64,000 nucleotides of DNA from Enterococcus malodoratus ATCC 43197 (GTDB lineage Bacteria; Bacillota; Bacilli; Lactobacillales; Enterococcaceae): NCBI RefSeq assembly GCF_000407185.1, contig NZ_KE136481.1:1155636-1219635 (forward strand), given 5' to 3'. Of this stretch, positions 1 through 64,000 are shown in pieces. Position 1 is the stretch's first letter; every line of letters begins with the position of its first letter. The position numbers were made by a program, and so were the translations under genes. Under the pieces are notes generated by a model, which was given only the letters and a program-made list of their open reading frames with translations, did not search any database and was not told the origin of the DNA.

Positions 1-1148
1 AACGTCTCAGAGTTCTCACTTATGATCTCCGTCGCTGTTTTAACTGACTGACCATCAAAACTAAATGTCCCGCTTGAAAAGCCCGTCTGCAACTCAATGA
101 TACGAAGAATGAAATTTATACTTGCAATAAACTCAGTCGACCGTAATGACGGTGAGAATTCGTCAATAAATGGTTCATCCGATTTCAACCGTTGAAATAC
201 TCCTGTTTTACTATCGAAACGCTTAACAGGGTTTCCCTTTTCGTCATAGCGAACTTTAAAGAAATGATCAGAAGCGAGTATCTTTCGTTTCGCTTCCTCA
301 ATTTCCCACATGAATTCGTCATACTTTTCGTTAATATCAATTAATTGGCGTTTTGCGTTGTCGATGACACCCAGACTTAACGGGCTGTTAAGGTCAAAGT
401 TATTCTTACCTGCGAGTTTAATATAAACAAAAAGTGGTCGACTAAAGCCAGGCATTGCTACCTCTTCCTGCAAGTCTTTGTATTTGTCTAATGATTTCAG
501 GGATATCTTAACGCCTACTTGATTTTGTTCATCTGATCGATACAACTCGTTGCGAATCCAATAGGTACCATCTTCCCACTCATGAAATTCTAACAACGTA
601 TAATATACGGTCTTTTGACCTTCTGTTTGTTGAGTAACAGTAGCGATTGCCGCCTCTGAAATATCATTCGTGTTCGATTCCAAGGGATAGAAGGTGTCAG
701 CTCGACAATACGAAATCCTTATTTTCCCGGTATTCGTATCAACATATGGACGCAAAGCCAAACCACCGATAGCGTACCCAGCTTCTAACTCTTCCCCAAA
801 GTTCTTTCTAAATTTATTATCGTTGAATACTTCTTGAAGAAATTTATCTGCATCCTCATTGTCCCCGCTAATGTCACAACCATCGTTAAAAACTAATTTC
901 GATAGTTTCCTTGCGACGACTTTAGAAACGTTTAACGAGTGAAATGGACGGCTTTTAGATAGTCCGTCGCTGTTGATATATTCCACATTAGGAAATGCAT
1001 TTTTATAAATTCGTTTATTATCACGAATACGGTCAAACTCATTAGCGTTTACAGATATTCTAGGATGATCAGTAATATCATTTAACGTTTGTACAACTCC
1101 CACTTTTGCACCTCCAATTCTGAATAAAGTCTTTAATCTTTCGAACAT
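1..1148 (-). CDS. Phage portal protein, partial (C-terminus beyond left edge)
   Basis: About 382 codons are open on the minus strand from an ATG at 1148 to the window edge with no stop. The product starts MFERLKTLFRIGGAKVGVVQ and looks like the SPP1 gp6-type/minor structural portal family of Siphoviridae of Gram-positive hosts. The portal forms the dodecameric ring at the capsid vertex through which the terminase pumps DNA. The start is preceded by a strong GGAGGTGGAGGA ribosome-binding site and lies 11 bp after the terminase large-subunit stop, the usual small terminase, large terminase, portal order. The family call rests on recalled similarity and position. The rest of the gene is outside the window. 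Confidence 0.85.
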   Translation of the reverse strand, partial: MFERLKTLFRIGGAKVGVVQTLNDITDHPRISVNANEFDRIRDNKRIYKNAFPNVEYINSDGLSKSRPFHSLNVSKVVARKLSKLVFNDGCDISGDNEDADKFLQEVFNDNKFRKNFGEELEAGYAIGGLALRPYVDTNTGKIRISYCRADTFYPLESNTNDISEAAIATVTQQTEGQKTVYYTLLEFHEWEDGTYWIRNELYRSDEQNQVGVKISLKSLDKYKDLQEEVAMPGFSRPLFVYIKLAGKNNFDLNSPLSLGVIDNAKRQLIDINEKYDEFMWEIEEAKRKILASDHFFKVRYDEKGNPVKRFDSKTGVFQRLKSDEPFIDEFSPSLRSTEFIASINFILRIIELQTGFSSGTFSFDGQSVKTATEIISENSET

Positions 1149-1159
1149 TCCTCCACCTC

Positions 1160-2452
1160 CTAGATGAGATATGTTTTCGTGAAGTAGTTTCCTGCATATC
1201 TCAATGTATCGAGATAGTGATTGTATTTATCTATAGGCAACCCGTTATCTTTTCTAACGTACATACCTATTTCTTTAATTGCATTATAAAAATCGTATTC
1301 ATTTTGGCCGGTATATAAAAATAGAACCTCTTTTGTCAAAAGATTCTGCACTCGCTCGATTCCAACTTCTATTCTCATACCGTTACTACTAATCTTGTCA
1401 CGGGAGTTATTGTCTGCAGCATCTGTCATAATTCCAATAAGATGTAGTTCTTCTCTTAAAGTCTTACAAGCTGGATCGACAAAGAAATAATTATAATGCG
1501 GATAGTTCCATTTTGAGTAACACCATTCTTTAAACAGTTTGATATCCTTTGCATAGGTGCTCATAGCCTTCACAACGCCTGTATCTGCTCCACTGTGGTA
1601 ATAGTTCGCTAGTTGATATAAATAATACTGTCCTCTATCAAACGTCACTAAACAGAAAGTACAGGTCGTAGCATCTGATTGACCTCCATCAGCAACAAAG
1701 AACGTTTCAATCGGTCTGCCTTTAATTGCATTCTTCATATGCTTATCTGTATCAAACATTGAGTAGATGACACCTTCTGGCATGACTCGTTCGCCTCTCC
1801 AATCCCGCTTAAGTAGATAATCAGACGTTTCGCATTGTTGTTTCCACATCTTTAAACGTTCGCCAGTTAATATGGGGTTATCAGTTGGACGCCAATGTCT
1901 GAATCTATAAGTGTTTGTTTTCTCGAACTGGTTCAATAGTTCTAAATTCGGATGATTGGGAGCTGGTGGGTTTTGTTCACCCAAATGAAACCGCATCTTG
2001 CTGGCCAGTGTTCGCCTGAATGATTCGGCTATCACTTCTTTGTTTAATAAATTAAACTCTAAAAAAGTGACGGTTCCAAAAGACATACCAGTTATACTAC
2101 CGACAGCATTTACTTTCCCTCCACCTTTATAGTAAATTCGTTTTTCATTTCCTTTACCAAAGTTAATCCAAAGGTGATCACCATTTTCGTTATGCCGAAT
2201 TTCTGAATTATTTTTGAATATATTCATCAAACCGAATCCTTCGCCATCAATGAACATTCGATAAGCCTGCTCTTGGTTATAAGCTAATACTAGATGATCT
2301 CTGTCTGGTGACTTGGCATAGATACGAGCCATCTTGAAAATATCACTCATGGTTTTACCCGATCGGATCGTACCCTCGTTCAATTCAAATTCAACTCCAG
2401 TGATATCAGATCCGATGTTATCCACCTGTTTTGGGCTAAATGCTATCGACAT
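1160..2452 (-). CDS. Terminase large subunit
   Basis: This 430-residue protein is the DNA-packaging motor and headful/cos nuclease that docks on the portal. Residues 26-34 (EGTIRSGKT) form the deviant Walker A typical of PBSX-type terminases. A hydrophobic strand with an acidic residue near 127-136 (E132) is the likely Walker B. The C-terminal half carries an RNase H-like nuclease with D255 in FFVADGGQSD and a later acidic FFVDPA motif. The length is normal for the family. The ATG overlaps the 3' end of the small-subunit gene by 17 bp, which suggests translational coupling. The portal follows directly. Confidence 0.95.
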   Translation of the reverse strand: MSIAFSPKQVDNIGSDITGVEFELNEGTIRSGKTMSDIFKMARIYAKSPDRDHLVLAYNQEQAYRMFIDGEGFGLMNIFKNNSEIRHNENGDHLWINFGKGNEKRIYYKGGGKVNAVGSITGMSFGTVTFLEFNLLNKEVIAESFRRTLASKMRFHLGEQNPPAPNHPNLELLNQFEKTNTYRFRHWRPTDNPILTGERLKMWKQQCETSDYLLKRDWRGERVMPEGVIYSMFDTDKHMKNAIKGRPIETFFVADGGQSDATTCTFCLVTFDRGQYYLYQLANYYHSGADTGVVKAMSTYAKDIKLFKEWCYSKWNYPHYNYFFVDPACKTLREELHLIGIMTDAADNNSRDKISSNGMRIEVGIERVQNLLTKEVLFLYTGQNEYDFYNAIKEIGMYVRKDNGLPIDKYNHYLDTLRYAGNYFTKTYLI

Positions 2453-2972
2453 CTATATCACTCTCCTCAATTGGAAGATTCACTAAAGCATCAAGCAACT
2501 CATTTTGTTGAGCATCTTCTGACAATTTATTAGCTTTGTCTCGAAGAATCGCTGCTTCTGCTTGAGCTTTTTCAAGCTGCGCTTTTAACAACGGACTAGC
2601 ATACTTCAAAAATAGATCAATTGCTTTTAATCTATTCTCTAAATCTGGGGTGTATTCGTACGTCATATCTTTAACGATTTTATCGCCCTCTAAGTGGTCT
2701 ATTTGTTTGCTACGGCTGATCATCGTTTTCCCGTCGTATATATCCAAAAGACTATTCAATTGTTCTTGTACATCCGTATTTCGCTTTTCAATGACAGGAG
2801 CTACCTTGTTAGCGATATATTCCACGACCTTAACATTTCTTAACAGTCGACTTGCTGTTGCTTCGGCAGTTTTTTTGCTGTATCCAGCTTTGATGGCGGC
2901 TTGTGTGGCATTACCACCATTAATAATATATTCATCTGCAAAAGCTTTTTGTCTTGTGGTTAAGTTTGCCAC
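2436..2972 (-). CDS. Terminase small subunit
   Basis: This 178-residue protein recognises phage DNA at the packaging start site and hands it to the large subunit. The N-terminus (TTRQKAFADEYIINGGNATQ, followed by AAIKAGYS) is the classic Terminase_2 helix-turn-helix signature. It is followed by an arginine-rich recognition helix, a central alpha-helical oligomerisation part and an acidic C-terminus that would contact the large subunit. The gene is second in the late transcript and overlaps the large-subunit gene by 17 bp. Confidence 0.95.
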   Translation of the reverse strand: MANLTTRQKAFADEYIINGGNATQAAIKAGYSKKTAEATASRLLRNVKVVEYIANKVAPVIEKRNTDVQEQLNSLLDIYDGKTMISRSKQIDHLEGDKIVKDMTYEYTPDLENRLKAIDLFLKYASPLLKAQLEKAQAEAAILRDKANKLSEDAQQNELLDALVNLPIEESDIDVDSI

Positions 2973-2990
2973 ATCAACGCCACCACCTCT

Positions 2991-3215
2991 CTATATGTAT
3001 TTCCTGATGTTCTCTTGGATATGATCCTCTTTCCAATAACCAAACCCACAATAGACCATCTTGCACTGATCAACCTCTACTGGCGTTGCTTCCCTGGTCA
3101 TTTCTACAACCGAATACTTCGCCTTCATTTGAATAGACATCACTACACGTTTATGCTGTCCTTTCATCGGCAGCGGGTATTTATTGTTTAATGATACATA
3201 CCAATAGTTTCTCAT
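2991..3215 (-). CDS. Hypothetical phage protein, first gene of the packaging transcript
   Basis: This is a 74-residue basic protein with aromatic patches (start MRNYWYVSLNNKYPLPMKG) and no recognised domain. It has 18 bp between its stop and the terminase small-subunit start, and a convincing -35/-10 pair lies about 33 bp upstream of its ATG. It is therefore the first gene of the terminase transcript. An ssDNA- or RNA-binding role is conceivable from its charge but nothing shows it. Confidence 0.65.
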   Translation of the reverse strand: MRNYWYVSLNNKYPLPMKGQHKRVVMSIQMKAKYSVVEMTREATPVEVDQCKMVYCGFGYWKEDHIQENIRKYI

Positions 3216-3247
3216 TTGTATATTCCTTTTCCAATTGTCGTGTAAGC

Positions 3248-3276
3248 GTTACAATGATATAATTTTCCTGTGTCAA
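3248..3276 (-). promoter_or_regulatory. Candidate promoter of the terminase/late operon
   Basis: On the minus strand a perfect -35 TTGACA (3271-3276) is followed after 17 bp by TGTAAC (3248-3253, 4/6 match to the -10). It lies just downstream of a factor-independent terminator and upstream of the 74-residue gene, so it can restart transcription into terS, terL and portal. An ArpU-dependent site nearby is possible, but I see no recognisable motif. Confidence 0.6.
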
Positions 3277-3304
3277 CATTAATAAATTGTTTACGTTCCA
3301 CGGA

Positions 3305-3335
3305 TAGATCGCTGCGGAAACAGCGGTCTATTTTT
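3305..3335. repeat. Ten-base-pair hairpin with a T run on the plus strand
   Basis: TAGATCGCTG (3305-3314) pairs with CAGCGGTCTA (3321-3330), with one wobble or mismatch, around a 6-nt loop. It is followed by five T residues on the plus strand. On that strand it could stop stray transcription entering the early region. On the minus strand it lies between the upstream terminator and the late promoter. Confidence 0.5.
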
Positions 3336-3340
3336 GTACG

Positions 3341-3370
3341 CAAAATAAAAACAGCCTCACGAGGAGACTG
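3341..3370 (-). terminator. Intrinsic terminator after the FtsK-gamma-like gene
   Basis: Minus-strand CAGTCTC (3364-3370) pairs with GAGGCTG (3352-3358, one G-T pair) and is followed by TTTTTATTTT. It abuts the stop codon at 3371 and separates the ArpU/structured-RNA transcript from the terminase transcript. Confidence 0.65.
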
Positions 3371-3529
3371 CTAAACTAAGCCTTCATTCTTTAACTGCTC
3401 ATATAGCTTTGTTGCTCTGTTAATTCCAATTCGCATTCTGTGTTGTAAATGAACTGGCTTTAATTTTTGTTCAACCCCGTTAAAGTCAATTGCTATCTTT
3501 CTAGCTTCACTAATTAATTCATCGTCCAT
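3371..3529 (-). CDS. Small winged-helix protein resembling the FtsK gamma domain
   Basis: The 52-residue product starts MDDELISEARKIAIDF and continues HRMRIGINRATKLYEQLKNE. This resembles the C-terminal gamma domain of FtsK/SpoIIIE, whose recognition helix reads KOPS/SRS sequences. I chose the ATG at 3529 because GGAGGA lies 8-10 bp upstream; a longer frame reaching 3610 lacks such a site. The gene is alone between the structured RNA block and a terminator. A sequence-specific DNA-binding role in packaging or late control is inferred. FtsK-gamma-like orphans are known in phages. Confidence 0.7.
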   Translation of the reverse strand: MDDELISEARKIAIDFNGVEQKLKPVHLQHRMRIGINRATKLYEQLKNEGLV

Positions 3530-3615
3530 AATTATTTTTCCTCCAATAATCGGCCATCGAAAATGTAGGTTTTCGGCCAAAATAAAAAGACCACCGAAGC
3601 GATCTTGCATATGTA

Positions 3616-4063
3616 TTGGATAGACAGGGTTACCGATTCTATCCCAGTCATCGTGGAATTAGTTTAATTACTAACTCCGACCATCTAACCAAATATGTAT
3701 TAAGCAACCTTACTCCATTATGGAACCCACTGTTACTCCATGCCTGGCAGATGGGAATGCTCGGTTGCTGCATCATTCGTTCACGCTTAACGGTGGTGAA
3801 ACACCTAAGTCACTGGCAAGGAATCAAACCTTGCTCATCGGGAAAGAGTCGTCACCTGTCAATCCCTTAATAAGCTCCAACGCCCTACGTTTTTAGCATT
3901 GGCTACCTATGCGTTAATCCTTCCGCCACAGTGACATAAAGACGGCACGTGAACTTTAAAAGAAATGGAGCTTTTCAACTCCATTCATCATTTATTTTTT
4001 TGCGTGCCGCCAATTAATCGGACAACTACATAAGTTTTTAGTTTGTAGTCAAGTTGTTGTCCG
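3616..4063 (-). ncRNA. Candidate large structured phage RNA (five closed modules)
   Basis: About 530 bp between the small winged-helix gene and arpU hold no plausible gene. Read on the minus strand, they hold five successive domains, each closed by a long-range helix. These are 4019-4063 (8 bp CGGACAAC/GTTGTCCG), 3941-4011 (9 bp, with an inner 6-bp hairpin), 3809-3935 (7 bp, tRNA-like), 3703-3769 (7 bp AGCAACC/GGTTGCT) and 3616-3692 (8 bp with one mismatch, inner 9-bp hairpin at 3655-3678). The last module is flanked by 9-nt direct repeats ATATGTATT at 3609-3617 and 3693-3701. A promoter-like pair lies upstream at 4107-4135. Size, density of helices, phage location and a tRNA-like part recall the GOLLD and ROOL RNAs, but I cannot confirm either family. 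Confidence 0.6.
3809..3935 (-). ncRNA. tRNA-like module, class II-like, 127 nt
   Basis: GTCACTG (5') pairs perfectly with CAGTGAC (3') as a 7-bp acceptor-like stem. It is followed by TG and a leucine/serine-like D arm (GCGGAAGGATTAACGC, with GG in the loop). A T-arm GCAAGG-TTTGATT-CCTTGC stands at the other end. Between them is an extended arm with CCAATGC/GCGTTGG around a 12-nt loop, and a weakly paired variable region. The whole is 40-50 nt longer than a class II tRNA. There is no encoded CCA, the T-stem has 6 bp, and no clear 7-nt anticodon loop is visible. I therefore call it tRNA-like and not a tRNA. Confidence 0.55.
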
Positions 4064-4106
4064 GATTAACTAACTTTTTGACACTATCATAATAACTCGT
4101 TTTATC

Positions 4107-4135
4107 AGCATATGATCAGTAGTTTTTCACGACAA
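4107..4135 (-). promoter_or_regulatory. Candidate promoter for the structured RNA
   Basis: Minus-strand TTGTCG (4130-4135) and TATGCT (4107-4112) are 17 bp apart; each matches consensus at 4 of 6 positions. It lies between the arpU stop and the first RNA module. Read-through from arpU is the alternative, since no terminator is visible after arpU. Confidence 0.4.
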
Positions 4136-4147
4136 AGTCCCGATGTT

Positions 4148-4618
4148 TTACCGGAATTTCAACAATTCTAGTGCTGAGGCAAATTGAATAATTGATTTCG
4201 TGGACTCTTGGGATACTAAATCTTCGCTGATGTGTAAACGTTGTGCTGTAACATAAATTGAATTTCCCAAGATATAACGATCGTAAAAGATTCTTTTTCG
4301 TCTGGTAGTTATCTCTGGCTTGAATGGATGCTGGATAACGGAAAACCCTTTTTCAAATAGATTGTGCAAATAGTCAAATTCCTCTTTGGCCTCTTCGTTT
4401 TGAATGAGAATTTCCTCAGCTTCACCTTGGTTTGTGTTTGCTGTGCTAGGAGGAATGAGCGAAAAGCTGCTTGTCACTTTGGGTTCCCTTGGTTGCCCGA
4501 CACGGCTTCTTGCTGGCAGATAGGCTGATAAAAATACACCCACGTTATATTTTGTTTTTTCTATGTCTACACTTTTTGGATCTGGGACCTCATATTTGCT
4601 AACATCGAAAAGTACCAT
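4148..4618 (-). CDS. ArpU family phage late transcriptional regulator
   Basis: This 156-residue protein resembles ArpU, the autolysin regulatory protein family first described in Enterococcus hirae and found at the early/late junction of many Gram-positive prophages. It switches on packaging, structural and lysis genes. The C-terminal third (YDRYILGNSIYVTAQRLHIS followed by EDLVSQ) has the sigma-factor-like helix-turn-helix of the family. The gene is the last protein gene before the packaging module, and a late promoter lies downstream. The ATG at 4618 has GGGGGAAT upstream. Confidence 0.85.
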   Translation of the reverse strand: MVLFDVSKYEVPDPKSVDIEKTKYNVGVFLSAYLPARSRVGQPREPKVTSSFSLIPPSTANTNQGEAEEILIQNEEAKEEFDYLHNLFEKGFSVIQHPFKPEITTRRKRIFYDRYILGNSIYVTAQRLHISEDLVSQESTKSIIQFASALELLKFR

Positions 4619-4640
4619 GACCGCGATTCCCCCTTATGAT

Positions 4641-4685
4641 ATACTAAAAATGCGAATAATTAGTATCAGCCGGAGGAATCCGGCT
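4641..4685. promoter_or_regulatory. Two inverted repeats upstream of arpU
   Basis: ATACTAA (4641-4647) and TTAGTAT (4660-4666) form a perfect 7-bp inverted repeat with a 12-bp spacer, 23 bp upstream of the arpU start. Next to it AGCCGG/CCGGCT (4668-4685) forms a 6-bp hairpin followed by T residues on the plus strand. The first could be an operator for arpU. The second overlaps the 3' end of the preceding gene's transcript. Confidence 0.45.
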
Positions 4686-4688
4686 TTT

Positions 4689-4859
4689 TTATTTTTCACT
4701 TACAAGACCTGCATTAACTAAATTATTCAAATATCTCAGTTGTTGTTTTACATAGAAATCATCTTTACAGCACTCCAAACGATGATTTACATCTTGTAAT
4801 ACCTCTAATGGAAAATTATACTTAGCAATCAACGAGTTTATTTCATCTATTGTATCCAT
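4689..4859 (-). CDS. DUF6877-like small phage protein
   Basis: This 56-residue helical protein (start MDTIDEINSLIAKYNFPLEV) resembles the DUF6877 proteins found in enterococcal and other Lactobacillales phages. Its function is unknown. The ATG at 4859 follows GAGGTCAAAGGT and is 4 bp from the stop of the preceding 32-residue gene, so the cluster is tightly packed. The family assignment is from memory. Confidence 0.7.
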   Translation of the reverse strand: MDTIDEINSLIAKYNFPLEVLQDVNHRLECCKDDFYVKQQLRYLNNLVNAGLVSEK

Positions 4860-4862
4860 GAA

Positions 4863-4961
4863 TTACCTTTGACCTCGTTTCTTTTTGGCCGTCCCATTTG
4901 CTTCTGCTTTTTGCTGCAACCGACGCTTTTTCTTCTTAATCTTTGATTTAGTTTTCCCCAT
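4863..4961 (-). CDS. Very basic 32-residue phage peptide
   Basis: The product begins MGKTKSKIKKKKRRLQQKAE and ends KKKRGQR; nearly half its residues are Lys or Arg. An AAAGGAC site precedes the ATG. It overlaps the gene before it by 14 bp and is followed within 4 bp by the next start, which supports translation as part of an overlapping chain. A nucleic-acid-binding peptide is the simplest guess; the function is unknown. Confidence 0.55.
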   Translation of the reverse strand: MGKTKSKIKKKKRRLQQKAEANGTAKKKRGQR

Positions 4962-5109
4962 CACTTTGTCCTTTCTGATTTTTTATTAAACTTGCGAATG
5001 ACCAAACTGCTAAAGCGTTGTTGAATGCTTCTTGTCTATCTTGTCCCTGCCTCATTAATGCCTTCTGCATTTTTACTATATATACAGCAAAATCATCGTA
5101 ATTAAACAT
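4948..5109 (-). CDS. Hypothetical phage protein (53 residues)
   Basis: MFNYDDFAVYIVKMQKALMR opens an alpha-helical, Gln/Ala-rich protein. I chose the ATG at 5109 because AGGAGG lies 8 bp upstream; an in-frame extension to 5151 lacks a site and overlaps the upstream gene. No family is recognised. It is in the run of small early/middle genes before arpU. Confidence 0.65.
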   Translation of the reverse strand: MFNYDDFAVYIVKMQKALMRQGQDRQEAFNNALAVWSFASLIKNQKGQSDGEN

Positions 5110-5119
5110 TTGATTCCTC

Positions 5120-5350
5120 CTACTTAAGATATAAAAAGTTAACATCAACAATTTTTATCTGAGTGAATGACTCCAGTTCCATATCATTGTTATAGGTGAC
5201 ATTGTAATATGATCGCTTTTTTTCAACGTTCTCGGGAGGATTACAAATGATTTCGGGTTTGGCCAAGTCTGGCATTTCGATATAGACCTTAATCCCCCAA
5301 CCATTTTCTATTGCTTTATCTAGTTTTTTTAAGAATTCACTTTTTTTCAT
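5120..5350 (-). CDS. Hypothetical phage protein (76 residues)
   Basis: This acidic-basic mixed protein starts MKKSEFLKKLDKAIENGWGI and has predicted beta strands in its C-terminal half (KIVDVNFLYL). A GAAAGGAA site precedes the ATG. It is unrecognised. It lies 10 bp upstream of the next gene and in the same direction as the whole module. Confidence 0.65.
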   Translation of the reverse strand: MKKSEFLKKLDKAIENGWGIKVYIEMPDLAKPEIICNPPENVEKKRSYYNVTYNNDMELESFTQIKIVDVNFLYLK

Positions 5351-5365
5351 TTCAATTTCCTTTCT

Positions 5366-5518
5366 CTATGTGATATCAGTAATTTCTTGAAGCCCACCAA
5401 GGGTAGGTACTTTGTACGCCCCCTTATATTTAGAATTCATTTTTCTGACCGCATCTTTAAATAGTTCGTACGTGATAGGCGTGGTTAACGGAACTAATCT
5501 TTCATCCAAAACATCCAC
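5366..5518 (-). CDS. Hypothetical phage protein (50 residues, GTG start)
   Basis: The likely product begins (M)DVLDERLVPLTTPITYELFK and continues to a stop at 5366. The frame is open back to 5620, but that part lies opposite codon use of the membrane-protein gene. A GTG at 5518 with GGAAGAA 8 bp upstream is the best start and gives a 25-bp overlap with the upstream gene. The family is unknown. Confidence 0.5.
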   Translation of the reverse strand: MDVLDERLVPLTTPITYELFKDAVRKMNSKYKGAYKVPTLGGLQEITDIT

Positions 5519-5715
5519 TTGATTAATTCTTCCTGCGTTCCATTGAAGTAGAGATTCAATTCTGCTCCAAAAATTATCAAAGCTCCTATAACAAACAGAA
5601 TAGCCCCAAATACTCGCCAACCTTTTTCGCTTCTTTCGCTGGCATTAAATAAGGTGTATCCCAGAGCAGCTATTATGAAGCCGACTATGGTATAAATTAT
5701 GGTTGTTGCAATCAT
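5494..5715 (-). CDS. Small membrane protein with two transmembrane helices
   Basis: The 73-residue product has two hydrophobic segments, roughly residues 2-22 (IATTIIYTIVGFIIAALGYT) and 33-53, separated by a short charged loop (SERSEKGWR), and an acidic tail. The start codon overlaps the stop of the upstream gene by 4 bp. Its function is not recognisable. Small inner-membrane proteins in this part of prophages are often accessory or exclusion factors, which is inference only. Confidence 0.6.
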   Translation of the reverse strand: MIATTIIYTIVGFIIAALGYTLFNASERSEKGWRVFGAILFVIGALIIFGAELNLYFNGTQEELIKWMFWMKD

Positions 5716-5993
5716 TCGCTGTCCTCCACTGCTTCATAGGTTGCTTCAAAAATATCAGGCTTACATGGGTACAGCTCACCTTGTACTCCTTTGATCACAT
5801 AATCTCCGGGTGTTACTAGCATGTTTCCTTCGAGCGTTTTGATATATAAGTCTCCTTGCCCTTCCCAAACGAACACGCCGTTCTCGTTTGCTTCCATTGC
5901 CCAATCTGGTGCATAAGGTGTGCCATCGGAATAAATCAAATCTCCGTCATACTGAAACGCTTCGATTACTACTGGTTTCTTTCTATATTTCAT
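5712..5993 (-). CDS. Conserved phage hypothetical protein (MKYRKKPVVIEA type)
   Basis: The 93-residue product opens MKYRKKPVVIEAFQYDGD and contains W and PGDYVIKGVQGELYPCKPDI, a pattern I recognise from many phages of Firmicutes with no assigned function. The fold looks all-beta. I chose the ATG at 5993 because GGAGGAAAAAT lies directly upstream; the longer frame is antisense-like there. It may have housekeeping homologues on plasmids and phages alike. Confidence 0.8.
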   Translation of the reverse strand: MKYRKKPVVIEAFQYDGDLIYSDGTPYAPDWAMEANENGVFVWEGQGDLYIKTLEGNMLVTPGDYVIKGVQGELYPCKPDIFEATYEAVEDSE

Positions 5994-6027
5994 TATTTTT
6001 CCTCCTTGATAGTGGTCGTTTGCCGAA

Positions 6028-6336
6028 CTATTCATATTCAACATCAGTGTCATACGGATTAAAAATGACGTTCACATGCTTATTAAGTTGTTTCTCCTCT
6101 GACTCGCTCAACCAATACGGCTTTTCACCATCTCTGAGAGGTGTGCCTACGCCTTCAATAAACGTCGCATTGTTATGGACAATGTTGTAAGCGATATGTT
6201 CGGCTAACTGTTCCAAATCATAAAAGTCATAGAAAAACTCTCTAAATTCTTCAAACCATTCATCGGTAAAATATGATTCATCAAGTTCCACTTTTACTTT
6301 ATCTCGTCTAGTCATTTCAATTTTTAATGTCTTCAT
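6028..6336 (-). CDS. Hypothetical acidic phage protein (102 residues)
   Basis: MKTLKIEMTRRDKVKVELDE opens a protein rich in aromatic and acidic residues (YFTDEWFEEFREFFYDFYDL). The strong GAGGAGGAAAAA site fixes the start. No family is recognised. The negative charge and aromatic clustering would suit a DNA-mimic or inhibitor, but nothing proves this. Confidence 0.7.
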   Translation of the reverse strand: MKTLKIEMTRRDKVKVELDESYFTDEWFEEFREFFYDFYDLEQLAEHIAYNIVHNNATFIEGVGTPLRDGEKPYWLSESEEKQLNKHVNVIFNPYDTDVEYE

Positions 6337-6359
6337 TTTTTCCTCCTCTAAGTCTTCCG

Positions 6360-6662
6360 TTAACCTACTAATTCATAATCTCTTGCTTCCCGTATTGACC
6401 AAGCAGGAACAGATTTACTTCCGTAATCTTCCCATTCGAGCCACCAACATGCACATGGTTCGTGGTCTTCATTTTGACCCACACGATATCTAACAAAAGC
6501 ATCTTCAACAACACATGGGACATTTTTATCAAGACCAAACATTTCTTTACGCCATGCTTCGATTGCTTCTTCTTTGGTATATTTTTGTTTGCTGAATCCA
6601 CCCCAATTAGTCCAATCGCCGTGGAATATTTCTGAATCAAATTTGCTCTTGCCTTTAATCAT
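6360..6662 (-). CDS. Hypothetical phage protein (100 residues)
   Basis: Starting at the ATG at 6662 the product begins MIKGKSKFDSEIFHGDWTNW and is rich in Trp, with a cysteine pair in EPCACWWLEWEDYG. Another in-frame ATG at 6671 sits directly against GAGGAAAGG, too close to be used well, so I prefer 6662. The function is unknown. Dense Trp content is uncommon for phage proteins of this size. Confidence 0.65.
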   Translation of the reverse strand: MIKGKSKFDSEIFHGDWTNWGGFSKQKYTKEEAIEAWRKEMFGLDKNVPCVVEDAFVRYRVGQNEDHEPCACWWLEWEDYGSKSVPAWSIREARDYELVG

Positions 6663-6702
6663 CACAGTCATCCTTTCCTCTGCTAATGCCCCAGTTAGCG
6701 GA

Positions 6703-6900
6703 CTATCTAATAAATTTCTCTTTCTTATATCCAACTTCGAGTAGAAACTCTTCTCGCTGATTCAACGCTGTTCGATAACTCGTTTTCGATTCAATACTCT
6801 TAGCTACTTGCTTTGCTTTTTCAATGCTGGTATAGCAGAACAGTTTTCTATCTTCGTCTGCTACGATTGCTGCAATCTTATCGTGATATATGCGATACAT
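6703..6900 (-). CDS. Hypothetical phage protein (65 residues)
   Basis: MYRIYHDKIAAIVADEDRKL opens a small basic protein with an internal helix (TSIEKAKQVAKSIESK). The only ribosome site is a modest GGAG nine bases upstream. It follows the helix-turn-helix-like gene by 4 bp. It is unrecognised. Confidence 0.6.
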   Translation of the reverse strand: MYRIYHDKIAAIVADEDRKLFCYTSIEKAKQVAKSIESKTSYRTALNQREEFLLEVGYKKEKFIR

Positions 6901-6904
6901 TGGA

Positions 6905-7111
6905 TCACTCCATTTTTATTTTTCCGCTATCCAGTAAATGGAGATACAGCAAGCCTGTATCAATGTATTTTTGATCCATGACCTCTGCAACTCTACTAGG
7001 AGTCAATCCCAAGGAAAAGAGCGATATAGCACGCTCTATTTCCTCTTTGGACCAAATCCACTTTGCGTTTTCTAAAATCAAAACGCGATCCTCTTTATTT
7101 ATAGGGATCAT
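6905..7111 (-). CDS. Small helix-turn-helix-like phage protein
   Basis: From the ATG at 7111 the 68-residue product reads MIPINKEDRVLILENAKWIW and then SKEEIERAISLFSLGLTPSR. This is a plausible helix-turn-helix (residues about 20-50). The start lies within the last codons of the upstream gene (17-bp overlap). Codons further upstream in this frame are a shadow of the acidic tail of that gene. The DNA-binding role is inferred. Confidence 0.6.
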   Translation of the reverse strand: MIPINKEDRVLILENAKWIWSKEEIERAISLFSLGLTPSRVAEVMDQKYIDTGLLYLHLLDSGKIKME

Positions 7112-7931
7112 CTTCCGGATCTGCATCATCCGTTTGATCATCAGATTCAGAATCTTCATTTTCTGGCGGTTCATTTCCGTAAGGATCTGATTGTCCAAGT
7201 AAATCACCCTCAGCTTCAACATCAACTCCCGGAGTCTCTTCATTAGCATCTATTTCGTCTTCTGAGACATTTTGGATTTCTTCCGACAGATTATTCATTT
7301 CTTGTTTTGGGTCTTCACTATCGCTTTCTTTCGAATCGGAATCATCATCAACCTCCGAGTCAGTTTCATCTGCATCCTGAAAGACAACTTCATCTCGAAC
7401 TTTATTCCATGCATCAGCAAACGGTGCAAAATACTTACGAGCTTTTTCGATCTCAGCCAATAGAGCGGCGTCAGACATTTCATAAGCATCAGCTACTTCT
7501 CCTAAATCGTCTCCTTGGTCTAACCGAGAGATGACATCACGAGGATTAATGATTCCCGGAAATTCAATCGAATTAGATTTCATGATGTATTCATCAATCA
7601 AATCTTTATCAACTTTCTTCTCAATTTCTCGAATATCAATGTTGCCTTTTCCATCAACATCTAATTGAGTTTGCTCTGTTTCCTTCATTTCTGCAGTGCC
7701 ATCAGGATTGACGATCCATTCCTGAACTGGTTTATTTGTACTGCGATCAAATTTCTGAGTGTAAGAATAATGATCAGGCAACATGGCCACAACTACCGTT
7801 TTTCCTGATAATTTTCTTAAATCCTCGTATTGACCATCCAAAGAGCCGTTCTTCACCTCTAAAGTAATCTTGGTCAAATCCTCGCTTGCTATATTGATCG
7901 ATTTGATTGTTGGTTTAAATTCAATTGACAT
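7095..7931 (-). CDS. Phage protein with long acidic disordered tail; possible SSB-like role
   Basis: This is a 278-residue protein. The first 60 residues look like beta strands (FKPTIKSINIASEDLTKITL). A helical middle (about 95-185) follows, and then about 90 residues dominated by Asp/Glu/Ser that end PEDDPYK. An acidic tail ending in a short hydrophobic or aromatic tip is typical of single-strand-binding proteins, which recruit partners with it. RecT of the same phage ends with a similar DADPYA. I see no SSB signature in the N-terminus, so the function is a hypothesis. The start has GGAGGACAAATAA upstream. Confidence 0.75.
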   Translation of the reverse strand: MSIEFKPTIKSINIASEDLTKITLEVKNGSLDGQYEDLRKLSGKTVVVAMLPDHYSYTQKFDRSTNKPVQEWIVNPDGTAEMKETEQTQLDVDGKGNIDIREIEKKVDKDLIDEYIMKSNSIEFPGIINPRDVISRLDQGDDLGEVADAYEMSDAALLAEIEKARKYFAPFADAWNKVRDEVVFQDADETDSEVDDDSDSKESDSEDPKQEMNNLSEEIQNVSEDEIDANEETPGVDVEAEGDLLGQSDPYGNEPPENEDSESDDQTDDADPEDDPYK

Positions 7932-8120
7932 TTATTTGTCCTCCTCGTTTTTGATGTCTATCATGACGCTCGCTATTACGTCTACAGAATCCGTTGACGT
8001 AGACACATGCAGCGTTTTACCTTTTTCGTATTGGATTGCATCAATCGTGACTTTTCTAGATTCATCACCGTGAATTTTCGAAATGCCATTCAAAATTGTT
8101 CCTAAATCACTGATTTTCAT
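7932..8120 (-). CDS. Hypothetical phage protein (62 residues)
   Basis: MKISDLGTILNGISKIHGDE opens a small mixed alpha/beta protein ending in an acidic tail (KNEEDK). The ATG at 8120 has AAAAAGGAG upstream. Its stop codon is immediately followed by the start of the acidic-tail gene, so the two are translationally linked. It is unrecognised. Confidence 0.7.
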   Translation of the reverse strand: MKISDLGTILNGISKIHGDESRKVTIDAIQYEKGKTLHVSTSTDSVDVIASVMIDIKNEEDK

Positions 8121-8139
8121 TAGTAGAACTCCTTTTTGA

Positions 8140-8484
8140 TTAATCTTCTGAAATTCTGTATTGGTTGTGGCCTTCATAGGAACCGCCAAAACATAAATTG
8201 CCGCTGTCACAAATTATCAACATGTCTTCATTGCTCAAATCAGTATTATTTTTCAATACTGTATGGATGCTATGGTGATACTTTGGTTCACGACTAATGA
8301 AAATGTCGAATTTTTCCATTTCAGCTTCAAGTTCTTTTTCTGTCATTTTTTTTAAACTAAACGAGTTAGTTTTACCGATACTGTATTTTTTAGTCAATTC
8401 ACTAAACCTCTCGTGAACTGCTTTAGATTTTTCTCTTTCGTTTCCCGAAAAGGCGTACCCTTTTTTCACATCAAAATCAATCAT
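8140..8484 (-). CDS. Hypothetical phage protein (114 residues)
   Basis: The product starts MIDFDVKKGYAFSGNEREKS and has a charged helical middle (KKMTEKELEAEMEKFDIF). A GGGAGGAGAAC site precedes the ATG at 8484, which overlaps the end of the nuclease gene by 8 bp. No family is recognised. The neighbours suggest a DNA-metabolism accessory role. Confidence 0.65.
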   Translation of the reverse strand: MIDFDVKKGYAFSGNEREKSKAVHERFSELTKKYSIGKTNSFSLKKMTEKELEAEMEKFDIFISREPKYHHSIHTVLKNNTDLSNEDMLIICDSGNLCFGGSYEGHNQYRISED

Positions 8485-8965
8485 TGTTCTCCTCCCAATA
8501 GTTCGTTGCATCTTTCCAGTGGTAATTAAAATTGGTGGTAATAAAAGGCTTTTTATCATTCAAGGGTTTTGTAACGCCCTGAGTGATAACTTTAAAATCA
8601 TTCTTCCGGATCACTACAGCTTCAACCGGATGCTTGAAGAAAATCGCAAATAATCTGAAACGCAGTTTATTCGCTTGATCAATTCCGTACATTCCAAAAC
8701 TGTTTTTCACGTCAATTACGTGCAGCCAATTATCATCATGATCCTTAATAATGAAATCTGGTGAATAGGCAATTTGCGTAATCTTGCCGCCTTCCGGAAG
8801 TTCAGTTAATTCAGTCAATTTAAAACGTGGATGCACCTCAAACGGCAATCCGCAATCCTTTACAAAACGCTGGTAAAACAATGCTTCTTTTTCTGAATCG
8901 AATTTGTAGCCGTCGATGACCACTTTCTTTCCTCGCTTATTCAAAGCTGTTGGACTATTCCCCAT
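8477..8965 (-). CDS. DUF1064 family nuclease-like protein
   Basis: This 162-residue protein opens MGNSPTALNKRGKKVVIDGY and then has KFDSEKEALFYQRF. The core has a PD-(D/E)xK arrangement: SPDFI followed by HVIDVKNSF, with an upstream Glu in SEKEA. DUF1064 proteins are small phage endonuclease-like proteins, possibly acting on branched DNA. The start at 8965 has GGAAAGGATATT upstream. It sits between the helicase loader and the small-gene cluster, as in many siphophages. Cleavage specificity cannot be read from the sequence. Confidence 0.8.
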   Translation of the reverse strand: MGNSPTALNKRGKKVVIDGYKFDSEKEALFYQRFVKDCGLPFEVHPRFKLTELTELPEGGKITQIAYSPDFIIKDHDDNWLHVIDVKNSFGMYGIDQANKLRFRLFAIFFKHPVEAVVIRKNDFKVITQGVTKPLNDKKPFITTNFNYHWKDATNYWEENND

Positions 8966-9206
8966 CAAAATATCCTTTCCGCATCCAAGCTTGATTTGCT
9001 TTGGATGCTTTTTTCTTTTTTGGTTCGATTTTAGTTTTAACCACTTGTCTATCTGTCTTATCAATTAGTTCTACAACTCTGCCGCCACAAGTTGTGGCAA
9101 CAGCTTCGGCTATCCCGTAATCATCATGTTTCTTGGCATGTATTGAGCTGGGTCTACCATTACCATGTTCATCTAGATAGCACTCTTTCTTTACAACAAA
9201 ACTCAA
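8955..9206 (-). CDS. Hypothetical basic phage protein (83 residues, TTG start)
   Basis: The reading frame begins at a TTG at 9206 that overlaps the dnaC-like stop (TTGA), with AAAGGAGGAATCC upstream. The product begins (M)SFVVKKECYLDEHGNGRP. It has a Lys-rich C-terminal third (KIEPKKKKASKANQAWMRKG) and two Cys. The 4-bp stop-start overlap implies coupled translation. The function is unknown. Confidence 0.65.
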   Translation of the reverse strand: MSFVVKKECYLDEHGNGRPSSIHAKKHDDYGIAEAVATTCGGRVVELIDKTDRQVVKTKIEPKKKKASKANQAWMRKGYFDGE

Positions 9207-10051
9207 ATCGGATTCCTCCTTTTATCAGATGTCTCTTTAAATCGAAAAGCACTCAATTTATCATCTGTTTTTGCTCCATTCATCATCCGGGAATAAATTC
9301 TTTCACCGTATAGAGTCAAAATCTGTTTTGAATTTAAATTACTGGTAAAGATCGTCGCTTTTTCCAGACGAGCTTCAGCCAACGATTGCAATGTTTCAAT
9401 GACAAATGGCGTCGGCTTTGTAGGGTTCTCTGCTGTTCCTAATTCGGCACCTAAATCATCAATAACGCAAACGTCCATCTTTTTGATTTCAGTCATCAGA
9501 GCCCCGCGGATTGACTTCCGTACTTCATCGTCATTGATGGCCACACGCAGTTGCTCAAGTAATTCTCGAAAATTAATGATCCCTACAGTTCGCTTATAAT
9601 TTGATTTTTCCAAGACTTCAAAGATGATCGCTGCTGCTAGATGTGTTTTGCCCGCTCCGGGATTACCAGTAAAGATCACATGAAGGTTTTCGTTGTTAAG
9701 AATTTTATTCATCCAGTTTTGAGCTTTAAATTTTGCTTGTTGCGTTTCTTGATCCATCACTTTGTAACTTTCGAAACTACTTCGCCAAACTTTCGTATCG
9801 GTTACGATGGAATTATTTATCATTTTTAATTCGGCAGCTTTTCTCACTGATTCATCAACAATGACTTGATTTTTATTATTGTTGCGCTTAGCCATTTCCC
9901 GGTGCCCACAACCTGGAGCGATACAAACAGGTGCGCATCGTTCTGATCCATCTTTATTTTTATTTTCCCATTTGAGCATTTGCTCTCCACATTTTGGACA
10001 AGGTCCACCATTGATCAATGCGCCAAATCGTCTTGTAATTCCTTCGATCAA
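9203..10051 (-). CDS. DnaC-like helicase loader (AAA+ ATPase)
   Basis: This 282-residue protein loads the replicative helicase at the phage origin. The N-terminus carries a probable zinc-binding module (C18, C21, C39, C43 or C48). The AAA+ core has Walker A GNPGAGKT (129-136), Walker B VIDDLG (196-201) and a sensor-1 type TSNLNS. It follows the DnaD-type initiator by a 4-bp overlap, the usual initiator-loader pair. The helicase itself would be the host DnaB/DnaC. Confidence 0.92.
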   Translation of the reverse strand: MIEGITRRFGALINGGPCPKCGEQMLKWENKNKDGSERCAPVCIAPGCGHREMAKRNNNKNQVIVDESVRKAAELKMINNSIVTDTKVWRSSFESYKVMDQETQQAKFKAQNWMNKILNNENLHVIFTGNPGAGKTHLAAAIIFEVLEKSNYKRTVGIINFRELLEQLRVAINDDEVRKSIRGALMTEIKKMDVCVIDDLGAELGTAENPTKPTPFVIETLQSLAEARLEKATIFTSNLNSKQILTLYGERIYSRMMNGAKTDDKLSAFRFKETSDKRRNPI

Positions 10052-10806
10052 AAATCATCACCTGATTCTTTCCATTCGCTCGGTTGCGAATTTGATCTAC
10101 TTTGCGTCTTTCCGTTCTCGAACTCTTCGTCTAGAGTTTTTACGTCAGTCATATTTTTTACGCCCTTTGCTTCCCATTTCTTCAAGATTCCCTCTGTGTA
10201 TTTGAAGGAACGAGATCCCTTTGATCTTTTGAGTGCTTCAACCAATAATTCAGATGAAAGGTCTTCACACCAATACTGAATACTTTGAGCGTTGACTGAA
10301 TTCAAAACTCCAAATGTTTTTTCGTAGAGTTGGAAAATTTCTTTCATGATTTCATCCCCATCATGATGTATATTCTTTTCATTCTTATCATTCTTTACAT
10401 TCTTGTTAGTTGTTAGCTGACTGTTAGGCGTTTGTGAGCTGACTGTTGGTTGGTCTGTTAGCTCTGCATTTTTTTCTTGATAAATCCCCCAATTAACAAT
10501 AGTTATCAACCTATTCTGCTTTGTTGATTGGTTTGTTAAAAATTCGTACTTTTCAAATCTTTTTAGCGCAGTACGAACATTCTGCAATGAGATACCTTTT
10601 CCGCATTTTTTTCTAATGCTTTCGAGTGATGTGACAAATTGACCGGGTTTAGCTTTATAAGGGACGCCTTGCCACTCCCACTCTTTTTCTTCGTGGTTGG
10701 CCATCGACAAAAGAGTAATCAAAATTACTTTCTGCTCTGGTGATGATTCCAACCAAATCGGTTTTTCTAGTAGTTGACGATAAAGCTTAATCCATCCACC
10801 GGTCAT
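10048..10806 (-). CDS. Phage replication initiator with DnaD-like C-terminus
   Basis: This 252-residue protein starts MTGGWIKLYRQLLEKPIWLE, the typical start of phage replisome organisers, with an N-terminal winged helix (to about residue 110). A low-complexity Gln/Thr/Asn/Lys linker follows, then a DnaD-like domain (about 150-225, ending in the conserved YTEGILKKWEAKGV). It should bind iterons and remodel DNA for helicase loading. The linker-coding DNA contains direct repeats that look like the origin. Confidence 0.9.
   Translation of the reverse strand: MTGGWIKLYRQLLEKPIWLESSPEQKVILITLLSMANHEEKEWEWQGVPYKAKPGQFVTSLESIRKKCGKGISLQNVRTALKRFEKYEFLTNQSTKQNRLITIVNWGIYQEKNAELTDQPTVSSQTPNSQLTTNKNVKNDKNEKNIHHDGDEIMKEIFQLYEKTFGVLNSVNAQSIQYWCEDLSSELLVEALKRSKGSRSFKYTEGILKKWEAKGVKNMTDVKTLDEEFENGKTQSRSNSQPSEWKESGDDF
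10377..10461. repeat. Iterons, candidate phage replication origin inside the initiator gene
   Basis: AGCTGACTGTT occurs at 10415-10425 and again at 10437-10447, exactly 22 bp apart (two helical turns). A related GTTAG/TGTTAGCT half-unit flanks each side (about 10404-10414 and 10456-10462). Next to it lie three CATTCTT-like units in an A+T-rich stretch (10377-10405) that could be the unwinding element. Origins inside the initiator gene's linker are common in phages of this type. Confidence 0.6.
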
Positions 10807-10817
10807 GAAATCACCAC

Positions 10818-11546
10818 CTAAGCTATATAGACGGGAACTCCAACAAGCTGCTGGGTCTCTTCTTTAAATTGTTTTTCGATACTATTTGAATCAGATAGAT
10901 GAAGAAGCCAGACTTCCTGCAGTCGATCGGATTTATTTGCTTTGATAAATTCTTTCGTTTGATCAAAATCAAAATGGCTTTCTAGTAAGCGAGTTTTTCT
11001 TTTCACATCGAAGCCACTGATCATTTTTTCGTCGATCACATCTTTTGAATAGTTGGCCTCCACCATCATGTGAGTCACATTTGGAAACTTATATTTCACG
11101 TAATATGAATCTGTAATGAACACCAGTCGATCACCAGAAATGTTGTCAATCAAGAATCCGCAAGGCTCTGCCGCATCATGCTCTGTTTCAAAGGGAGTGA
11201 CGAACCATGTTCCTATTTTTCTAGTCGCTTTATAGCCAAGGTCTGTAAATTGATAACCGTGGTGACGCTTCAACTTCAAGAATTCATCGTCAAACATTGC
11301 GTTGATGGTCCCGTGCGTCGCAAATACTTCGATACTCGCTTGATCAATCAGCGGCCGAACATATTTGCAGTGATCCCGGTGCTCGTGGCTGATCAAGCAG
11401 CCAGCGACTCTAGAAAAATCAAAGCTCATTGATTCTTGTACTTTTTTATATTGGACACCCGCTTCAATGATTAATTGAGTTATGCCGTCATCGATCAGGT
11501 AACCATTCCCTGAACTGCCCGATCCAAAGCTTTTTATCTTAAGCAT
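10818..11546 (-). CDS. MBL-fold metallo-hydrolase (YycJ/WalJ-like), possible exonuclease
   Basis: The 242-residue product begins MLKIKSFGSGSSGNGYLID. It contains the metal-binding HEHRDH at 54-59, a downstream His in FETEHDA, and Asp in FITDSYY. The GSGSSGNGYLI opening is typical of the YycJ/WalJ branch, which is linked to DNA repair. The ATG at 11546 overlaps the recT stop by 8 bp. Its place next to recT, where other phages carry a YqaJ-type exonuclease, suggests it supplies the nuclease. That activity is inferred. Confidence 0.8.
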   Translation of the reverse strand: MLKIKSFGSGSSGNGYLIDDGITQLIIEAGVQYKKVQESMSFDFSRVAGCLISHEHRDHCKYVRPLIDQASIEVFATHGTINAMFDDEFLKLKRHHGYQFTDLGYKATRKIGTWFVTPFETEHDAAEPCGFLIDNISGDRLVFITDSYYVKYKFPNVTHMMVEANYSKDVIDEKMISGFDVKRKTRLLESHFDFDQTKEFIKANKSDRLQEVWLLHLSDSNSIEKQFKEETQQLVGVPVYIA

Positions 11547-12417
11547 ATGGATCAGCATCCTCTTGTGGTTCTGGTTCAATAAAAGGCTCCTCAACCTCTC
11601 CGCTAGCTTGAGGTTCATCAATTACATCTACAGGTTTGGGATCAAGTATTTCACTGTTGGCATTTTGATCGATCTCATCAATGATTTCTGCTTCTTTTCG
11701 TTCGTTTTCGTCTTGGTATTCGTTGGCAGTCGTGTTGTTAATTGCCTCAATAAGTAGATCGCTATCATCACTAGTGTTGACGAAAGCCTTAGCAGCACGA
11801 TTGATCACTGTACGTTTCGCCATTTCCTGTGGGAAGTCATTCTGAACGTTTTTGGTTTTTGCTTTACTCCAAGATTTGTCGATCTCGTTTTTCGTCATCG
11901 TCGTAAGCACACGTTCACCGTCCGTTTTTTCGATAATGCAGTACGCCCCGATAATTTCATTGTCGCGATTTTCAAATGCTGTCTTGTGATCTTTAAGCGT
12001 TTCACGACCGTTGACAATTTCAATATCAAAGGTATCTCCTTGATAGATAACATTTGCCCAAATATCCTTAACATTGGATAGCCGTTTTAAAACTGCTTGT
12101 GTACCGAAGTATGATCTATTCAATTGCAGCTTATTTCCGTATACAATGAAATAGCATTGCTTTTTCGCAGGACTAAGACCTTGCACTACCATATCTAGCA
12201 AAGTATTAGCGATTGATTCTTTCGTACAAACATCAAGAGCGGGTTTTTTATTCCGGTCCTGAACCTCCTGCAGTTCAAAGAAAGCACTCTTTAGCGCATT
12301 CGCTGCTGCGTAACCAGGAGGTAAATGTAATCCTTCATTTTTTAAAGCAACCAATTTCCCATTAACTTGATCTGTAATATCTTTTTGCAATAATGCTGGT
12401 GTATTTTGATTAGTCAT
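11539..12417 (-). CDS. RecT-family single-strand annealing protein
   Basis: This 292-residue protein shows the RecT pattern: KSAFFELQEV, MVVQGLSPAKKQCYFIVYGN, and WSKAKTKNVQNDFPQEMAKR followed by TVINRAAKAF. It anneals complementary single strands during phage recombination and concatemer formation. After about residue 225 the protein becomes an acidic tail rich in Glu, Asp and Pro ending EDADPYA. Such a tail could dock on a partner such as SSB or the nuclease. It is in one operon with the MBL hydrolase and SbcC-like ATPase. Confidence 0.93.
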   Translation of the reverse strand: MTNQNTPALLQKDITDQVNGKLVALKNEGLHLPPGYAAANALKSAFFELQEVQDRNKKPALDVCTKESIANTLLDMVVQGLSPAKKQCYFIVYGNKLQLNRSYFGTQAVLKRLSNVKDIWANVIYQGDTFDIEIVNGRETLKDHKTAFENRDNEIIGAYCIIEKTDGERVLTTMTKNEIDKSWSKAKTKNVQNDFPQEMAKRTVINRAAKAFVNTSDDSDLLIEAINNTTANEYQDENERKEAEIIDEIDQNANSEILDPKPVDVIDEPQASGEVEEPFIEPEPQEDADPYA

Positions 12418-12623
12418 TATCTATTCGACCCCCAAATTAATTTGTATTCGTTAGTACCTTGAACAATGTAGATAGGCCGCTTCAATTGCCCGCCAGTTAT
12501 CATGTAACTAAGTCCTAAATCATCCATTTTGGCCTCAACTTCATCATGAATATTTTCCATCGATTCAAACGTTCCGATAAAAATTTTCTCTCCATAATCT
12601 TTTACATAAGCAATAATTTCCAT
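12417..12623 (-). CDS. Hypothetical phage protein (68 residues)
   Basis: MEIIAYVKDYGEKIFIGTFE opens a small alpha/beta protein with a beta-rich C-terminus (KRPIYIVQGTNEYKLIWG). Its start is 3 bp from the stop of the SbcC-like gene, and its stop overlaps the recT start by 1 bp, so it is embedded in the recombination operon. No family is recognised. Confidence 0.7.
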   Translation of the reverse strand: MEIIAYVKDYGEKIFIGTFESMENIHDEVEAKMDDLGLSYMITGGQLKRPIYIVQGTNEYKLIWGSNR

Positions 12624-12625
12624 TT

Positions 12626-14572
12626 TTAAACCTCTACCTTCAATTTTTCATCTTCGGTTACTTGAAGCTCGATCATTTGTCCTTCGATTGGTTGTAATGT
12701 ATTAACTGACTCAGCGTTATCAATGAGCACTGGCATCGTGATCCCGATTTCTCTAGACAACGTGCGGATAATATCCAGATCACAATTGATCCGTGCGCCG
12801 TTGTTTAAACCGCTGCTGTATTCGATACCTTGATAAGTGGCTTCGCACATTTCTTTGATACCTTCGTTTTTCTGAACATCGAACAATTTCCACTTAACGA
12901 TGGAGAACAGTTCATTAATTGATTCCTCGATCCGCTTAACCTTCCGACGAGTAAATTCCTCGATAAGCCATAATTGTTTTTCGACTAATTGATTTTGATT
13001 CTTCAAATCTTTATCTTGGTCTTTTAACTCAGCTAAACGATCATCATAAGTCTTGATCATGTCGAACTTTTGAAGTTCATGGTTCAGACCGGCGAGTATT
13101 TCTTTATCCGACTGGATCTCGGCGGATAGCTTGTCAGCCTCGGCATTTGTATCTTTAGTGGCTGCTCGTTCCATAGCTGTTTCTAATTGAGTATTTTCTG
13201 CAATGATGTCTCTATAAATTTGAGAATCTTCAAAAACGCCTTGTTTATTTTTCTGGAAGATCAAATCGTTATTGATTTCGTCTAAGCGTGAATTAGACGC
13301 TTCAAGCTGCTTTCTTTTTTCGGTGATCTCCTTTTGAAGTGGAAGGATTTCAGCTTCTAATTTGGCTGCATTTTCTTTAGTCGCTTTTCCAACTTCAACA
13401 TTTTTTTCTAAGCGATCGGCTTTATTCTTGTTAAATTTAGAAACCATTTTTTCGATCTCATTCGACGGTAAATCTTGGCCACAAGTCGGGCACGTCTTTT
13501 GATGCTCATCAAAATCTACGGCTTTGATTTCCTTGTATTTAACTAGATGATCCTGCAAAAACTCGCGCTTTTCTTTCAACGCCTCCTGCAGACGATACTC
13601 TTTGCTTTCTAGAGTTGATAAATCCGTTCTGAGCGAATTGACTAAAGCGCGTTGATTATTGAAGTCTTCTTGTAAGCTAGACGTTGCTGCAAAAAGACTG
13701 GTTTGGAACTTTGTCTTTTCGTCTACAAGCTTTGCTCGTAGGTCGGCCTGCTTCTGTTTAAGTTCATTTAATTCATGATTTACTGTCCCGGCTTTGGCAT
13801 CTATCAACCATGATTCCTTTTCACTGATCATTGAATTCATATCAGCAATACTTTTTTCTAGCTTCGCTTTGTCGTCTGCTAAACCAAGTTGATTTTTCAT
13901 GTCAGTGACTTCTTGAATACGCGCTGGCATGCCGTCAATATCGGCTTTAATATCTGACTTCTGACCTTTTAGAATTTTCTTCATTTCATCAATGGTATGG
14001 TCACCAATAAATTCGTTGATTTCTTTGAGTTCGTCATCTTCTTTGATGATTTGTTCATCAGTTAAATCAGTAAGGGTAATCAAACGCTCACGCCGTTCTT
14101 TCCAGTTCAGTGTCATAAAAAAAGCCGAATTCGAAAGCATTTGTAATGTAGGCTCCCCGCCTAATTTTTCAAGGTATGATTTCCAGTCCTTCTCTTTGAT
14201 AGGCACTGAATCGATAAAATATCTTGTACTGTCGCTACTACGAGTCTTTTCAAGCTCGCCTTTTTTTGCAGTCCATTTTTCTTCTTGAATTCGTTTGAGT
14301 ACCGTCACTTTTCCATCGATAATCATTTCGGCTTCAATCGTTGGTTCTAATCCTAAAAGCTCTTGATTTTGTTTGTCTCGTGGCTTTGGGTTTAGTTTTG
14401 CTCCGGTGGAATCCTTTCCAAAGAATAGCCACTGCAGGCCGTCTGATAATGTTGTTTTACCTAAACCGTTACGACCGCTGATTACAGCAGACGATCCTTT
14501 CAATGACAGTTCAAAATCTTCTAGCCCCTTGAAGTGCTTATACTTAATTTTGTTGATTAGAATTTCGGTCAT
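12626..14572 (-). CDS. SbcC/Rad50-like AAA ATPase with zinc hook
   Basis: This 648-residue protein has Walker A GRNGLGKT (33-40) and the ABC-type C-terminal lobe with a Walker-B-like MPVLIDNAES near the end. Between the lobes are two long coiled coils, with a CPTCG zinc hook near residue 370 joining them. Such proteins tether or process DNA ends together with an SbcD/Mre11 nuclease. No SbcD-type gene is nearby; the MBL hydrolase two genes on could serve. It is about half the size of cellular SbcC. The ATG at 14572 follows AAAAGGAGT. Confidence 0.88.
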   Translation of the reverse strand: MTEILINKIKYKHFKGLEDFELSLKGSSAVISGRNGLGKTTLSDGLQWLFFGKDSTGAKLNPKPRDKQNQELLGLEPTIEAEMIIDGKVTVLKRIQEEKWTAKKGELEKTRSSDSTRYFIDSVPIKEKDWKSYLEKLGGEPTLQMLSNSAFFMTLNWKERRERLITLTDLTDEQIIKEDDELKEINEFIGDHTIDEMKKILKGQKSDIKADIDGMPARIQEVTDMKNQLGLADDKAKLEKSIADMNSMISEKESWLIDAKAGTVNHELNELKQKQADLRAKLVDEKTKFQTSLFAATSSLQEDFNNQRALVNSLRTDLSTLESKEYRLQEALKEKREFLQDHLVKYKEIKAVDFDEHQKTCPTCGQDLPSNEIEKMVSKFNKNKADRLEKNVEVGKATKENAAKLEAEILPLQKEITEKRKQLEASNSRLDEINNDLIFQKNKQGVFEDSQIYRDIIAENTQLETAMERAATKDTNAEADKLSAEIQSDKEILAGLNHELQKFDMIKTYDDRLAELKDQDKDLKNQNQLVEKQLWLIEEFTRRKVKRIEESINELFSIVKWKLFDVQKNEGIKEMCEATYQGIEYSSGLNNGARINCDLDIIRTLSREIGITMPVLIDNAESVNTLQPIEGQMIELQVTEDEKLKVEV

Positions 14573-14602
14573 GTGTTACACTCCTTTTAGATGTATTCTT
14601 AT

Positions 14603-15406
14603 TTATTTGCTTACTTCGTTGGCCGACGAGGTAGGCTCTTTTTTTGTTGCAATCAATTCCCCTTCTTGTGTGAAATATTGATCTGTTCGCTGACCGCTAA
14701 CAATAACTGTGGTTAAAATCAAACTAACTTGTTTCGATTCGATAGAGACATCTGATTGATTCACAGTTGGTCCATTCATTGGAACTTCCTCCTTTTTCTT
14801 TGGAACATGAGCAAAACGAGCATCGTTAAATCTAGTCATTGATTCTTTAGCTTTTACACTGGTAGTTCCTTGCTTAGGAGCTTCGGTTATTACACCTTCT
14901 TTTCTTAACCTTGAAATTTTCGCGTAGACTTGTTGGAGCTGTTTCCTTACAAGACGAGCAAGTTCATCGTAATTACAAACGAATCCATTCGAATCGAATT
15001 TCACGTGGTCAAGAATCAATTGGATTTCTTCATCTGTCCACCTATTTCGAATATTTTTGACTTTCCCTGAATTCTTTAATCGATGTACTCGGCTAACCAC
15101 TGAGTTTTCGGTTCTTCCGAGATGCTCTGCAATTTCCGCGTGAGTAGAGCCGTTTTTCTTCATGGCAATAAGCCGCTTATCTTCTTTCTTTGACCAGGGT
15201 TTCCCGGCAATATCGAATGATTTAGAACGGTCTATTCTAGGAAGTTCTTCTGATCGTTGCAGATAGTAAACTTTACTCTGTACAGATTGAGCGGTGCGAT
15301 TTAGTTTTCTTGCCATATCAGCAATGTTTAAGACTTCATTGGTTTCAGCTAGTAAAGCACTCTTCTTTAAATATTGAATTTCTTTAGTAGTCCAGTTTTT
15401 CGCCAA
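14603..15406 (-). CDS. Three-repeat Myb/SANT-like DNA-binding phage protein
   Basis: Three SANT-like modules are visible: NWTTKEIQYLKKSALLAETN, PWSKKEDKRLIAMKKNGSTH and RWTDEEIQLILDHVKF. Each starts with a Trp followed by acidic residues and ends with a recognition helix (TAQSVQSKVYYL, TENSVVSRVHRL, LQQVYAKISRL). A disordered linker and a beta-rich C-terminus follow. A GTG at 15415 is buried in the GGGAGG site, so I prefer the TTG at 15406 (267 residues). It should bind DNA; its target is unknown. It stands at the start of the recombination block. Confidence 0.75.
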   Translation of the reverse strand: MAKNWTTKEIQYLKKSALLAETNEVLNIADMARKLNRTAQSVQSKVYYLQRSEELPRIDRSKSFDIAGKPWSKKEDKRLIAMKKNGSTHAEIAEHLGRTENSVVSRVHRLKNSGKVKNIRNRWTDEEIQLILDHVKFDSNGFVCNYDELARLVRKQLQQVYAKISRLRKEGVITEAPKQGTTSVKAKESMTRFNDARFAHVPKKKEEVPMNGPTVNQSDVSIESKQVSLILTTVIVSGQRTDQYFTQEGELIATKKEPTSSANEVSK

Positions 15407-15411
15407 ATTGA

Positions 15412-15597
15412 TCACCTCCCGCTAGCTCTACTTCGAAGATCGAACTCGAACTCCTCAGTCAATAAGAGATTTCCTCCCACGCCCGCAATAAGTAGAATCT
15501 TGATCCATACTGGTATAAATCCAGTTGTTGCAGCACCAACGCCGATCATCGCCATTAGAAGTGTTAATCGACGTAGCCAATAGATTTTTTTCATCAT
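15412..15597 (-). CDS. Small membrane protein with two transmembrane segments
   Basis: The 61-residue product starts MMKKIYWLRRLTLLMAMIGV and has a second hydrophobic segment at about 29-46. The tail is charged. GGAGGG precedes the tandem ATGATG start. It is followed directly by the Myb-like gene. No family is recognised; an accessory role at the membrane is all that can be said. Confidence 0.6.
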   Translation of the reverse strand: MMKKIYWLRRLTLLMAMIGVGAATTGFIPVWIKILLIAGVGGNLLLTEEFEFDLRSRASGR

Positions 15598-15605
15598 TAA
15601 CCCTC

Positions 15606-16067
15606 CTACTGGCCCAACTCGTTTACTTTTTGTTGGCTCAAATTTGCTAACTCCGCCATCCGTGCGTCTTTTTGTGCTGAATCATTTTGAGCATTAGATA
15701 GTTCATTACGCAGCTTATCCGCCTCTTGCTGTTTCTGCGTGACTTCCTGTTGCTTAGACTCGACTTCACGCTGTTTGGCTTCGATTTCAGACTGCTTCGC
15801 ATTGACCTCGTTTTGTTTGTTTGCCAATTGCTGTTTCAAACTGTCTAGTTGATCTTGCAGGTTCTTTTGCTGCCCAGTCGTTTGATCAAGTTTGCTTTGA
15901 ACGTCTGCTGCCTTCTGCTTGTTCTGCGTAGCAATGTTAGCCAGTTTGTAGATGTTCTGTTCAACAGTTGTTGCGTTATCGAAGAACCCAGCGCCTGCTG
16001 CGAATCCTACAGTTGATCCTAGTAACAATGCAGCGGTAACTCCTAGTGCGATTTTTTTATTTTTCAT
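15606..16067 (-). CDS. Exported or membrane-anchored coiled-coil protein
   Basis: This 153-residue protein has a positively charged N-terminus and one hydrophobic segment (about 6-28, ALGVTAALLLGSTVGFAAG), which may be a signal anchor or a cleaved signal peptide. After that it is almost wholly coiled coil, with heptads rich in Lys, Gln and Glu and the repeated pattern KQxEVxxKQ (about 60-130). It would project outside the cell or span the wall space. Lysogen genes of this kind may alter the surface, which is inference. It is near an inverted-repeat operator. Confidence 0.7.
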   Translation of the reverse strand: MKNKKIALGVTAALLLGSTVGFAAGAGFFDNATTVEQNIYKLANIATQNKQKAADVQSKLDQTTGQQKNLQDQLDSLKQQLANKQNEVNAKQSEIEAKQREVESKQQEVTQKQQEADKLRNELSNAQNDSAQKDARMAELANLSQQKVNELGQ

Positions 16068-16087
16068 GTGGTACTTCCTTTCTGTTG

Positions 16088-16133
16088 TATAATTTCCTTA
16101 TCAGCAAGTGGTCTGCTGAAATAACTGATAAGG
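16088..16133. promoter_or_regulatory. Nested inverted repeat and -10 between divergent genes
   Basis: CCTTATCAG (16096-16104) and CTGATAAGG (16125-16133) form a perfect 9-bp inverted repeat, and TCAGCA/TGCTGA lies inside it. A plus-strand TATAAT at 16088-16093 is directly upstream, so a repressor here would block transcription of the 16146 gene. The same DNA is upstream of the coiled-coil gene on the minus strand. No -35 is clear. Confidence 0.5.
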
Positions 16134-16145
16134 TGGTGAAAGATT

Positions 16146-16532
16146 ATGAACTATTTCAATATATACAAACTAATTTTAGATACTATCAACAACTCTCGAC
16201 CTTCTAACTTTCAAGAATTACTAGATTTAATAGATTCATCTGATGAAGTTTCTCAAATCAGAAAAGATTTAGGTGATCGTAGCTCAATTGACTTTTTACA
16301 AGAAATCACTGCTAATTTAATCGAGGATGGCCTTGTAAAAGGAAGAACTACTGGATACATGGATGGAACTCTTTTTGATATAGAAGGGCTTAGTACTTCA
16401 GGCTATCTATATCTGGAACAAACGAAAAAAGTTGGTGTTTGGGACAAAATCAAAAAATATGCAATAGAAGAAGGACTAGAGCCAACTCCAAAAAACATTT
16501 CCAAATTAATCGCTCGAGTCGCTTGGGATTAG
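16146..16532 (+). CDS. YjcQ-like small protein in reverse orientation (possible moron)
   Basis: This 128-residue protein starts MNYFNIYKLILDTINNSRPS and contains LIEDGLVKG and LSTSGYLYLEQTKKVG. This resembles the winged-helix YjcQ family found on phages and chromosomes of Firmicutes. It is transcribed against the surrounding early operon, has its own operator-like palindrome, TATAAT and AAGGTGG site, and overlaps the next minus-strand gene tail to tail by 27 bp. That arrangement is typical of a lysogeny-expressed moron. The molecular function is unknown. Confidence 0.7.
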   Translation: MNYFNIYKLILDTINNSRPSNFQELLDLIDSSDEVSQIRKDLGDRSSIDFLQEITANLIEDGLVKGRTTGYMDGTLFDIEGLSTSGYLYLEQTKKVGVWDKIKKYAIEEGLEPTPKNISKLIARVAWD

Positions 16533-16721
16533 ACTGAATTCATCACAGACAAAACAGCATGCAACCATGGTTTTGTTGCCAAAAGCAGCGATATCAATAC
16601 TATCGGGTATTACATTTTTTAGTTTCTTTCCTTGGATTTCTATACCGTCTGAGGAAAGAATAATTTTTCCAAAATTAGTGTTTTCCCCATATATTTCTGA
16701 CAAGGATTTTTCTTCATTCAT
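16506..16721 (-). CDS. Hypothetical phage protein (71 residues)
   Basis: From the ATG at 16721, with GGAGGCAAC upstream, the product starts MNEEKSLSEIYGENTNFGKI and ends in an acidic Ser/Asp tail. The middle is beta-rich, with a Cys pair in VACCFVCDE. It overlaps the plus-strand YjcQ-like gene by 27 bp at the 3' end. It is unrecognised. Confidence 0.6.
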   Translation of the reverse strand: MNEEKSLSEIYGENTNFGKIILSSDGIEIQGKKLKNVIPDSIDIAAFGNKTMVACCFVCDEFSLIPSDSSD

Positions 16722-16734
16722 GCTGTTGCCTCCT

Positions 16735-16926
16735 TTACATTGCTTCACTATCTTTTTTTAACGCTACTTCTCTTCGCAATCGGTTAATACCTTCAAGGGC
16801 GATCGCGTGTCGTTCGGCAGAAACAGTTATATGGTCACCTTCTACACGTCCGTCGGGATAGCGGGTACGTGTACCACTTGCGTTACGTACAGTAACCGTC
16901 AAGCCGTTTTCTTTTTTCTTAGCCAT
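16735..16926 (-). CDS. Hypothetical basic phage protein (63 residues)
   Basis: The product starts MAKKKENGLTVTVRNASGTR and contains TRYPDGRVEGDHITV. The N-terminal half is beta-rich and the C-terminal half helical (EGINRLRREVALKK). An AGGTGTG site precedes the ATG, 12 bp after the antirepressor stop. It is unrecognised. Confidence 0.65.
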   Translation of the reverse strand: MAKKKENGLTVTVRNASGTRTRYPDGRVEGDHITVSAERHAIALEGINRLRREVALKKDSEAM

Positions 16927-16938
16927 TGTTCACACCTC

Positions 16939-17664
16939 CTATGCTGTTTCTGAATCTAAAAACTCATTGACGAAGTATTCTTGTCCTTTTCCAGTAACAA
17001 GCGGTGTGAATCTCACTTCGACTTCGCCAGAACTATTTGTGTGGAAATGTTCACGGTATTCGAACAGGTCTTTGTCCATTGATTTTTGCGTAGGCTTGTT
17101 ATAATGCCCTTTGCCGCTTCCTAGGTACTTATGCTTACGCATGTAAGCAAACAATCTGTTCTGCCCAATGTTGATCCCATTTTGATTCAGCATTAACGCC
17201 AAGTCCTTAATCAAACAACTATTCGTACTCCCTCGTACTGCATCGGCGAAAAGCGCTTTTGGTTTCAATTCAGCATTTTCGAGTTGTAACGCTTCAACTT
17301 TGCGTGTTTGAATTTGTAAAGCTCGCTGTACAACCATCTCCGGATTGTTCCAGGCTTTTTCAACTTGTAAGAAATATTGACGTGCCTGCTTTCCTTTTTC
17401 AGATCGTTGAATCATAGAAATTTCTTTTGCCATGTCGAGTTTTAAAGCGTGGTCGGTAATTCTTCGATGCCCACCGAATGCCGTTTCGTCTTGGACAAAT
17501 TTGTCCATCACGATAAAATCAACGTTTTCGGCAAATCCGTATTCGGACATTCGCCCAAACCATTTCTTATAAGGCGTTTCAACTTCCAAAAATTCGTGTA
17601 AATCACGTCCACTGACTAACTGCTCGTCATTTTCGTTAGTTATCACTTTAATGAGTTCGTTCAT
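16939..17664 (-). CDS. Phage antirepressor (AntA/AntB domain plus KilAC)
   Basis: This 241-residue protein has the AntA-type N-terminus (VSGRDLHEFLEVETPYKKWF, residues about 17-37, then FVIMDKF-like strands). The C-terminal KilA-C domain contains LALMLNQNGINIGQNRLFAY. Antirepressors inactivate CI and promote lytic growth. It is the second gene of the early minus-strand operon, 1-2 bp after the Cro-like gene, and so is controlled by the CI/Cro switch. Confidence 0.9.
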   Translation of the reverse strand: MNELIKVITNENDEQLVSGRDLHEFLEVETPYKKWFGRMSEYGFAENVDFIVMDKFVQDETAFGGHRRITDHALKLDMAKEISMIQRSEKGKQARQYFLQVEKAWNNPEMVVQRALQIQTRKVEALQLENAELKPKALFADAVRGSTNSCLIKDLALMLNQNGINIGQNRLFAYMRKHKYLGSGKGHYNKPTQKSMDKDLFEYREHFHTNSSGEVEVRFTPLVTGKGQEYFVNEFLDSETA

Positions 17665-17665
17665 A

Positions 17666-17917
17666 CTAAGCCTCCTGTCTTTTTTTTGCGATAATACGGA
17701 TTAACTCGTACTCTTTGCCCAAAAAAATATTATTGATAGGTACTTGATACAAATTAGATAGTTCTTCCAATAAAGAAAATGAAATATCGGAACTATCCTT
17801 TTCGTATTTTGTTAGCGTTTGATAATGGACACCAACGGCTTCTGCTGCTTCCTTGCTGGTGAAACCTGCGTTTACTCGCGCTGCTTTTAGAGACATTTGA
17901 ATCGTTACATCTGTCAT
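17666..17917 (-). CDS. Cro-like XRE transcriptional regulator
   Basis: This 83-residue protein contains a lambda-repressor-like helix-turn-helix (KAARVNAGFTSKEAAEAVGV and HYQTLTKYEK, about residues 8-60). It is the first gene transcribed from the early promoter and faces cI. I chose the ATG at 17917, which has GAGGTG upstream; a GTG nine bases earlier is inside that site. It should bind the TACGA-type operators in the intergenic region and oppose CI. Confidence 0.88.
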   Translation of the reverse strand: MTDVTIQMSLKAARVNAGFTSKEAAEAVGVHYQTLTKYEKDSSDISFSLLEELSNLYQVPINNIFLGKEYELIRIIAKKRQEA

Positions 17918-17949
17918 AAAGTTCACCTCGCTTTCCTTAACTTGATTTC

Positions 17950-17978
17950 ATTATATACGAATTAAATCGTACTTTCAA
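17950..17978 (-). promoter_or_regulatory. Early (lytic) promoter with operator
   Basis: Minus-strand TTGAAA (17973-17978) and TATAAT (17950-17955) are exactly 17 bp apart. A perfect palindrome TACGAATTAAATCGTA (17956-17971) fills the spacer, so CI binding there would exclude polymerase. Confidence 0.88.
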
Positions 17979-18020
17979 CTGTTTTTGTCGATATTTTTTA
18001 TATTTTTTCGTATCAATCTA

Positions 18021-18049
18021 TTTACAAGTACGAAAAAATTCGATATTAT
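18021..18049 (+). promoter_or_regulatory. cI (lysogenic) promoter with operator
   Basis: TTTACA (18021-18026) and TATTAT (18044-18049) are 17 bp apart. Between them TACGAAAAAATTCGAT (18029-18044) matches the early operator with changes in the last bases, and so is probably weaker. A TTTCGTAT half-site at 18006-18013 may be a third contact. Confidence 0.85.
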
Positions 18050-18080
18050 ATAGGTATAGAAAAAAGGAGGTGCTTTAAAA

Positions 18081-18737
18081 ATGGCAAGGGGAGAATTGAC
18101 ACCTTATGAATTAAAAATACGAGAAGATATTTCTCGCAATATTAATGAGCTAATATCTACCAGAAACGTTACCCAAGTAGATATTCATAATCATACCGGC
18201 ATTCCGCGGTCTACGCTGACCGGTTATGTCAAAGGAACATCGACACCGAATGCAGGGAATATTCAAAAACTCGCCGATTTTTTTAACGTTCCCAAATCAG
18301 CAATAGACCCTCGGTATGAATCTAAAATAGTCAATATGATGCAAGTTAAAGAAATGGCTTCCGTCCCCATCATAGGTGACATCGCTTGCGGAGACCCCAT
18401 CACCGCCGAAGAAAATATCCAAGGATACCGGGAAGAAGTGGCAGACACACTGCCAACCGGGAATCTATTTTACTTACATTGTAAAGGTAACAGCATGGCT
18501 CCTACTATTCCTAACGGCGCTTATGTATTAATCAGACAACAGCCAGATGTAGAAGACGGAGAGATTGCAGCGGTGTTGGTTAATGGGGATACGGAAGCTA
18601 CTCTAAAGCGTGTGAAACGTCAAGGAAGCCTAGTGATGTTGATGCCTGATAACCAATCGTACGACCCTTATGTAGTGACACCAGACAATCCAGCAAGAAT
18701 TTTAGGTAAAGCACTTAAAATGAGTGCCGACCTCTAA
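18081..18737 (+). CDS. CI-like repressor with S24 peptidase domain
   Basis: This 218-residue protein has an XRE helix-turn-helix (about 18-70, QVDIHNHTGIPRSTLTGYVK). A LexA/CI S24 domain follows, with cleavage site Cys103-Gly104 in IACGDP, catalytic Ser138 in KGNSMAP and Lys176 in ATLKRV. It keeps the prophage silent and should self-cleave on RecA activation, so the prophage is probably SOS-inducible. The start has AAAGGAGG upstream. Confidence 0.93.
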   Translation: MARGELTPYELKIREDISRNINELISTRNVTQVDIHNHTGIPRSTLTGYVKGTSTPNAGNIQKLADFFNVPKSAIDPRYESKIVNMMQVKEMASVPIIGDIACGDPITAEENIQGYREEVADTLPTGNLFYLHCKGNSMAPTIPNGAYVLIRQQPDVEDGEIAAVLVNGDTEATLKRVKRQGSLVMLMPDNQSYDPYVVTPDNPARILGKALKMSADL

Positions 18738-18742
18738 AAAAT

Positions 18743-18774
18743 ACCCCAGTCGGAGTTGCCGCTCCGGCTAGGGT
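18743..18774 (+). terminator. Terminator after cI
   Basis: A 12-13 bp stem (ACCCCAGTCGGAG against CTCCGGCTAGGGT, one mismatch) lies 6 bp after the cI stop. The following tract is only moderately T-rich (TTTATAT), so stopping may be partial. Confidence 0.65.
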
Positions 18775-18810
18775 TTATATATTAAATATATTGAAACGAG
18801 GAGTTAGAAA

Positions 18811-19353
18811 ATGAAAAAAATTGTTTTATCTTGCGCTATTTTAATATCGTTGGTAGGATTGGGAGCTTGCGGATCATCCAATAACTCAAGTGATACAAAA
18901 CATGTAAAAAGTTCAGCGACTGCTACAAGCGAAACCAAGAAGAAAGATGGAACATATGAAAATAGGACGCTAACTGTTCCAAATGGTGTCTTAAAAATTA
19001 CTGGATTCCAAAAAGGTACAGATTACGACGGGAATTCTATGTTTTATGTGTTGTTTGATTTAACAAATAATTCTAATGAGGCTAAAAATGTGCAGACGAT
19101 GTATATGGGGATGGTACAAGCGAGCCAAAATACTGGCGATACCACAGAGAAATTAGAATTTTCCGTGACTATGGATTCGCCAGTTCAAGAGAAATTAGAT
19201 ATGCTTCAAAAAGATATAAACCCCGGAGGAACTATACAAGGTGCTTATGCATATAATTTTGCTGATGAATCTAAACCTGTAACTTTCACCTTTACTGACG
19301 AACTTTTCTCAATGAATGACCCTATTGCAACTGAAGATATTACAATTCAATAG
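18811..19353 (+). CDS. DUF5067-type lipoprotein (probable lysogenic-conversion gene)
   Basis: This 180-residue protein has a lipoprotein signal peptide with lipobox LGAC (Cys20). A Ser/Thr/Lys linker (about 21-48) and an immunoglobulin-like beta domain follow (LTVPNGVLKITGFQKGTDYD, then FYVLFDLTNNSNEAKNV), as in DUF5067/DUF4352 lipoproteins. Located between cI and integrase on the lysogeny strand, it should be made in the lysogen and shown on the outer face of the membrane. Superinfection exclusion or a surface change is possible but unproven. Confidence 0.85.
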   Translation: MKKIVLSCAILISLVGLGACGSSNNSSDTKHVKSSATATSETKKKDGTYENRTLTVPNGVLKITGFQKGTDYDGNSMFYVLFDLTNNSNEAKNVQTMYMGMVQASQNTGDTTEKLEFSVTMDSPVQEKLDMLQKDINPGGTIQGAYAYNFADESKPVTFTFTDELFSMNDPIATEDITIQ

Positions 19354-19361
19354 ACGGTATT

Positions 19362-19388
19362 AAGGGCTCCGTTCGGAGCTCTTCTTTT
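19362..19388 (+). terminator. Terminator after the lipoprotein gene
   Basis: A stem of about 9 bp (AAGGGCTCC with GGAGCTCTT, loop GTTC) is followed by CTTTT. It separates the lipoprotein from the integrase. Confidence 0.7.
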
Positions 19389-19425
19389 AGCTGAATAAGA
19401 ACATACATTCGAAAGGATTTTAATT

Positions 19426-20799
19426 ATGAAAAAAGCCGGACTTTATATTCGAGTCTCTACGCCTCACCAAGAGAAAGAAGGCTATTCTATTGAGGCTCAA
19501 AAGGAGAAACTAGCTGCTTATGCAACGGCCAAAGACTATGAGGTTTACAAAACTTATATAGATGGTGGCTTTTCCGGAGCGAAAGTCGATCGCCCTGCCC
19601 TTAAAGAAATGATCGAAGATATTGAGGATGAACGCCTTGATGTTGTAATTGTCTACAAACTCGATCGATTGTCACGATCTCAAAAGAATACCATGTATCT
19701 AATTGAGGATGTCTTTCTAAAAAACAACGTTGACTTTATTAGTCTACAAGAATCATTTGATACAACCACATCTTTCGGTCGTGCAATGATTGGGATTCTT
19801 GCCGTATTCGCTCAATTGGAACGGGATAATATTAAAGAAAGAACAATGCTTGGTCGTGTTGAGAGAGCCAAAAAGGGGCTTTACAGAGGTGGTAACAATA
19901 CGCCTGTTGGATACGTATATAATAATGGGGAGCTGGTTAGGGATGAAAACACTGCTGAAATAATTGAAACTATATTTAATGATTATGTTTACTCACGAAA
20001 AAGTATGTATGAGATATTTAAGGATTGCCATACCAGATTTGGCCAAATTTTGTATAACCCTAATTTTGTAAAGCGAGTCCTTACAAATGATGTGTACATC
20101 GGGAAAAACACATTTGCCGGGATTACATATGAAGGAAAACATGAACCACTTGTTAGCGAAGATACTTTTCAAGCTGCACAAGAAAGAATAAGTAATCAAG
20201 ATGATCGTTATTCATCACCGAAAACAAATAGATCAGCTCTGTTAGCTCGAAAACTATATTGTGGATACTGTGGCGCATCGATCGTTAAACTGAATCATTA
20301 CAAGAATAATAAAGCTGTCTATGCTTACTACACATGTAATTCACATCGCAAATCACGACCATCAGGTATAAAAGATCCAAACTGTCCGCAAAAAAATCGT
20401 CGTACCGAATATATCGATGAGGCAGTAATCAAAGAGCTTAAAAATATTGATTTCGATAAAACGATTAAAAAGTTGCAATCAACTAAACCCGTTTCACTTG
20501 ATACGCACAAGCAATTGAGGCAACTAGAAAAACAACAATCAAAATTGATAGATTTATATCAATTCGACATGATAGAGATCGAGGAGTACAACAAACGATT
20601 AAAAAGCATAAATAAGCAAAAAGAAAAACTAGCGGCTAAAATTCCTAAGAAGAATCGCGCCTTGATTAAGGTTTTGGAATCACTCAAAAATTTCGACTGG
20701 GATAATAGTAGCTTTGAAGAAAAATGTCTTGCTATTGACTCTCTCGTAAAGCGTGTAATATGTAAGGATGAAGACGTTGAGGTTATTCTTTATGACTGA
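19426..20799 (+). CDS. Large serine recombinase (prophage integrase)
   Basis: This 457-residue protein has an N-terminal resolvase domain (GLYIRVSTPHQEKEGYSIEA) with nucleophile Ser11, then DRLSRSQKNT and the conserved ERDNIKERT. A recombinase domain follows (about 155-250) and a zinc ribbon with cysteines in LYCGYCGAS and DPNCPQK (about 275-325). A coiled-coil region comes before the C-terminus. It integrates and, with a directionality factor, excises the prophage. The gene ends 15 bp from the interrupted comFA, so attP is next to it. Confidence 0.95.
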   Translation: MKKAGLYIRVSTPHQEKEGYSIEAQKEKLAAYATAKDYEVYKTYIDGGFSGAKVDRPALKEMIEDIEDERLDVVIVYKLDRLSRSQKNTMYLIEDVFLKNNVDFISLQESFDTTTSFGRAMIGILAVFAQLERDNIKERTMLGRVERAKKGLYRGGNNTPVGYVYNNGELVRDENTAEIIETIFNDYVYSRKSMYEIFKDCHTRFGQILYNPNFVKRVLTNDVYIGKNTFAGITYEGKHEPLVSEDTFQAAQERISNQDDRYSSPKTNRSALLARKLYCGYCGASIVKLNHYKNNKAVYAYYTCNSHRKSRPSGIKDPNCPQKNRRTEYIDEAVIKELKNIDFDKTIKKLQSTKPVSLDTHKQLRQLEKQQSKLIDLYQFDMIEIEEYNKRLKSINKQKEKLAAKIPKKNRALIKVLESLKNFDWDNSSFEEKCLAIDSLVKRVICKDEDVEVILYD

Positions 20800-20816
20800 G
20801 TATGTACAATTATCCT
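20800..20816. other. Prophage-host junction (att site) in comFA
   Basis: The comFA reading frame is conserved up to the codons for TILERG and then reads into a stop (TAA at 20810-20812) that belongs to phage DNA. The crossover must lie at about 20813-20816, in or next to CCTCG. Serine integrases use a 2-bp core, which cannot be fixed without the other junction. Confidence 0.8.
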
Positions 20817-21889
20817 CGCTCTAAAATGGTCGTGGTCAGAAGTACCTGATACTTTCCAGCACGCATCCTTTCAACTTTTACTAAACGCTCTTGATCTTGC
20901 GAAAAGACAGTCGTTAATTGAACTTCTGAAAATTCACATTGGATACACTCGGCCATTTTTTCTAACAACGGGATATTTGGGCAAAAAATCAGTACGTGAT
21001 TTTCTGCTAGCAACGCCGCTATTTTTACTAAGATTTTTTTAGATAAACGCCCGTCTAACAACTCCTTCTCTAACTGCCATGAAAAAAGCAATTCTGGGAC
21101 TGGCAAACTGCGGCGATGGTAACGAGCCGGCAAATAATACAATCGGTCCACCAGCTTTTTTAGTTTGCCATCCGGTGTTGCACTCAAATACACGCGCTTG
21201 CCCCTTGGCCGCTGCGCAGTATCCACTGCACGATGTAATAAGGGATCTGTGTCATAAGGAAAGGCATCCACCTCATCAACGATCACTAAATCAAAATAAT
21301 CGTGGTAGCGCAAAAGCTGATGAACCGTACACACCACAAAAGTGTCCCCCGCGTCCTTTCTCTCCTGTCCGTGAAAAAGACTGATTTTTTCATTTGGGAA
21401 AGCCTGTCGAAACCGTAAAAAAATTTCGTTGCAAACATCGACTCGAGGGGACGTCACAGAGATACGTTTTCCCTGTTCCAAAAATTCCTTCAATAGAGGA
21501 AAAAGGATTTCCGTTTTTCCAGCCCCGGTCACCGCCCAAAGCAGAAATGTGTTGGCTACTGACTGGTCTTCAAGCAGGGTCTCAGCAATTTTGCTTTGGG
21601 CAGAGGATAGTTCCCCCGCCCAAGTCAGTTGAACGTTTCTAGGATGCAGACTTTTAGCCGAGAAATAATAAAGATAACTTCGGCTATCCACCCGCCCTAA
21701 TGTTAAACAGGCCGGACAATAGAAATAATCTGCTGGAACTTTTTCCTGCGAAACTTCTCCGCAGCGCTGACATAACCAGCCATTTTCAACAGCCAACATC
21801 GCGGGGATCTTCTCAGCATGCGTCAAATCTGCCTCTGGATAAAAAGCCTGCCATTCCTTCCATAATAAACGCTGACCTGTCATCATCAT
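20810..21889 (-). pseudogene. comFA: comFA, 5' part, interrupted by the prophage
   Basis: ComFA is the cytosolic DEAD-like ATPase that helps pull transforming DNA into the cell. The 359 residues present include the four-cysteine zinc finger (C40, C43, C58, C61), Walker A TGAGKT (121-126) and DEVD (205-208). The protein is cut at TTTILERG, so helicase motif VI with its arginine finger and the last roughly 70-100 residues are missing. The rest, with comFC, should lie beyond the left prophage end. Competence should be blocked unless the phage excises. YigZ next door is the usual neighbour. Confidence 0.93.
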
Positions 21890-22173
21890 TTGCGGCCTCC
21901 TCTTTTATAGAAAGGTACGCAGAAGGGTGGTAAAGAATTTTACTACGGAACTGACAGCTAGTTCCCTTCAAGGGATTCATTTTTCAAAGTGCATGAAAAA
22001 TGAGTCTTATTTTCTCTACGCATATCATCCAACTAAACTGATTGAGCTATATTTAGCTGAAGCACTTAGATTTTATTTCTCACCTAATAACCTGCGAAAA
22101 GTTGGACTGACAAAATAAGCACGGCAAATTATTTTGCCGTGCTTCTGTGGTTATTATTAATTTGTGGTCTTTT
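21890..22173. other. Intergenic region left of the DUF7662-like gene
   Basis: It holds a 63-codon plus-strand frame (GTG at 21927) with weak coding character. It may be a gene remnant ending just before a strong terminator at 22117-22144. Nothing else is recognised. Confidence 0.4.
22117..22144. terminator. Strong bidirectional terminator hairpin
   Basis: AAGCACGGCAAA pairs perfectly with TTTGCCGTGCTT around a 4-nt loop, with A and T tracts on the two sides. It lies downstream of the minus-strand 93-residue gene. Confidence 0.75.
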
Positions 22174-22455
22174 CTAGATCAGCCAGCTTGATTTTACTAA
22201 TTTATTAAAGACTACATATTCTTTATCGAGATTGACCTGAACGACTTCGTAGTTGGCATTCAACCAGCCGTATGCGCCTTTTTCTGGATGGCGATAATCA
22301 TTCGCCCACCAGTCTAGATCTTGTCGCGCAGTTTGCGGCAGGCCACTGCGTGGGAACAACAGCTCGTCAAATTGCGTAAAGGTCAGCGTCACTTGGGAGC
22401 CATTATTGCTTTTTAAATAATGGGTAATCCCATCGTATTTTTTTACACGTGTCAT
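22174..22455 (-). CDS. Conserved hypothetical protein (DUF7662-like)
   Basis: This 93-residue protein starts MTRVKKYDGITHYLKSNNGS and includes FTQFDELLFP, a Trp-rich LDWWANDYRHP and GWLNANYEVVQVNLDKEYVV. I recognise this as a widespread small protein related to DUF7662, of unknown role. It is monocistronic and divergent from yigZ. The family name is from memory. Confidence 0.7.
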   Translation of the reverse strand: MTRVKKYDGITHYLKSNNGSQVTLTFTQFDELLFPRSGLPQTARQDLDWWANDYRHPEKGAYGWLNANYEVVQVNLDKEYVVFNKLVKSSWLI

Positions 22456-22563
22456 GCGTATCCCTCACCTTCAAACAAAATCAGACTGACAAACAGCCTT
22501 TAGTTGAAACCTGCCCCGCTTTTCTCCTATACTAGAAAGAGAAAACTAAAGTGAGGCAAAAGT

Positions 22564-23205
22564 ATGCTGCAAAATTATCGAACCATCAAAGAAGACTATC
22601 AACATGAAATCGAGATCAAAAAATCACGTTTCATTTGTTTTTTAAAACGAATCGAATCGGAAGAAGAGGCGAAAAGCTTCATTCAGCAGCTTAAAAAAGA
22701 ACATTGGAAAGCCAATCATAATTGCAGCGCCTTCGTTCTAGGCGACCGCAACGAGATTCAACGCTCCTCAGATGATGGTGAGCCCAGCGGTACAGCCGGC
22801 GTTCCCATGCTGGAGGTATTGAAAAAAAATGAGCTGATCAATGTTTGTGCTGTCGTTACCCGCTACTTTGGCGGAACGAAACTCGGTGCTGGCGGATTGA
22901 TCCGGGCTTACTCTGGTTCTGTAGCTCAAGCGGTCGCCGCTGTCGGTATCGTTGAAGGCCGGCTGCAGCAAGAAGTTTTCGTCCGCATGGATTATCCCAA
23001 TTGGGGAAAAATGGAAAACTTCATTACTACCGAAAATCTAGCTTTCAAAGATACTCAATTTACCGATCAGGTCGTTGTGACCTGCATGGTTGATGAAGAC
23101 CAGCTGGATACCTTCGAAGCGCAAGTTACCGATTTATTAAATGGGCAAGCCAGCTTCACTACTGGCGAAGTTGCCTATCATGAACAACTGATCCAAGAAG
23201 GCTGA
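22564..23205 (+). CDS. YigZ family protein (IMPACT fold)
   Basis: This 213-residue protein has the N-terminal UPF0029/IMPACT domain with the signature SSDDGEPSGTAG (about 73-84). It also has VVTRYFGGTKLGAGGLIRAY and a C-terminal DUF1949 ferredoxin-like domain. The biochemical role is unclear; homologues bind nucleic acids or act near ribosomes. Placement next to and divergent from comFA is conserved in Lactobacillales. A -10 TATACT (about 22530) precedes it. Confidence 0.93.
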   Translation: MLQNYRTIKEDYQHEIEIKKSRFICFLKRIESEEEAKSFIQQLKKEHWKANHNCSAFVLGDRNEIQRSSDDGEPSGTAGVPMLEVLKKNELINVCAVVTRYFGGTKLGAGGLIRAYSGSVAQAVAAVGIVEGRLQQEVFVRMDYPNWGKMENFITTENLAFKDTQFTDQVVVTCMVDEDQLDTFEAQVTDLLNGQASFTTGEVAYHEQLIQEG

Positions 23206-23214
23206 CTTCTTGGA

Positions 23215-23919
23215 TTATTTTTCTAAATAAAATTCAAAGCGGCTGCCGACATATTGAGTCCGCACATATTCAAATGGGCGTTCATCCGCTAAATATGAGA
23301 TTTGGCGCAAACGTAAAATTGCATCGCCGCGTTTCACCGCTAAATAATCAGCGATTTGTTCGGAAGCTAAAATCGCCGATACTGTTTGATTGGCACGACC
23401 GATTTCAAAGCCTTTTTCTTGCAGGCTGTGGTAAAAAGAATCAGTGATTTCTACCTTGCTGAAACCTTCGACTAATTTTGCTGGAATACTTGCGACTTCA
23501 AAACAAATCGGCACCTCATCCGCATAACGAATCCGCTCCATCCGCAAGACCTGCTCGCCTTTTTCCAAGCCCAATTTTTCCGCTTCACTAGAACTTGCCC
23601 GTGAATGGAAGAAAGAAATTGTTTTGCTTGAAGGCACCTTGCCCAACGACTCCATAATATCGGTAAAGCTTGTGGTACCGCTCATTTTTTCTTGTACTTT
23701 TTTACTTGCTACATACGTTCCTGAACCGATCTTTCGTTCCAAGATCCCTTCATCTGACAATGTTTGGATCGCTTGACGCAGAGTCATTCGGCTGACATTA
23801 AATCTCAGCGATAGCTCTCGCTCAGAAGGCAGGCGCGCCCCGACCTTCCATACACCGTTTTCAATTTCATGTTTTAACTGATCATGTATTTGAATATAAA
23901 CTGGCACTTGATTCGCCAC
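23215..23919 (-). CDS. GntR/HutC family regulator with UTRA domain
   Basis: This 234-residue protein has an N-terminal winged helix (RLPSERELSLRFNVSRMTLR followed by QAIQTLSDEG, about 8-70). A UTRA effector domain binds small molecules (about 90-234, ERIRYADEVPICFEVASIPA). Regulators of this branch sense sugar phosphates such as GlcNAc-6-P or trehalose-6-P. The palindrome GGTATATACC in its own promoter resembles NagR-type sites and points to autoregulation. No target operon is next to it, so the ligand is open. Confidence 0.88.
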   Translation of the reverse strand: MANQVPVYIQIHDQLKHEIENGVWKVGARLPSERELSLRFNVSRMTLRQAIQTLSDEGILERKIGSGTYVASKKVQEKMSGTTSFTDIMESLGKVPSSKTISFFHSRASSSEAEKLGLEKGEQVLRMERIRYADEVPICFEVASIPAKLVEGFSKVEITDSFYHSLQEKGFEIGRANQTVSAILASEQIADYLAVKRGDAILRLRQISYLADERPFEYVRTQYVGSRFEFYLEK

Positions 23920-23950
23920 GTTCCGTCACCCCGTTCAATTTTCTACCCTT

Positions 23951-23979
23951 ATTATAACTGGTATATACCTAATGTACAA
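23951..23979 (-). promoter_or_regulatory. Promoter and operator of the GntR-family gene
   Basis: Minus-strand TTGTAC (23974-23979) and TATAAT (23951-23956) are 17 bp apart. The perfect 10-bp palindrome GGTATATACC (23960-23969) is inside the spacer. Two ACATACCATTC copies (about 24058-24068 and 24169-24179) carry related half-sites. Confidence 0.75.
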
Positions 23980-24278
23980 CAATAATCCTTTGTTGCCCCT
24001 CATTCGAACCGCCCTTTTAATGAAGATTACGCTAAACTATCACGTATTTTTCCTGATACATACCATTCTGCAGACATCTTGAAAATGGCCGCAAGAATAG
24101 ATAAACTGACTACTTACATACAAGTTAGAAATCTGGTTCAAATAATGGCAGAATCAAATTTTTTTACACATACCATTCCTTTACTTTTTCAAATAAATCA
24201 CGTTTTTTTCCACCAAGCACTCACAAAAACCGGACAAAAGAAAAGAGCAGACCGGTTTTAATTGGTCTACTCTTCCGC
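23980..24278. other. Intergenic region with terminator hairpin
   Basis: No credible gene is present. At 24243-24274 AAGAGCAGACC pairs with GGTCTACTCTT (one mismatch) just beyond the activase stop and serves as the terminator of that gene. Confidence 0.65.
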
Positions 24279-27200
24279 TTAATTTTTCACTTCTTCTTTT
24301 AACTGTTTGTTGGCTGTTGCCATCATCAGACGAATTCGATTCAATTGGTTAACGATCGAAACACCTGGATCATAATCAATCGCGGCGATATTTGATTTTG
24401 GATATTGATGGCGCAGCTCTTTGATCACACCTTTACCAACCACATGGTTTGGCAAACAACCAAATGGCTGCATGCAGACGATGTTATTGACACCGGTCTT
24501 CAATAGATCGATCATTTCACCAGTCAAGAACCAGCCCTCACCGGTATGATTCCCGATAGAAAGAATCTTGCCCGCATCTTCAGCCAACTGATAGATCGAA
24601 TGAATACCAGTGAAACGTTCAGAAGCTCGCAACGCTTTATCCATTGGTTTTTCCACGACTTCAATCAATTTGATCGCCATTTCCGCGATAGTCTTATTCT
24701 TCTTCGGCATGCCCATGTTGTCATATTTCCAAATCTGGTTGTACAAGGAATAGTTCATGAAGCCGATCAAGTCCGGCACAACCGCTTCAGCACCTTCAGA
24801 TTCCAGCAGACGAACAATATCGTTATTGGCGGTTGGAGAATACTTCACTAAGATTTCGCCTACGACACCGACTTTTGGTTTGACCTCATTTGAGATCGGT
24901 ACGGTATCAAAGTCCTTAACGATTTTCTTCATGTTTCGATTAAAGATCGTCAGCGAGCCATTGCGAACATTGCTCTCCACCTTTTTCAACCATTCTTCAT
25001 GTAAAGCATCGATCTGGCCTTTTTCCAATTCGTACGGACGTGTCCGATAAACCATTCGTTCGAAAAGATCGCCGTAAAGAATGGCGACAACAATTCGTTT
25101 CAGCATCGGCAAGGTATATTTGAAGCCTGGGTTGCTTTCTACCCCTTTATTTCCAAGTGAAACAGAAACAACAGGAACTTGCGGGAACCCGGCATCGTTC
25201 AAGGCTTTGCGCAACAAAGGAATATAGTTGGTCGCACGACAGCCGCCGCCGGTCTGACTCATCATTACACTTGTATTGTTTAAGTCATAGTCGCCGCTTT
25301 GCAGAGCCTCGACTAATTGACCAATCGAAATAATCGCAGGGTAGCAAGAATCATTGTTGACGAATTTCAAACCAACATTGATCGCCTCGCGGTCCATGGC
25401 TGGTAAACAAACCACGTTGTAGCCAGAAGCTTCCAAAGCGATATCAAACAAACCAGATTGATGGATCGGACTAAGCATTGGTAACAGCAACGTGTGCTTT
25501 TTACGCATTTCTTTAGTGAAGACGATTTTTTCTGGTTCTTCAAAACGTCTAACGGGTTCAAAGTTTGATTTTTCCCGTTCATTGACGGCCGCTTTTAATG
25601 ACCGCAATCGAATTCGGATAGCGCCTAAATTCGAGCCTTCATCAATTTTCAAGACCGTATAGATTTTGCCATATTGCTCCATGATTTCTTCAACTTGATC
25701 GGTAGTTACCGCATCAAGGCCGCAGCCAAATGAGTTCAATTGAACAAGCTCAAGATTTTTCGATTTTGCCACGACACGTGCTGCCGCATACAAACGAGAA
25801 TGGTAGACCCATTGGTTAACTACCCGCAGGTTACCCACATCGCTTAAATGAGAAACACTGTCTTCCGTTAATACATGGAAGCCTTCTTGGGTAATAACCT
25901 CAGCGATTCCGTGATTGATTTCAGGGTCCAAATGATAAGGACGGCCAGAAAGAACTACTCCTCGTTCGCCCTTTTGGTTGAGCATTAATAACGTCTCTTC
26001 CCCTTTTTGACGAATATCATCTTTAAAGGTTTCCAATTCTTCATACGCATGGTGCAGCGCATTATTAATTTCTTCTTGGGTAATGCCCAAATCCTCGAAG
26101 CAGCGTCCTAAAACTTTTGCGACAGAGGCTTCATTGGCCAAGTTTAGATAAGGATTGCGATAGTCAACTTTCCCGTCACGAATGTCATCGACATTGTTGC
26201 GGATTACGTCAGGATAGCTTTGAACGATTGGACAGTTGAAGTGATTGTCCGCCTCTTTTGATTCTTCCCGTTCAAAAACGACCCCTGGATAAAAGATCAT
26301 CGGCACACCGCCATCGATCAAGGCTTGGATATGGCCGTGAACAATTTTGGCAGGATAACAAGCCGTATCACTTGGGATTGTTTCCATCCCTTGTTCATAC
26401 AATTCCTTGTTTGAGCGCGGTGATAATTTCACGCGAAAGCCTAAATCACTGAAAAAGGTATGCCACAATGGATAGTTTTCATACATGTTCAAGACCCGTG
26501 GAATACCGATCTCACCGCGAACGGCTTCTTTTTTACGTAATGGGCGATATTTGAACAAGCGGCGGTATTTGTAATCCACCAGATTGACTTTTTTATCTTC
26601 CCGCTTCACTTTGATTCGAGCGCCGCGTTCACAACGATTGCCTGTGATGAATTGACGACCATCTGAGAATAGGGTCACTGTCAGCATACAGTTGTTTTCA
26701 CATAAGCCGCAGTGAGTAAATTCTTTTTCAGCGGTAAACGCATCGATTTCAGCTAACGAAAGTGTTTCGGTCCGTTCACCCACTTCATAATTTTCCAAAG
26801 CGATCAACGCCGCTCCGAAAGCGCCCATCAGACCCGCGATCGATGGACGAACCACTTCGCGTCCCGCCACCAGCTCGAAAGCCCGCAAAACAGCTTCGTT
26901 ATAGAACGTGCCGCCCTGACAGACGATTTTTTCGCCAAGCTCTTCTGGCCGTCGAACTTTGATGACTTTATAAATCGCATTCTTAATAACTGAATAAGAA
27001 AGTCCTGCAGAGATATCTCCGACAGAAGCACCTTCTTTTTGCACCTGCTTCACTTTTGAATTCATAAAGACGGTACAACGTGAACCTAAATCGACAGGTC
27101 CTTTAGATTTCAAGGCAGCTTGCGCAAAATCCTCTACTTTATAATTCAACGATTTCGCGAAGGTTTCGATAAATGAACCGCAGCCTGAAGAACAGGCTTC

Positions 27201-28520
27201 ATTCAATTGGATCGAAGACAGAGCACCGTCTTTGATCGTCATGGCTTTCATATCTTGTCCGCCGATATCCAGAATGAAATCTACGCCCGGTTGAAAATGG
27301 TTCGCCGCTTTATAGTGAGCCATCGTTTCCACTTCACCAATATCAACCTTCAACGCATTTTTGATTAATTGTTCGCCATAACCGGTCACGGCCGCTTTAC
27401 CGATAAACACGTTTTCCGGTAATTGTTTATAAAGATCTTTTAACACAGTCATCGTTGTTTCCAACGGCTGTCCTTGATTATTGCCATAAAAAGAATACAT
27501 CAAATTGCCGCTGTCATCGATCAACGCAACCTTCGTTGTAGTCGATCCAGCATCAATTCCTAAAAAGGCTACGCCATCATGGTCGGATAGACTCTTTTCA
27601 CTAGCTTGTGCCTGTCCATGGCGCATCCGAAATTCGGCCAAGTCCGCCTCGTCTTTAAACAACGGTTCTAACGTATCAGAAGGCGATAGATGCCCCTCTT
27701 CTGCCGTCGTTAAACGATGCAGCAATTCTTCTAAGGAAGAGGCATCTGCTTCTTCTGAATAAAAAGCCGCTCCCATCGCTACAAAGAGCTGCGGATTTTC
27801 TGGAAAAACAACATTTTCCGGTGTAATGTTCAACGTTTCGATAAAACGCTGGCGCAATTCGGACATAAAGAATAAAGGGCCGCCTAGAAAAGCGATCTTC
27901 CCTTTGATCTTGCGACCCGCTGCTAAACCAGCGATCGTTTGATTGACTACCGCCTGAAAAATACTCGCCGCGATATCTTCTTTTGCCGCGCCTTCATTGA
28001 TCAACGGCTGTACATCTGTTTTCGCGAACACCCCACAACGTGAAGCGATCGGATAAATCGTTTTATAATTTTGGGCTAGTTCATTCACACCATTGGCATC
28101 GGTCTTTAATAAGACAGCCATCTGGTCAATAAACGCTCCCGTTCCACCGGCACAGCTTCCGTTCATTCGCTGCTCTAAAGAACCCTCAAAGAAGGTGATT
28201 TTCGCATCTTCTCCGCCAAGTTCAATTGCAACATCTGTTTCTGGAATAACTTCTTCAACCGTGCGTGTACACGCGATCACCTCTTGAACAAAAGGAATCT
28301 CTAAAACATCTGCCAGGCCCATCCCACCGGAACCTGTGATGCTCATTGTCATTTCTTGATTGCCGATTAATGCTTCAGCCTCGCGCAGCACACGTTCTGT
28401 GGCAGTTTTCACATCAGAAAAATGCCGTTCATACTTCGCAAATAGGCTTTCGTTTTTTTCATTCAAAATGACCAACTTGACGGTTGTAGAGCCAACATCA
28501 ATCCCCGCTCGTAATGTCAT
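24279..28520 (-). CDS. Giant 2-hydroxyacyl-CoA dehydratase activase-like protein
   Basis: This 1413-residue protein is a fusion of two BadF/BcrA-type ASKHA ATPase domains (about 1-265 and 320-580), a DUF2229 region (about 620-900) and a C-terminal HgdB/DUF2229-like part with many conserved Cys. Cluster-ligand motifs are SCAGGTGAF and SRCGVF in domain 1 and [10 protein letters not shown] and SRCTVF in domain 2; LCENNC and NRCERG follow. Activases inject electrons into dehydratases through ATP hydrolysis and a bridging [4Fe-4S] cluster. No separate dehydratase is nearby and the substrate is unknown. A divergent TetR gene is its likely regulator. Confidence 0.88.
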
Positions 28521-28546
28521 ACTTATTTCCTACCTTCCATTTTTAA

Positions 28547-28585
28547 CAACACATGTTGATTAACTTACAAAGTGTTTGTTATACT
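28547..28585 (+). promoter_or_regulatory. Palindrome and promoter between activase and tetR genes
   Basis: CAACACATGTTG (28547-28558) is a perfect 12-bp palindrome. TTGATT (28556-28561) and TATACT (28580-28585), 18 bp apart, form a plus-strand promoter that overlaps it. The palindrome is a candidate TetR-family operator for both genes. Confidence 0.6.
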
Positions 28586-28698
28586 ACTCACGTATATTCT
28601 AAAAACAATTCGAACGTTATGCAATACTCAAAACCATTTCATTCGTGTGATAAGCAACAATTTATTGGAATATGTTGTGAAAATGAGAGGAAATTCCT

Positions 28699-29307
28699 AT
28701 GGCAAAAAAAATTGACCTGCGGGTTAAGCGAACGAATAAAATGATTATGGAATCTTTTATTCATTTAGTAGAAGTAAAAGGATACGATAATATCACCATA
28801 CAAGAGATCGCTGACGAAGCAATGATTAATCGTGCGACCTTCTATGCCCATTTCAAAGACAAGCAAGATCTTTACGATTGCATTTTCAAACAGGCGATTG
28901 ATGCCTTTGCCTCCGTTCTCGATCCCGACCAGATTGTCCAAGGCAATCGCCTAAAGGTTTGGAAAGTCGAAATGGTATTGAAAAATATTTACGAACAAAT
29001 CCAAGCGAATCGAAAATTCTTTTTAACGATCATGGATGCTTCCGGCAATGAAATTCTGCGAAAAAAGATTGCGGAGATTTTGGATGAGAAATATGCCCAT
29101 ATCTTCAAACGCTTGAAAATCACCGAAAACGATATCGAAGTTCCCTTGGATTTCATTATTGAGTACATGACCTCGATTTTCGTTGGTACCCTGCATTGGT
29201 GGATCACCAGCGATACAGACATGAGTGCCGACAGCCTCTCAAAACTTGTGGTCAAACTAATCGGTAACGGCCACTTAACTATTTTAGGGATTGAAATTGA
29301 TCATTAA
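28699..29307 (+). CDS. TetR/AcrR family regulator
   Basis: This 202-residue protein has the TetR helix-turn-helix at about 10-57 (ITIQEIADEAMINRATFYAH). A helical ligand domain follows, of the TetR_C_8 or DhaS-like type. It is divergent from the activase gene and separated from it by a palindrome and promoter, so it probably controls that gene. A GAGAGGAAAT site precedes the ATG. Confidence 0.9.
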   Translation: MAKKIDLRVKRTNKMIMESFIHLVEVKGYDNITIQEIADEAMINRATFYAHFKDKQDLYDCIFKQAIDAFASVLDPDQIVQGNRLKVWKVEMVLKNIYEQIQANRKFFLTIMDASGNEILRKKIAEILDEKYAHIFKRLKITENDIEVPLDFIIEYMTSIFVGTLHWWITSDTDMSADSLSKLVVKLIGNGHLTILGIEIDH

Positions 29308-29310
29308 AAA

Positions 29311-29341
29311 AAAAGCGCCCAGATTTTCTGAGCGCTTTTCT
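29311..29341 (+). terminator. Terminator after the tetR-like gene
   Basis: AAAAGCGCCCAGA pairs with CTGAGCGCTTTT (one mismatch), a symmetric stem that can also stop the minus-strand gene ending at 29341. Confidence 0.75.
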
Positions 29342-29511
29342 TAATGATTTTTTGCTTTCCATTTAATGGTGTGACGAGTTGGACGAACATTCCGTACACG
29401 CGGCGCTTGTCCTTTTTCTTTCGTTACCTCGATTGAATTGTCCTTAATCGTGGTATAAATTTTAGCCACCGTATCGGTCAGCATTTCTTTGACTTCCTCA
29501 ACTTTACTCAT
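29341..29511 (-). CDS. Hypothetical small basic protein (56 residues)
   Basis: The open frame from the ATG at 29511 encodes MSKVEEVKEMLTDTVAKIYT and a basic tail (RVRNVRPTRHTIKWKAKNH). The ribosome site AAGGGAG lies 9 bp upstream. It stops on the shared terminator hairpin. The gene is real-looking but not recognised; a nucleic-acid contact is suggested only by charge. Confidence 0.6.
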   Translation of the reverse strand: MSKVEEVKEMLTDTVAKIYTTIKDNSIEVTKEKGQAPRVRNVRPTRHTIKWKAKNH

Positions 29512-29819
29512 GATCTTAGACTCCCTTCTGATTTCATTTATCGCTGCACCTTGCTAAGCAGTCTGGCCTTCAACCTTTCAAAAAATTAGCCCCGGCACAA
29601 ACATTTGCATTAGCAAAATACATCATTCACATCTTCCTCTTAAATGTAGCCTAAATTTTAAATGGCTTCAAGTGAGAGACCCTTGATTCGACCAATTTTT
29701 GCAGTAAGCTTGATTTGACAAGACTCTACGCAAAGTAGAGTCGCTTTTTCACTGGATTTCCTATTCATCTTACTGCGAATCCGCTATGCTTAAAGTATCA
29801 ATAAGAAAGAGGAAATCAA
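29512..29819. other. Intergenic region with perfect hairpin
   Basis: GACTCTAC (29722-29729) and GTAGAGTC (29735-29742) form a perfect 8-bp hairpin with loop GCAAA and a T run on the plus strand. It sits about 78 bp upstream of the XRE gene. It may be a terminator or an attenuator of that gene. No other element is recognised. Confidence 0.5.
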
Positions 29820-30695
29820 ATGAATAATTTTTTAGGGGTACAATTAAGAAACTATCGGCAGCGTAATGAACTGACACAAAAACAACTGGCAAATATTTTA
29901 TATGTATCGGATCGCACCGTTTCAAAATGGGAGCGCGGGGCTGGGTACCCTGATATCGATACATTAAAAAAAATTGCGCAATTGCTGGATATTTCTTTAG
30001 ACAATTTATTAAATGAACGCGAGCCGGAATTATATTTTGAATACCGTTCGGCGACACTTTTATTCAACCTGCCGCTGCTGCATATTATTATTCCGAATCT
30101 CTCGGAACTCTTATGGCACAATCGACAATTCGCACTCAGTACATTACGCCATAAGCAGCAGCTGATTCCGACAGCACACGGTTTTTTCAGTATCGGCTTT
30201 TTCTCCTCAGGAATTTTTGCTTTAGGCGTTTTTGCTAAAGGCTTTCTTTCGGTGGGCTTCTTTTCTTTAGGAATCCTTTCCGCAGGATTTTTATCTTTGG
30301 GGATTTTTTCAGCGGGGAATGTAGCCTTGGGAACGATTGGTCTTGGAAACCTCGCCATCGGATTGTTTGCTTTAGGCAATTTGGTGGTCGGCTTCTTCAG
30401 TTTAGGCAACTTTGCCTTAGGTTATCTCGCTATTGGGAATAAAGCTTTTGGACCTCACGCCAGTATTTTACCTGAACACAGCAATCTTCCGGAGATCACT
30501 CGCGCGTTGAGTGACCTACAGCAGGAAGTTCCGACCATTATTCGGCAACTGATTGTCGAACCAATCTTATCAGTCACTGCTGCACCAATTTTCCCTTATG
30601 CCTTGATCTCCTTCATTCTTTTCCTAGTATTCGTCTTTTGCGCAGCCGGTTTTTACGGGGCGCTCAAACTACGCAGCCGATTAATTAATCACTAA
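29820..30695 (+). CDS. XRE regulator with glycine-periodic repeat and membrane anchor
   Basis: This 291-residue protein has a standard XRE helix-turn-helix (about 6-62, LTQKQLANILYVSDRTVSKW). Residues 121-211 are an uninterrupted repeat of five residues ending in Gly, such as FFSLG, ILSAG, NLAIG; there are 19 evenly spaced glycines. A helical linker and a C-terminal transmembrane helix (about 258-285) follow. This looks like a hydrophobic solenoid or membrane-embedded stack tied to a DNA-binding head. I recall similar short repeats in Firmicutes proteins of unknown role. A membrane-tethered transcription factor is inferred. Confidence 0.8.
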   Translation: MNNFLGVQLRNYRQRNELTQKQLANILYVSDRTVSKWERGAGYPDIDTLKKIAQLLDISLDNLLNEREPELYFEYRSATLLFNLPLLHIIIPNLSELLWHNRQFALSTLRHKQQLIPTAHGFFSIGFFSSGIFALGVFAKGFLSVGFFSLGILSAGFLSLGIFSAGNVALGTIGLGNLAIGLFALGNLVVGFFSLGNFALGYLAIGNKAFGPHASILPEHSNLPEITRALSDLQQEVPTIIRQLIVEPILSVTAAPIFPYALISFILFLVFVFCAAGFYGALKLRSRLINH

Positions 30696-30730
30696 AAAAA
30701 GCGTCCGCGATTTCGTCACGGGCGCTTTTT
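30696..30730 (+). terminator. Terminator after the XRE-repeat gene
   Basis: AAAAAGCGTCCGCGA pairs with TCACGGGCGCTTTTT (two wobbles or mismatches) around TTTCG, directly after the stop. Confidence 0.75.
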
Positions 30731-30909
30731 CAATAGGGGAGCGAACATCTCTGAACGCCAGGGTAAAATAAACCTGCGAATGATACCTGCAAAGGCCATG
30801 ACAAATAGCCCTCTGCTTAATCGGGATCATTGCGCGGTATATTCTTATTATCAGTGACAGAGAAGTCTCATACCAACGTTGGATTTTCTGATGAGACGAA
30901 CACCGTCGC

Positions 30910-31596
30910 TTATTCTCGTTTTCGGATTCGATCTAATAATCGCGTTCGTTTTTTCTTCGGCTTTTCTGGCGGTGACTTGGTATTCACCGGCAACTCAGGC
31001 GGCAATCCTGATTCCGCGACTGATTCAGTTACAATCAGTCTGGCCGGAATGGATTTATCATCGACCTCTACATTTATCAGCTTCGCCTTCGCTGGCATAC
31101 AAGCCACTACCAGCCCAAAAGCTTGACTTTCGTTCATTTTCCATGGATCGATCCCTCTAGGCAGTTCGATCGTCTGGATCAGTCTATCAGGTTCTATTCT
31201 TTCCTCTGTGATGCGCAAATCTTGCGGGATACGCAGAGTCGCTAAATCAACCACTGCTTTTACAGACTCTGGTTCTAGTACTGGTACTTCTTTTACTGCT
31301 GCTGGTTCTACGACCGAGTGGCTTGCTGCTTCCATTAATTGGGATAATGGATCTTTCCCACGTTTCTTTTTCTTCTTGCTGTCATCGAAAATTGTTGTCA
31401 CCTTTTTCTCGATCACGGTTGCGTGCAGCACCTTTTTAAATAGACCAGTGCCTTCCTTTTCAAACAAATTCAATTTCGTTAACTTCTCTAATGATGATTT
31501 GATCTCTTCTGCCGTTTTTGTCGGATCAAAATCGCTTAACCGCAAATGATGGTGTTTTCCATTGCTTTTCTCAAATTCCGCATCTAATGTGAACAT
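30910..31596 (-). CDS. Hypothetical protein with DUF2922-like N-terminus
   Basis: This 228-residue protein starts MFTLDAEFEKSNGKHHHLRL and then has LSDFDPTKTAEEIKSSLEKL. This resembles the DUF2922 beta/alpha unit, followed by HATVIEKKVTTIFDD. A Lys-rich linker and a basic C-terminal tail (KPKKKRTRLLDRIRKRE) come after. I chose the ATG at 31596 with GGAAGGAAAGAG upstream. It is downstream of a 127-residue gene in an operon headed by a Fur-box-like promoter. The function is unknown. Confidence 0.65.
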   Translation of the reverse strand: MFTLDAEFEKSNGKHHHLRLSDFDPTKTAEEIKSSLEKLTKLNLFEKEGTGLFKKVLHATVIEKKVTTIFDDSKKKKKRGKDPLSQLMEAASHSVVEPAAVKEVPVLEPESVKAVVDLATLRIPQDLRITEERIEPDRLIQTIELPRGIDPWKMNESQAFGLVVACMPAKAKLINVEVDDKSIPARLIVTESVAESGLPPELPVNTKSPPEKPKKKRTRLLDRIRKRE

Positions 31597-31644
31597 GCTC
31601 TCTCTTCCTTTCCTCTGCATTTTTTAACTCGTCATCATTCTTCG

Positions 31645-32028
31645 TCATGATCCAGCCAATCTGGCTAAAGGTGCTTTAATGTATTGCGTATATAATTGCT
31701 CAAGCTTCTCAGCGATAAAGGTTTTAGCAGGAAATAGTTTGACTAATAACAAACGCCATTCCTTTTTATCAAAGTATTCTGCGAAATAAACATAATAACG
31801 GCGCAGCGCGGCTGTCGAACGAGTCCGTGTAAAAATTCTTTTGACCAGTTGACTCAACATAAATGAAAAGTCTAGATCACACAGTTCATCACGCACTTGG
31901 AGCGTAATCAGCAGTTCGATTGTGCCCTCGCCATCATTGGTTTGTTGATAGTATTTATTGATTCTTTTTTCAAGACTTCGACGCTTTAAAGTGAAAATCT
32001 GCCGTTTGCTTAGGCCATATTCTTCCAT
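31645..32028 (-). CDS. Hypothetical protein, first gene of a Fur-box operon
   Basis: This 127-residue basic, helical protein starts MEEYGLSKRQIFTLKRRSLE and includes FMLSQLVKRIFTRTRSTAAL. The pattern of Arg/Lys helices faintly recalls region 2 of small sigma factors, but I cannot support that. AGGAGGGAGG precedes the ATG. It is cotranscribed with the DUF2922-like gene, 48 bp downstream. Confidence 0.6.
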   Translation of the reverse strand: MEEYGLSKRQIFTLKRRSLEKRINKYYQQTNDGEGTIELLITLQVRDELCDLDFSFMLSQLVKRIFTRTRSTAALRRYYVYFAEYFDKKEWRLLLVKLFPAKTFIAEKLEQLYTQYIKAPLARLAGS

Positions 32029-32059
32029 CTCACTGCCTCCCTCCTAATTAATAATTTTC

Positions 32060-32321
32060 TTTGTTGATAGATGTTTTCATCTACAAAACTAAAATACCTC
32101 TTTTTGCCGGGAATTACCCTCCGCTTTTTTTATAATATTTTAAAGATAATGATTATCAAACACTCTTTCTGATCACAGCAACGAAAAGTCGGGCAATAAA
32201 TAATGAAATCGTTTTCTATTTTTTAGTCAATTATCCTAAAAACAGAAAGAAGAAATCCTTTTTTTTTGACCACTTTCTTGATTGTTCGTTCTAAGTCCGG
32301 CTTATTCCCGCTTTCAAAACA
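32060..32321. other. Intergenic region upstream of the Fur-box operon
   Basis: It holds the Fur-box-like promoter at 32132-32159 and, further right, an A+T-rich stretch with no gene. Confidence 0.5.
32132..32159 (-). promoter_or_regulatory. Promoter overlapped by a Fur-box-like palindrome
   Basis: Minus-strand TTGATA (32154-32159) and TATTAT (32132-32137) are 16 bp apart. GATAATGATTATC (32145-32157) matches the centre of the classic Fur consensus exactly and covers the -35. Iron or metal repression of the two downstream genes is inferred. Confidence 0.6.
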
Positions 32322-32353
32322 CAAAAAAAGTGAGCTGCTTATGCAACTCACTT
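32322..32353 (-). terminator. Terminator of the tRNA operon
   Basis: Minus-strand AAGTGAG pairs with CTCACTT, with inner TGC/GCA, and is followed by a long T run. It lies 6 bp after tRNA-Gln. Confidence 0.75.
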
Positions 32354-32358
32354 AACAA

Positions 32359-32430
32359 CTGGGGTAGCTGGATTCGAACCAACGCATGAGGGAGTCAAAG
32401 TCCCTTGCCTTACCGCTTGGCTATACCCCA
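32359..32430 (-). tRNA. tRNA-Gln (anticodon TTG)
   Basis: The 72-nt cloverleaf has acceptor TGGGGTA/TACCCCA, anticodon loop CTTTGAC (TTG) and T-arm GGTTCGAATCC. The CCA is not encoded. Confidence 0.95.
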
Positions 32431-32434
32431 AAAA

Positions 32435-32518
32435 TGGTGGAGGAGAGTGGATTCGAACCACTGAACCCTAAGGAACGGATTTACAGTCCGTCGCGTTTAG
32501 CCACTTCGCTACTCCTCC
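32435..32518 (-). tRNA. tRNA-Tyr (anticodon GTA)
   Basis: A class II tRNA of 81 nt plus encoded CCA (32435-32437). It has acceptor GGAGGAG/CTCCTCC, anticodon loop CTGTAAA and a long variable arm. Confidence 0.95.
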
Positions 32519-32556
32519 AGCTAGGTTTTTTTATTATTTAAAAACCCGACTCAGTT

Positions 32557-32585
32557 ATAATACCTAATCTTCAAAAAAAATGCAA
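32557..32585 (-). promoter_or_regulatory. Promoter of the tRNA-Tyr/tRNA-Gln operon
   Basis: Minus-strand TTGCAT (32580-32585) and TATTAT (32557-32562) are 17 bp apart, about 40 bp upstream of tRNA-Tyr. Confidence 0.7.
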
Positions 32586-32601
32586 GTACTTTTTTCAAAA
32601 A

Positions 32602-32832
32602 TTATTCATGTAAATTCCAATTTCGAATTAACGCCTCAATACCATCATCTAGGGTCTTGTAATTCCCTAGTAAATGCCCGTCATTATAGGCTTGAAAATT
32701 TTTATTTTCGGGAATAATCTCACCGATATTTTTTTTACCGATCACTAATTGAGTGACGGTTTGTTTTTCTCCGTTAATCAGACGTTCTTCTTCATTGATC
32801 TGAACTTGGATATCTTTGTTTTTTTTAGACAT
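32602..32832 (-). CDS. DUF2969 family protein
   Basis: This 76-residue protein contains VIGKKNIGEIIPENKNFQAY and a C-terminal FKTLDDGIE-like region. It matches the small conserved DUF2969 proteins of Lactobacillales. The function is unknown. It is monocistronic, upstream of the tRNA operon and in the same direction. Confidence 0.8.
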   Translation of the reverse strand: MSKKNKDIQVQINEEERLINGEKQTVTQLVIGKKNIGEIIPENKNFQAYNDGHLLGNYKTLDDGIEALIRNWNLHE

Positions 32833-32907
32833 ATATTTCCCTCCACCCTGAATAGTTTATCATACTCCAAAAGAAAAGGACAACTGATCACTCAGTTGTC
32901 TCTAGGG

Positions 32908-33552
32908 TTAAGGCTGTGTTACTACCGCTCGCAGTACTTCATAGCCATTATCGGTCAGCAGCTGCTTAATCTCTTCGGTTTCTTTGCTGGATAATTGAAT
33001 CTCCACGATCGTTGCCTCTGTTTTGTGGTCTACGATGACCGTTAGAATACTAAAATCATGATCTGCTAAAATTTTCGTTACTCTAGCCAATACACCTTTT
33101 TTGTCTTCTAAAATCTTCAATTGAACACGAGTTCCACCTTCATAGTACCCGGTTAATTTAAGGAAGGCATCAAAAATATCATTGTTGGTGATGATTCCGA
33201 CTAGCTTTTCACCTTCTAGTACTGGAAGCACATTGATCTTGTTTTGACGCATCAGGTAAATACCGTCTTCTAGTTCTGCATCGGGAGCGACAGTCTTAAC
33301 ATCCTTGATCATCACATCGGCTACAACGGTTTTGTTCAATAGATAATTGACTTCATGCACACTCAGACTAGTTGCTTTTGAAGGCAGCGCCTCTTGAATC
33401 GTTCCTTCCGTGATCAGTCCCACCAATCGATCATTATCAATCACCGGAAGACGGTGGATATCATATTTTTTCATCAAATCAACGGCATCAAATATTTTGG
33501 TTTGAGATGTGACCGTGATTAACTTTTCTGTCATAAAATCTTTTACACTCAT
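32908..33552 (-). CDS. CBS-pair and ACT-domain protein (AcuB-like)
   Basis: This 214-residue protein has two CBS domains (about 1-60 and 75-130, ending KLVGIITNNDIFDAF) and a C-terminal ACT domain (about 140-210, LEDKKGVLARVTKILADHDF). CBS pairs bind adenosine nucleotides and ACT domains bind amino acids. As the last gene of the liv operon, with its start 4 bp after livF, it probably senses branched-chain amino acids or energy state. It resembles AcuB of Bacillus. Confidence 0.85.
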   Translation of the reverse strand: MSVKDFMTEKLITVTSQTKIFDAVDLMKKYDIHRLPVIDNDRLVGLITEGTIQEALPSKATSLSVHEVNYLLNKTVVADVMIKDVKTVAPDAELEDGIYLMRQNKINVLPVLEGEKLVGIITNNDIFDAFLKLTGYYEGGTRVQLKILEDKKGVLARVTKILADHDFSILTVIVDHKTEATIVEIQLSSKETEEIKQLLTDNGYEVLRAVVTQP

Positions 33553-33555
33553 TCT

Positions 33556-34257
33556 TTACCCTCCTAGATAAGCTTTCTTCACTTCTTCACTTTCTAGCAA
33601 CTCTTGACCCGTTCCTGACAAGACCACTTTTCCAGTCTCTAATACGTATCCGCGATCCGCGATTGATAACGCCATTTTGGCATTCTGCTCGATCAATAAA
33701 ACCGTCGTTCCTTGCTTTTGAATTTCTTGAATGATGTTGAAAATTTCCTGAATAAAGATTGGTGCTAAGCCCATAGAAGGTTCATCTAACAGCAACAAGC
33801 GCGGTTTAGACATCAATGCCCGCCCCATCGCCAGCATCTGTTGTTCTCCCCCAGATAACGTTGAAGCATCTTGATTTAAGCGTTCTTTCAAGATCGGGAA
33901 TTTTTCATAAACGTGTTCATAATCCTTTTTGATGGCGTCATCTTTTCGTAAATAAGCCCCCATCTCTAAGTTTTCTAAAACAGTCAAGCCAGAAAAGACA
34001 TGACGGCCTTCAGGCACTTGAGAGATTCCTTGAGCAACAATTTTTCTTGGCGCCTTCTTTTGGATCGGTACCCCTTCAAAGGTGATTGTCCCTTTTGAGG
34101 GCTGATTCAGTCCAGAGATCGTCCGTAAAATGGTTGTTTTTCCCGCACCATTCGCCCCGATCAATGAAACGATCTCGCCTTGATTGACTTCAAAACTAAC
34201 ATCGCGTACCGCTTGGATCATGCCGTAATGAACCGAAAGATTTTCAATTTTCAGCAT
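33556..34257 (-). CDS. livF: Branched-chain amino-acid ABC transporter ATPase LivF
   Basis: This 233-residue ATPase has Walker A GANGAGKTT, signature LSGGEQQMLAMGRALM, Walker B LLLLDEPSMGLAP and the LivF-type C-terminus. It powers uptake with LivG through the LivHM pore. It overlaps the livG stop by 1 bp, so the operon is tightly packed. Confidence 0.95.
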   Translation of the reverse strand: MLKIENLSVHYGMIQAVRDVSFEVNQGEIVSLIGANGAGKTTILRTISGLNQPSKGTITFEGVPIQKKAPRKIVAQGISQVPEGRHVFSGLTVLENLEMGAYLRKDDAIKKDYEHVYEKFPILKERLNQDASTLSGGEQQMLAMGRALMSKPRLLLLDEPSMGLAPIFIQEIFNIIQEIQKQGTTVLLIEQNAKMALSIADRGYVLETGKVVLSGTGQELLESEEVKKAYLGG

Positions 34258-35033
34258 TATAGGTCACCTCCAAGGTAGGCTTTAATAACTTCTGGATTGT
34301 TCTTAATTTCTTCAGGAACACCTTCTGCTAAAATCCGACCATATTCTAAAACATAGATCCGTTCGCAGACATCCATAACTAAGCTCATATCGTGTTCAAT
34401 TAATAGAATCGTGATTTGAAACTCCTTTTGGATCTTTCTGATCAACAAGGTCAACGCCGCCGTTTCTTGCGGGTTCATCCCTGCTGCCGGTTCGTCCAAG
34501 AAGAGAATTTTCGGTTTTGTCGCCAACGCCCGTACGATTTCTAAACGTCGTTGTTCGCCATACGGCAAGTTGCGAGCTAAGTTTTCCGCTTTGTCCTGCA
34601 AATCAAAAATCGTTAATAATTTCAACGCTTCTTCCTTTAATTCTGCTTCCTTACTATAAAAAGCAGGTAAACGCAGAACACTGGAAAAGAAGCCCTCTTT
34701 GTTTTTACTATTCATAGCGATCAAAACATTGTCCAAAACCGTTAAATCTTTAAACAAACGAATATTCTGAAACGTTCTACTCAGGCCTAAATCAGCGATC
34801 GCGTAAGGTTTCTGACCATTCAGGCGATGATTTTTCCCATCGACTTCTAACAGCACGTCCCCTTCACTAGGCTCATAAACACCGGTAATCAAATTGAATA
34901 GGGTTGTTTTTCCGGCACCATTCGGCCCGATCAGACCGACTAATTGATTCTCTTCTAATGCGATATTGACATTGGAGACCGCCGCCAAACCGCCAAAGTT
35001 TTTGGTTAACTCTTTAATTTCCAACAGAGGCAT
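34257..35033 (-). CDS. livG: Branched-chain amino-acid ABC transporter ATPase LivG
   Basis: The 258-residue ATPase starts MPLLEIKELTKNFGGLAAVS. It has Walker A GPNGAGKTTLFN, the LivG-type insert, signature LPYGEQRRLEIVRALA (degenerate, normal for LivG) and Walker B ILFLDEPAAGMNP. I chose the ATG at 35033 because AAAGGGAG is 9 bp upstream. It overlaps livM by 20 bp. Confidence 0.95.
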   Translation of the reverse strand: MPLLEIKELTKNFGGLAAVSNVNIALEENQLVGLIGPNGAGKTTLFNLITGVYEPSEGDVLLEVDGKNHRLNGQKPYAIADLGLSRTFQNIRLFKDLTVLDNVLIAMNSKNKEGFFSSVLRLPAFYSKEAELKEEALKLLTIFDLQDKAENLARNLPYGEQRRLEIVRALATKPKILFLDEPAAGMNPQETAALTLLIRKIQKEFQITILLIEHDMSLVMDVCERIYVLEYGRILAEGVPEEIKNNPEVIKAYLGGDL

Positions 35034-35997
35034 TCTGGTCATCTCCCTTTTTAAACTTATCAACAATTTTCTTCACAGATAATTCTTTCGTTCCTAATAA
35101 TCCGCCTGGCTTGAAGATCATCAAGATGATCAATGCCAACGCGTAGATAATCATCCGTAAGGTTCCGAAATCTTGCAGATACATATTGATGATTCCTAAA
35201 AGTATCGCTGCGATAAAGGTCCCTGTAACACTGCCGATCCCGCCTAATACGACTAAGATCAAAATATCGACAGATTTAGTAAATGCAAAATCCTTCGGTG
35301 CGATTGATTGCAGATACCCTGCATACAACGAACCAGCAATACTCGCTGTCATCGCGCCAAATGTAAAGGCCATAACTTTGTATTTCGTCGTGTTCACGCC
35401 CATTGATTCGGCCGCGATCTCATCTTCGCGAATCGCCATGGTCGCACGACCCGCACCTGAACGAATGTAGTTGACGATAAACAAGGTTGTGATCGCCATA
35501 AAACCGTAAACTATTTGCCAGTCAACAAAAGGTTCGATTCCAAATAGCCCTGATGGTCCATTCGTGATGTCTTTAAAGTTGATCAATAGTATCCGAATGA
35601 TTTCCGCAACACCTAATGTCGCGATTGCTAAATAGTCACCGCTTAAACGCAACGTTGGAATCCCCACCGCTACAGCAACAATACCGGCGATAATAACGCC
35701 GACAGCCATTCCTAAGAAGAATCCGCCGTAAGTCGGCATACTCATTGAAACTAGTGCCGCTCCATAAGCGCCAATCGCCATGAATCCAGCGTGTCCCAAA
35801 GAAAACTGACCAGAAAAACCAATAATCAAATTCAAACCCACCGCTAAAATCACATTAATTCCGATTTGAACCAAAACATTATCTAAGAACAAATTGACCA
35901 TCCCAGCAGAGTAAGCCACATATAAAATCACATAGCCAATTACGATCAAAGCTAGCCAAATCAAATTGTATTTCAAATTCTTTTTCATTTGATCCAC
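35014..35997 (-). CDS. livM: Branched-chain amino-acid ABC permease LivM
   Basis: This 327-residue membrane protein has about eight to nine transmembrane helices. It carries the LivM signature GLNLIIGFSGQFSLGHAGFM and the cytoplasmic EAA-like loop AIREDEIAAESMGVNTTKYK. It forms the channel with LivH. Its start touches the livH stop. Confidence 0.95.
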   Translation of the reverse strand: MDQMKKNLKYNLIWLALIVIGYVILYVAYSAGMVNLFLDNVLVQIGINVILAVGLNLIIGFSGQFSLGHAGFMAIGAYGAALVSMSMPTYGGFFLGMAVGVIIAGIVAVAVGIPTLRLSGDYLAIATLGVAEIIRILLINFKDITNGPSGLFGIEPFVDWQIVYGFMAITTLFIVNYIRSGAGRATMAIREDEIAAESMGVNTTKYKVMAFTFGAMTASIAGSLYAGYLQSIAPKDFAFTKSVDILILVVLGGIGSVTGTFIAAILLGIINMYLQDFGTLRMIIYALALIILMIFKPGGLLGTKELSVKKIVDKFKKGDDQNASVGN

Positions 35998-36876
35998 CTA
36001 CACTTTCTCTTTTACGTGTTTGCCCAAAATGCCGGCTGGACGAACTAATAAAATTAAAATCAATACTGCGTAAACCACTGCATCTTTGAAATCAGAGAAT
36101 CCTAACGCCGTTGTTATTGTTTCGATCAGTCCAATAACAAAGCCGCCGATCGCAGCTCCCGGAATAATCCCGATCCCGCCTAAAACAGCCGCGATAAAGG
36201 ATTTCAGCCCCGGAATATAGCCCATCATCGGATCAATCGAGTTATAATACAGTCCGATCATCATTCCACCGGCTGCAGCGAGTGCCGAACCCAATGCAAA
36301 GGTAAATGAAATCGTCCGATTCACATCGATCCCCATCAGCTGTGCAGCATCGGTATCAACGCTGACTGCACGCATCGCTTTCCCCATCTTAGTTCTTTGA
36401 ACGATCAAGTTTAAGGTGATCATCAGGAATAAGGACAGGCCTAAAATTAACAACTGAATGTTTGAGACGCTTAAGAAACCAATCTTGAAGACCTGCAATT
36501 TAATCACTTGCGGAAAAGGTCTGGTTGTCGAGCTGAAAAAATAGATCATTGTATTTTGTAATAGATACGATACACCGATCGCTGTAATCAATGCCGCGAT
36601 CCGAGTTGAATTTCTCAGTGGTCGATAGGCCAAGAATTCGATTACTACACCTAAGATCGCACTGCCCGCCATTGACAAAATCAATGCTGGAAAGAATCCC
36701 ATATTGAATTGATTGATCAAAAAGTAGCCAATAAATGAGCCAATCATATAGATTTCACCATGGGCAAAGTTGATCAATTTAATAATTCCATAAACCATGG
36801 TATAGCCTAGCGCCATCAACGCATAGACACTCCCAAGAAAAAGCCCATTGACGATTTGCTGAATAAATATTTCCAT
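35998..36876 (-). CDS. livH: Branched-chain amino-acid ABC permease LivH
   Basis: The 292-residue protein starts MEIFIQQIVNGLFLGSVYAL. It contains GYTMVYGIIKLINFAHGEIY and the EAA-like loop RAVSVDTDAAQLMGIDVNRT. The ATG at 36876 lacks a strong ribosome site; an in-frame TTG at 36897 is an alternative. It is separated from livJ by an attenuator-like hairpin. Confidence 0.93.
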   Translation of the reverse strand: MEIFIQQIVNGLFLGSVYALMALGYTMVYGIIKLINFAHGEIYMIGSFIGYFLINQFNMGFFPALILSMAGSAILGVVIEFLAYRPLRNSTRIAALITAIGVSYLLQNTMIYFFSSTTRPFPQVIKLQVFKIGFLSVSNIQLLILGLSLFLMITLNLIVQRTKMGKAMRAVSVDTDAAQLMGIDVNRTISFTFALGSALAAAGGMMIGLYYNSIDPMMGYIPGLKSFIAAVLGGIGIIPGAAIGGFVIGLIETITTALGFSDFKDAVVYAVLILILLVRPAGILGKHVKEKV

Positions 36877-36936
36877 CTTTATCACATCACTTTTCAAAAA
36901 AATAGATTAGCCGCTTATTTTGCGTACTTGATTCTT

Positions 36937-36974
36937 AAAAGGGAGTGTGCCAAAGTCCATTGGCACACCCCCTT
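36937..36974 (-). terminator. Attenuator-like hairpin between livJ and livH
   Basis: Minus-strand AAGGGGGTGTGCCAA pairs with TTGGCACACTCCCTT (one mismatch) and is followed by TTTT. It can stop part of the transcripts after livJ, so that the binding protein is made in excess of the permease. Confidence 0.8.
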
Positions 36975-36993
36975 GCCTGCTTTTCCCGATTAA

Positions 36994-38157
36994 TTATTGA
37001 TTTACGGTTTCAGCAGAAGTTTCTTTTCCATCTGTCAGTCCTAGTACAACTAAAGGTTTCACAGGATTGTGATCCTTGTCCATAGAAATCTTACCAGTAA
37101 CCCCTTCAAAGTCTTTCAAATTCGCAAGACCTTTCTTGATAGCTTCAGGTGTTGCTTTTCCTTCATCTTCGATCGCTTGTTTGATCATGTAAACAGAATC
37201 ATAAGCTAACGCGTTGAATGAAGAAGGCTGTTTGCTGTATTTCTTTTCAAAAGCTTTTACAAATGGTTCCACTTTGTCTGTTGCTGGAGCTTTCGTTGAG
37301 AAGTGCCCTGTGTAATAAACGTTTTTGACGTTGCTTGCACCAGCAGTTTCAATCAGTTTTTCATCACCGAAACCATCTGCACCGATGATTGGTTGTTCAA
37401 TACCCATTTCACGGGCTTGTTTGATGATCAAGCCAGCTTCTGTGTAATAACCTGGGATATAGATGACATTGAAGTCTTTATCTTTGATTTTTGTCAACAT
37501 TGCTTGGAAATCTTTGTCACCAGCGGTAAAGTTTTCCTCCGCTACGATTGTTCCTTTATACGTTTCCTTAAAGGCTTTTTTCAACCCGTTTGCATAATCG
37601 CTTGAGTTATCGCCTAAAATCACTGCTTTATCAGCCTTCAAATTATCTTCCGCATATTTTGCTAAAATGACCCCTTGAGAACTGTCTTGGAAACAAGCTC
37701 GATAGATATAATCTTGTACTTTACCCTTTTGTACAGTGATCGCATCATCTGTTCCTGAAGGCGTAATAGCAGGTACTTTGGCTTTCGATAAGTTTGGCAA
37801 TGTCGCTTTTGTTGCGCCAGAAGTAGCCGGTCCCACAATCGCAACAACTTCATCTTTAGTAGTTAAGTTAGCCGCAACAGAAGCAGCTTCATTATTATCT
37901 GACTTATTGTCTTTTGAAACGTACTCGATTTTCTTTCCGTCAATCCCGCCGTCTTTATTGATTTCTTCAACAGCCAATTTGACACCTTCATTTTCTGCTT
38001 CACCATAAGCGGCTACAGCACCAGATAATTCAAAATTTCCGCCGATTTTGATTGTTTTGGCATCTTCCCCGCCACTGCTATCATTGGCTTTAGGCGAACC
38101 ACATGCGCCAAATAGAAACAACCCTGCTGCCAATGCAGCTACTGTTCTTTTCTTCAT
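36994..38157 (-). CDS. livJ: Branched-chain amino-acid binding lipoprotein (LivJ/LivK type)
   Basis: This 387-residue lipoprotein has lipobox FGAC (Cys19) and the type-I periplasmic-binding fold: FELSGAVAAYGEAENEGVKL, VGPATSGATKATLPNLSKAK and SFNALAYDSVYMIKQAIEDE. Anchored outside the membrane, it captures Leu/Ile/Val or a related amino acid and delivers it to LivHM. Its promoter has a CodY-box-like site. Confidence 0.93.
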   Translation of the reverse strand: MKKRTVAALAAGLFLFGACGSPKANDSSGGEDAKTIKIGGNFELSGAVAAYGEAENEGVKLAVEEINKDGGIDGKKIEYVSKDNKSDNNEAASVAANLTTKDEVVAIVGPATSGATKATLPNLSKAKVPAITPSGTDDAITVQKGKVQDYIYRACFQDSSQGVILAKYAEDNLKADKAVILGDNSSDYANGLKKAFKETYKGTIVAEENFTAGDKDFQAMLTKIKDKDFNVIYIPGYYTEAGLIIKQAREMGIEQPIIGADGFGDEKLIETAGASNVKNVYYTGHFSTKAPATDKVEPFVKAFEKKYSKQPSSFNALAYDSVYMIKQAIEDEGKATPEAIKKGLANLKDFEGVTGKISMDKDHNPVKPLVVLGLTDGKETSAETVNQ

Positions 38158-38204
38158 CCTGTTACCCCCTAATAAAATAATGATAATTTGTTAAGATAAT
38201 AAAG

Positions 38205-38251
38205 AATATATAGGAAAAAACTCTCACTGTCAATTAAATTTTCTGAATATT
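38205..38251 (-). promoter_or_regulatory. livJ promoter with CodY-box-like site
   Basis: Minus-strand TTGACA (38228-38233) and TATATT (38205-38210) are 17 bp apart. Just upstream, AATATTCAGAAAATT (38237-38251 on the minus strand) matches the CodY consensus at 14 of 15 positions. Repression when branched-chain amino acids are plentiful is inferred. Confidence 0.75.
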
Positions 38252-38602
38252 TTAATAATTCAACAATACTCAAACAATTTATAGCGCTTACAACCCTATT
38301 TAAAGTCTATCAGATAACTAAAAAAAATCCCTTTAACTGATAAACAGTCAAAGAGATTTATTTAAAATAACTGAGTTTCTTAATTGTAAGGCCGCTTCAA
38401 GATTCTGCTCAGAATCATTGATCATGGGCTATTTTGAGCCGATTTGCTCATTTTGGATTCGTTTGACTAAACTAGCCGTGAAAAATCTGAAAGAAATCAC
38501 CCCGTCCATACAATAACCAGATTGCCCAATTTCTTGTCACTCGCTAAAATGAATGACAGACACAATTATCGCTTCTTTTCTATCGAAAATTCAGCCTACT
38601 TT
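38252..38602. other. Intergenic region between livJ and yidD
   Basis: No gene or strong hairpin is visible. The stretch is A+T-rich near livJ and carries TAACTGATAAACAGTCAAAG-like sequence with no clear role. Confidence 0.4.
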
Positions 38603-38899
38603 TTATACCTTCAAATCCTTCTTCGAATTCTGATAATCAGGTTCTTCTCGATCAACTAAATTTTTCCGCAAAGAAAAATTGACAGGTACATAGTCTAATC
38701 CCGGTTTAGCAAATGGATGACACCGCAGAATACGCGAAGTCCCCATCAAAAACCCTTTAAAAGCCCCATGAACTTGGATCGCCTTAATCATGTAACTAGA
38801 ACATGATGGGTAATAGCGACAAGAGGGCTGCGTTAACGGCGAGATAAAGCGCTGATAGCCTCGTACTAAAAAGATTAATCCTTTACCTATGAAATTCAT
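38603..38899 (-). CDS. yidD: Membrane protein insertion efficiency factor YidD
   Basis: This 98-residue amphipathic protein has the signature [20 protein letters not shown] followed by [12 protein letters not shown] and [15 protein letters not shown]. YidD binds the inner face of the membrane and assists YidC-dependent insertion. It is monocistronic here, not next to rpmH or rnpA. Confidence 0.92.
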
Positions 38900-39022
38900 T
38901 CTCTCACCTCAACATCGTTCCTATATTACGTATACCATTCTTTTTAAAGAGAACTTGCAAAAAAGGGATCGCACCAAATAAATGGAGCAACCCCTTATAA
39001 TCAACTAAAACTTCACTGCAAA

Positions 39023-39199
39023 TTAATGGACAAAATCTAAGATATGACGCCAAACATCTGGCATCAACACTTTAAAAGGATTTCCGCCACCCATTGCACC
39101 GTAACCGATCATACTGCCAACAACAAATAATAGGACACCAGCTAGTAAAATTGCCACGATCCGAATTAAGCTGCGTAAGATATGTTCACCCGAACTCAT
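39023..39199 (-). CDS. EpuA-like small membrane protein after murA
   Basis: The 58-residue product starts MSSGEHILRSLIRIVAILLA and has one transmembrane helix (about 11-33). It ends MPDVWRHILDFVH. Annotation pipelines often call this family DNA-directed RNA polymerase subunit beta or EpuA; it follows murA in streptococci. The start is 12 bp from the murA stop with AAGGAGTG upstream. Its real role is unknown, possibly membrane docking of a partner. Confidence 0.8.
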   Translation of the reverse strand: MSSGEHILRSLIRIVAILLAGVLLFVVGSMIGYGAMGGGNPFKVLMPDVWRHILDFVH

Positions 39200-39210
39200 A
39201 TATCCACTCC

Positions 39211-40512
39211 TTAAGCTAATACAGTGACTGCGTCGGCCGTTTTCTTGCTTTCATTGTCAACACGTTCCACATCCGCACCTAATTGTTGTAATTTAGTGTG
39301 GAATTTGTAGTAGCCGCGATCCAAATATTTCAAATTACGGACACGTGTCATACCATTTGCTCGCAGACCAGCCAAAACTAAAGCAGCTGCCGCACGTAGA
39401 TCAGTCGCATAAACTTCTGCGCCTTGCAATTCAGATGCCCCTTTAATCAAGGCAACGTTATTGTCGATCTTCACTTGTGCATTCATTCTGCGCATTTCTT
39501 CTAAATGTTGGAAACGATTTTCGAAGACCGTTTCTGTAGTTGTGCTAACACCATCAGCTACTAATTGAATAGCGGTCATTTGTGCTTGCATATCTGTTGG
39601 GAATCCTGGATGAGGCATCGTTTTAATATCCGTCGCTTTCAAGCTCTTAGGACCGATAACTCGTAATCCGTCATTTTCTTCAGTGATCTTAACACCCATT
39701 TCGATCAGTTTAGAGATCAATGGACGATTATGTTCAGGAATTGCTCCATCAATCAAGACATTGCCTTCCGTCATTGCAGCAGCAACCATGAATGTTCCAG
39801 CTTCAATCCGGTCTTGAACGATTGGATGAGAAACAGCGTGAAGATGGTCAACACCTTCGATACGCATCGTTTCTGTACCAGCACCATGGATGCTAGCACC
39901 CATTTTATTTAGGAAGTTCGCCAAATCAACGATCTCAGGTTCGCGAGCAACGTTTTCGATCACAGTTGTTCCTTTAGCCTTTACAGCGGCCATCATGATG
40001 TTTTGAGTCGCACCGACACTTGGGAAGTCCAAATAAATCGTATCCCCGACTAATTCGTCAGCGATTGCTTCAATGTATCCATTTTTTTGGATAATTTTCG
40101 CACCCAAAGCTTGGAATCCTTTCAAATGCAAATCAATTGGACGTTTACCAATTGCACAGCCGCCAGGCATTGCAACCTTTGCGTGTCCGTTGCGCGCCAA
40201 TAAAGGCCCCATCACAACGATTGACGCACGCATTTTGCTAACATACTCATAAGGGGCTTCCACGTTCAATTGACGGGTCGCATCCACTGTAATTTCTTTC
40301 GTTTCTTCATTAAACTCAACATCTGTATTCAAATAACGAATCACTTGATTCATGGTAAAGACATCAGATAAAATCGGAACATTGCTTAATGTTGATGTTC
40401 CTTCTTCAGCTAATAAAGTCGCAGCTAAAATTGGCAATACGGCATTTTTTGCCCCTTCGATATGTACTGTTCCTTTTAATTGTTTACCACCACGAACGAT
40501 GATCTCTTCCAT
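39211..40512 (-). CDS. murA: UDP-N-acetylglucosamine 1-carboxyvinyltransferase (MurA)
   Basis: This 433-residue enzyme makes the first committed step of peptidoglycan synthesis: it adds enolpyruvate from PEP to UDP-GlcNAc in the cytosol. Seen are [10 protein letters not shown] at the N-terminus (Lys22/Asn23 region), the catalytic-loop Cys in [12 protein letters not shown], which fosfomycin alkylates, and the [17 protein letters not shown] motif. It is one of the two MurA paralogues usual in low-GC Gram-positives. A DUF1146 gene lies upstream. Confidence 0.95.
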
Positions 40513-40557
40513 TGTATTCCCTCCAAAAAAGCTAGTCGATTATCTCGTATATGTACC

Positions 40558-40791
40558 TTAACTAAATGTCAAAAATATATTTTTGCATAAAAGAATGATT
40601 TCTAAGAAGAACGTACTGCAAGCAAAACCTAAGGCGATCGCCATCATCAAAATCACGATTCGAACTTGAGTCTCCTTAAATGCTTTAAACAGATTTTCAA
40701 TTCGCAAAGCTCTTAAAGCCCAGAAGGCTAAATAGATAAAGGAAAAATGCGATACAATCCGAACGATTGCATCAATTCCAAATACTTGCAT
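40558..40791 (-). CDS. DUF1146 family membrane protein (YwzB-like)
   Basis: The 77-residue protein starts MQVFGIDAIVRIVSHFSFIY and has two transmembrane segments separated by a basic loop (RALRIENLFKAFKETQVR). This family (YwzB in Bacillus) sits between the atp operon and murA in many Firmicutes. I chose the ATG at 40791 with AAAGGAAAC upstream. The function is unknown. Confidence 0.82.
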   Translation of the reverse strand: MQVFGIDAIVRIVSHFSFIYLAFWALRALRIENLFKAFKETQVRIVILMMAIALGFACSTFFLEIILLCKNIFLTFS

Positions 40792-40869
40792 AATTCGTTT
40801 CCTTTCAAAAAAATCAATAGTTGGATTATAGCACAGATTTATATAAAGAAGAACACTTTGCGCATTCAA

Positions 40870-41100
40870 AGAACTATACAGAAACTTTTAAAAAACTTAA
40901 TCTTTCAATTTTGCTTTTTTATTATCAAAACAACTTTTTTTTATAGGTAAAAAGTCCTTTAAAAATTTTTAGGTTCCTTTTTTAGTCAATATATCAAAAA
41001 ATACTCAGTGTTTTTTGAAGTCCAAGTTTTTTGAAAATTTGTGCATTTACTTGCTTTCTTTATTCTAATAATCAGTTAAAATATTGAACTATTTCACAAA
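40870..41100. other. Intergenic region between DUF1146 gene and atp terminator
   Basis: A very A+T-rich stretch that probably carries the promoter of the DUF1146/murA transcript. I could not choose a single -35/-10 pair. No gene is visible. Confidence 0.4.
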
Positions 41101-41102
41101 AA

Positions 41103-41133
41103 AAAGTTGTGCCGCAATCAGCGGCACAACTTT
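41103..41133 (-). terminator. Terminator of the atp operon
   Basis: AAAGTTGTGCCGC pairs perfectly with GCGGCACAACTTT around a 5-nt loop, followed by a T tract on the minus strand. It lies 56 bp after atpC. Confidence 0.9.
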
Positions 41134-41188
41134 CAATAATCCTATGGTCTTTCAGAAAAGGATTCTGCAATGACCGTTTTTGCAATAT

Positions 41189-41623
41189 TTAACGATGTTT
41201 AGAAACCTTGATCCGATTCATAGCACGGTGCAAAGCAACTTCGGCACGGCTCAACTGATCGGTATCTTCCTTTTCGCGAGCTTCTTGAATCCGCGCTTCC
41301 GCACGTTGTTTTGCTCTTTCAGCACGTGAAACATCGATATCTCGTTCACGTTCTGCCGTATCGGCGATAATCGTCAACACATTGTCCCGAACTTCCATGA
41401 TCCCACCATTGACTGCGATCCAATCCACGTGTGTATCAGCATCCGTCCGGCGAACACGAACCTCATCGATTGCAAGAGGCGCAATGATCGGTGCATGGTT
41501 TGGTAATATCCCAATTTCACCGGCGACCGTTTTTGCAATGACGATGGTTGCATTATGATCATAGACGTTACCATCTGGAGTAACAACGTTCACTTGCAGA
41601 ACTTTGTCTTTTTCTTGTTCCAT
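41189..41623 (-). CDS. atpC: F-ATPase epsilon subunit
   Basis: This 144-residue subunit has the N-terminal beta sandwich ([35 protein letters not shown]) and the C-terminal helical hairpin ([20 protein letters not shown]) that can lock the rotor. It is the last gene of the operon, 13 bp after atpD. Confidence 0.95.
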
Positions 41624-41636
41624 CGGGCACCTCTTT

Positions 41637-43962
<2,326 letters not shown>

Positions 43963-43980
43963 GATTTATTCTCACCTCGA

Positions 43981-45507
<1,527 letters not shown>

Positions 45508-45526
45508 TCATTTCACCTCTTCTTCT

Positions 45527-46072
45527 CTACTTTTTACTAAGTGCTGCTCGTAGGCCATTTAATTGGCTGGCGAGGCTGCCGTCGATCACTTGATGATCGG
45601 CTTCAACAATGACACCACCGAGAATTGATTCATCAACTATCGGGGTTAATGAGGCCTTTTGGTAGCCAAAAACATCAGCGACTTTTGCTTCAAGTTCGTG
45701 TTTCTTTTCTTCAGAGAGCGGAACAGCCGTTGTGACTGTACCGTGTGCGACTTTGTTCATTTCATCATAGCGACGCTCAAATTCATCAATCATAAATGGA
45801 AGATCATCGCTGCGGTTGTACTCAAATACAACCAATAGAAAATTTTTAACGATCCCGTCGAATCCGCCAGTAAAAGCATCCATGATGGCCTTCTTTTCTG
45901 CACCTTCTAAACGAACATCAGTTAAAATATTTCCTAGATCAGGAATTTCTTTACAGATTTCCCGAATCGTCAACAACTCTTGATAAACGGCATCGGCGGC
46001 TTCATTTTCGATCGCCAATTCAAACAAAGCTTTCCCATAACGTTTACCAACAGTGTATTTATCAAGCTTCAT
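45527..46072 (-). CDS. atpH: F-ATPase delta subunit
   Basis: This 181-residue subunit links F1 to the peripheral stalk. It shows the typical start YTVGKRYGKALFELAIENEA and the conserved VDESILGGVIVEADHQVIDG at the C-terminus. It overlaps atpF by 11 bp. Confidence 0.95.
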   Translation of the reverse strand: MKLDKYTVGKRYGKALFELAIENEAADAVYQELLTIREICKEIPDLGNILTDVRLEGAEKKAIMDAFTGGFDGIVKNFLLVVFEYNRSDDLPFMIDEFERRYDEMNKVAHGTVTTAVPLSEEKKHELEAKVADVFGYQKASLTPIVDESILGGVIVEADHQVIDGSLASQLNGLRAALSKK

Positions 46073-46583
46073 GCTTTGTGTTTCCTAGCTTGTCCATATA
46101 GTTGTTGATCAAATCTTGATGAGCATCTTGTGAGAGCTCTTTACTCAAGATTTTTTCTGCGATTTGTAGAGAAAGTGTTGCCACATCATCTTTGACAGAA
46201 GTCAACGCATTTTCACGTTCATCTTTGATCTCTGCTTGCGCACGATCTTTTAGACGCGAAACTTCTTCTTTCGTATCTTTGATGATATTTTGACGGCTTA
46301 ATTCGCCACTTTCTTTCGCATTTTTAATGATATCTGCCGCATCACTGCGGGAGCTGGCCAATTGAGTTTCACGTTCTTTTTCCAACTCAGCAGCTTTAAC
46401 CCGGGATTGTTCGGCAGAATCTAGATCATTGGCGATCTTATCTTCACGTTTTTGTAGAATGTCTTGAACGGCACCCCACGCGAATTTTTTCAATAATGCC
46501 ATTAGGATCACGAATGCTCCCGTAACAGCAATTAAATTACCGAGCGTTGTATTGACAGCCTCAGCAATAACTAGATTCAGCAT
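46062..46583 (-). CDS. atpF: F-ATPase b subunit
   Basis: This 173-residue peripheral-stalk protein has one N-terminal transmembrane helix (about 8-30) with LMALLKKFAWG at its end. A long amphipathic coiled coil rich in Lys, Glu and Ala follows. It is preceded by two hairpins that separate it from atpE. Confidence 0.95.
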   Translation of the reverse strand: MLNLVIAEAVNTTLGNLIAVTGAFVILMALLKKFAWGAVQDILQKREDKIANDLDSAEQSRVKAAELEKERETQLASSRSDAADIIKNAKESGELSRQNIIKDTKEEVSRLKDRAQAEIKDERENALTSVKDDVATLSLQIAEKILSKELSQDAHQDLINNYMDKLGNTKHEA

Positions 46584-46616
46584 ACTCGGTCTTCCTTTCT
46601 GTTCGTCTTCCTCATT

Positions 46617-46659
46617 AAAAGAACCGTCAAGCGGTCCTCCTGCTCACCTTTGAAGTGAG
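46617..46659 (-). promoter_or_regulatory. Two hairpins in the atpE-atpF gap
   Basis: On the minus strand CTCACTT/GGTGAG (46643-46659) and AGGACCG/CGGTTCT (46617-46638, with one G-T pair) form hairpins; the second is followed by TTTTAAT. They could terminate part of the transcripts or protect the atpE mRNA 3' end, which fits the high copy number of subunit c. Confidence 0.6.
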
Positions 46660-46682
46660 TCTCAACAAAAAAGTACTGATTT

Positions 46683-47646
<964 letters not shown>

Positions 47647-47932
47647 TCAAGTTCACCTCTCTTCCCAGCGACTCGGCGTCAGCTCGTGCCTGCTTAGCGC
47701 TGCTCCTCAAAATACTATCGTATGTTACCACCAGAGAAAGAAAATTTCAAAGAATTTTCCTAAAATTTTTCGAATAACTTGAAGATAAATTTCGAAACGT
47801 TATTTTATCTTTCGTTAGACGGCTCTGGTACTTATTTTAGCCCGAAATTAGGCTATTATAGATTGTAACTAATCGTATCAAAATCGAAGTTTAAGTAAAG
47901 AAATAATCATCGAATATGCGAAAAAGAATATT
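47647..47932 (-). promoter_or_regulatory. atp operon leader and promoter region
   Basis: On the minus strand TTGAAA (about 47741-47746) with a weak -10 TAACAT 17 bp on is a possible promoter. Downstream, CAGCG and CGCTG enclose a GC-rich hairpin (about 47661-47700) before the GAGAGGTG ribosome site. No gene is seen in this gap. Confidence 0.4.
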
Positions 47933-48400
47933 TTACTGATGAGAATAGTTTTTCAATGTGCGGCTGATTTGTCGATCAACATCTTTACGCTTCAAAGTTT
48001 CCCGTTTATCGTACTGATGTTTCCCTTTAGCCACACCGATTAGGACCTTCGCAAACCCATCTTTCAAATAGACTTTCAACGGAACTAATGTGATCCCGGT
48101 ATTTTTGACCTCACCAGCTAAACGCGCAATTTGTTTTTTGTGCATCAGCAATTTACGCGTACGGACAGGATCATGATTGAAAATGTTGCCTTGTTCATAA
48201 GGACTGATATGAACATTGTATAAAAAAGCTTCACCATTTCGAATTCGAGCAAATCCATCTTTTAAATTAATCCTGCTATTTCGGATTGATTTTATTTCTG
48301 TCCCTTGCAAGACAATTCCAGCTTCGATTGTATCGATGATCGTATAATCGTGTCGCGCCTTTTTGTTTTGTGCTACTAACTTGCCTTCACCTTTTGGCAT
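47933..48400 (-). CDS. smpB: SsrA-binding protein SmpB
   Basis: This 155-residue protein binds tmRNA and brings it to stalled ribosomes. It has the signature [40 protein letters not shown] and the C-terminal [17 protein letters not shown]. It lies 1 bp after the RNase R gene. The tmRNA gene itself is not in the window. Confidence 0.96.
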
Positions 48401-48401
48401 A

Positions 48402-50774
48402 TTATCCCTTCTTTCTACCTGGCTTTTTCTTTTTGGCTACTGATTTATAAAACGGCTTCTTGCCTTTTTTATTTTTCTTCTCTTTGCTTGTCTTTGAACG
48501 ATCGGAAGTCTTACCGTAATTCTTATTAGAATCCCTATTATTCTTTCTGCCGCCCGCCGGTTTCCTTCGTTGATTACGTTGACTATTTCCCGGCACCTCC
48601 AATGAAGGTATCTCTTCAGCCTCAAGCAGCTCGAAATCAATTTCACGGGTTTCAGGATCAGATTTAGTCACCTTTATGCGGACCTTTTGTCCAATCTTAA
48701 ATGTTTGACGAGTACGTTCCCCCACCAAAGCCAGTTGATTTTCGATGAAATGGAAATAATCTTGTTTCATCTCGTTTAGATGAATCATGCCTTCAACCGT
48801 ATTTGGCAATTCGATAAAGATTCCAAATTTTGTAACGGAGCTGATAATACCGTCGAATTCTTCGCCAACCCTCTCGGCCATGTATTCGGCTTTTTTCATA
48901 CTATCAACTTCACGTTCTGCTTCCACGGCACGCCGTTCCATTTTCGAACTATGATCAGCGATCTCAGGCAACGTTTCTGCCCACTTCTCTTTCGTTGCTT
49001 CACTTTGATCCTGGCTATATGTCCGAATCAAGCGATGAACGATCAAATCAGGGTAACGACGAATAGGCGATGTGAAGTGCGTGTAATATTCCGCCGCTAA
49101 TCCATAATGACCATAATTGTCTTCCGAATAACGCGCTTGCTGCATACTGCGCAGCAACATTGTGTTAATAACCGCGGACTCGGGCTTGTCTTCTACATCA
49201 TGGATGACTTGCTGCAAATCTTTTGGTGTAATCGTATTTTTTGTCCCTTTAACTAAAATTCCTAATGCTGCCGCAAAATCAAAGAAGCGCTGCATCTTTT
49301 CTTCCTTTGGTTGCTCGTGAATCCGATAAATGAAGGGCAATTTCAATTTATTGAAATGCTCAGCCACTGTTTCATTAGCCGCTAGCATAAAGGATTCAAT
49401 CAATCGTTCGCCGACACCCCGTTCCCGTAGTTCAATATCTATTGGACGTCCCTCAGGATCAACTATGATTTTCGCTTCACGATCCTCAAAGTTAATAGCT
49501 CCGCGCTGCTTGCGACGATTTTCAAGAATTTGATGAAGTTCCTTCATTAAATGAAACATCGGTACTAACTCATGATAGTGTTCGACTGTTTCAGAATCAT
49601 TGTCCAAAATAGCATTCACAGCCGAGTAGGTCATTCGTTCGCTCGTTTGGATGACACTTTGGAAGATTTCATGATGAACGATCATCCCGTTAGGATCAAT
49701 CTCCATCTCGCAACTCATGGTCAAGCGCGGTACATGCGGATTTAATGAACAGATACCATTTGATAAACGCTGTGGAATCATTGGGATCACACGATCCGTC
49801 AGATACACACTCGTTCCACGTTCAAAAGCTTCTTTATTCAAGATACTATCTTCAGTAACATAATAAGAAACATCCGCGATATGGACACCCAAGAAGTAAT
49901 TCCCATTTTCTAACTTGCGAACCGTTACTGCGTCATCCAAATCTTTCGCATCAGCCCCATCGATCGTAACGATTTGCTGGTCGCGCAGATCACGGCGTCC
50001 AACTAGATCCGCTTCAGCAATTTTATCCGGCACTTGCTCTGAAGCAGTCTGAACTTCATCGGGGAAGGATGTCGGAATGCCTTGAGCGATTACGATGGAT
50101 AGAATATCCATACCAGGATCATTTTTATGCCCAATTACCTTAGTAATCATCCCTTCCAAGCTCGTAGCATAGCCCTTCTCAGGATAATGAGTGATTTCAA
50201 CGATGACGATACTCCCATCAACAGGTTGAATCCCCTCTGCTGCAATGAAGACTTTGAACTGCGCACTTTTTTTATCTTTCGGCGTTACGTAACCGAATAA
50301 ATCTGATTCAGCAATCTCATCAACGTCAAAGGCATTGAATTCACCCACGAGCTGTTGGATCTTCCGCTCTTTAATAGAAACAACACGACCCTCTGCTCCA
50401 CGATCAGAAAAGAGATCCGCCGTCTTTTGAATATCGATCATGACAATATCGCCATCCATCGCAAAGTTCGTTGCTTCTTTCGGGATAAAGATATCCGGTT
50501 CTTCCGGATCAATCGTTACAAAGCCGAATCCTCTTTCATTGCGGCGAAAGATTCCTTCTACTTCGATTGGTTGAAAAGGCAGCATGACACGACCCTTTTT
50601 ATTAAATTCCACAGTTTTTTCTCGCTCAAGCTGCGCAACCGTTTGAACTAATAACTTAAAATCTTCGCTCTTGCGCATGTCTAAAACTTCTGCTAATTCT
50701 TCCATTGAAAGACTTTTTTTATTGGCTGCTTTCAACCCAGCCAGTATTTCTGCTTTAATTGTTTTTCTCTCCAT
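48402..50774 (-). CDS. rnr: Ribonuclease R
   Basis: This 790-residue 3'-5' exoribonuclease degrades structured RNA and works with SmpB/tmRNA. It has cold-shock domains (about 60-220, [20 protein letters not shown]), the RNB core with DDAVTV and four-Asp metal site ([13 protein letters not shown]), an S1 domain (about 620-710) and a very basic tail. I chose the ATG at 50774 with GGAG upstream. It overlaps est by 20 bp. Confidence 0.96.
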
Positions 50775-51519
50775 TTTCTTCTCTCCAGCCAAGACCGGCT
50801 AAAAAATCGGCCACATCTTGTTCTAATTGTCTTCTTTCGGGCCCTACGGTAATCACATGTCCGCTTTGCGGGTACCAGTTTAAGGTGAAGGCGGTCTGTT
50901 TCAAACGCTCTGCCGTTTGAAAAACACCATCCGCTTCGATCATCTCATCCTGTCCTGCCTGCGCCATAAAAAAAGGACAATCGATTTTCGTTAAATTTTC
51001 ATATGCTGTTTGGGATTGCTCTTCGATTGTTGTCAATTGTCGTTCTACTAGAGGACGATAACTTTCAATTTTGTTTTCAGTCGTTTTCGCACCGTTTCGT
51101 TCTAACACCTGTTTGGCATATAATAGGAAGTTTTTTGTTACATTGGTTTTGACTGGTGCAATAGGCGAACAGAAAAAACCGCCTCCTAAAAATTGTTTGG
51201 GCAATGCTTGTAATAGACGGGTTGCAAAAATACCACCCATTGAAAGTCCAAATACAGCAATTTCCTGATACCCTTGTGATTGCAAAAATTTGACGCCTTG
51301 TTGACTATCCTGCCACCATTGCTCAGAAGTTTCCTGCAAGATATCCAAAGGATCTGCTGTTCCGTGTCCTGAGTAAAGTGGAACATAAACTGTATAATCT
51401 AATTTTTCCAAAAAACGCGCCAGCATCCGCACATCATTCGGACTGCCTGAATAGGCATGTAACAGTAAAACCGCTCGTTTCCCCTGGGGCAGAAACAACG
51501 ATCCTGGGGCTTGAATCAT
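50755..51519 (-). CDS. est: Carboxylesterase Est (alpha/beta hydrolase)
   Basis: This 254-residue hydrolase has the oxyanion and nucleophile motifs LLLHAYSGSPNDV and GLSMGGIF (Ser nucleophile), a cap region (about 120-175), and Asp in AGQDEMIEADG with His in SGHVIT. It resembles the Geobacillus carboxylesterase Est30 placed between secG and rnr in many Firmicutes. The natural substrate is unknown. Confidence 0.92.
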   Translation of the reverse strand: MIQAPGSLFLPQGKRAVLLLHAYSGSPNDVRMLARFLEKLDYTVYVPLYSGHGTADPLDILQETSEQWWQDSQQGVKFLQSQGYQEIAVFGLSMGGIFATRLLQALPKQFLGGGFFCSPIAPVKTNVTKNFLLYAKQVLERNGAKTTENKIESYRPLVERQLTTIEEQSQTAYENLTKIDCPFFMAQAGQDEMIEADGVFQTAERLKQTAFTLNWYPQSGHVITVGPERRQLEQDVADFLAGLGWREENGEKNN

Positions 51520-51682
51520 CTTTCTTCACTCCGATCTCGTAGTTGACCTTCATTTTCTCAAAAACGAAAAATTGATTTCGCTCTTTTTTTCCGTACCTTT
51601 GATCTGCCAAAACATCGCAAAAAATCGAATTGGCATCCTCACTCTATCTTAAAGTGTACTTGATTTGACCTAAATACAAAAT

Positions 51683-51710
51683 AAAAAAGACCTCTCACTT
51701 GAGAGGCCGG
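51683..51710 (-). terminator. Terminator between secG and est
   Basis: Minus-strand GGCCTCTC pairs with GAGAGGTC around AAGT and is followed by TTTTTTAT, directly after secG. Confidence 0.8.
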
Positions 51711-51712
51711 TT

Positions 51713-51949
51713 TTATTTGCTTGATAAAAACATTAATGCGAAGAGCAGAATCATCCAAACCGCACCTAAAACTGCGGTTGATCGTTGCATAACAGCTTCA
51801 AAGCCACGTGCTTTCTGCTTTCCGAACAATTGATCCGCACCACCAGTAAAAGCACTCGCAGCACTATTTTGTTTGCTAGGTTGCATCATGATCGTAATGA
51901 CAATGATCACTGATAAAACTAAGATAACACCCAAAATAAAATTATACAA
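51713..51949 (-). CDS. secG: Preprotein translocase subunit SecG
   Basis: This 78-residue protein has two transmembrane helices (about 2-22 and 55-75) joined by the loop MQPSKQNSAASAFTGGADQL. It is the small third subunit of the SecYEG channel and helps SecA cycling. Confidence 0.94.
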   Translation of the reverse strand: MYNFILGVILVLSVIIVITIMMQPSKQNSAASAFTGGADQLFGKQKARGFEAVMQRSTAVLGAVWMILLFALMFLSSK

Positions 51950-52030
51950 AAGCTGATCCTCCTTATTTCCAAACTACCTCATTTTTTACTTTAGCACAAT
52001 TGAAGTCGTTTGACCAGAGAAGTCAAAAAC

Positions 52031-52306
52031 TTATTTTCTTAAAACATCTGCATAATCCGATTTTTCGTCGAATTCTTTTTTAGCAAATGGGCATAACGGA
52101 ATAATTTTTTTACCCTCTTTACGCGCTTTTTCTACACCAGCAGCAACCAATTTTTCTGCCAAACCTTGGCCACGATAAGTTGGATCTACAAATGTATGAT
52201 CAATAATCATGATTTCTGAACCCGCATTCGACCAAGTCATTTCTCCTGCTTCTTCATTCGCATCATTCAATAAAACAAAACGTTCTTTTTCTTCTTTGAT
52301 TTCCAT
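52031..52306 (-). CDS. GNAT-like N-acetyltransferase (YjdJ/NATD1 type)
   Basis: The 91-residue minimal GNAT fold starts MEIKEEKERFVLLNDANEEA. It contains the acetyl-CoA loop VDPTYRGQGLAEKLV and the conserved IIPLCPFAKKEF. Proteins of this YjdJ-like class lack large substrate domains and their target is unknown. It is just downstream of the mono-cluster ferredoxin-like gene, a pairing also seen for yjdI-yjdJ. Confidence 0.88.
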   Translation of the reverse strand: MEIKEEKERFVLLNDANEEAGEMTWSNAGSEIMIIDHTFVDPTYRGQGLAEKLVAAGVEKARKEGKKIIPLCPFAKKEFDEKSDYADVLRK

Positions 52307-52334
52307 CACAATTCTCCTTACAGCTTTTTTAGCT

Positions 52335-52601
52335 TTAATTTTTCACAATATATTTCAAGGCACCGCTAGGACATGTATTTACGACATAACTAGCATTTTC
52401 TGCACTGCCGTTATCGGGGATAATCCACGGTCTGCGACCCACCTCAAAAATTTCTGGATTTCCTCTTACACAATTCCCGATGTGCGCACAAATATCTTTG
52501 TTGTAATAAATATCAACGCCCTCACCATGATATTTGCGATAACCTTGAACCAATAATTCCTCTTCATTAACTGGTTCTTGATCAAATTTACTTCCATCCA
52601 T
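52335..52601 (-). CDS. Divergent mono-cluster [4Fe-4S] domain protein (YjdI-like)
   Basis: This 88-residue protein contains YYNKDICAHIGNCVRGNPEI and VVNTCPSGAL; the cysteines are placed as in the Fer4_19 family. It probably carries one iron-sulfur cluster and donates electrons to an unknown partner. It lies upstream of the small GNAT gene. Confidence 0.88.
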   Translation of the reverse strand: MDGSKFDQEPVNEEELLVQGYRKYHGEGVDIYYNKDICAHIGNCVRGNPEIFEVGRRPWIIPDNGSAENASYVVNTCPSGALKYIVKN

Positions 52602-52667
52602 TTCCTATCACTTCCTTTAAGTAAGATTATAATGGGAATCAAAAAAAAATTACACTAAATCGTCTTA

Positions 52668-53003
52668 TCATGCTAAAAGATCTATAAGCGTCTGCATTGC
52701 CTGATGAGCATCCATTTGATCCGGAAAGGCCAAAATGAATGTGCGACTTCCTAAGGTCTCAATGACCAACTCAAAAACACCTGCGTTTTGTCTCAGCGCA
52801 AAAGGTTTTAAACAATCCGCAGTGAAGTAAACATTTCGCGGCCTCTTTGTTAAATCATCTTCTTCTAATACATGCAAGCCACGACTTGAGAAAATCAGAA
52901 TTTTCTCCATTTGGTCTTCATAGATCGCTAACTGATGTAGTCCTTCGTTCGGAAACAGTGTTCGTAATTGAGCCTGCAGCAACAGAAAACTAGTCTCCTT
53001 CAT
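52668..53003 (-). CDS. Hypothetical protein (111 residues)
   Basis: The protein starts MKETSFLLLQAQLRTLFPNE and has a beta-rich middle (MEKILIFSSRGLHVLEEDDL, ELVIETLGSRTFILAF). The PH-like layout is only a guess. It overlaps the carbonic-anhydrase-like gene by 14 bp and so is translated with it. No family is recognised. Confidence 0.7.
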   Translation of the reverse strand: MKETSFLLLQAQLRTLFPNEGLHQLAIYEDQMEKILIFSSRGLHVLEEDDLTKRPRNVYFTADCLKPFALRQNAGVFELVIETLGSRTFILAFPDQMDAHQAMQTLIDLLA

Positions 53004-53496
53004 GAGCGGATCCCTTTATTGGAAGAATCTCCTTGTTCAAGTATGCTTGTCCAAGTTCGTAGTAATGCTCTGCATTCTCGCGATTTTTTTTGATTTCTTC
53101 AGGTGTCAATTTGCGAATCACACGAGCAGGAGAACCGAATGCCAACGAGTTTGCGGGAATGACTGTTCCTTCTGTCACTAATGAACCCGCACCGATCAAA
53201 CTATTCTCTCCAATCTCCGCGTGGTTCAGAACAGTAGCGCCCATTCCAATCAATGCCCCAGAATGAATCGTACATCCGTGGATAATACAAGCATGCCCAA
53301 TCGTTACATAATCACCGATGTTTGTCGGCGCGCCATGATCTACATGTACGATCGTACCATCTTGCACGTTACTCATTTTACCGATTGCTATCGTGTTGCT
53401 GTCACCACGCAAAACACTTTGAAACCAAATGGTCGAACCTTCTCCAAGTGTTACGTCTCCATATACATCTGAACTATTTGCGATAAAATCTACCAT
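52990..53496 (-). CDS. Gamma-carbonic anhydrase family protein
   Basis: The 168-residue left-handed beta-helix (hexapeptide repeats such as VDHGAPTNIGDYVTIGHACI) has the three metal-ligand histidines in HVDHG and GHACIIHG. It is in the YrdA/PaaY-like group, for which CO2 hydration is often weak or unproven. I chose the ATG at 53496 with GAGGTGAGAAG upstream. Confidence 0.9.
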   Translation of the reverse strand: MVDFIANSSDVYGDVTLGEGSTIWFQSVLRGDSNTIAIGKMSNVQDGTIVHVDHGAPTNIGDYVTIGHACIIHGCTIHSGALIGMGATVLNHAEIGENSLIGAGSLVTEGTVIPANSLAFGSPARVIRKLTPEEIKKNRENAEHYYELGQAYLNKEILPIKGSAHEGD

Positions 53497-53549
53497 TCTT
53501 CTCACCTCAATCACTAGTATAGCACGCCTTCCACTCTTCAAAACTAAAT

Positions 53550-53590
53550 AAAAAACAAAGAGACCTCAAAATGCAAAGCCTCTTTGTTTT
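53550..53590 (-). terminator. Terminator after the aminopeptidase gene
   Basis: AAAACAAAGAG pairs with CTCTTTGTTTT; the loop is 17 nt and itself partly paired. A T run follows on the minus strand. Confidence 0.7.
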
Positions 53591-53607
53591 CAATATAAGA
53601 AAAACGC

Positions 53608-54837
53608 TTAAGCCCAGTCGCCGTTTCTAAAAATCGCTACGCGGCTGCCATCCTTACGAATACCATCAATATTCATCTTGTCTGAGCCAATCATAAAGTC
53701 CACATGATTCTTGCTGCGGTTCAACCCATGCTCTGCTAATTCTTTTTCAGTCATTTCTACACCATTGGCTAGATTAAATGCATACGCATTGCCGATAGCT
53801 AAATGATTTGATGCGTTCTCATCATATAAAGTACTGAAAAAGGTAATCCTCGATTGTGAGATTGGAGAAGGATCTGGCACCAAAGCCGCTTCTCCCAAAT
53901 GTTTGGAGCCTTCATCCATCGCTACTAAGCTTTTCAAGGCCTCTTCACCTTGATCAGCCTTCACGTCAATGATCGCACCATCTTTGAAAGTCAATTTTAT
54001 TCCCGTAATTACTTGTCCCGCATAAGCCAATGGCTTGGTTGAAGAAACAACTCCGTCTGCCACACGCCGATCAGGAGCGGTAAAAATTTCTTCTGTCGGC
54101 ATATTCGCCATAAACTCAAAACCTTTTTCATTGATGCTGCGGGCACTGTCCCAAATATGATTTTCTGGCAACCCGATGGTCAGATCTGTTCCAGGCGCTT
54201 GATAATGCAGAGCTTGGAATTGCTCTTGATTCATCATTGCTGCTTTTTCTTGCAACCGCTTCTCATGCAGCGACCATGCTTCAACAGGATCTGCCTCGTA
54301 AATTTTCGTTGCCTTAAAAATAGCATCCCACAATGCATCTACTTGCTCCGCTGCTGGCAGTTCAGGAAAAACTTTTGCTGCCCATGATGCTTCGGAGGCT
54401 GCTACAACTGTCCAACTAATTCTATTTGCTGCCGCCGCTTGACGCAGACCAAATAATAATTGACGGTCGTATTGTTGATAAGCCTCGATACGTTCTTTCG
54501 CTACTCCAGAAAAAACACCTGGATCCTGCGAGACAACGCTAATTCGACTAATTCGACGTTTGAACATTTCCTCCATTTCAGTTTGCTTATATTCAGGAAC
54601 AGTACGTAATTCTTCGATGTCCATGTTTTCTACTTGCTCTCGTAAGATTGTATCGTCTGTCCAACGTAAAACAACTTGGCTTGCACCTGCTTCATAGGCT
54701 TTTTTAACGATCAGTCGAGCTAACGGGGCTTGGTTAACCGAAATATCTAACTGTACTAAGTCGTCTTTTTGTACATTCACGCCTGTTTTGACGATCAACA
54801 TTGCATACTTATCTAAATAGGTCATTAAATTTTCCAT
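53608..54837 (-). CDS. M29 family aminopeptidase (PepS/AmpS type)
   Basis: This 409-residue metallo-aminopeptidase starts MENLMTYLDKYAMLIVKTGV. It has the M29 features LRWTDD, the metal-ligand region ANMPTEEIFTAPDRRVADG, DEGSKHLGEAALVPDPSPI and NASNHLAIGNAYAFNL. It releases N-terminal residues from peptides in the cytosol. It is translationally linked with the upstream permease (the genes almost touch), which suggests joint peptide/amino-acid use. I chose the ATG at 54837 with AGAGGTGAAAAC upstream. Confidence 0.92.
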   Translation of the reverse strand: MENLMTYLDKYAMLIVKTGVNVQKDDLVQLDISVNQAPLARLIVKKAYEAGASQVVLRWTDDTILREQVENMDIEELRTVPEYKQTEMEEMFKRRISRISVVSQDPGVFSGVAKERIEAYQQYDRQLLFGLRQAAAANRISWTVVAASEASWAAKVFPELPAAEQVDALWDAIFKATKIYEADPVEAWSLHEKRLQEKAAMMNQEQFQALHYQAPGTDLTIGLPENHIWDSARSINEKGFEFMANMPTEEIFTAPDRRVADGVVSSTKPLAYAGQVITGIKLTFKDGAIIDVKADQGEEALKSLVAMDEGSKHLGEAALVPDPSPISQSRITFFSTLYDENASNHLAIGNAYAFNLANGVEMTEKELAEHGLNRSKNHVDFMIGSDKMNIDGIRKDGSRVAIFRNGDWA

Positions 54838-54841
54838 GTTT

Positions 54842-56356
54842 TCACCTCTGTACTGTTTTTGATGATAAAATATATTTTCGCTCATAGCGGCTGTACATGA
54901 CCACTGCGATAATTCCAAAAATAACCGGTCCTAAAATTGAATAAAGGGTTCCAGCAATATCTCCCTGCATCGCTGGCTGAACGATGGTAAAGACATTGGC
55001 AAAGCCGACCACAAACGTGACGACTGTTACTGCGATGTTTGCCATTGTTTGTGTCTTATAAATTTCAAACGGTTTTTCGATTTCCTTTTTCTTCTTGAAG
55101 CCAATAAAGGCAATCGCTAAGAACATATAAGGAATCGTCATCGAAACATTGGTCATTGAAACCAGCACTTGGAAAAAGTACTTCGCACCGCTGCCGCCGA
55201 ATGAAACCAATGCGACGATTGCGATCACGATTGCTGCTTGAACTTTCATAGCGTTGACTGGTAAATCATTTTTTGTTTTCGTTAAAAATTCAGGCCAGAC
55301 CTCTTTTGGTGTCCCTTCAATCAATTGTTTCAATGGAGAAAAAATCAATGTAAAGAACGCTCCGGTCAAAGCTAAAAACATCGACAAGCCCATGTAGCGA
55401 GATACCCACACACCCATCGTCACTGAGGCTGCCTCTGAGATATTCAATGCATGACCCAATTGATACCCCATATTATTCATAGCAATGTAGGCTACATTTC
55501 CTAAAGTTACTTCCGCATCGGAAAATTGTGTAAAAGCAAAATTCCAGTTCGTAAATGCTCCCATCATAAAGATTCCGACCGCATAGCCAATCGCAATTAC
55601 GATGGCCGATATTGCTACTCCTCGCGGAAACGTCTTCTCTGCATTTTCGGTTTCATCAACTAACCCGCCTACAACTTCTAAGCCGCCATAGGCAAATATT
55701 GCAAATACTAAGAAACCAAAGACTTGGATCATTGTTGAATAATCCGCGTTTGGTGATTTGAAAAAGGCGCCTGGACTTAACGGCTGTGCCATATGACCAT
55801 TTAATAAAAGAATAGTTAATCCGCCGAGAAATAGTACAACGTTGATTAAGGCCACCGCTGTTCCACCAATCGAAGTCACTTTTTTGATACTATCCAATCC
55901 TCTTGAAGAGACAAATGTGATTAAAATAATCCAAAAAATAGCCAATATCCCTAACGTTTGTACACCCGACAAACCAAACGGTGTCCATTGCTGTGTTTTA
56001 TCTACACCAAAAATCGCATTTGATAAAGGAATCCAAATTCCGGATCCTACATTCACCATCCAAATAATGTAAGAGGCATACCACATAAATGTGCCGATAA
56101 AGGCAAATTTGGGGTTAAATGATTCTGCCATCCAGGAATAAATTCCACCCTTACGATCTTTAAACGCTGCACCGTATTCTGAAAGCATAAATGCAAAAGG
56201 CAAGAAAAATGTAACTGCGGCCAACACATACCAAAGTATTGATGCATAACCCATCAAATAGAACGCTCGTGTAATATTAGTGAAGCCAAATACCGAAGTA
56301 AAAATCATAAGAATAAGTGAGATCAGTGTTAATTTCTTTTTCTTGGGGCTCGACAT
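54842..56356 (-). CDS. APC family transporter, YjeM-like
   Basis: This 504-residue membrane protein has about 12 transmembrane helices. It starts MSSPKKKKLTLISLILMIFT and continues SVFGFTNITRAFYLMGYASI, a pattern close to YjeM of the glutamate/GABA antiporter group. The substrate is not shown; an amino acid or its decarboxylated product is likely. GGAGGAAATAG precedes the ATG at 56356. A cre-like site lies upstream. Confidence 0.88.
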   Translation of the reverse strand: MSSPKKKKLTLISLILMIFTSVFGFTNITRAFYLMGYASILWYVLAAVTFFLPFAFMLSEYGAAFKDRKGGIYSWMAESFNPKFAFIGTFMWYASYIIWMVNVGSGIWIPLSNAIFGVDKTQQWTPFGLSGVQTLGILAIFWIILITFVSSRGLDSIKKVTSIGGTAVALINVVLFLGGLTILLLNGHMAQPLSPGAFFKSPNADYSTMIQVFGFLVFAIFAYGGLEVVGGLVDETENAEKTFPRGVAISAIVIAIGYAVGIFMMGAFTNWNFAFTQFSDAEVTLGNVAYIAMNNMGYQLGHALNISEAASVTMGVWVSRYMGLSMFLALTGAFFTLIFSPLKQLIEGTPKEVWPEFLTKTKNDLPVNAMKVQAAIVIAIVALVSFGGSGAKYFFQVLVSMTNVSMTIPYMFLAIAFIGFKKKKEIEKPFEIYKTQTMANIAVTVVTFVVGFANVFTIVQPAMQGDIAGTLYSILGPVIFGIIAVVMYSRYERKYILSSKTVQR

Positions 56357-56740
56357 AACTATTTCCTCCAATTTGTATTTTTATAACGAACCGATTAGCT
56401 CCTTTCTTTCAATACTTAATAAAAAGTGTTTTTTTATTGATTCGTTTTGTTAGGAAAATTGTAGGAATATTTAAAGAATAAAACAACAAAACTGGTGTAG
56501 TTTTTAGCAAAGTATCACTCTCAAAAGAAAACGCTTTCTATTTTTAATAAAAATTATCCGTTATTTTTATTTAGGGCAAAAACTAACTGATAGGTTGAAA
56601 CACTGCGGCTTAGAGAATCTCCCCCTTCTAAACCAGTACAGTTTGCCGTTAAATGATCTGTCGTCAGAAATTAGAAAAAAAGCTGCTCCTCTCATGAATA
56701 AATAATGTGTATGGTCCTCGATTCATCAGTTTTAAGCAGT
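56357..56740. promoter_or_regulatory. Intergenic region with a cre-like site
   Basis: AGAAAACGCTTTCT (56526-56539) is a near-perfect palindrome close to the CcpA cre consensus, about 170 bp upstream of the permease. The rest is A+T-rich and holds no visible gene. Carbon-catabolite control of the permease/peptidase pair is inferred. Confidence 0.5.
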
Positions 56741-56773
56741 AAAAAAGAGGCACGAAGAAAACTTCGTGCCTCT
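56741..56773 (-). terminator. Terminator of the ABC exporter operon
   Basis: AGAGGCACGAAG pairs perfectly with CTTCGTGCCTCT around a 4-nt loop, followed by six T residues on the minus strand. Confidence 0.9.
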
Positions 56774-56785
56774 GATCATATTGTT

Positions 56786-58546
56786 CTATTCTGCTTCTTC
56801 CATAAACTGACTATTATAAAGCTGTTCATAGAAGCCGCCTTGTGCTAATAATTCAAGATGCGTCCCGTGTTCAATGATCTGTCCATCTCTCATCACTAAG
56901 ATGTGATCTGCATCGCGAATTGTCGATAAACGGTGAGCAATTACAAAACTAGTTCGACCTTCCATCACTCGATCCATCGCTTTTTGGATCAGACCCTCTA
57001 GTCGAGTATCTACCGAACTAGTAGCTTCATCTAAAATCAAGATTTTGGGATCAGAGATAATTGCACGAGCAATCGTCAATAATTGTTTCTGACCAAGCGA
57101 AACATTATTCCCTTCTGAGTTGATCTCCATCTCATAACCGCCTGGCATTGTACGAATAAAATGATCGACATTGGCAGTCTTGGCCGCATCAACCACTTCA
57201 TAATCTGTGGCCTCCAGCCGTCCAAAGCGAATATTATCGCCAATCGTTCCTTCATATAACCAAGCATCCTGCAAAACCATCCCGAATAGCGAACGAACAT
57301 CGGAACGATTCATTTCTTGGGTATTCACGCCATCAATCAAAATTCTTCCGCTGTTGATATCATAAAAGCGCATCAACAAATTGATCAAAGTTGTTTTGCC
57401 AGCACCGGTCGGTCCAACGATCGCTACCGTTTCACCTGCCTTAACCTCAGAACTCAAATCCTCAATCAGCGGTTTCTTCGGATCGTAACTGAATTTAACA
57501 TGATCGAAAACGACATTTCCTTGAACGGGTTCTGGCAATGGCAGATCTTGTTCATTCAATATTTCTTCTGGTTCATCCAGAATTTCAAAGACCCGCTTAG
57601 CCGAAGCCGATGCACTTTGGATCATCGAAGACAATTGCGTGATTTCTCCCATCGGTTGGCTGACTTGCCAAATATATTGAATGAAGGCTTGCAGCTGACC
57701 AACTAGGATTACACCATGAATCACGTTCCAACTACCTAAAAGCGCCATTGCAATATAGGTTGCATACGCAGTTAATTGAACAAGCGGCTGCATTAAGCTG
57801 GACACAAAAGCTGCTCGAAAACCAAATCGACGCAATTCGTGGTTGACTTCACTGAACCCGGCTAAGGTCTCTTGTTCGCGGCCGTAAAGCTTCAAAACAC
57901 TGAAACCCGTCATATTTTCTTGTACGAAACCATTCAAGTCTCCAAGCGAATTTTGCATTCCTTGGAAATCTTTTTGCGACACCTGTACGATCTTTCGTGA
58001 GATCACGATTGATAAAGGAATCATGATCATAGATAAAATTGCCATCATGGGATTAATATAAAACATCATGCCCACTGCTAACAAAATTCCTAAAACAGCG
58101 TTGATCGATTTAATAATCGCTTGTTGCATAGCATTACTTACAGCATCCACATCGTTAGTCACCCGTGACAGGATATTCCCTTGCTGGTTACGGTCAAAAT
58201 AGGATACCGGCAGACGATTGATTTTTGCTTCAATATCATCTCGCAGATCCCGCATCGCGGATTGAACCACATTAGCCATCAACCAACCAGTCCCTAACTG
58301 AGTAACACAATAGAAAATACCAACAATCACAATCACGATCAGCCATTTAAATACATAATCAAAATTGACCGGTTCTACTTGTGCGATATTTTTACTGACC
58401 TCAGTTGTTGGCAAACCTGTTAAATACGGCAGCCACGTTCCTAAAACCAGGGTTCCTACGGCAAGGACTAAAACTAAGATAAATGATTTTTTGTAAGGAT
58501 TAATATAATGCATCAAACGCTTTAAGGAAGAAGTATATTTTCTCAT
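56786..58546 (-). CDS. Heterodimeric ABC exporter, subunit with catalytic Glu
   Basis: This 586-residue half-transporter has an N-terminal six-helix domain and a C-terminal NBD. The NBD has Walker A GPTGAGKTTL, Walker B ILILDEATSSVD with catalytic Glu and H-loop AHRLST, but its signature is VSLGQKQ and not LSGGQ. Paired with the upstream subunit it forms an asymmetric exporter like LmrCD/EfrAB or TM287/288, probably for drugs or lipids. It overlaps its partner by 4 bp. Confidence 0.92.
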   Translation of the reverse strand: MRKYTSSLKRLMHYINPYKKSFILVLVLAVGTLVLGTWLPYLTGLPTTEVSKNIAQVEPVNFDYVFKWLIVIVIVGIFYCVTQLGTGWLMANVVQSAMRDLRDDIEAKINRLPVSYFDRNQQGNILSRVTNDVDAVSNAMQQAIIKSINAVLGILLAVGMMFYINPMMAILSMIMIPLSIVISRKIVQVSQKDFQGMQNSLGDLNGFVQENMTGFSVLKLYGREQETLAGFSEVNHELRRFGFRAAFVSSLMQPLVQLTAYATYIAMALLGSWNVIHGVILVGQLQAFIQYIWQVSQPMGEITQLSSMIQSASASAKRVFEILDEPEEILNEQDLPLPEPVQGNVVFDHVKFSYDPKKPLIEDLSSEVKAGETVAIVGPTGAGKTTLINLLMRFYDINSGRILIDGVNTQEMNRSDVRSLFGMVLQDAWLYEGTIGDNIRFGRLEATDYEVVDAAKTANVDHFIRTMPGGYEMEINSEGNNVSLGQKQLLTIARAIISDPKILILDEATSSVDTRLEGLIQKAMDRVMEGRTSFVIAHRLSTIRDADHILVMRDGQIIEHGTHLELLAQGGFYEQLYNSQFMEEAE

Positions 58547-60273
58547 GCTAATTCCTCCTTCGATAATTGTGATGCGGCAATGTCATAATAAATTGGACAT
58601 TTTTCCAACAGTTCTCGGTGGGAGCCTATACCCACGACATCCCCTTCGTTAAGAACCACAATTTTATCTGCATGCATGATCGTGCCGACACGCTGCGCGA
58701 CAATCAAAACAGCAGAATCAGTCGTTTCCTTTTTCAAACGAGCGCGTAATTTCGCGTCTGTTTGATAATCCAGTGCAGAAAAGCTGTCATCAAAAATATA
58801 TATTTCTGGACGACGGATCACCGCACGGGCGATTGCTAAACGCTGCTTTTGGCCACCAGAGAAATTACTACCGCCCTCTGCCAGCTCCTCTTGATAACCA
58901 TCTGGTTTTTGTGCGATAAAATCTGCTGCTTGCGCAATCTCTGCCGCCAGCTCCATTTCCTCTTGGGTTGCGTCTTTCTTTCCGTAACGCAAATTATCCG
59001 CGATCGTTCCAGTAAATAATTGAGCCTTTTGCGGAATATAGCCGATTTTTTCACGTAAATCCTTTAAACGATAATCTCGAACATCCTGACCGTCAACTAA
59101 AACCTGGCCCGCTGTCACATCGTAGAAACGGGGAATTAATTGAATTAATGTTGATTTTCCTGACCCAGTACTCCCGATAAATGCTACTGTTTCTCCGGGA
59201 TTCGCTGTAAAGCTGACATTGCGAATCACAGGGCTTTCTGCATGCCCAGGATAAGCAAACGTTACATCACGAAATTCCAACGAACTTTTTTTAGTTGGTT
59301 CCACTGTCTTTTCAGGATTGTCCTTGATCAGCGGATCCATATCAAAAACTTCTTGAATTCGCTGTGCTGAAACATTTGCTCGAGGATACATCATAAAGAC
59401 CGTTGCAAAAAGCATGAAAGAAAACAATGCGTGGAAAATATACTCGATAAAAGCAATCAATGTTCCAACTGCCAAAGAGCCGTCACTGATTTGAACTGTT
59501 CCATTCCAAATGATCAAGACCATCACAATATTAAATAGAAAGAAAAAACCCGGCTGTGCTACTGCCATTAAGTGAAACAAACTCTTAGAACTATTTGTAT
59601 ATGCATCATTGACTAAACGGAAACGCATTTCTTCAAATTTTTCATTAACAAACGCACGGATTACTCGTAGTCCTGATAAGTTTTCTCGCAATATCCCATT
59701 GATATTGTCTAAGTTTTTTTGCTGCTTCGTCGACAATGGTTCTGAATATTTTGCAATCAGAATGACTGCTAACAACAATATCGGCAGCGCCAACAAAACG
59801 TAAAAACCTAAGCCTGGACTCGTACGCATAATCAAGTACAAGCTCATCCCAAACATCATTGGGGTCATAAAACCAGTCGTCAAAATATTTTGCATGAACA
59901 ACATGATTTGATAAGCATCATTTGTTGCTCTAGTAATCAATGAAGGTACACCGATCTGCTCGTACTCTGAATGAGAAAAAGTCTGAACTTTTTCAAAAAG
60001 ATCATCTCGTATTGCCGCTACCATTCTAGATGTGATTTGAGAACTGAAGTAACGCAATGAGATACTCATGATAATTCCAATTACAGTAATCGCAATCATC
60101 ACAATACCCATTCTTTGAACATAGTCAAAATCGTTATTTCCAATTCCTTTATCGATCATCATGGCTAAAATCGTCGGCAACCCCAACTCAATCAAGATAA
60201 ATCCAAAAACACTGATGAAATCAAACAATAATAGCTTCTTGTAACGCAAGGTATACCGCAACATCAACTTCAT
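58543..60273 (-). CDS. Heterodimeric ABC exporter, subunit with degenerate site
   Basis: This 576-residue half-transporter has Walker A GSTGSGKSTL and a canonical signature FSGGQKQR. Its Walker B reads IYIFDDSFSALD, with Asp in place of the catalytic Glu, and the switch His is Gln in VAQRVG. Together with the VSLGQ of its partner this builds one inactive and one active ATP site, the hallmark of heterodimeric exporters. It is the first gene of the pair. Confidence 0.92.
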   Translation of the reverse strand: MKLMLRYTLRYKKLLLFDFISVFGFILIELGLPTILAMMIDKGIGNNDFDYVQRMGIVMIAITVIGIIMSISLRYFSSQITSRMVAAIRDDLFEKVQTFSHSEYEQIGVPSLITRATNDAYQIMLFMQNILTTGFMTPMMFGMSLYLIMRTSPGLGFYVLLALPILLLAVILIAKYSEPLSTKQQKNLDNINGILRENLSGLRVIRAFVNEKFEEMRFRLVNDAYTNSSKSLFHLMAVAQPGFFFLFNIVMVLIIWNGTVQISDGSLAVGTLIAFIEYIFHALFSFMLFATVFMMYPRANVSAQRIQEVFDMDPLIKDNPEKTVEPTKKSSLEFRDVTFAYPGHAESPVIRNVSFTANPGETVAFIGSTGSGKSTLIQLIPRFYDVTAGQVLVDGQDVRDYRLKDLREKIGYIPQKAQLFTGTIADNLRYGKKDATQEEMELAAEIAQAADFIAQKPDGYQEELAEGGSNFSGGQKQRLAIARAVIRRPEIYIFDDSFSALDYQTDAKLRARLKKETTDSAVLIVAQRVGTIMHADKIVVLNEGDVVGIGSHRELLEKCPIYYDIAASQLSKEELA

Positions 60274-60439
60274 TATTCTCGCCTCTTTCTATACCGTAAT
60301 GTCTCCAATATAGCATAAATGAACTTCTTCTGCCCGCTTAGAAAATTGTTTTTTTATTTTGTTTTTTAGACTTTCTGAAAATTTCTTATGAATCCCCATT
60401 TCACTTCCTAGTTTCTATACTTCTCATTTATTCTGTGAT

Positions 60440-60631
60440 AAACTACAAGTAATTGTTGTAAGGACAACCCAAAGAACGGTGAAATTATTTTTTCAAGCAA
60501 GAAGCAAAGACGAGGCTTCTTCTCAGCGCTTTAGCCAAAGCTAAGTCGTCGAGCATAAGAAAATAGGTGGCAGCCGCCCCTCATTTTGTCGTGGAAAAAA
60601 TTGCTATAAAGCAAATAAAGGAGATAGATTC
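60440..60631 (+). promoter_or_regulatory. Structured leader of the rpoY-rnjA transcript
   Basis: The roughly 190-bp leader has GACGA (60509-60513) paired with TCGTC (60546-60550), enclosing TTAGC/GCTAA (60531-60535, 60540-60544). A second GC-rich hairpin, AGGTGGC/GCCCCT-like, is at about 60567-60583. No terminator follows. It is not a riboswitch I recognise. Autocontrol through RNase J cleavage of its own leader is possible. Confidence 0.45.
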
Positions 60632-60844
60632 ATGATTTACAAAGTTTATTATCAAGAAACCAAAGAACGCAATCCAAAACGTGAGCAAACACAATCATTG
60701 TATGTGGAAGCGGACAACGAAGAAATGGTTCACAATTTATTACGCGAGAATACCCCATATAACGTGGAATATATCCAACTTTTAGAAGGCAACCACTTAG
60801 AATACGAAAAAGAAAATGCCGACTTTAAGTTAACGGAGTTCTAA
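60632..60844 (+). CDS. rpoY: RNA polymerase epsilon subunit
   Basis: This 70-residue protein (DUF1447) starts [20 protein letters not shown] and contains [17 protein letters not shown]. It is the small epsilon subunit bound to RNA polymerase of Firmicutes. It lies 1 bp before the RNase J gene, the conserved arrangement. AAAGGAGAT precedes the ATG. Confidence 0.95.
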
Positions 60845-60845
60845 T

Positions 60846-62522
60846 ATGAAACTTTCGCTAAAAAACAATGAAACTGGTGTCTTTGCCATTGGTGGATTGG
60901 GCGAAATCGGAAAAAATATGTATGGGGTTCAATTTCAAGATGAGATCATCATCATTGATGCTGGAATAAAATTTCCCGAAGATGATCTGCTAGGAATTGA
61001 TTATGTCATTCCCGATTTTAGTTATGTTGTCCAAAATATCAATAAAGTAAAAGCACTCGTGATTACTCACGGACATGAGGATCATATCGGTGGTGTGCCT
61101 TATTTATTAAAGCAAGCCAATATTCCGATCTACGCTGGCGCACTAGCTTTGGCACTGATCAAAAACAAATTGGATGAGCACGGTTTACTGCGTGACGCAG
61201 AATTGCATGAGATCGATGAAGATTCTGTGATTCGCTTCCGTAAAACATCTGTAAGCTTTTTCCGCACCACTCACAGTATTCCTGATCCATTAGGTGTTGT
61301 TGTTAAAACTCCTTCTGGAAATGTTGTGGAAACCGGAGATTTCAAATTCGACTTCACACCGGTTGGTCAACCTGCAAACTTGCATCGCATGGCAAAGCTT
61401 GGAGAAGAAGGCGTTTTGTGCCTGCTTTCTGACAGTACCAACGCAGAAGTCCCAACCTTTACTAAGTCTGAGCAATCGATCGGTCAATCGATCTTGCGTA
61501 TTATGGGAAAAATCGAAGGTCGAATCATTTTCGCCACCTTCGCCTCTAACATTTCTCGTTTGCAGCAAGCTGCTTCGGCTGCTGTTGCCACGGGACGTAA
61601 AATCGCTGTATTCGGCCGCAGTATGGAAAATGCGATCGTCAATGGACAAAAATTAGGTTACATTGATGTGCCTGATGGTACTTTTGTTGATGCTCACGAA
61701 ATCAACCATTTGCCGGCCAATGAATTGATGATTTTATGTACCGGATCTCAAGGTGAACCTATGGCGGCTCTATCACGGATCGCGAACGGAACACACCGTC
61801 AGATCCAGATTCAGCCAGACGATACCGTGATCTTTTCAAGTTCACCCATCCCTGGAAATACTACCAGCGTCAATCATTTGATCAACTTGCTCTCTGAAGC
61901 TGGTGCCGAAGTAATCCATGGAAAAGTTAACAATATCCACACTTCTGGTCACGGCAGTCAGCAAGAACAAAAATTGATGCTCCGTTTAATGAAACCAAAA
62001 TATTTTGTTCCGATTCATGGTGAATTCAGAATGTTGAAAATCCATGCCGGCTTAGCACAGGATACTGGTGTTCCTGAAGAAAATTGTTTCATCATGGAAA
62101 ATGGTGATATGCTTGCGCTAACCGCGGACAGCGCTCGGCGTGCAGGTCATTTTAACGCGAGTGATGTATATGTGGACGGCAGCGGTATCGGTGATATCGG
62201 AAACGTCGTCTTGCGCGATCGCCGTATTCTTTCTGAAGAAGGCTTAGTCTTAGCTGTCGCTACAGTTGATATTGAGAAGAAAGAAATTTTAGCTGGTCCA
62301 GACATTTTGTCTCGAGGATTTGTCTATATGCGTGAATCTGGCGAAATGATCAATGAAGGACAACGAATCTTATTCCATGCCTTGCGAGAAGCTCTGAATG
62401 AGACTGGTTGCACTGAAACAAAATTGAAAAACGCAATGGTCGCTGCATTACAGCCGTTTCTATTTGATCAAACTGAACGTCACCCAATGATCTTGCCTAT
62501 GATCATGACACCAGATATTTAA
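60846..62522 (+). CDS. rnjA: Ribonuclease J1
   Basis: This 558-residue MBL/beta-CASP enzyme has 5'-3' exo- and endonuclease activity in mRNA decay. The metal site HGHEDH is at 75-80, followed by the beta-CASP motifs ([30 protein letters not shown] and PIHGEFRML). It is cotranscribed with rpoY. Confidence 0.96.
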
Positions 62523-62543
62523 TAGCATTAAAACGTTAGTCAA

Positions 62544-62578
62544 AACACCTATCTGAAAGCCAGATAGGTGTTTTTTTA
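62544..62578 (+). terminator. Terminator of the rpoY-rnjA operon
   Basis: AACACCTATCTG pairs perfectly with CAGATAGGTGTT around AAAGC, followed by a T run. Confidence 0.95.
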
Positions 62579-62675
62579 TTCAATCCTGCCTATGATACCT
62601 TTTCAGTCCACATAAATAACTAGCGATTTTTTTGCAAAATAAAATATTATTTTCTTGAAATTATCAAAAAATCGA

Positions 62676-62704
62676 TTGACAAATAACCGTATTATTTGCA
62701 CAAT
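62676..62704 (+). promoter_or_regulatory. Promoter and operator of the TetR-type gene
   Basis: TTGACA (62676-62681) and CACAAT (62699-62704, 4/6) are 17 bp apart. CAAATAA (62680-62686) and TTATTTG (62692-62698) form a perfect inverted repeat inside the spacer, a likely autoregulatory operator. Confidence 0.65.
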
Positions 62705-62783
62705 GAAGATTAGTTAGAAAGAGCTGATAACTATCACTAGTTATTTTATAGTTTCTTGAATTTAGGATAAAGGAAGATTGATT

Positions 62784-63287
62784 ATGGTAAGAACACAACG
62801 CGTGCAACGGAGCCACATTATTGACGGCGCTTATCAACTAATTATTAATGAAGGTTTTAAAAAATTTCATGCCCGCAACATCGCCCAGCATATCGCCTGC
62901 TCGACCCAACCGATCTATCGCGAATTTGCCAACTTGGCTGAATTGAAGTCAGTATTGACTAATCGCATCTTAGTTAAATACACCGACTTTTTAGAAGACC
63001 AAGAACCAAAATCACTGCAGGCTATGTCAACGGCCATTACAAACTATGCAACGGATTATCCAGATGAATTTCATCGTTTTTTCTTACAGGACTCAGACAC
63101 GATTCAATTAGTTAAGCAAGTAACCAGAGAGGTTTTTGCTACTATTCATCCAGAAAAAAGTGATTGTTTCTTTTTTGACTTTTTCTGGCAGTATTGCATC
63201 GGAAAAGCCGCCTTAGCGATCAATAACGCTAACCATACCGAAGATTTAGAGGAAGATCGTTTCTTTGAATTTTCATTAGAAAGCTAA
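62784..63287 (+). CDS. TetR-like regulator
   Basis: The 167-residue protein starts MVRTQRVQRSHIIDGAYQLI. It has a TetR-type helix-turn-helix (about 24-45, HARNIAQHIACSTQPIYREF). The short ligand domain has Phe-rich stretches (CFFFDFFWQYCIGKAAL). The ATG at 62784 has AAAGGAAG upstream. An operator in its own promoter points to autoregulation. Target genes are not evident. Confidence 0.82.
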   Translation: MVRTQRVQRSHIIDGAYQLIINEGFKKFHARNIAQHIACSTQPIYREFANLAELKSVLTNRILVKYTDFLEDQEPKSLQAMSTAITNYATDYPDEFHRFFLQDSDTIQLVKQVTREVFATIHPEKSDCFFFDFFWQYCIGKAALAINNANHTEDLEEDRFFEFSLES

Positions 63288-63339
63288 TCTCAGGATTACT
63301 CAGAATCGGCATCACATGGTAAAATCGAATGCGCAAAAA

Positions 63340-63366
63340 AAGCCTTAGAGAAATTCTCTAAGGCTT
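63340..63366. terminator. Shared terminator between the tetR-like and csp genes
   Basis: AAGCCTTAGAG pairs with CTCTAAGGCTT; an A tract on the left gives a T run after it on the minus strand, so it chiefly serves csp. Confidence 0.85.
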
Positions 63367-63372
63367 GTCGTT

Positions 63373-63573
63373 TTATTGTTTAACTACGTTAGCTGCTTGA
63401 GGTCCACGATCGCTTTCTTCAACGTCAAAAGTTACTGCTTGACCTTCTTCGATTGTTTTAAAGCCGTCACCTTGGATAGCTGAGAAATGTACGAATACAT
63501 CGCTGCCATCTTCGCGAGTAATGAAGCCAAAACCTTTTTCTGCGTTAAACCATTTTACTGTTCCGTTTTCCAT
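63373..63573 (-). CDS. Cold-shock protein, CspA family
   Basis: This 66-residue single-strand nucleic-acid chaperone has RNP1 KGFGFI and RNP2 VFVHF, and starts [20 protein letters not shown]. It melts RNA structure in the cold and in growth transitions. GGAGGATTTTATTC precedes the ATG. Which of the several csp paralogues it is cannot be told. Confidence 0.94.
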
Positions 63574-63724
63574 GAATAAAATCCTCCTCGTGCCTAAGCA
63601 CTAATTGATTGTAACATTGCCGGCCTACGAAAAGGGAAACATACGTATACCAACTCGCAACTCAAACAAAATTACAATAATAGTTTAACACTGGTTTTAT
63701 CTAGCGCGCAAGGGTTTTCAATTG
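63574..63724. other. Intergenic region between csp and radC
   Basis: A csp promoter should lie here but no pair is clearly best. The csp 5' UTR appears ordinary in length. Confidence 0.35.
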
Positions 63725-64000
63725 CTACTTTAAGTATTTTTCTTCACGTAAACTGAAATATTTGGTTTCTCCGACAATAATGTGGTCCATCAGCTCAATT
63801 CCCATCATTGAACCGCACTCTTGAACGCGTTTCGTGAAATCCAAATCGTTTTGCGAAGGCGTCGGATTTCCGGAGGGATGATTATGACCTAAAACTACCC
63901 GTGCGGCACTTATCCGAACGGCCTCGCGAAATATCTCCCGTGGATGCGCGATTGACTGGTTCAATGAACCGATGAAAATCGTCTTCTGTAAAATGATTTC
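63725..64000 (-). CDS. radC: RadC family JAB/MPN-domain protein, 3' part
   Basis: The frame is open from the right edge. The last 91 residues begin EIILQKTIFIGSLNQSIAHP and carry the JAMM metal motif GHNHPSGNPTPSQND, then VGETKYFSLREE. RadC proteins are linked with DNA repair or recombination by name but have uncertain activity. The N-terminal helix-hairpin-helix part is beyond the window. Confidence 0.9.
   Translation of the reverse strand, partial: EIILQKTIFIGSLNQSIAHPREIFREAVRISAARVVLGHNHPSGNPTPSQNDLDFTKRVQECGSMMGIELMDHIIVGETKYFSLREEKYLK

Follow-up and report, generated by a model that had tools for sequence, protein, structure and literature searches.

tRNA-framed RNA elements with varied contents, one of them between the late activator and terminase genes of Enterococcus malodoratus

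Between the genes for a late transcriptional activator and the terminase of Enterococcus malodoratus ATCC 43197 lies an interval that has the appearance of a large structured RNA rather than of genes, and the question is what kind of RNA this might be. The window analyzed is the whole stretch of 64,000 nt (assembly GCF_000407185.1, contig NZ_KE136481.1, positions 1,155,636–1,219,635 of the forward strand), and coordinates refer to it. On the minus strand, positions 3616–4063 are non-coding and comprise five folded RNA modules in a row, with the late activator on one side and the terminase genes on the other. The original prediction had placed a block between a late regulator and terminase genes, and protein family matches on both sides (phrog_248 upstream, PF03592 downstream) agree with this. 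The features of the region, in 5' to 3' order of the minus strand, are:

4148..4618 (minus): late transcriptional activator (ArpU-like), upstream of the block; phrog_248, E 9.7e-25
4019..4063 (minus): Module A, 8-bp hairpin; z −3.3
3941..4011 (minus): Module B, hairpin GGCGGCACG..CGTGCCGTC with an inner GGAG hairpin; z −5.7
3809..3935 (minus): central module, tRNA-like RNA with cargo, 127 nt; the cloverleaf is the minimum free energy (MFE) fold
3703..3769 (minus): Module D, frame AGCAACC..GGTTGCT, a second frame type; z −1.9
3616..3692 (minus): Module E, two hairpins, alternative partners for TCTATCC; z −3.3
3587..3606 (minus): intrinsic terminator closing the RNA block; terminator scan
3371..3529 (minus): small FtsK-gamma-like gene, with its probable corrected start; PF09397, 28.0 bits
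2991..3215 (minus): small phage gene in the interval between the RNA block and TerS, a marker in the neighbourhood count; phrog_1202, E 6e-38
2436..2972 (minus): terminase small subunit (TerS); PF03592, E 4.2e-26
1160..2452 (minus): terminase large subunit; phrog_10250, E 9e-50, and phrog_2, E 6e-28

Coding potential and folding of the interval

ORFs of at least 40 aa are few and short in the gap from 3611 to 4147 (84 and 58 aa on the plus strand, 42 aa on the minus strand), which bears out its description as ORF-free. The minus strand from 3600 to 4080 has a folding energy of −151 kcal/mol, compared with −118.7 ± 6.4 for 100 shuffled sequences (z −5.0), and since the plus strand of the block likewise beats its shuffles (z −4.2), energy alone does not fix the strand. 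A scan of 3300–4700 found no promoter-like site on the minus strand. In Rfam searches of the whole window and of the block, no family reached its gathering score within the block, the few sub-threshold matches there were to unrelated families, and the Rfam covariance models gave no ROOL or GOLLD match at E-values up to 5; the idea that the block is itself one of these large RNAs therefore fails.

When the modules were folded singly, four of the five closing helices formed as they had been drawn in the original prediction. The fifth, the outer helix of Module E (3692–3616, TTGGTTAGA/TCTATCCAA), is doubtful because it contains one mismatch and because the MFE structure uses its 3' strand instead in an inner GGATAGA/TCTATCC hairpin. 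Module E is present also in loci L002 and L004. Module B adjoins the 5' side of the tRNA-like RNA in the window and in L014 and L015, and its matches were found in L003, L005, L008–L010, L014, L015 and L029. The fold of Module D is only weakly above shuffles (6 of 200 were as good). Frames of its type (GCAACCGAG..GTAGGTTGC) have no T-arm and hold varied contents: the 105 loci with such frames, some of which overlap, yield 39 distinct units that fall into 16 groups. Of 106 units, 100 occur together with the tRNA-like frame, a figure that is not independent, the loci having been found by that frame.

The block had also been predicted to end just before a small FtsK-gamma-like gene and a terminator. 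The terminator (3606–3587) does end the block, and a similar sequence, GATCGCTTnGGCGGTCTTTTT, follows the rows of L002, L007 and L015; the FtsK_gamma score of the gene, 28.0 bits, lies below the cut-off of 30.6. The terminator sits in the first 24 bases of the frame drawn for this gene, which therefore likely starts at the ATG at 3529, behind GGAGG. An imperfect inverted repeat (GGCCGAAAA..TTTTCGATGGCC, 3552–3578, minus strand), which is a possible operator, lies between the terminator and this start.

The tRNA-like central module and its relatives

Folded alone, the central module (3935–3809) forms a cloverleaf of −42.6 kcal/mol (z −2.9; 2 of 200 shuffles were as good), with the following parts in 5' to 3' order:

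3929..3935 (minus): 5' strand of the acceptor helix, GTCACTG; pairs 7 of 7 with 3815–3809
3911..3926 (minus): D-arm, 3-bp stem GCG/CGC and loop GAAGGATTAA, tRNA-Leu-like; from the fold
3870..3910 (minus): cargo part 1, extended arm in the anticodon-arm position, apical loop AAAAACGTAG; from the fold and family A2
3840..3866 (minus): cargo part 2, second hairpin GGGA..TCCC in the variable-arm position; from the fold and family A2
3816..3834 (minus): T-arm, 6-bp stem GCAAGG/CCTTGC with 7-base loop TTTGATT; from the fold
3809..3815 (minus): 3' strand of the acceptor helix, CAGTGAC; the next base is T and CCA is not encoded; from the sequence

U8-G9 follow the 5' acceptor strand, and the acceptor and T stems make a stack of 13 bp, compared with 12 in tRNA. 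Where a tRNA has its anticodon arm with a 7-nt loop, the MFE fold has a longer arm in two parts, and its apical loop is 10 nt. Neither ARAGORN (tRNA and tmRNA genes) nor the Rfam tRNA and tmRNA models at gathering score made a call at the central module. Two ordinary tRNA genes, for Gln and Tyr, are found elsewhere in the window (32358–32518, minus strand).

A genome-wide search with the block returned mainly partial matches with differing sequence in between. Elements with the frame of the central module were gathered by exact-pattern scans of IMG/VR (among the matches listed) and of 84,980 species genomes, and by covariance-model searches. At least 212 distinct elements with a 6-bp T-stem, the window included, were obtained from phages, prophages and some chromosomes, and they carry 76 different acceptor sequences. 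At least 289 loci lie behind them, some overlapping (the scanner tally is 307 places, overlapping loci included), and many of the IMG/VR contigs are metagenomic, with no named host. The scanner limits the length of an element; with no limit, two neighbouring units were chained into a 315-nt artefact that merged two cargo groups. Among the species genomes the exact pattern occurred in 11 stretches, nine of them in Enterococcus and one an ordinary tRNA-Leu.

The central module scores 65.9 bits with covariance model R1 and 44.8 bits with R2, partly by construction, the window being a training row of both. Because both models also match ordinary tRNA-Leu, tallies from the model searches are not prevalence figures; a match of at least 54.6 bits was present in 42 of 395 Lactobacillales genomes (a hand count, inspected in part). 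Bit score was no clean separator in the phylum search, where two 84-nt tRNA-Leu genes (L474 and L475) score 56.0. Nine non-tRNA matches above 52 bits (L449–L457, Bacilli) all have a 6-bp T-stem. Of further matches in the phylum search, the stem is of 6 bp in L469 and L476 and of 5 bp in L472; the scanner did not parse L470, L471 and L473.

Acceptor pairing was assessed in a sample not conditioned on it, in which the D-arm was matched exactly and the T-loop core, which fixes two T-stem pairs, was the sole other anchor. There were 118 exact D-arm occurrences in 117 of the 120 IMG/VR loci listed, and in 65 distinct sequences the T-loop core follows. The 7-bp acceptor is perfect in 51 of the 65 and has at least six pairs in 58. 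The mean is 6.63 of 7 pairs, compared with 3.73 ± 0.16 in 1000 permutations of partners, under which perfect acceptors numbered 3.3 on average and 9 at most. The pairing falls in the register of a 6-bp T-stem. Fifty D-arm occurrences have no T-loop core and include, by eye, ordinary tRNA-Leu, truncated contigs and elements with other T-loops. In the environmental sequences L343, L362, L383 and L373, the D-arm is followed by GGTGAC.., and at the point where closure of the T-loop is expected the sequence runs on, as though the T-arm held a second insert.

Alignment A3 (69 sequences) consists of the window and 68 of 94 selected relatives, the longer ones, those with 6-of-7 acceptors and the window's duplicate being left out. 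It has 277 cells changed on both sides, compared with 66 ± 11 after shuffling (score 0.684 versus 0.168), a covariation that is partly circular, as its acceptors were preselected for pairing. Frame covariation in A1 and A3, the rows of both having been required in advance to pair in the acceptor, is far above shuffles and slid controls. On reversed DNA the scanner found no 6-bp element and one 5-bp element, and on shuffled tails 3 of 1379 D-arms yielded an element. One acceptor mismatch is present in 26 of the 212 elements. D-loop and T-loop types change together, as expected if the two loops touch: D-loops of the AGG type go with TTCGATT or TTCGAAT T-loops (19/19), those of the xTAG type without GG with TGCxATx or GGCxGTx T-loops (19/19), and TAGG D-loops with TGCAAAT (81/88), in a tally that makes one count per cargo group and combination, with D-loop classes set post hoc and kinship ignored.

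The frame consists of a 7-bp acceptor helix of almost any sequence, U8, a 3-bp D-stem, matched D- and T-loops, and a T-stem that is usually 6 bp. In the central module, a 7-bp acceptor, D-arm and T-arm likewise surround a cargo, and its own fold gives the same cloverleaf. The existence of the class is well supported. The original prediction is right in part: the late region does hold a new block of structured RNA, one module of which is tRNA-like, and what is conserved is structure, not a reading frame.

The class resembles tRNA-Leu (RF00005) in its acceptor, U8, D-arm with 3-bp stem and position of the T-arm. It differs in its T-stem (usually 6 bp, rather than the 5 bp of tRNA), and it has no normal anticodon arm, a cargo of 18–197 nt replacing both this arm and the variable region. 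A73, which has a role in the leucine identity of tRNA, is not conserved in the class (base 73 is T in the central module), and CCA is almost never encoded. A 6-bp T-stem is found in 179 of 188 distinct elements longer than 95 nt (the scanner gives a small bonus to 6), and a 5-bp stem in 106 of 139 shorter ones, most of which are 80–86 nt, as is tRNA-Leu. Encoded CCA occurs in 2 of the 212 elements (at either of two positions), compared with 43 of 115 five-bp matches (at one position), and the base after the acceptor is T in 106, A in 84, G in 14 and C in 8, compared with A in 110 of the 115. Nine of the 188 long elements have a canonical 5-bp T-stem; the 13-bp stack is therefore not universal, and some members of the class could be charged. 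The 5-bp element of phage Lbab1, which ROOL adjoins, is annotated as tRNA-Ser and reaches the Rfam tRNA cut-off (32.9 bits); its frame is canonical, and its cargo resembles that of L053 by eye. A 289-nt tRNA-Leu-like match with a 5-bp T-stem (L425, 6153–6441) may be an intron-bearing tRNA-Leu, the intron appearing by eye to be of group I.

Transfer-messenger RNA also has a tRNA-like end without an anticodon, and a large insert. The class shares these features with tmRNA (RF00023), and phage tmRNA lies in the same island in EFDG1 and EfV12-phi1, but ARAGORN and Rfam make no tmRNA call, the insert is hypervariable and the stack is 13 bp. The tRNA-like structures of plant RNA viruses, which are 3' ends of RNA genomes, likewise put the tRNA shape to a non-decoding use, whereas the class comprises loci of DNA phages with swappable inserts. 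ROOL (RF03087) and GOLLD are described as phage non-coding RNAs near tRNA genes or islands (PMC12286853). Elements of the class share this setting, and ROOL adjoins one in L040 and Lb338-1, but they match neither model and are small tRNA-framed units rather than one large ornate RNA. Rli28 (RF01492, near the element in L013) and mcrA RNA (RF03010, near that in L297) are neighbours only and different RNAs.

Cargo diversity and genomic settings

Many unrelated cargos are found in one and the same frame, and certain cargos sit in several frames. With BLAST, the cargos of the 212 sequences fall into 112 groups whichever of two thresholds is applied. Of these groups 84 have a single member, and divergence varies from group to group, some sequences of the same group differing little. 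More than one acceptor was found in 14 groups, and in eight of these the acceptors differ at three or more of the seven positions. One cargo is common to L311 (from the taxonomic family of the window), L476 (from another class of the phylum) and L411 (an IMG/VR contig). In A4, a Lactobacillus cargo group with four acceptors, cargo helices covary: in the 7 of 8 members analyzed, paired changes affect 16 of the 30 pairs predicted, those of the frame among them.

The cargo of the window is shared by seven sequences, the window included (family A2). The apical loop AAAAACGTAG is unchanged in all seven and few stem pairs vary. In cargo part 1, pair 40/55 is GC in three, AU in three and GU in one, and pair 39/56 is UG in four, UA in two and CG in one; in part 2, the inner pair 85/90 is UA in five and CG in two. 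Only 2 of 38 pairs are changed on both sides in these seven sequences, and most cargo helices of the window are invariant. Two members, in phages EfV12-phi1 and EFP01, differ from the window in both the D-loop and the T-loop of the frame. A second copy of nearly the same cargo is present in the window's own genome (G000:C1:706667-706793, locus L014), and is followed by different modules.

Many temperate-type contigs carry the element near the junction of late activator and terminase genes. An element is present in 99 of the 120 IMG/VR loci listed, and 54 of these have 2.5 kb downstream; a homologue of a terminase-side gene lies downstream on the same strand within 3 kb in 39 of the 54, and a homologue of the window's activator lies upstream in 10 of 58 listed loci with upstream room, these counts covering homologues of the window's own proteins. 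Among named phages, the gene before the element is annotated as ArpU, RinA-like or activator in JNU_P10, VEsP-1, EG-TP1 and D6E and as DUF1492 in H1-Guo, and is unnamed in R29.1; in EH-TP1 the activator-type gene lies one gene further away, and in Listeria phage B054 the element overlaps the edge of gp75. A terS gene is annotated downstream of it in JNU_P10 and H1-Guo. RNA annotation is absent at all 12 named-phage copies examined.

Large phages carry the element beside tRNA, tmRNA or ROOL RNA. In EfV12-phi1, EFP01, EFDG1 and Lb338-1, which we take to be lytic Herelleviridae, it lies in or near tRNA clusters. ROOL ends 13 nt before the element in the prophage contig L040 and 62 nt before it in phage Lb338-1; in EfV12-phi1 about 6 kb separates the two, which share a strand within a single RNA island. 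In EFDG1, the tmRNA model ends at the first base of the element. The tmRNAs of EFDG1 (L433, 2151–2501) and EfV12-phi1 (L484, 5605–5955) are missing from the feature tables. Two ROOL copies were used in BLAST searches of phages to find ROOL-bearing records, and in one of these, EF1TV, the scanner found no 6-bp element in 6.6 kb, R2 matching only annotated tRNA-Leu. Three partial matches were seen in plasmid records of E. raffinosus.

A chromosomal copy occurs in one genus, probably Listeria-like (L302, L306, L318 and L319). L302 and L318 were checked: in both, the copy comes after azlC and azlD (PF03591 and PF05437) and has their orientation. These genes function in branched-chain amino acid transport, and the presence of a Leu-tRNA-shaped RNA beside them may or may not be due to chance. 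A hairpin and T-run can be read by eye after the element; a simple scan of the site gives neither a terminator nor a promoter on the plus strand.

Possible roles and alternative explanations

The reading that we favor, at a probability of about 0.6, is that a tRNA-derived frame matures, protects and swaps trans-acting cargo RNAs, the transcription, processing and function of which we infer. Judged from position and strand only, the block would be made late: transcription of the RNA row would form part of that of the late region and end at the row's own terminator. The host's enzymes of tRNA maturation, RNase P at the 5' end and RNase Z or exonucleases at the 3' end, could recognize the tRNA-like elbow and separate the units, which the elbow might then protect once they are cut out. 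The cargo would act in trans on host molecules as a decoy, inhibitor or structural RNA, and phages would exchange cargos by recombination within the shared frame. A role in decoding is not envisaged, because the RNA has no anticodon, no conserved A73 and a 13-bp stack. As possible evidence of expression, lnc002 of phage K was considered, a non-coding RNA published as lying beside tRNAs (PMC9241854), and no element of the class lies inside it. An RNA-seq study of Enterococcus prophages reports prophage non-coding RNAs, none of which the accessible part of the article places between activator and terminase (PMC8554106).

The frame might instead mimic tRNA as a decoy against defences that cut or sense tRNA, with the cargos as baits for anticodon or variable-loop nucleases, which is a narrower version, a special case, of the cargo model. 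The tRNA-like elbow, the diversity of cargos and their presence among phage tRNA genes fit such a role, as does the reported cleavage of the variable loop of tRNA-Tyr by Septu (PMC13096335). However, the cargos inspected by eye do not, as a rule, resemble anticodon arms, and a copy beside azlCD in host chromosomes is unlike what a phage decoy predicts, making this narrower role unlikely. In the window, as in many contigs, the element lies just ahead of the terminase genes, which could also point to a function in cis, as DNA or mRNA, in the packaging region (a pac or cos site, or a leader controlling terS), and the EG-TP1 and VEsP-1 records end 56 and about 315 nt beyond the element. Yet in EFDG1 the element is about 10 kb from terL, on the opposite strand and among tRNA genes; in Lb338-1 it lies at about 21.7 kb, within a region (10–40 kb) that has no annotated terminase, many genes there being 'unknown'; the chromosomal copy is beside azlCD; and in the window a terminator parts the row from the terminase genes. 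We regard a cis-acting element as very improbable.

Decayed or intron-bearing tRNA-Leu genes would account for the likeness of the D- and T-arms to tRNA-Leu, for the phage copy annotated as tRNA-Ser and for the intron-bearing appearance of L425. Under decay, however, 7-bp helices would not have stayed complementary in 51 of 65 sequences, nor does decay fit cargo groups that are conserved across frames, and ARAGORN finds no gene at the elements in the window and loci submitted, leaving this origin extremely unlikely. That the block belongs to GOLLD or ROOL is barely conceivable: ROOL does adjoin elements in L040, Lb338-1 and Lbab1 (the 5-bp element) and shares an island with one in EfV12-phi1, but the Rfam results for the block speak against it, as do its dimensions, about 450 nt in five separate modules. 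A packaging site, decayed tRNAs and ROOL membership all fit poorly with the spread of places and the covariation.

A tRNA-framed family with exchangeable cargo is apparently undescribed, no description of such a class having been found in Rfam 15 or in the open-access literature searched, which is not the whole literature. To our knowledge, no natural RNA family combines a constant tRNA frame with contents that can be exchanged. The class would be a kind of phage RNA that is neither tRNA, tmRNA nor a large ornate RNA, and the shared frame makes diverse cargos findable by one search, so that their targets become testable singly. It also gives a new angle on the clustering of ROOL, tmRNA and tRNA genes in phage islands. 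A wider reading, on which we are evenly divided, is that phages of Bacillota use the tRNA-derived frame as a general carrier, a natural counterpart of the engineered tRNA scaffold, by which unrelated functional RNAs would be matured, protected and traded; the activator/terminase rows and the tRNA islands would be the sites of exchange, and at least one host genus would have kept one such RNA as a gene of its own.
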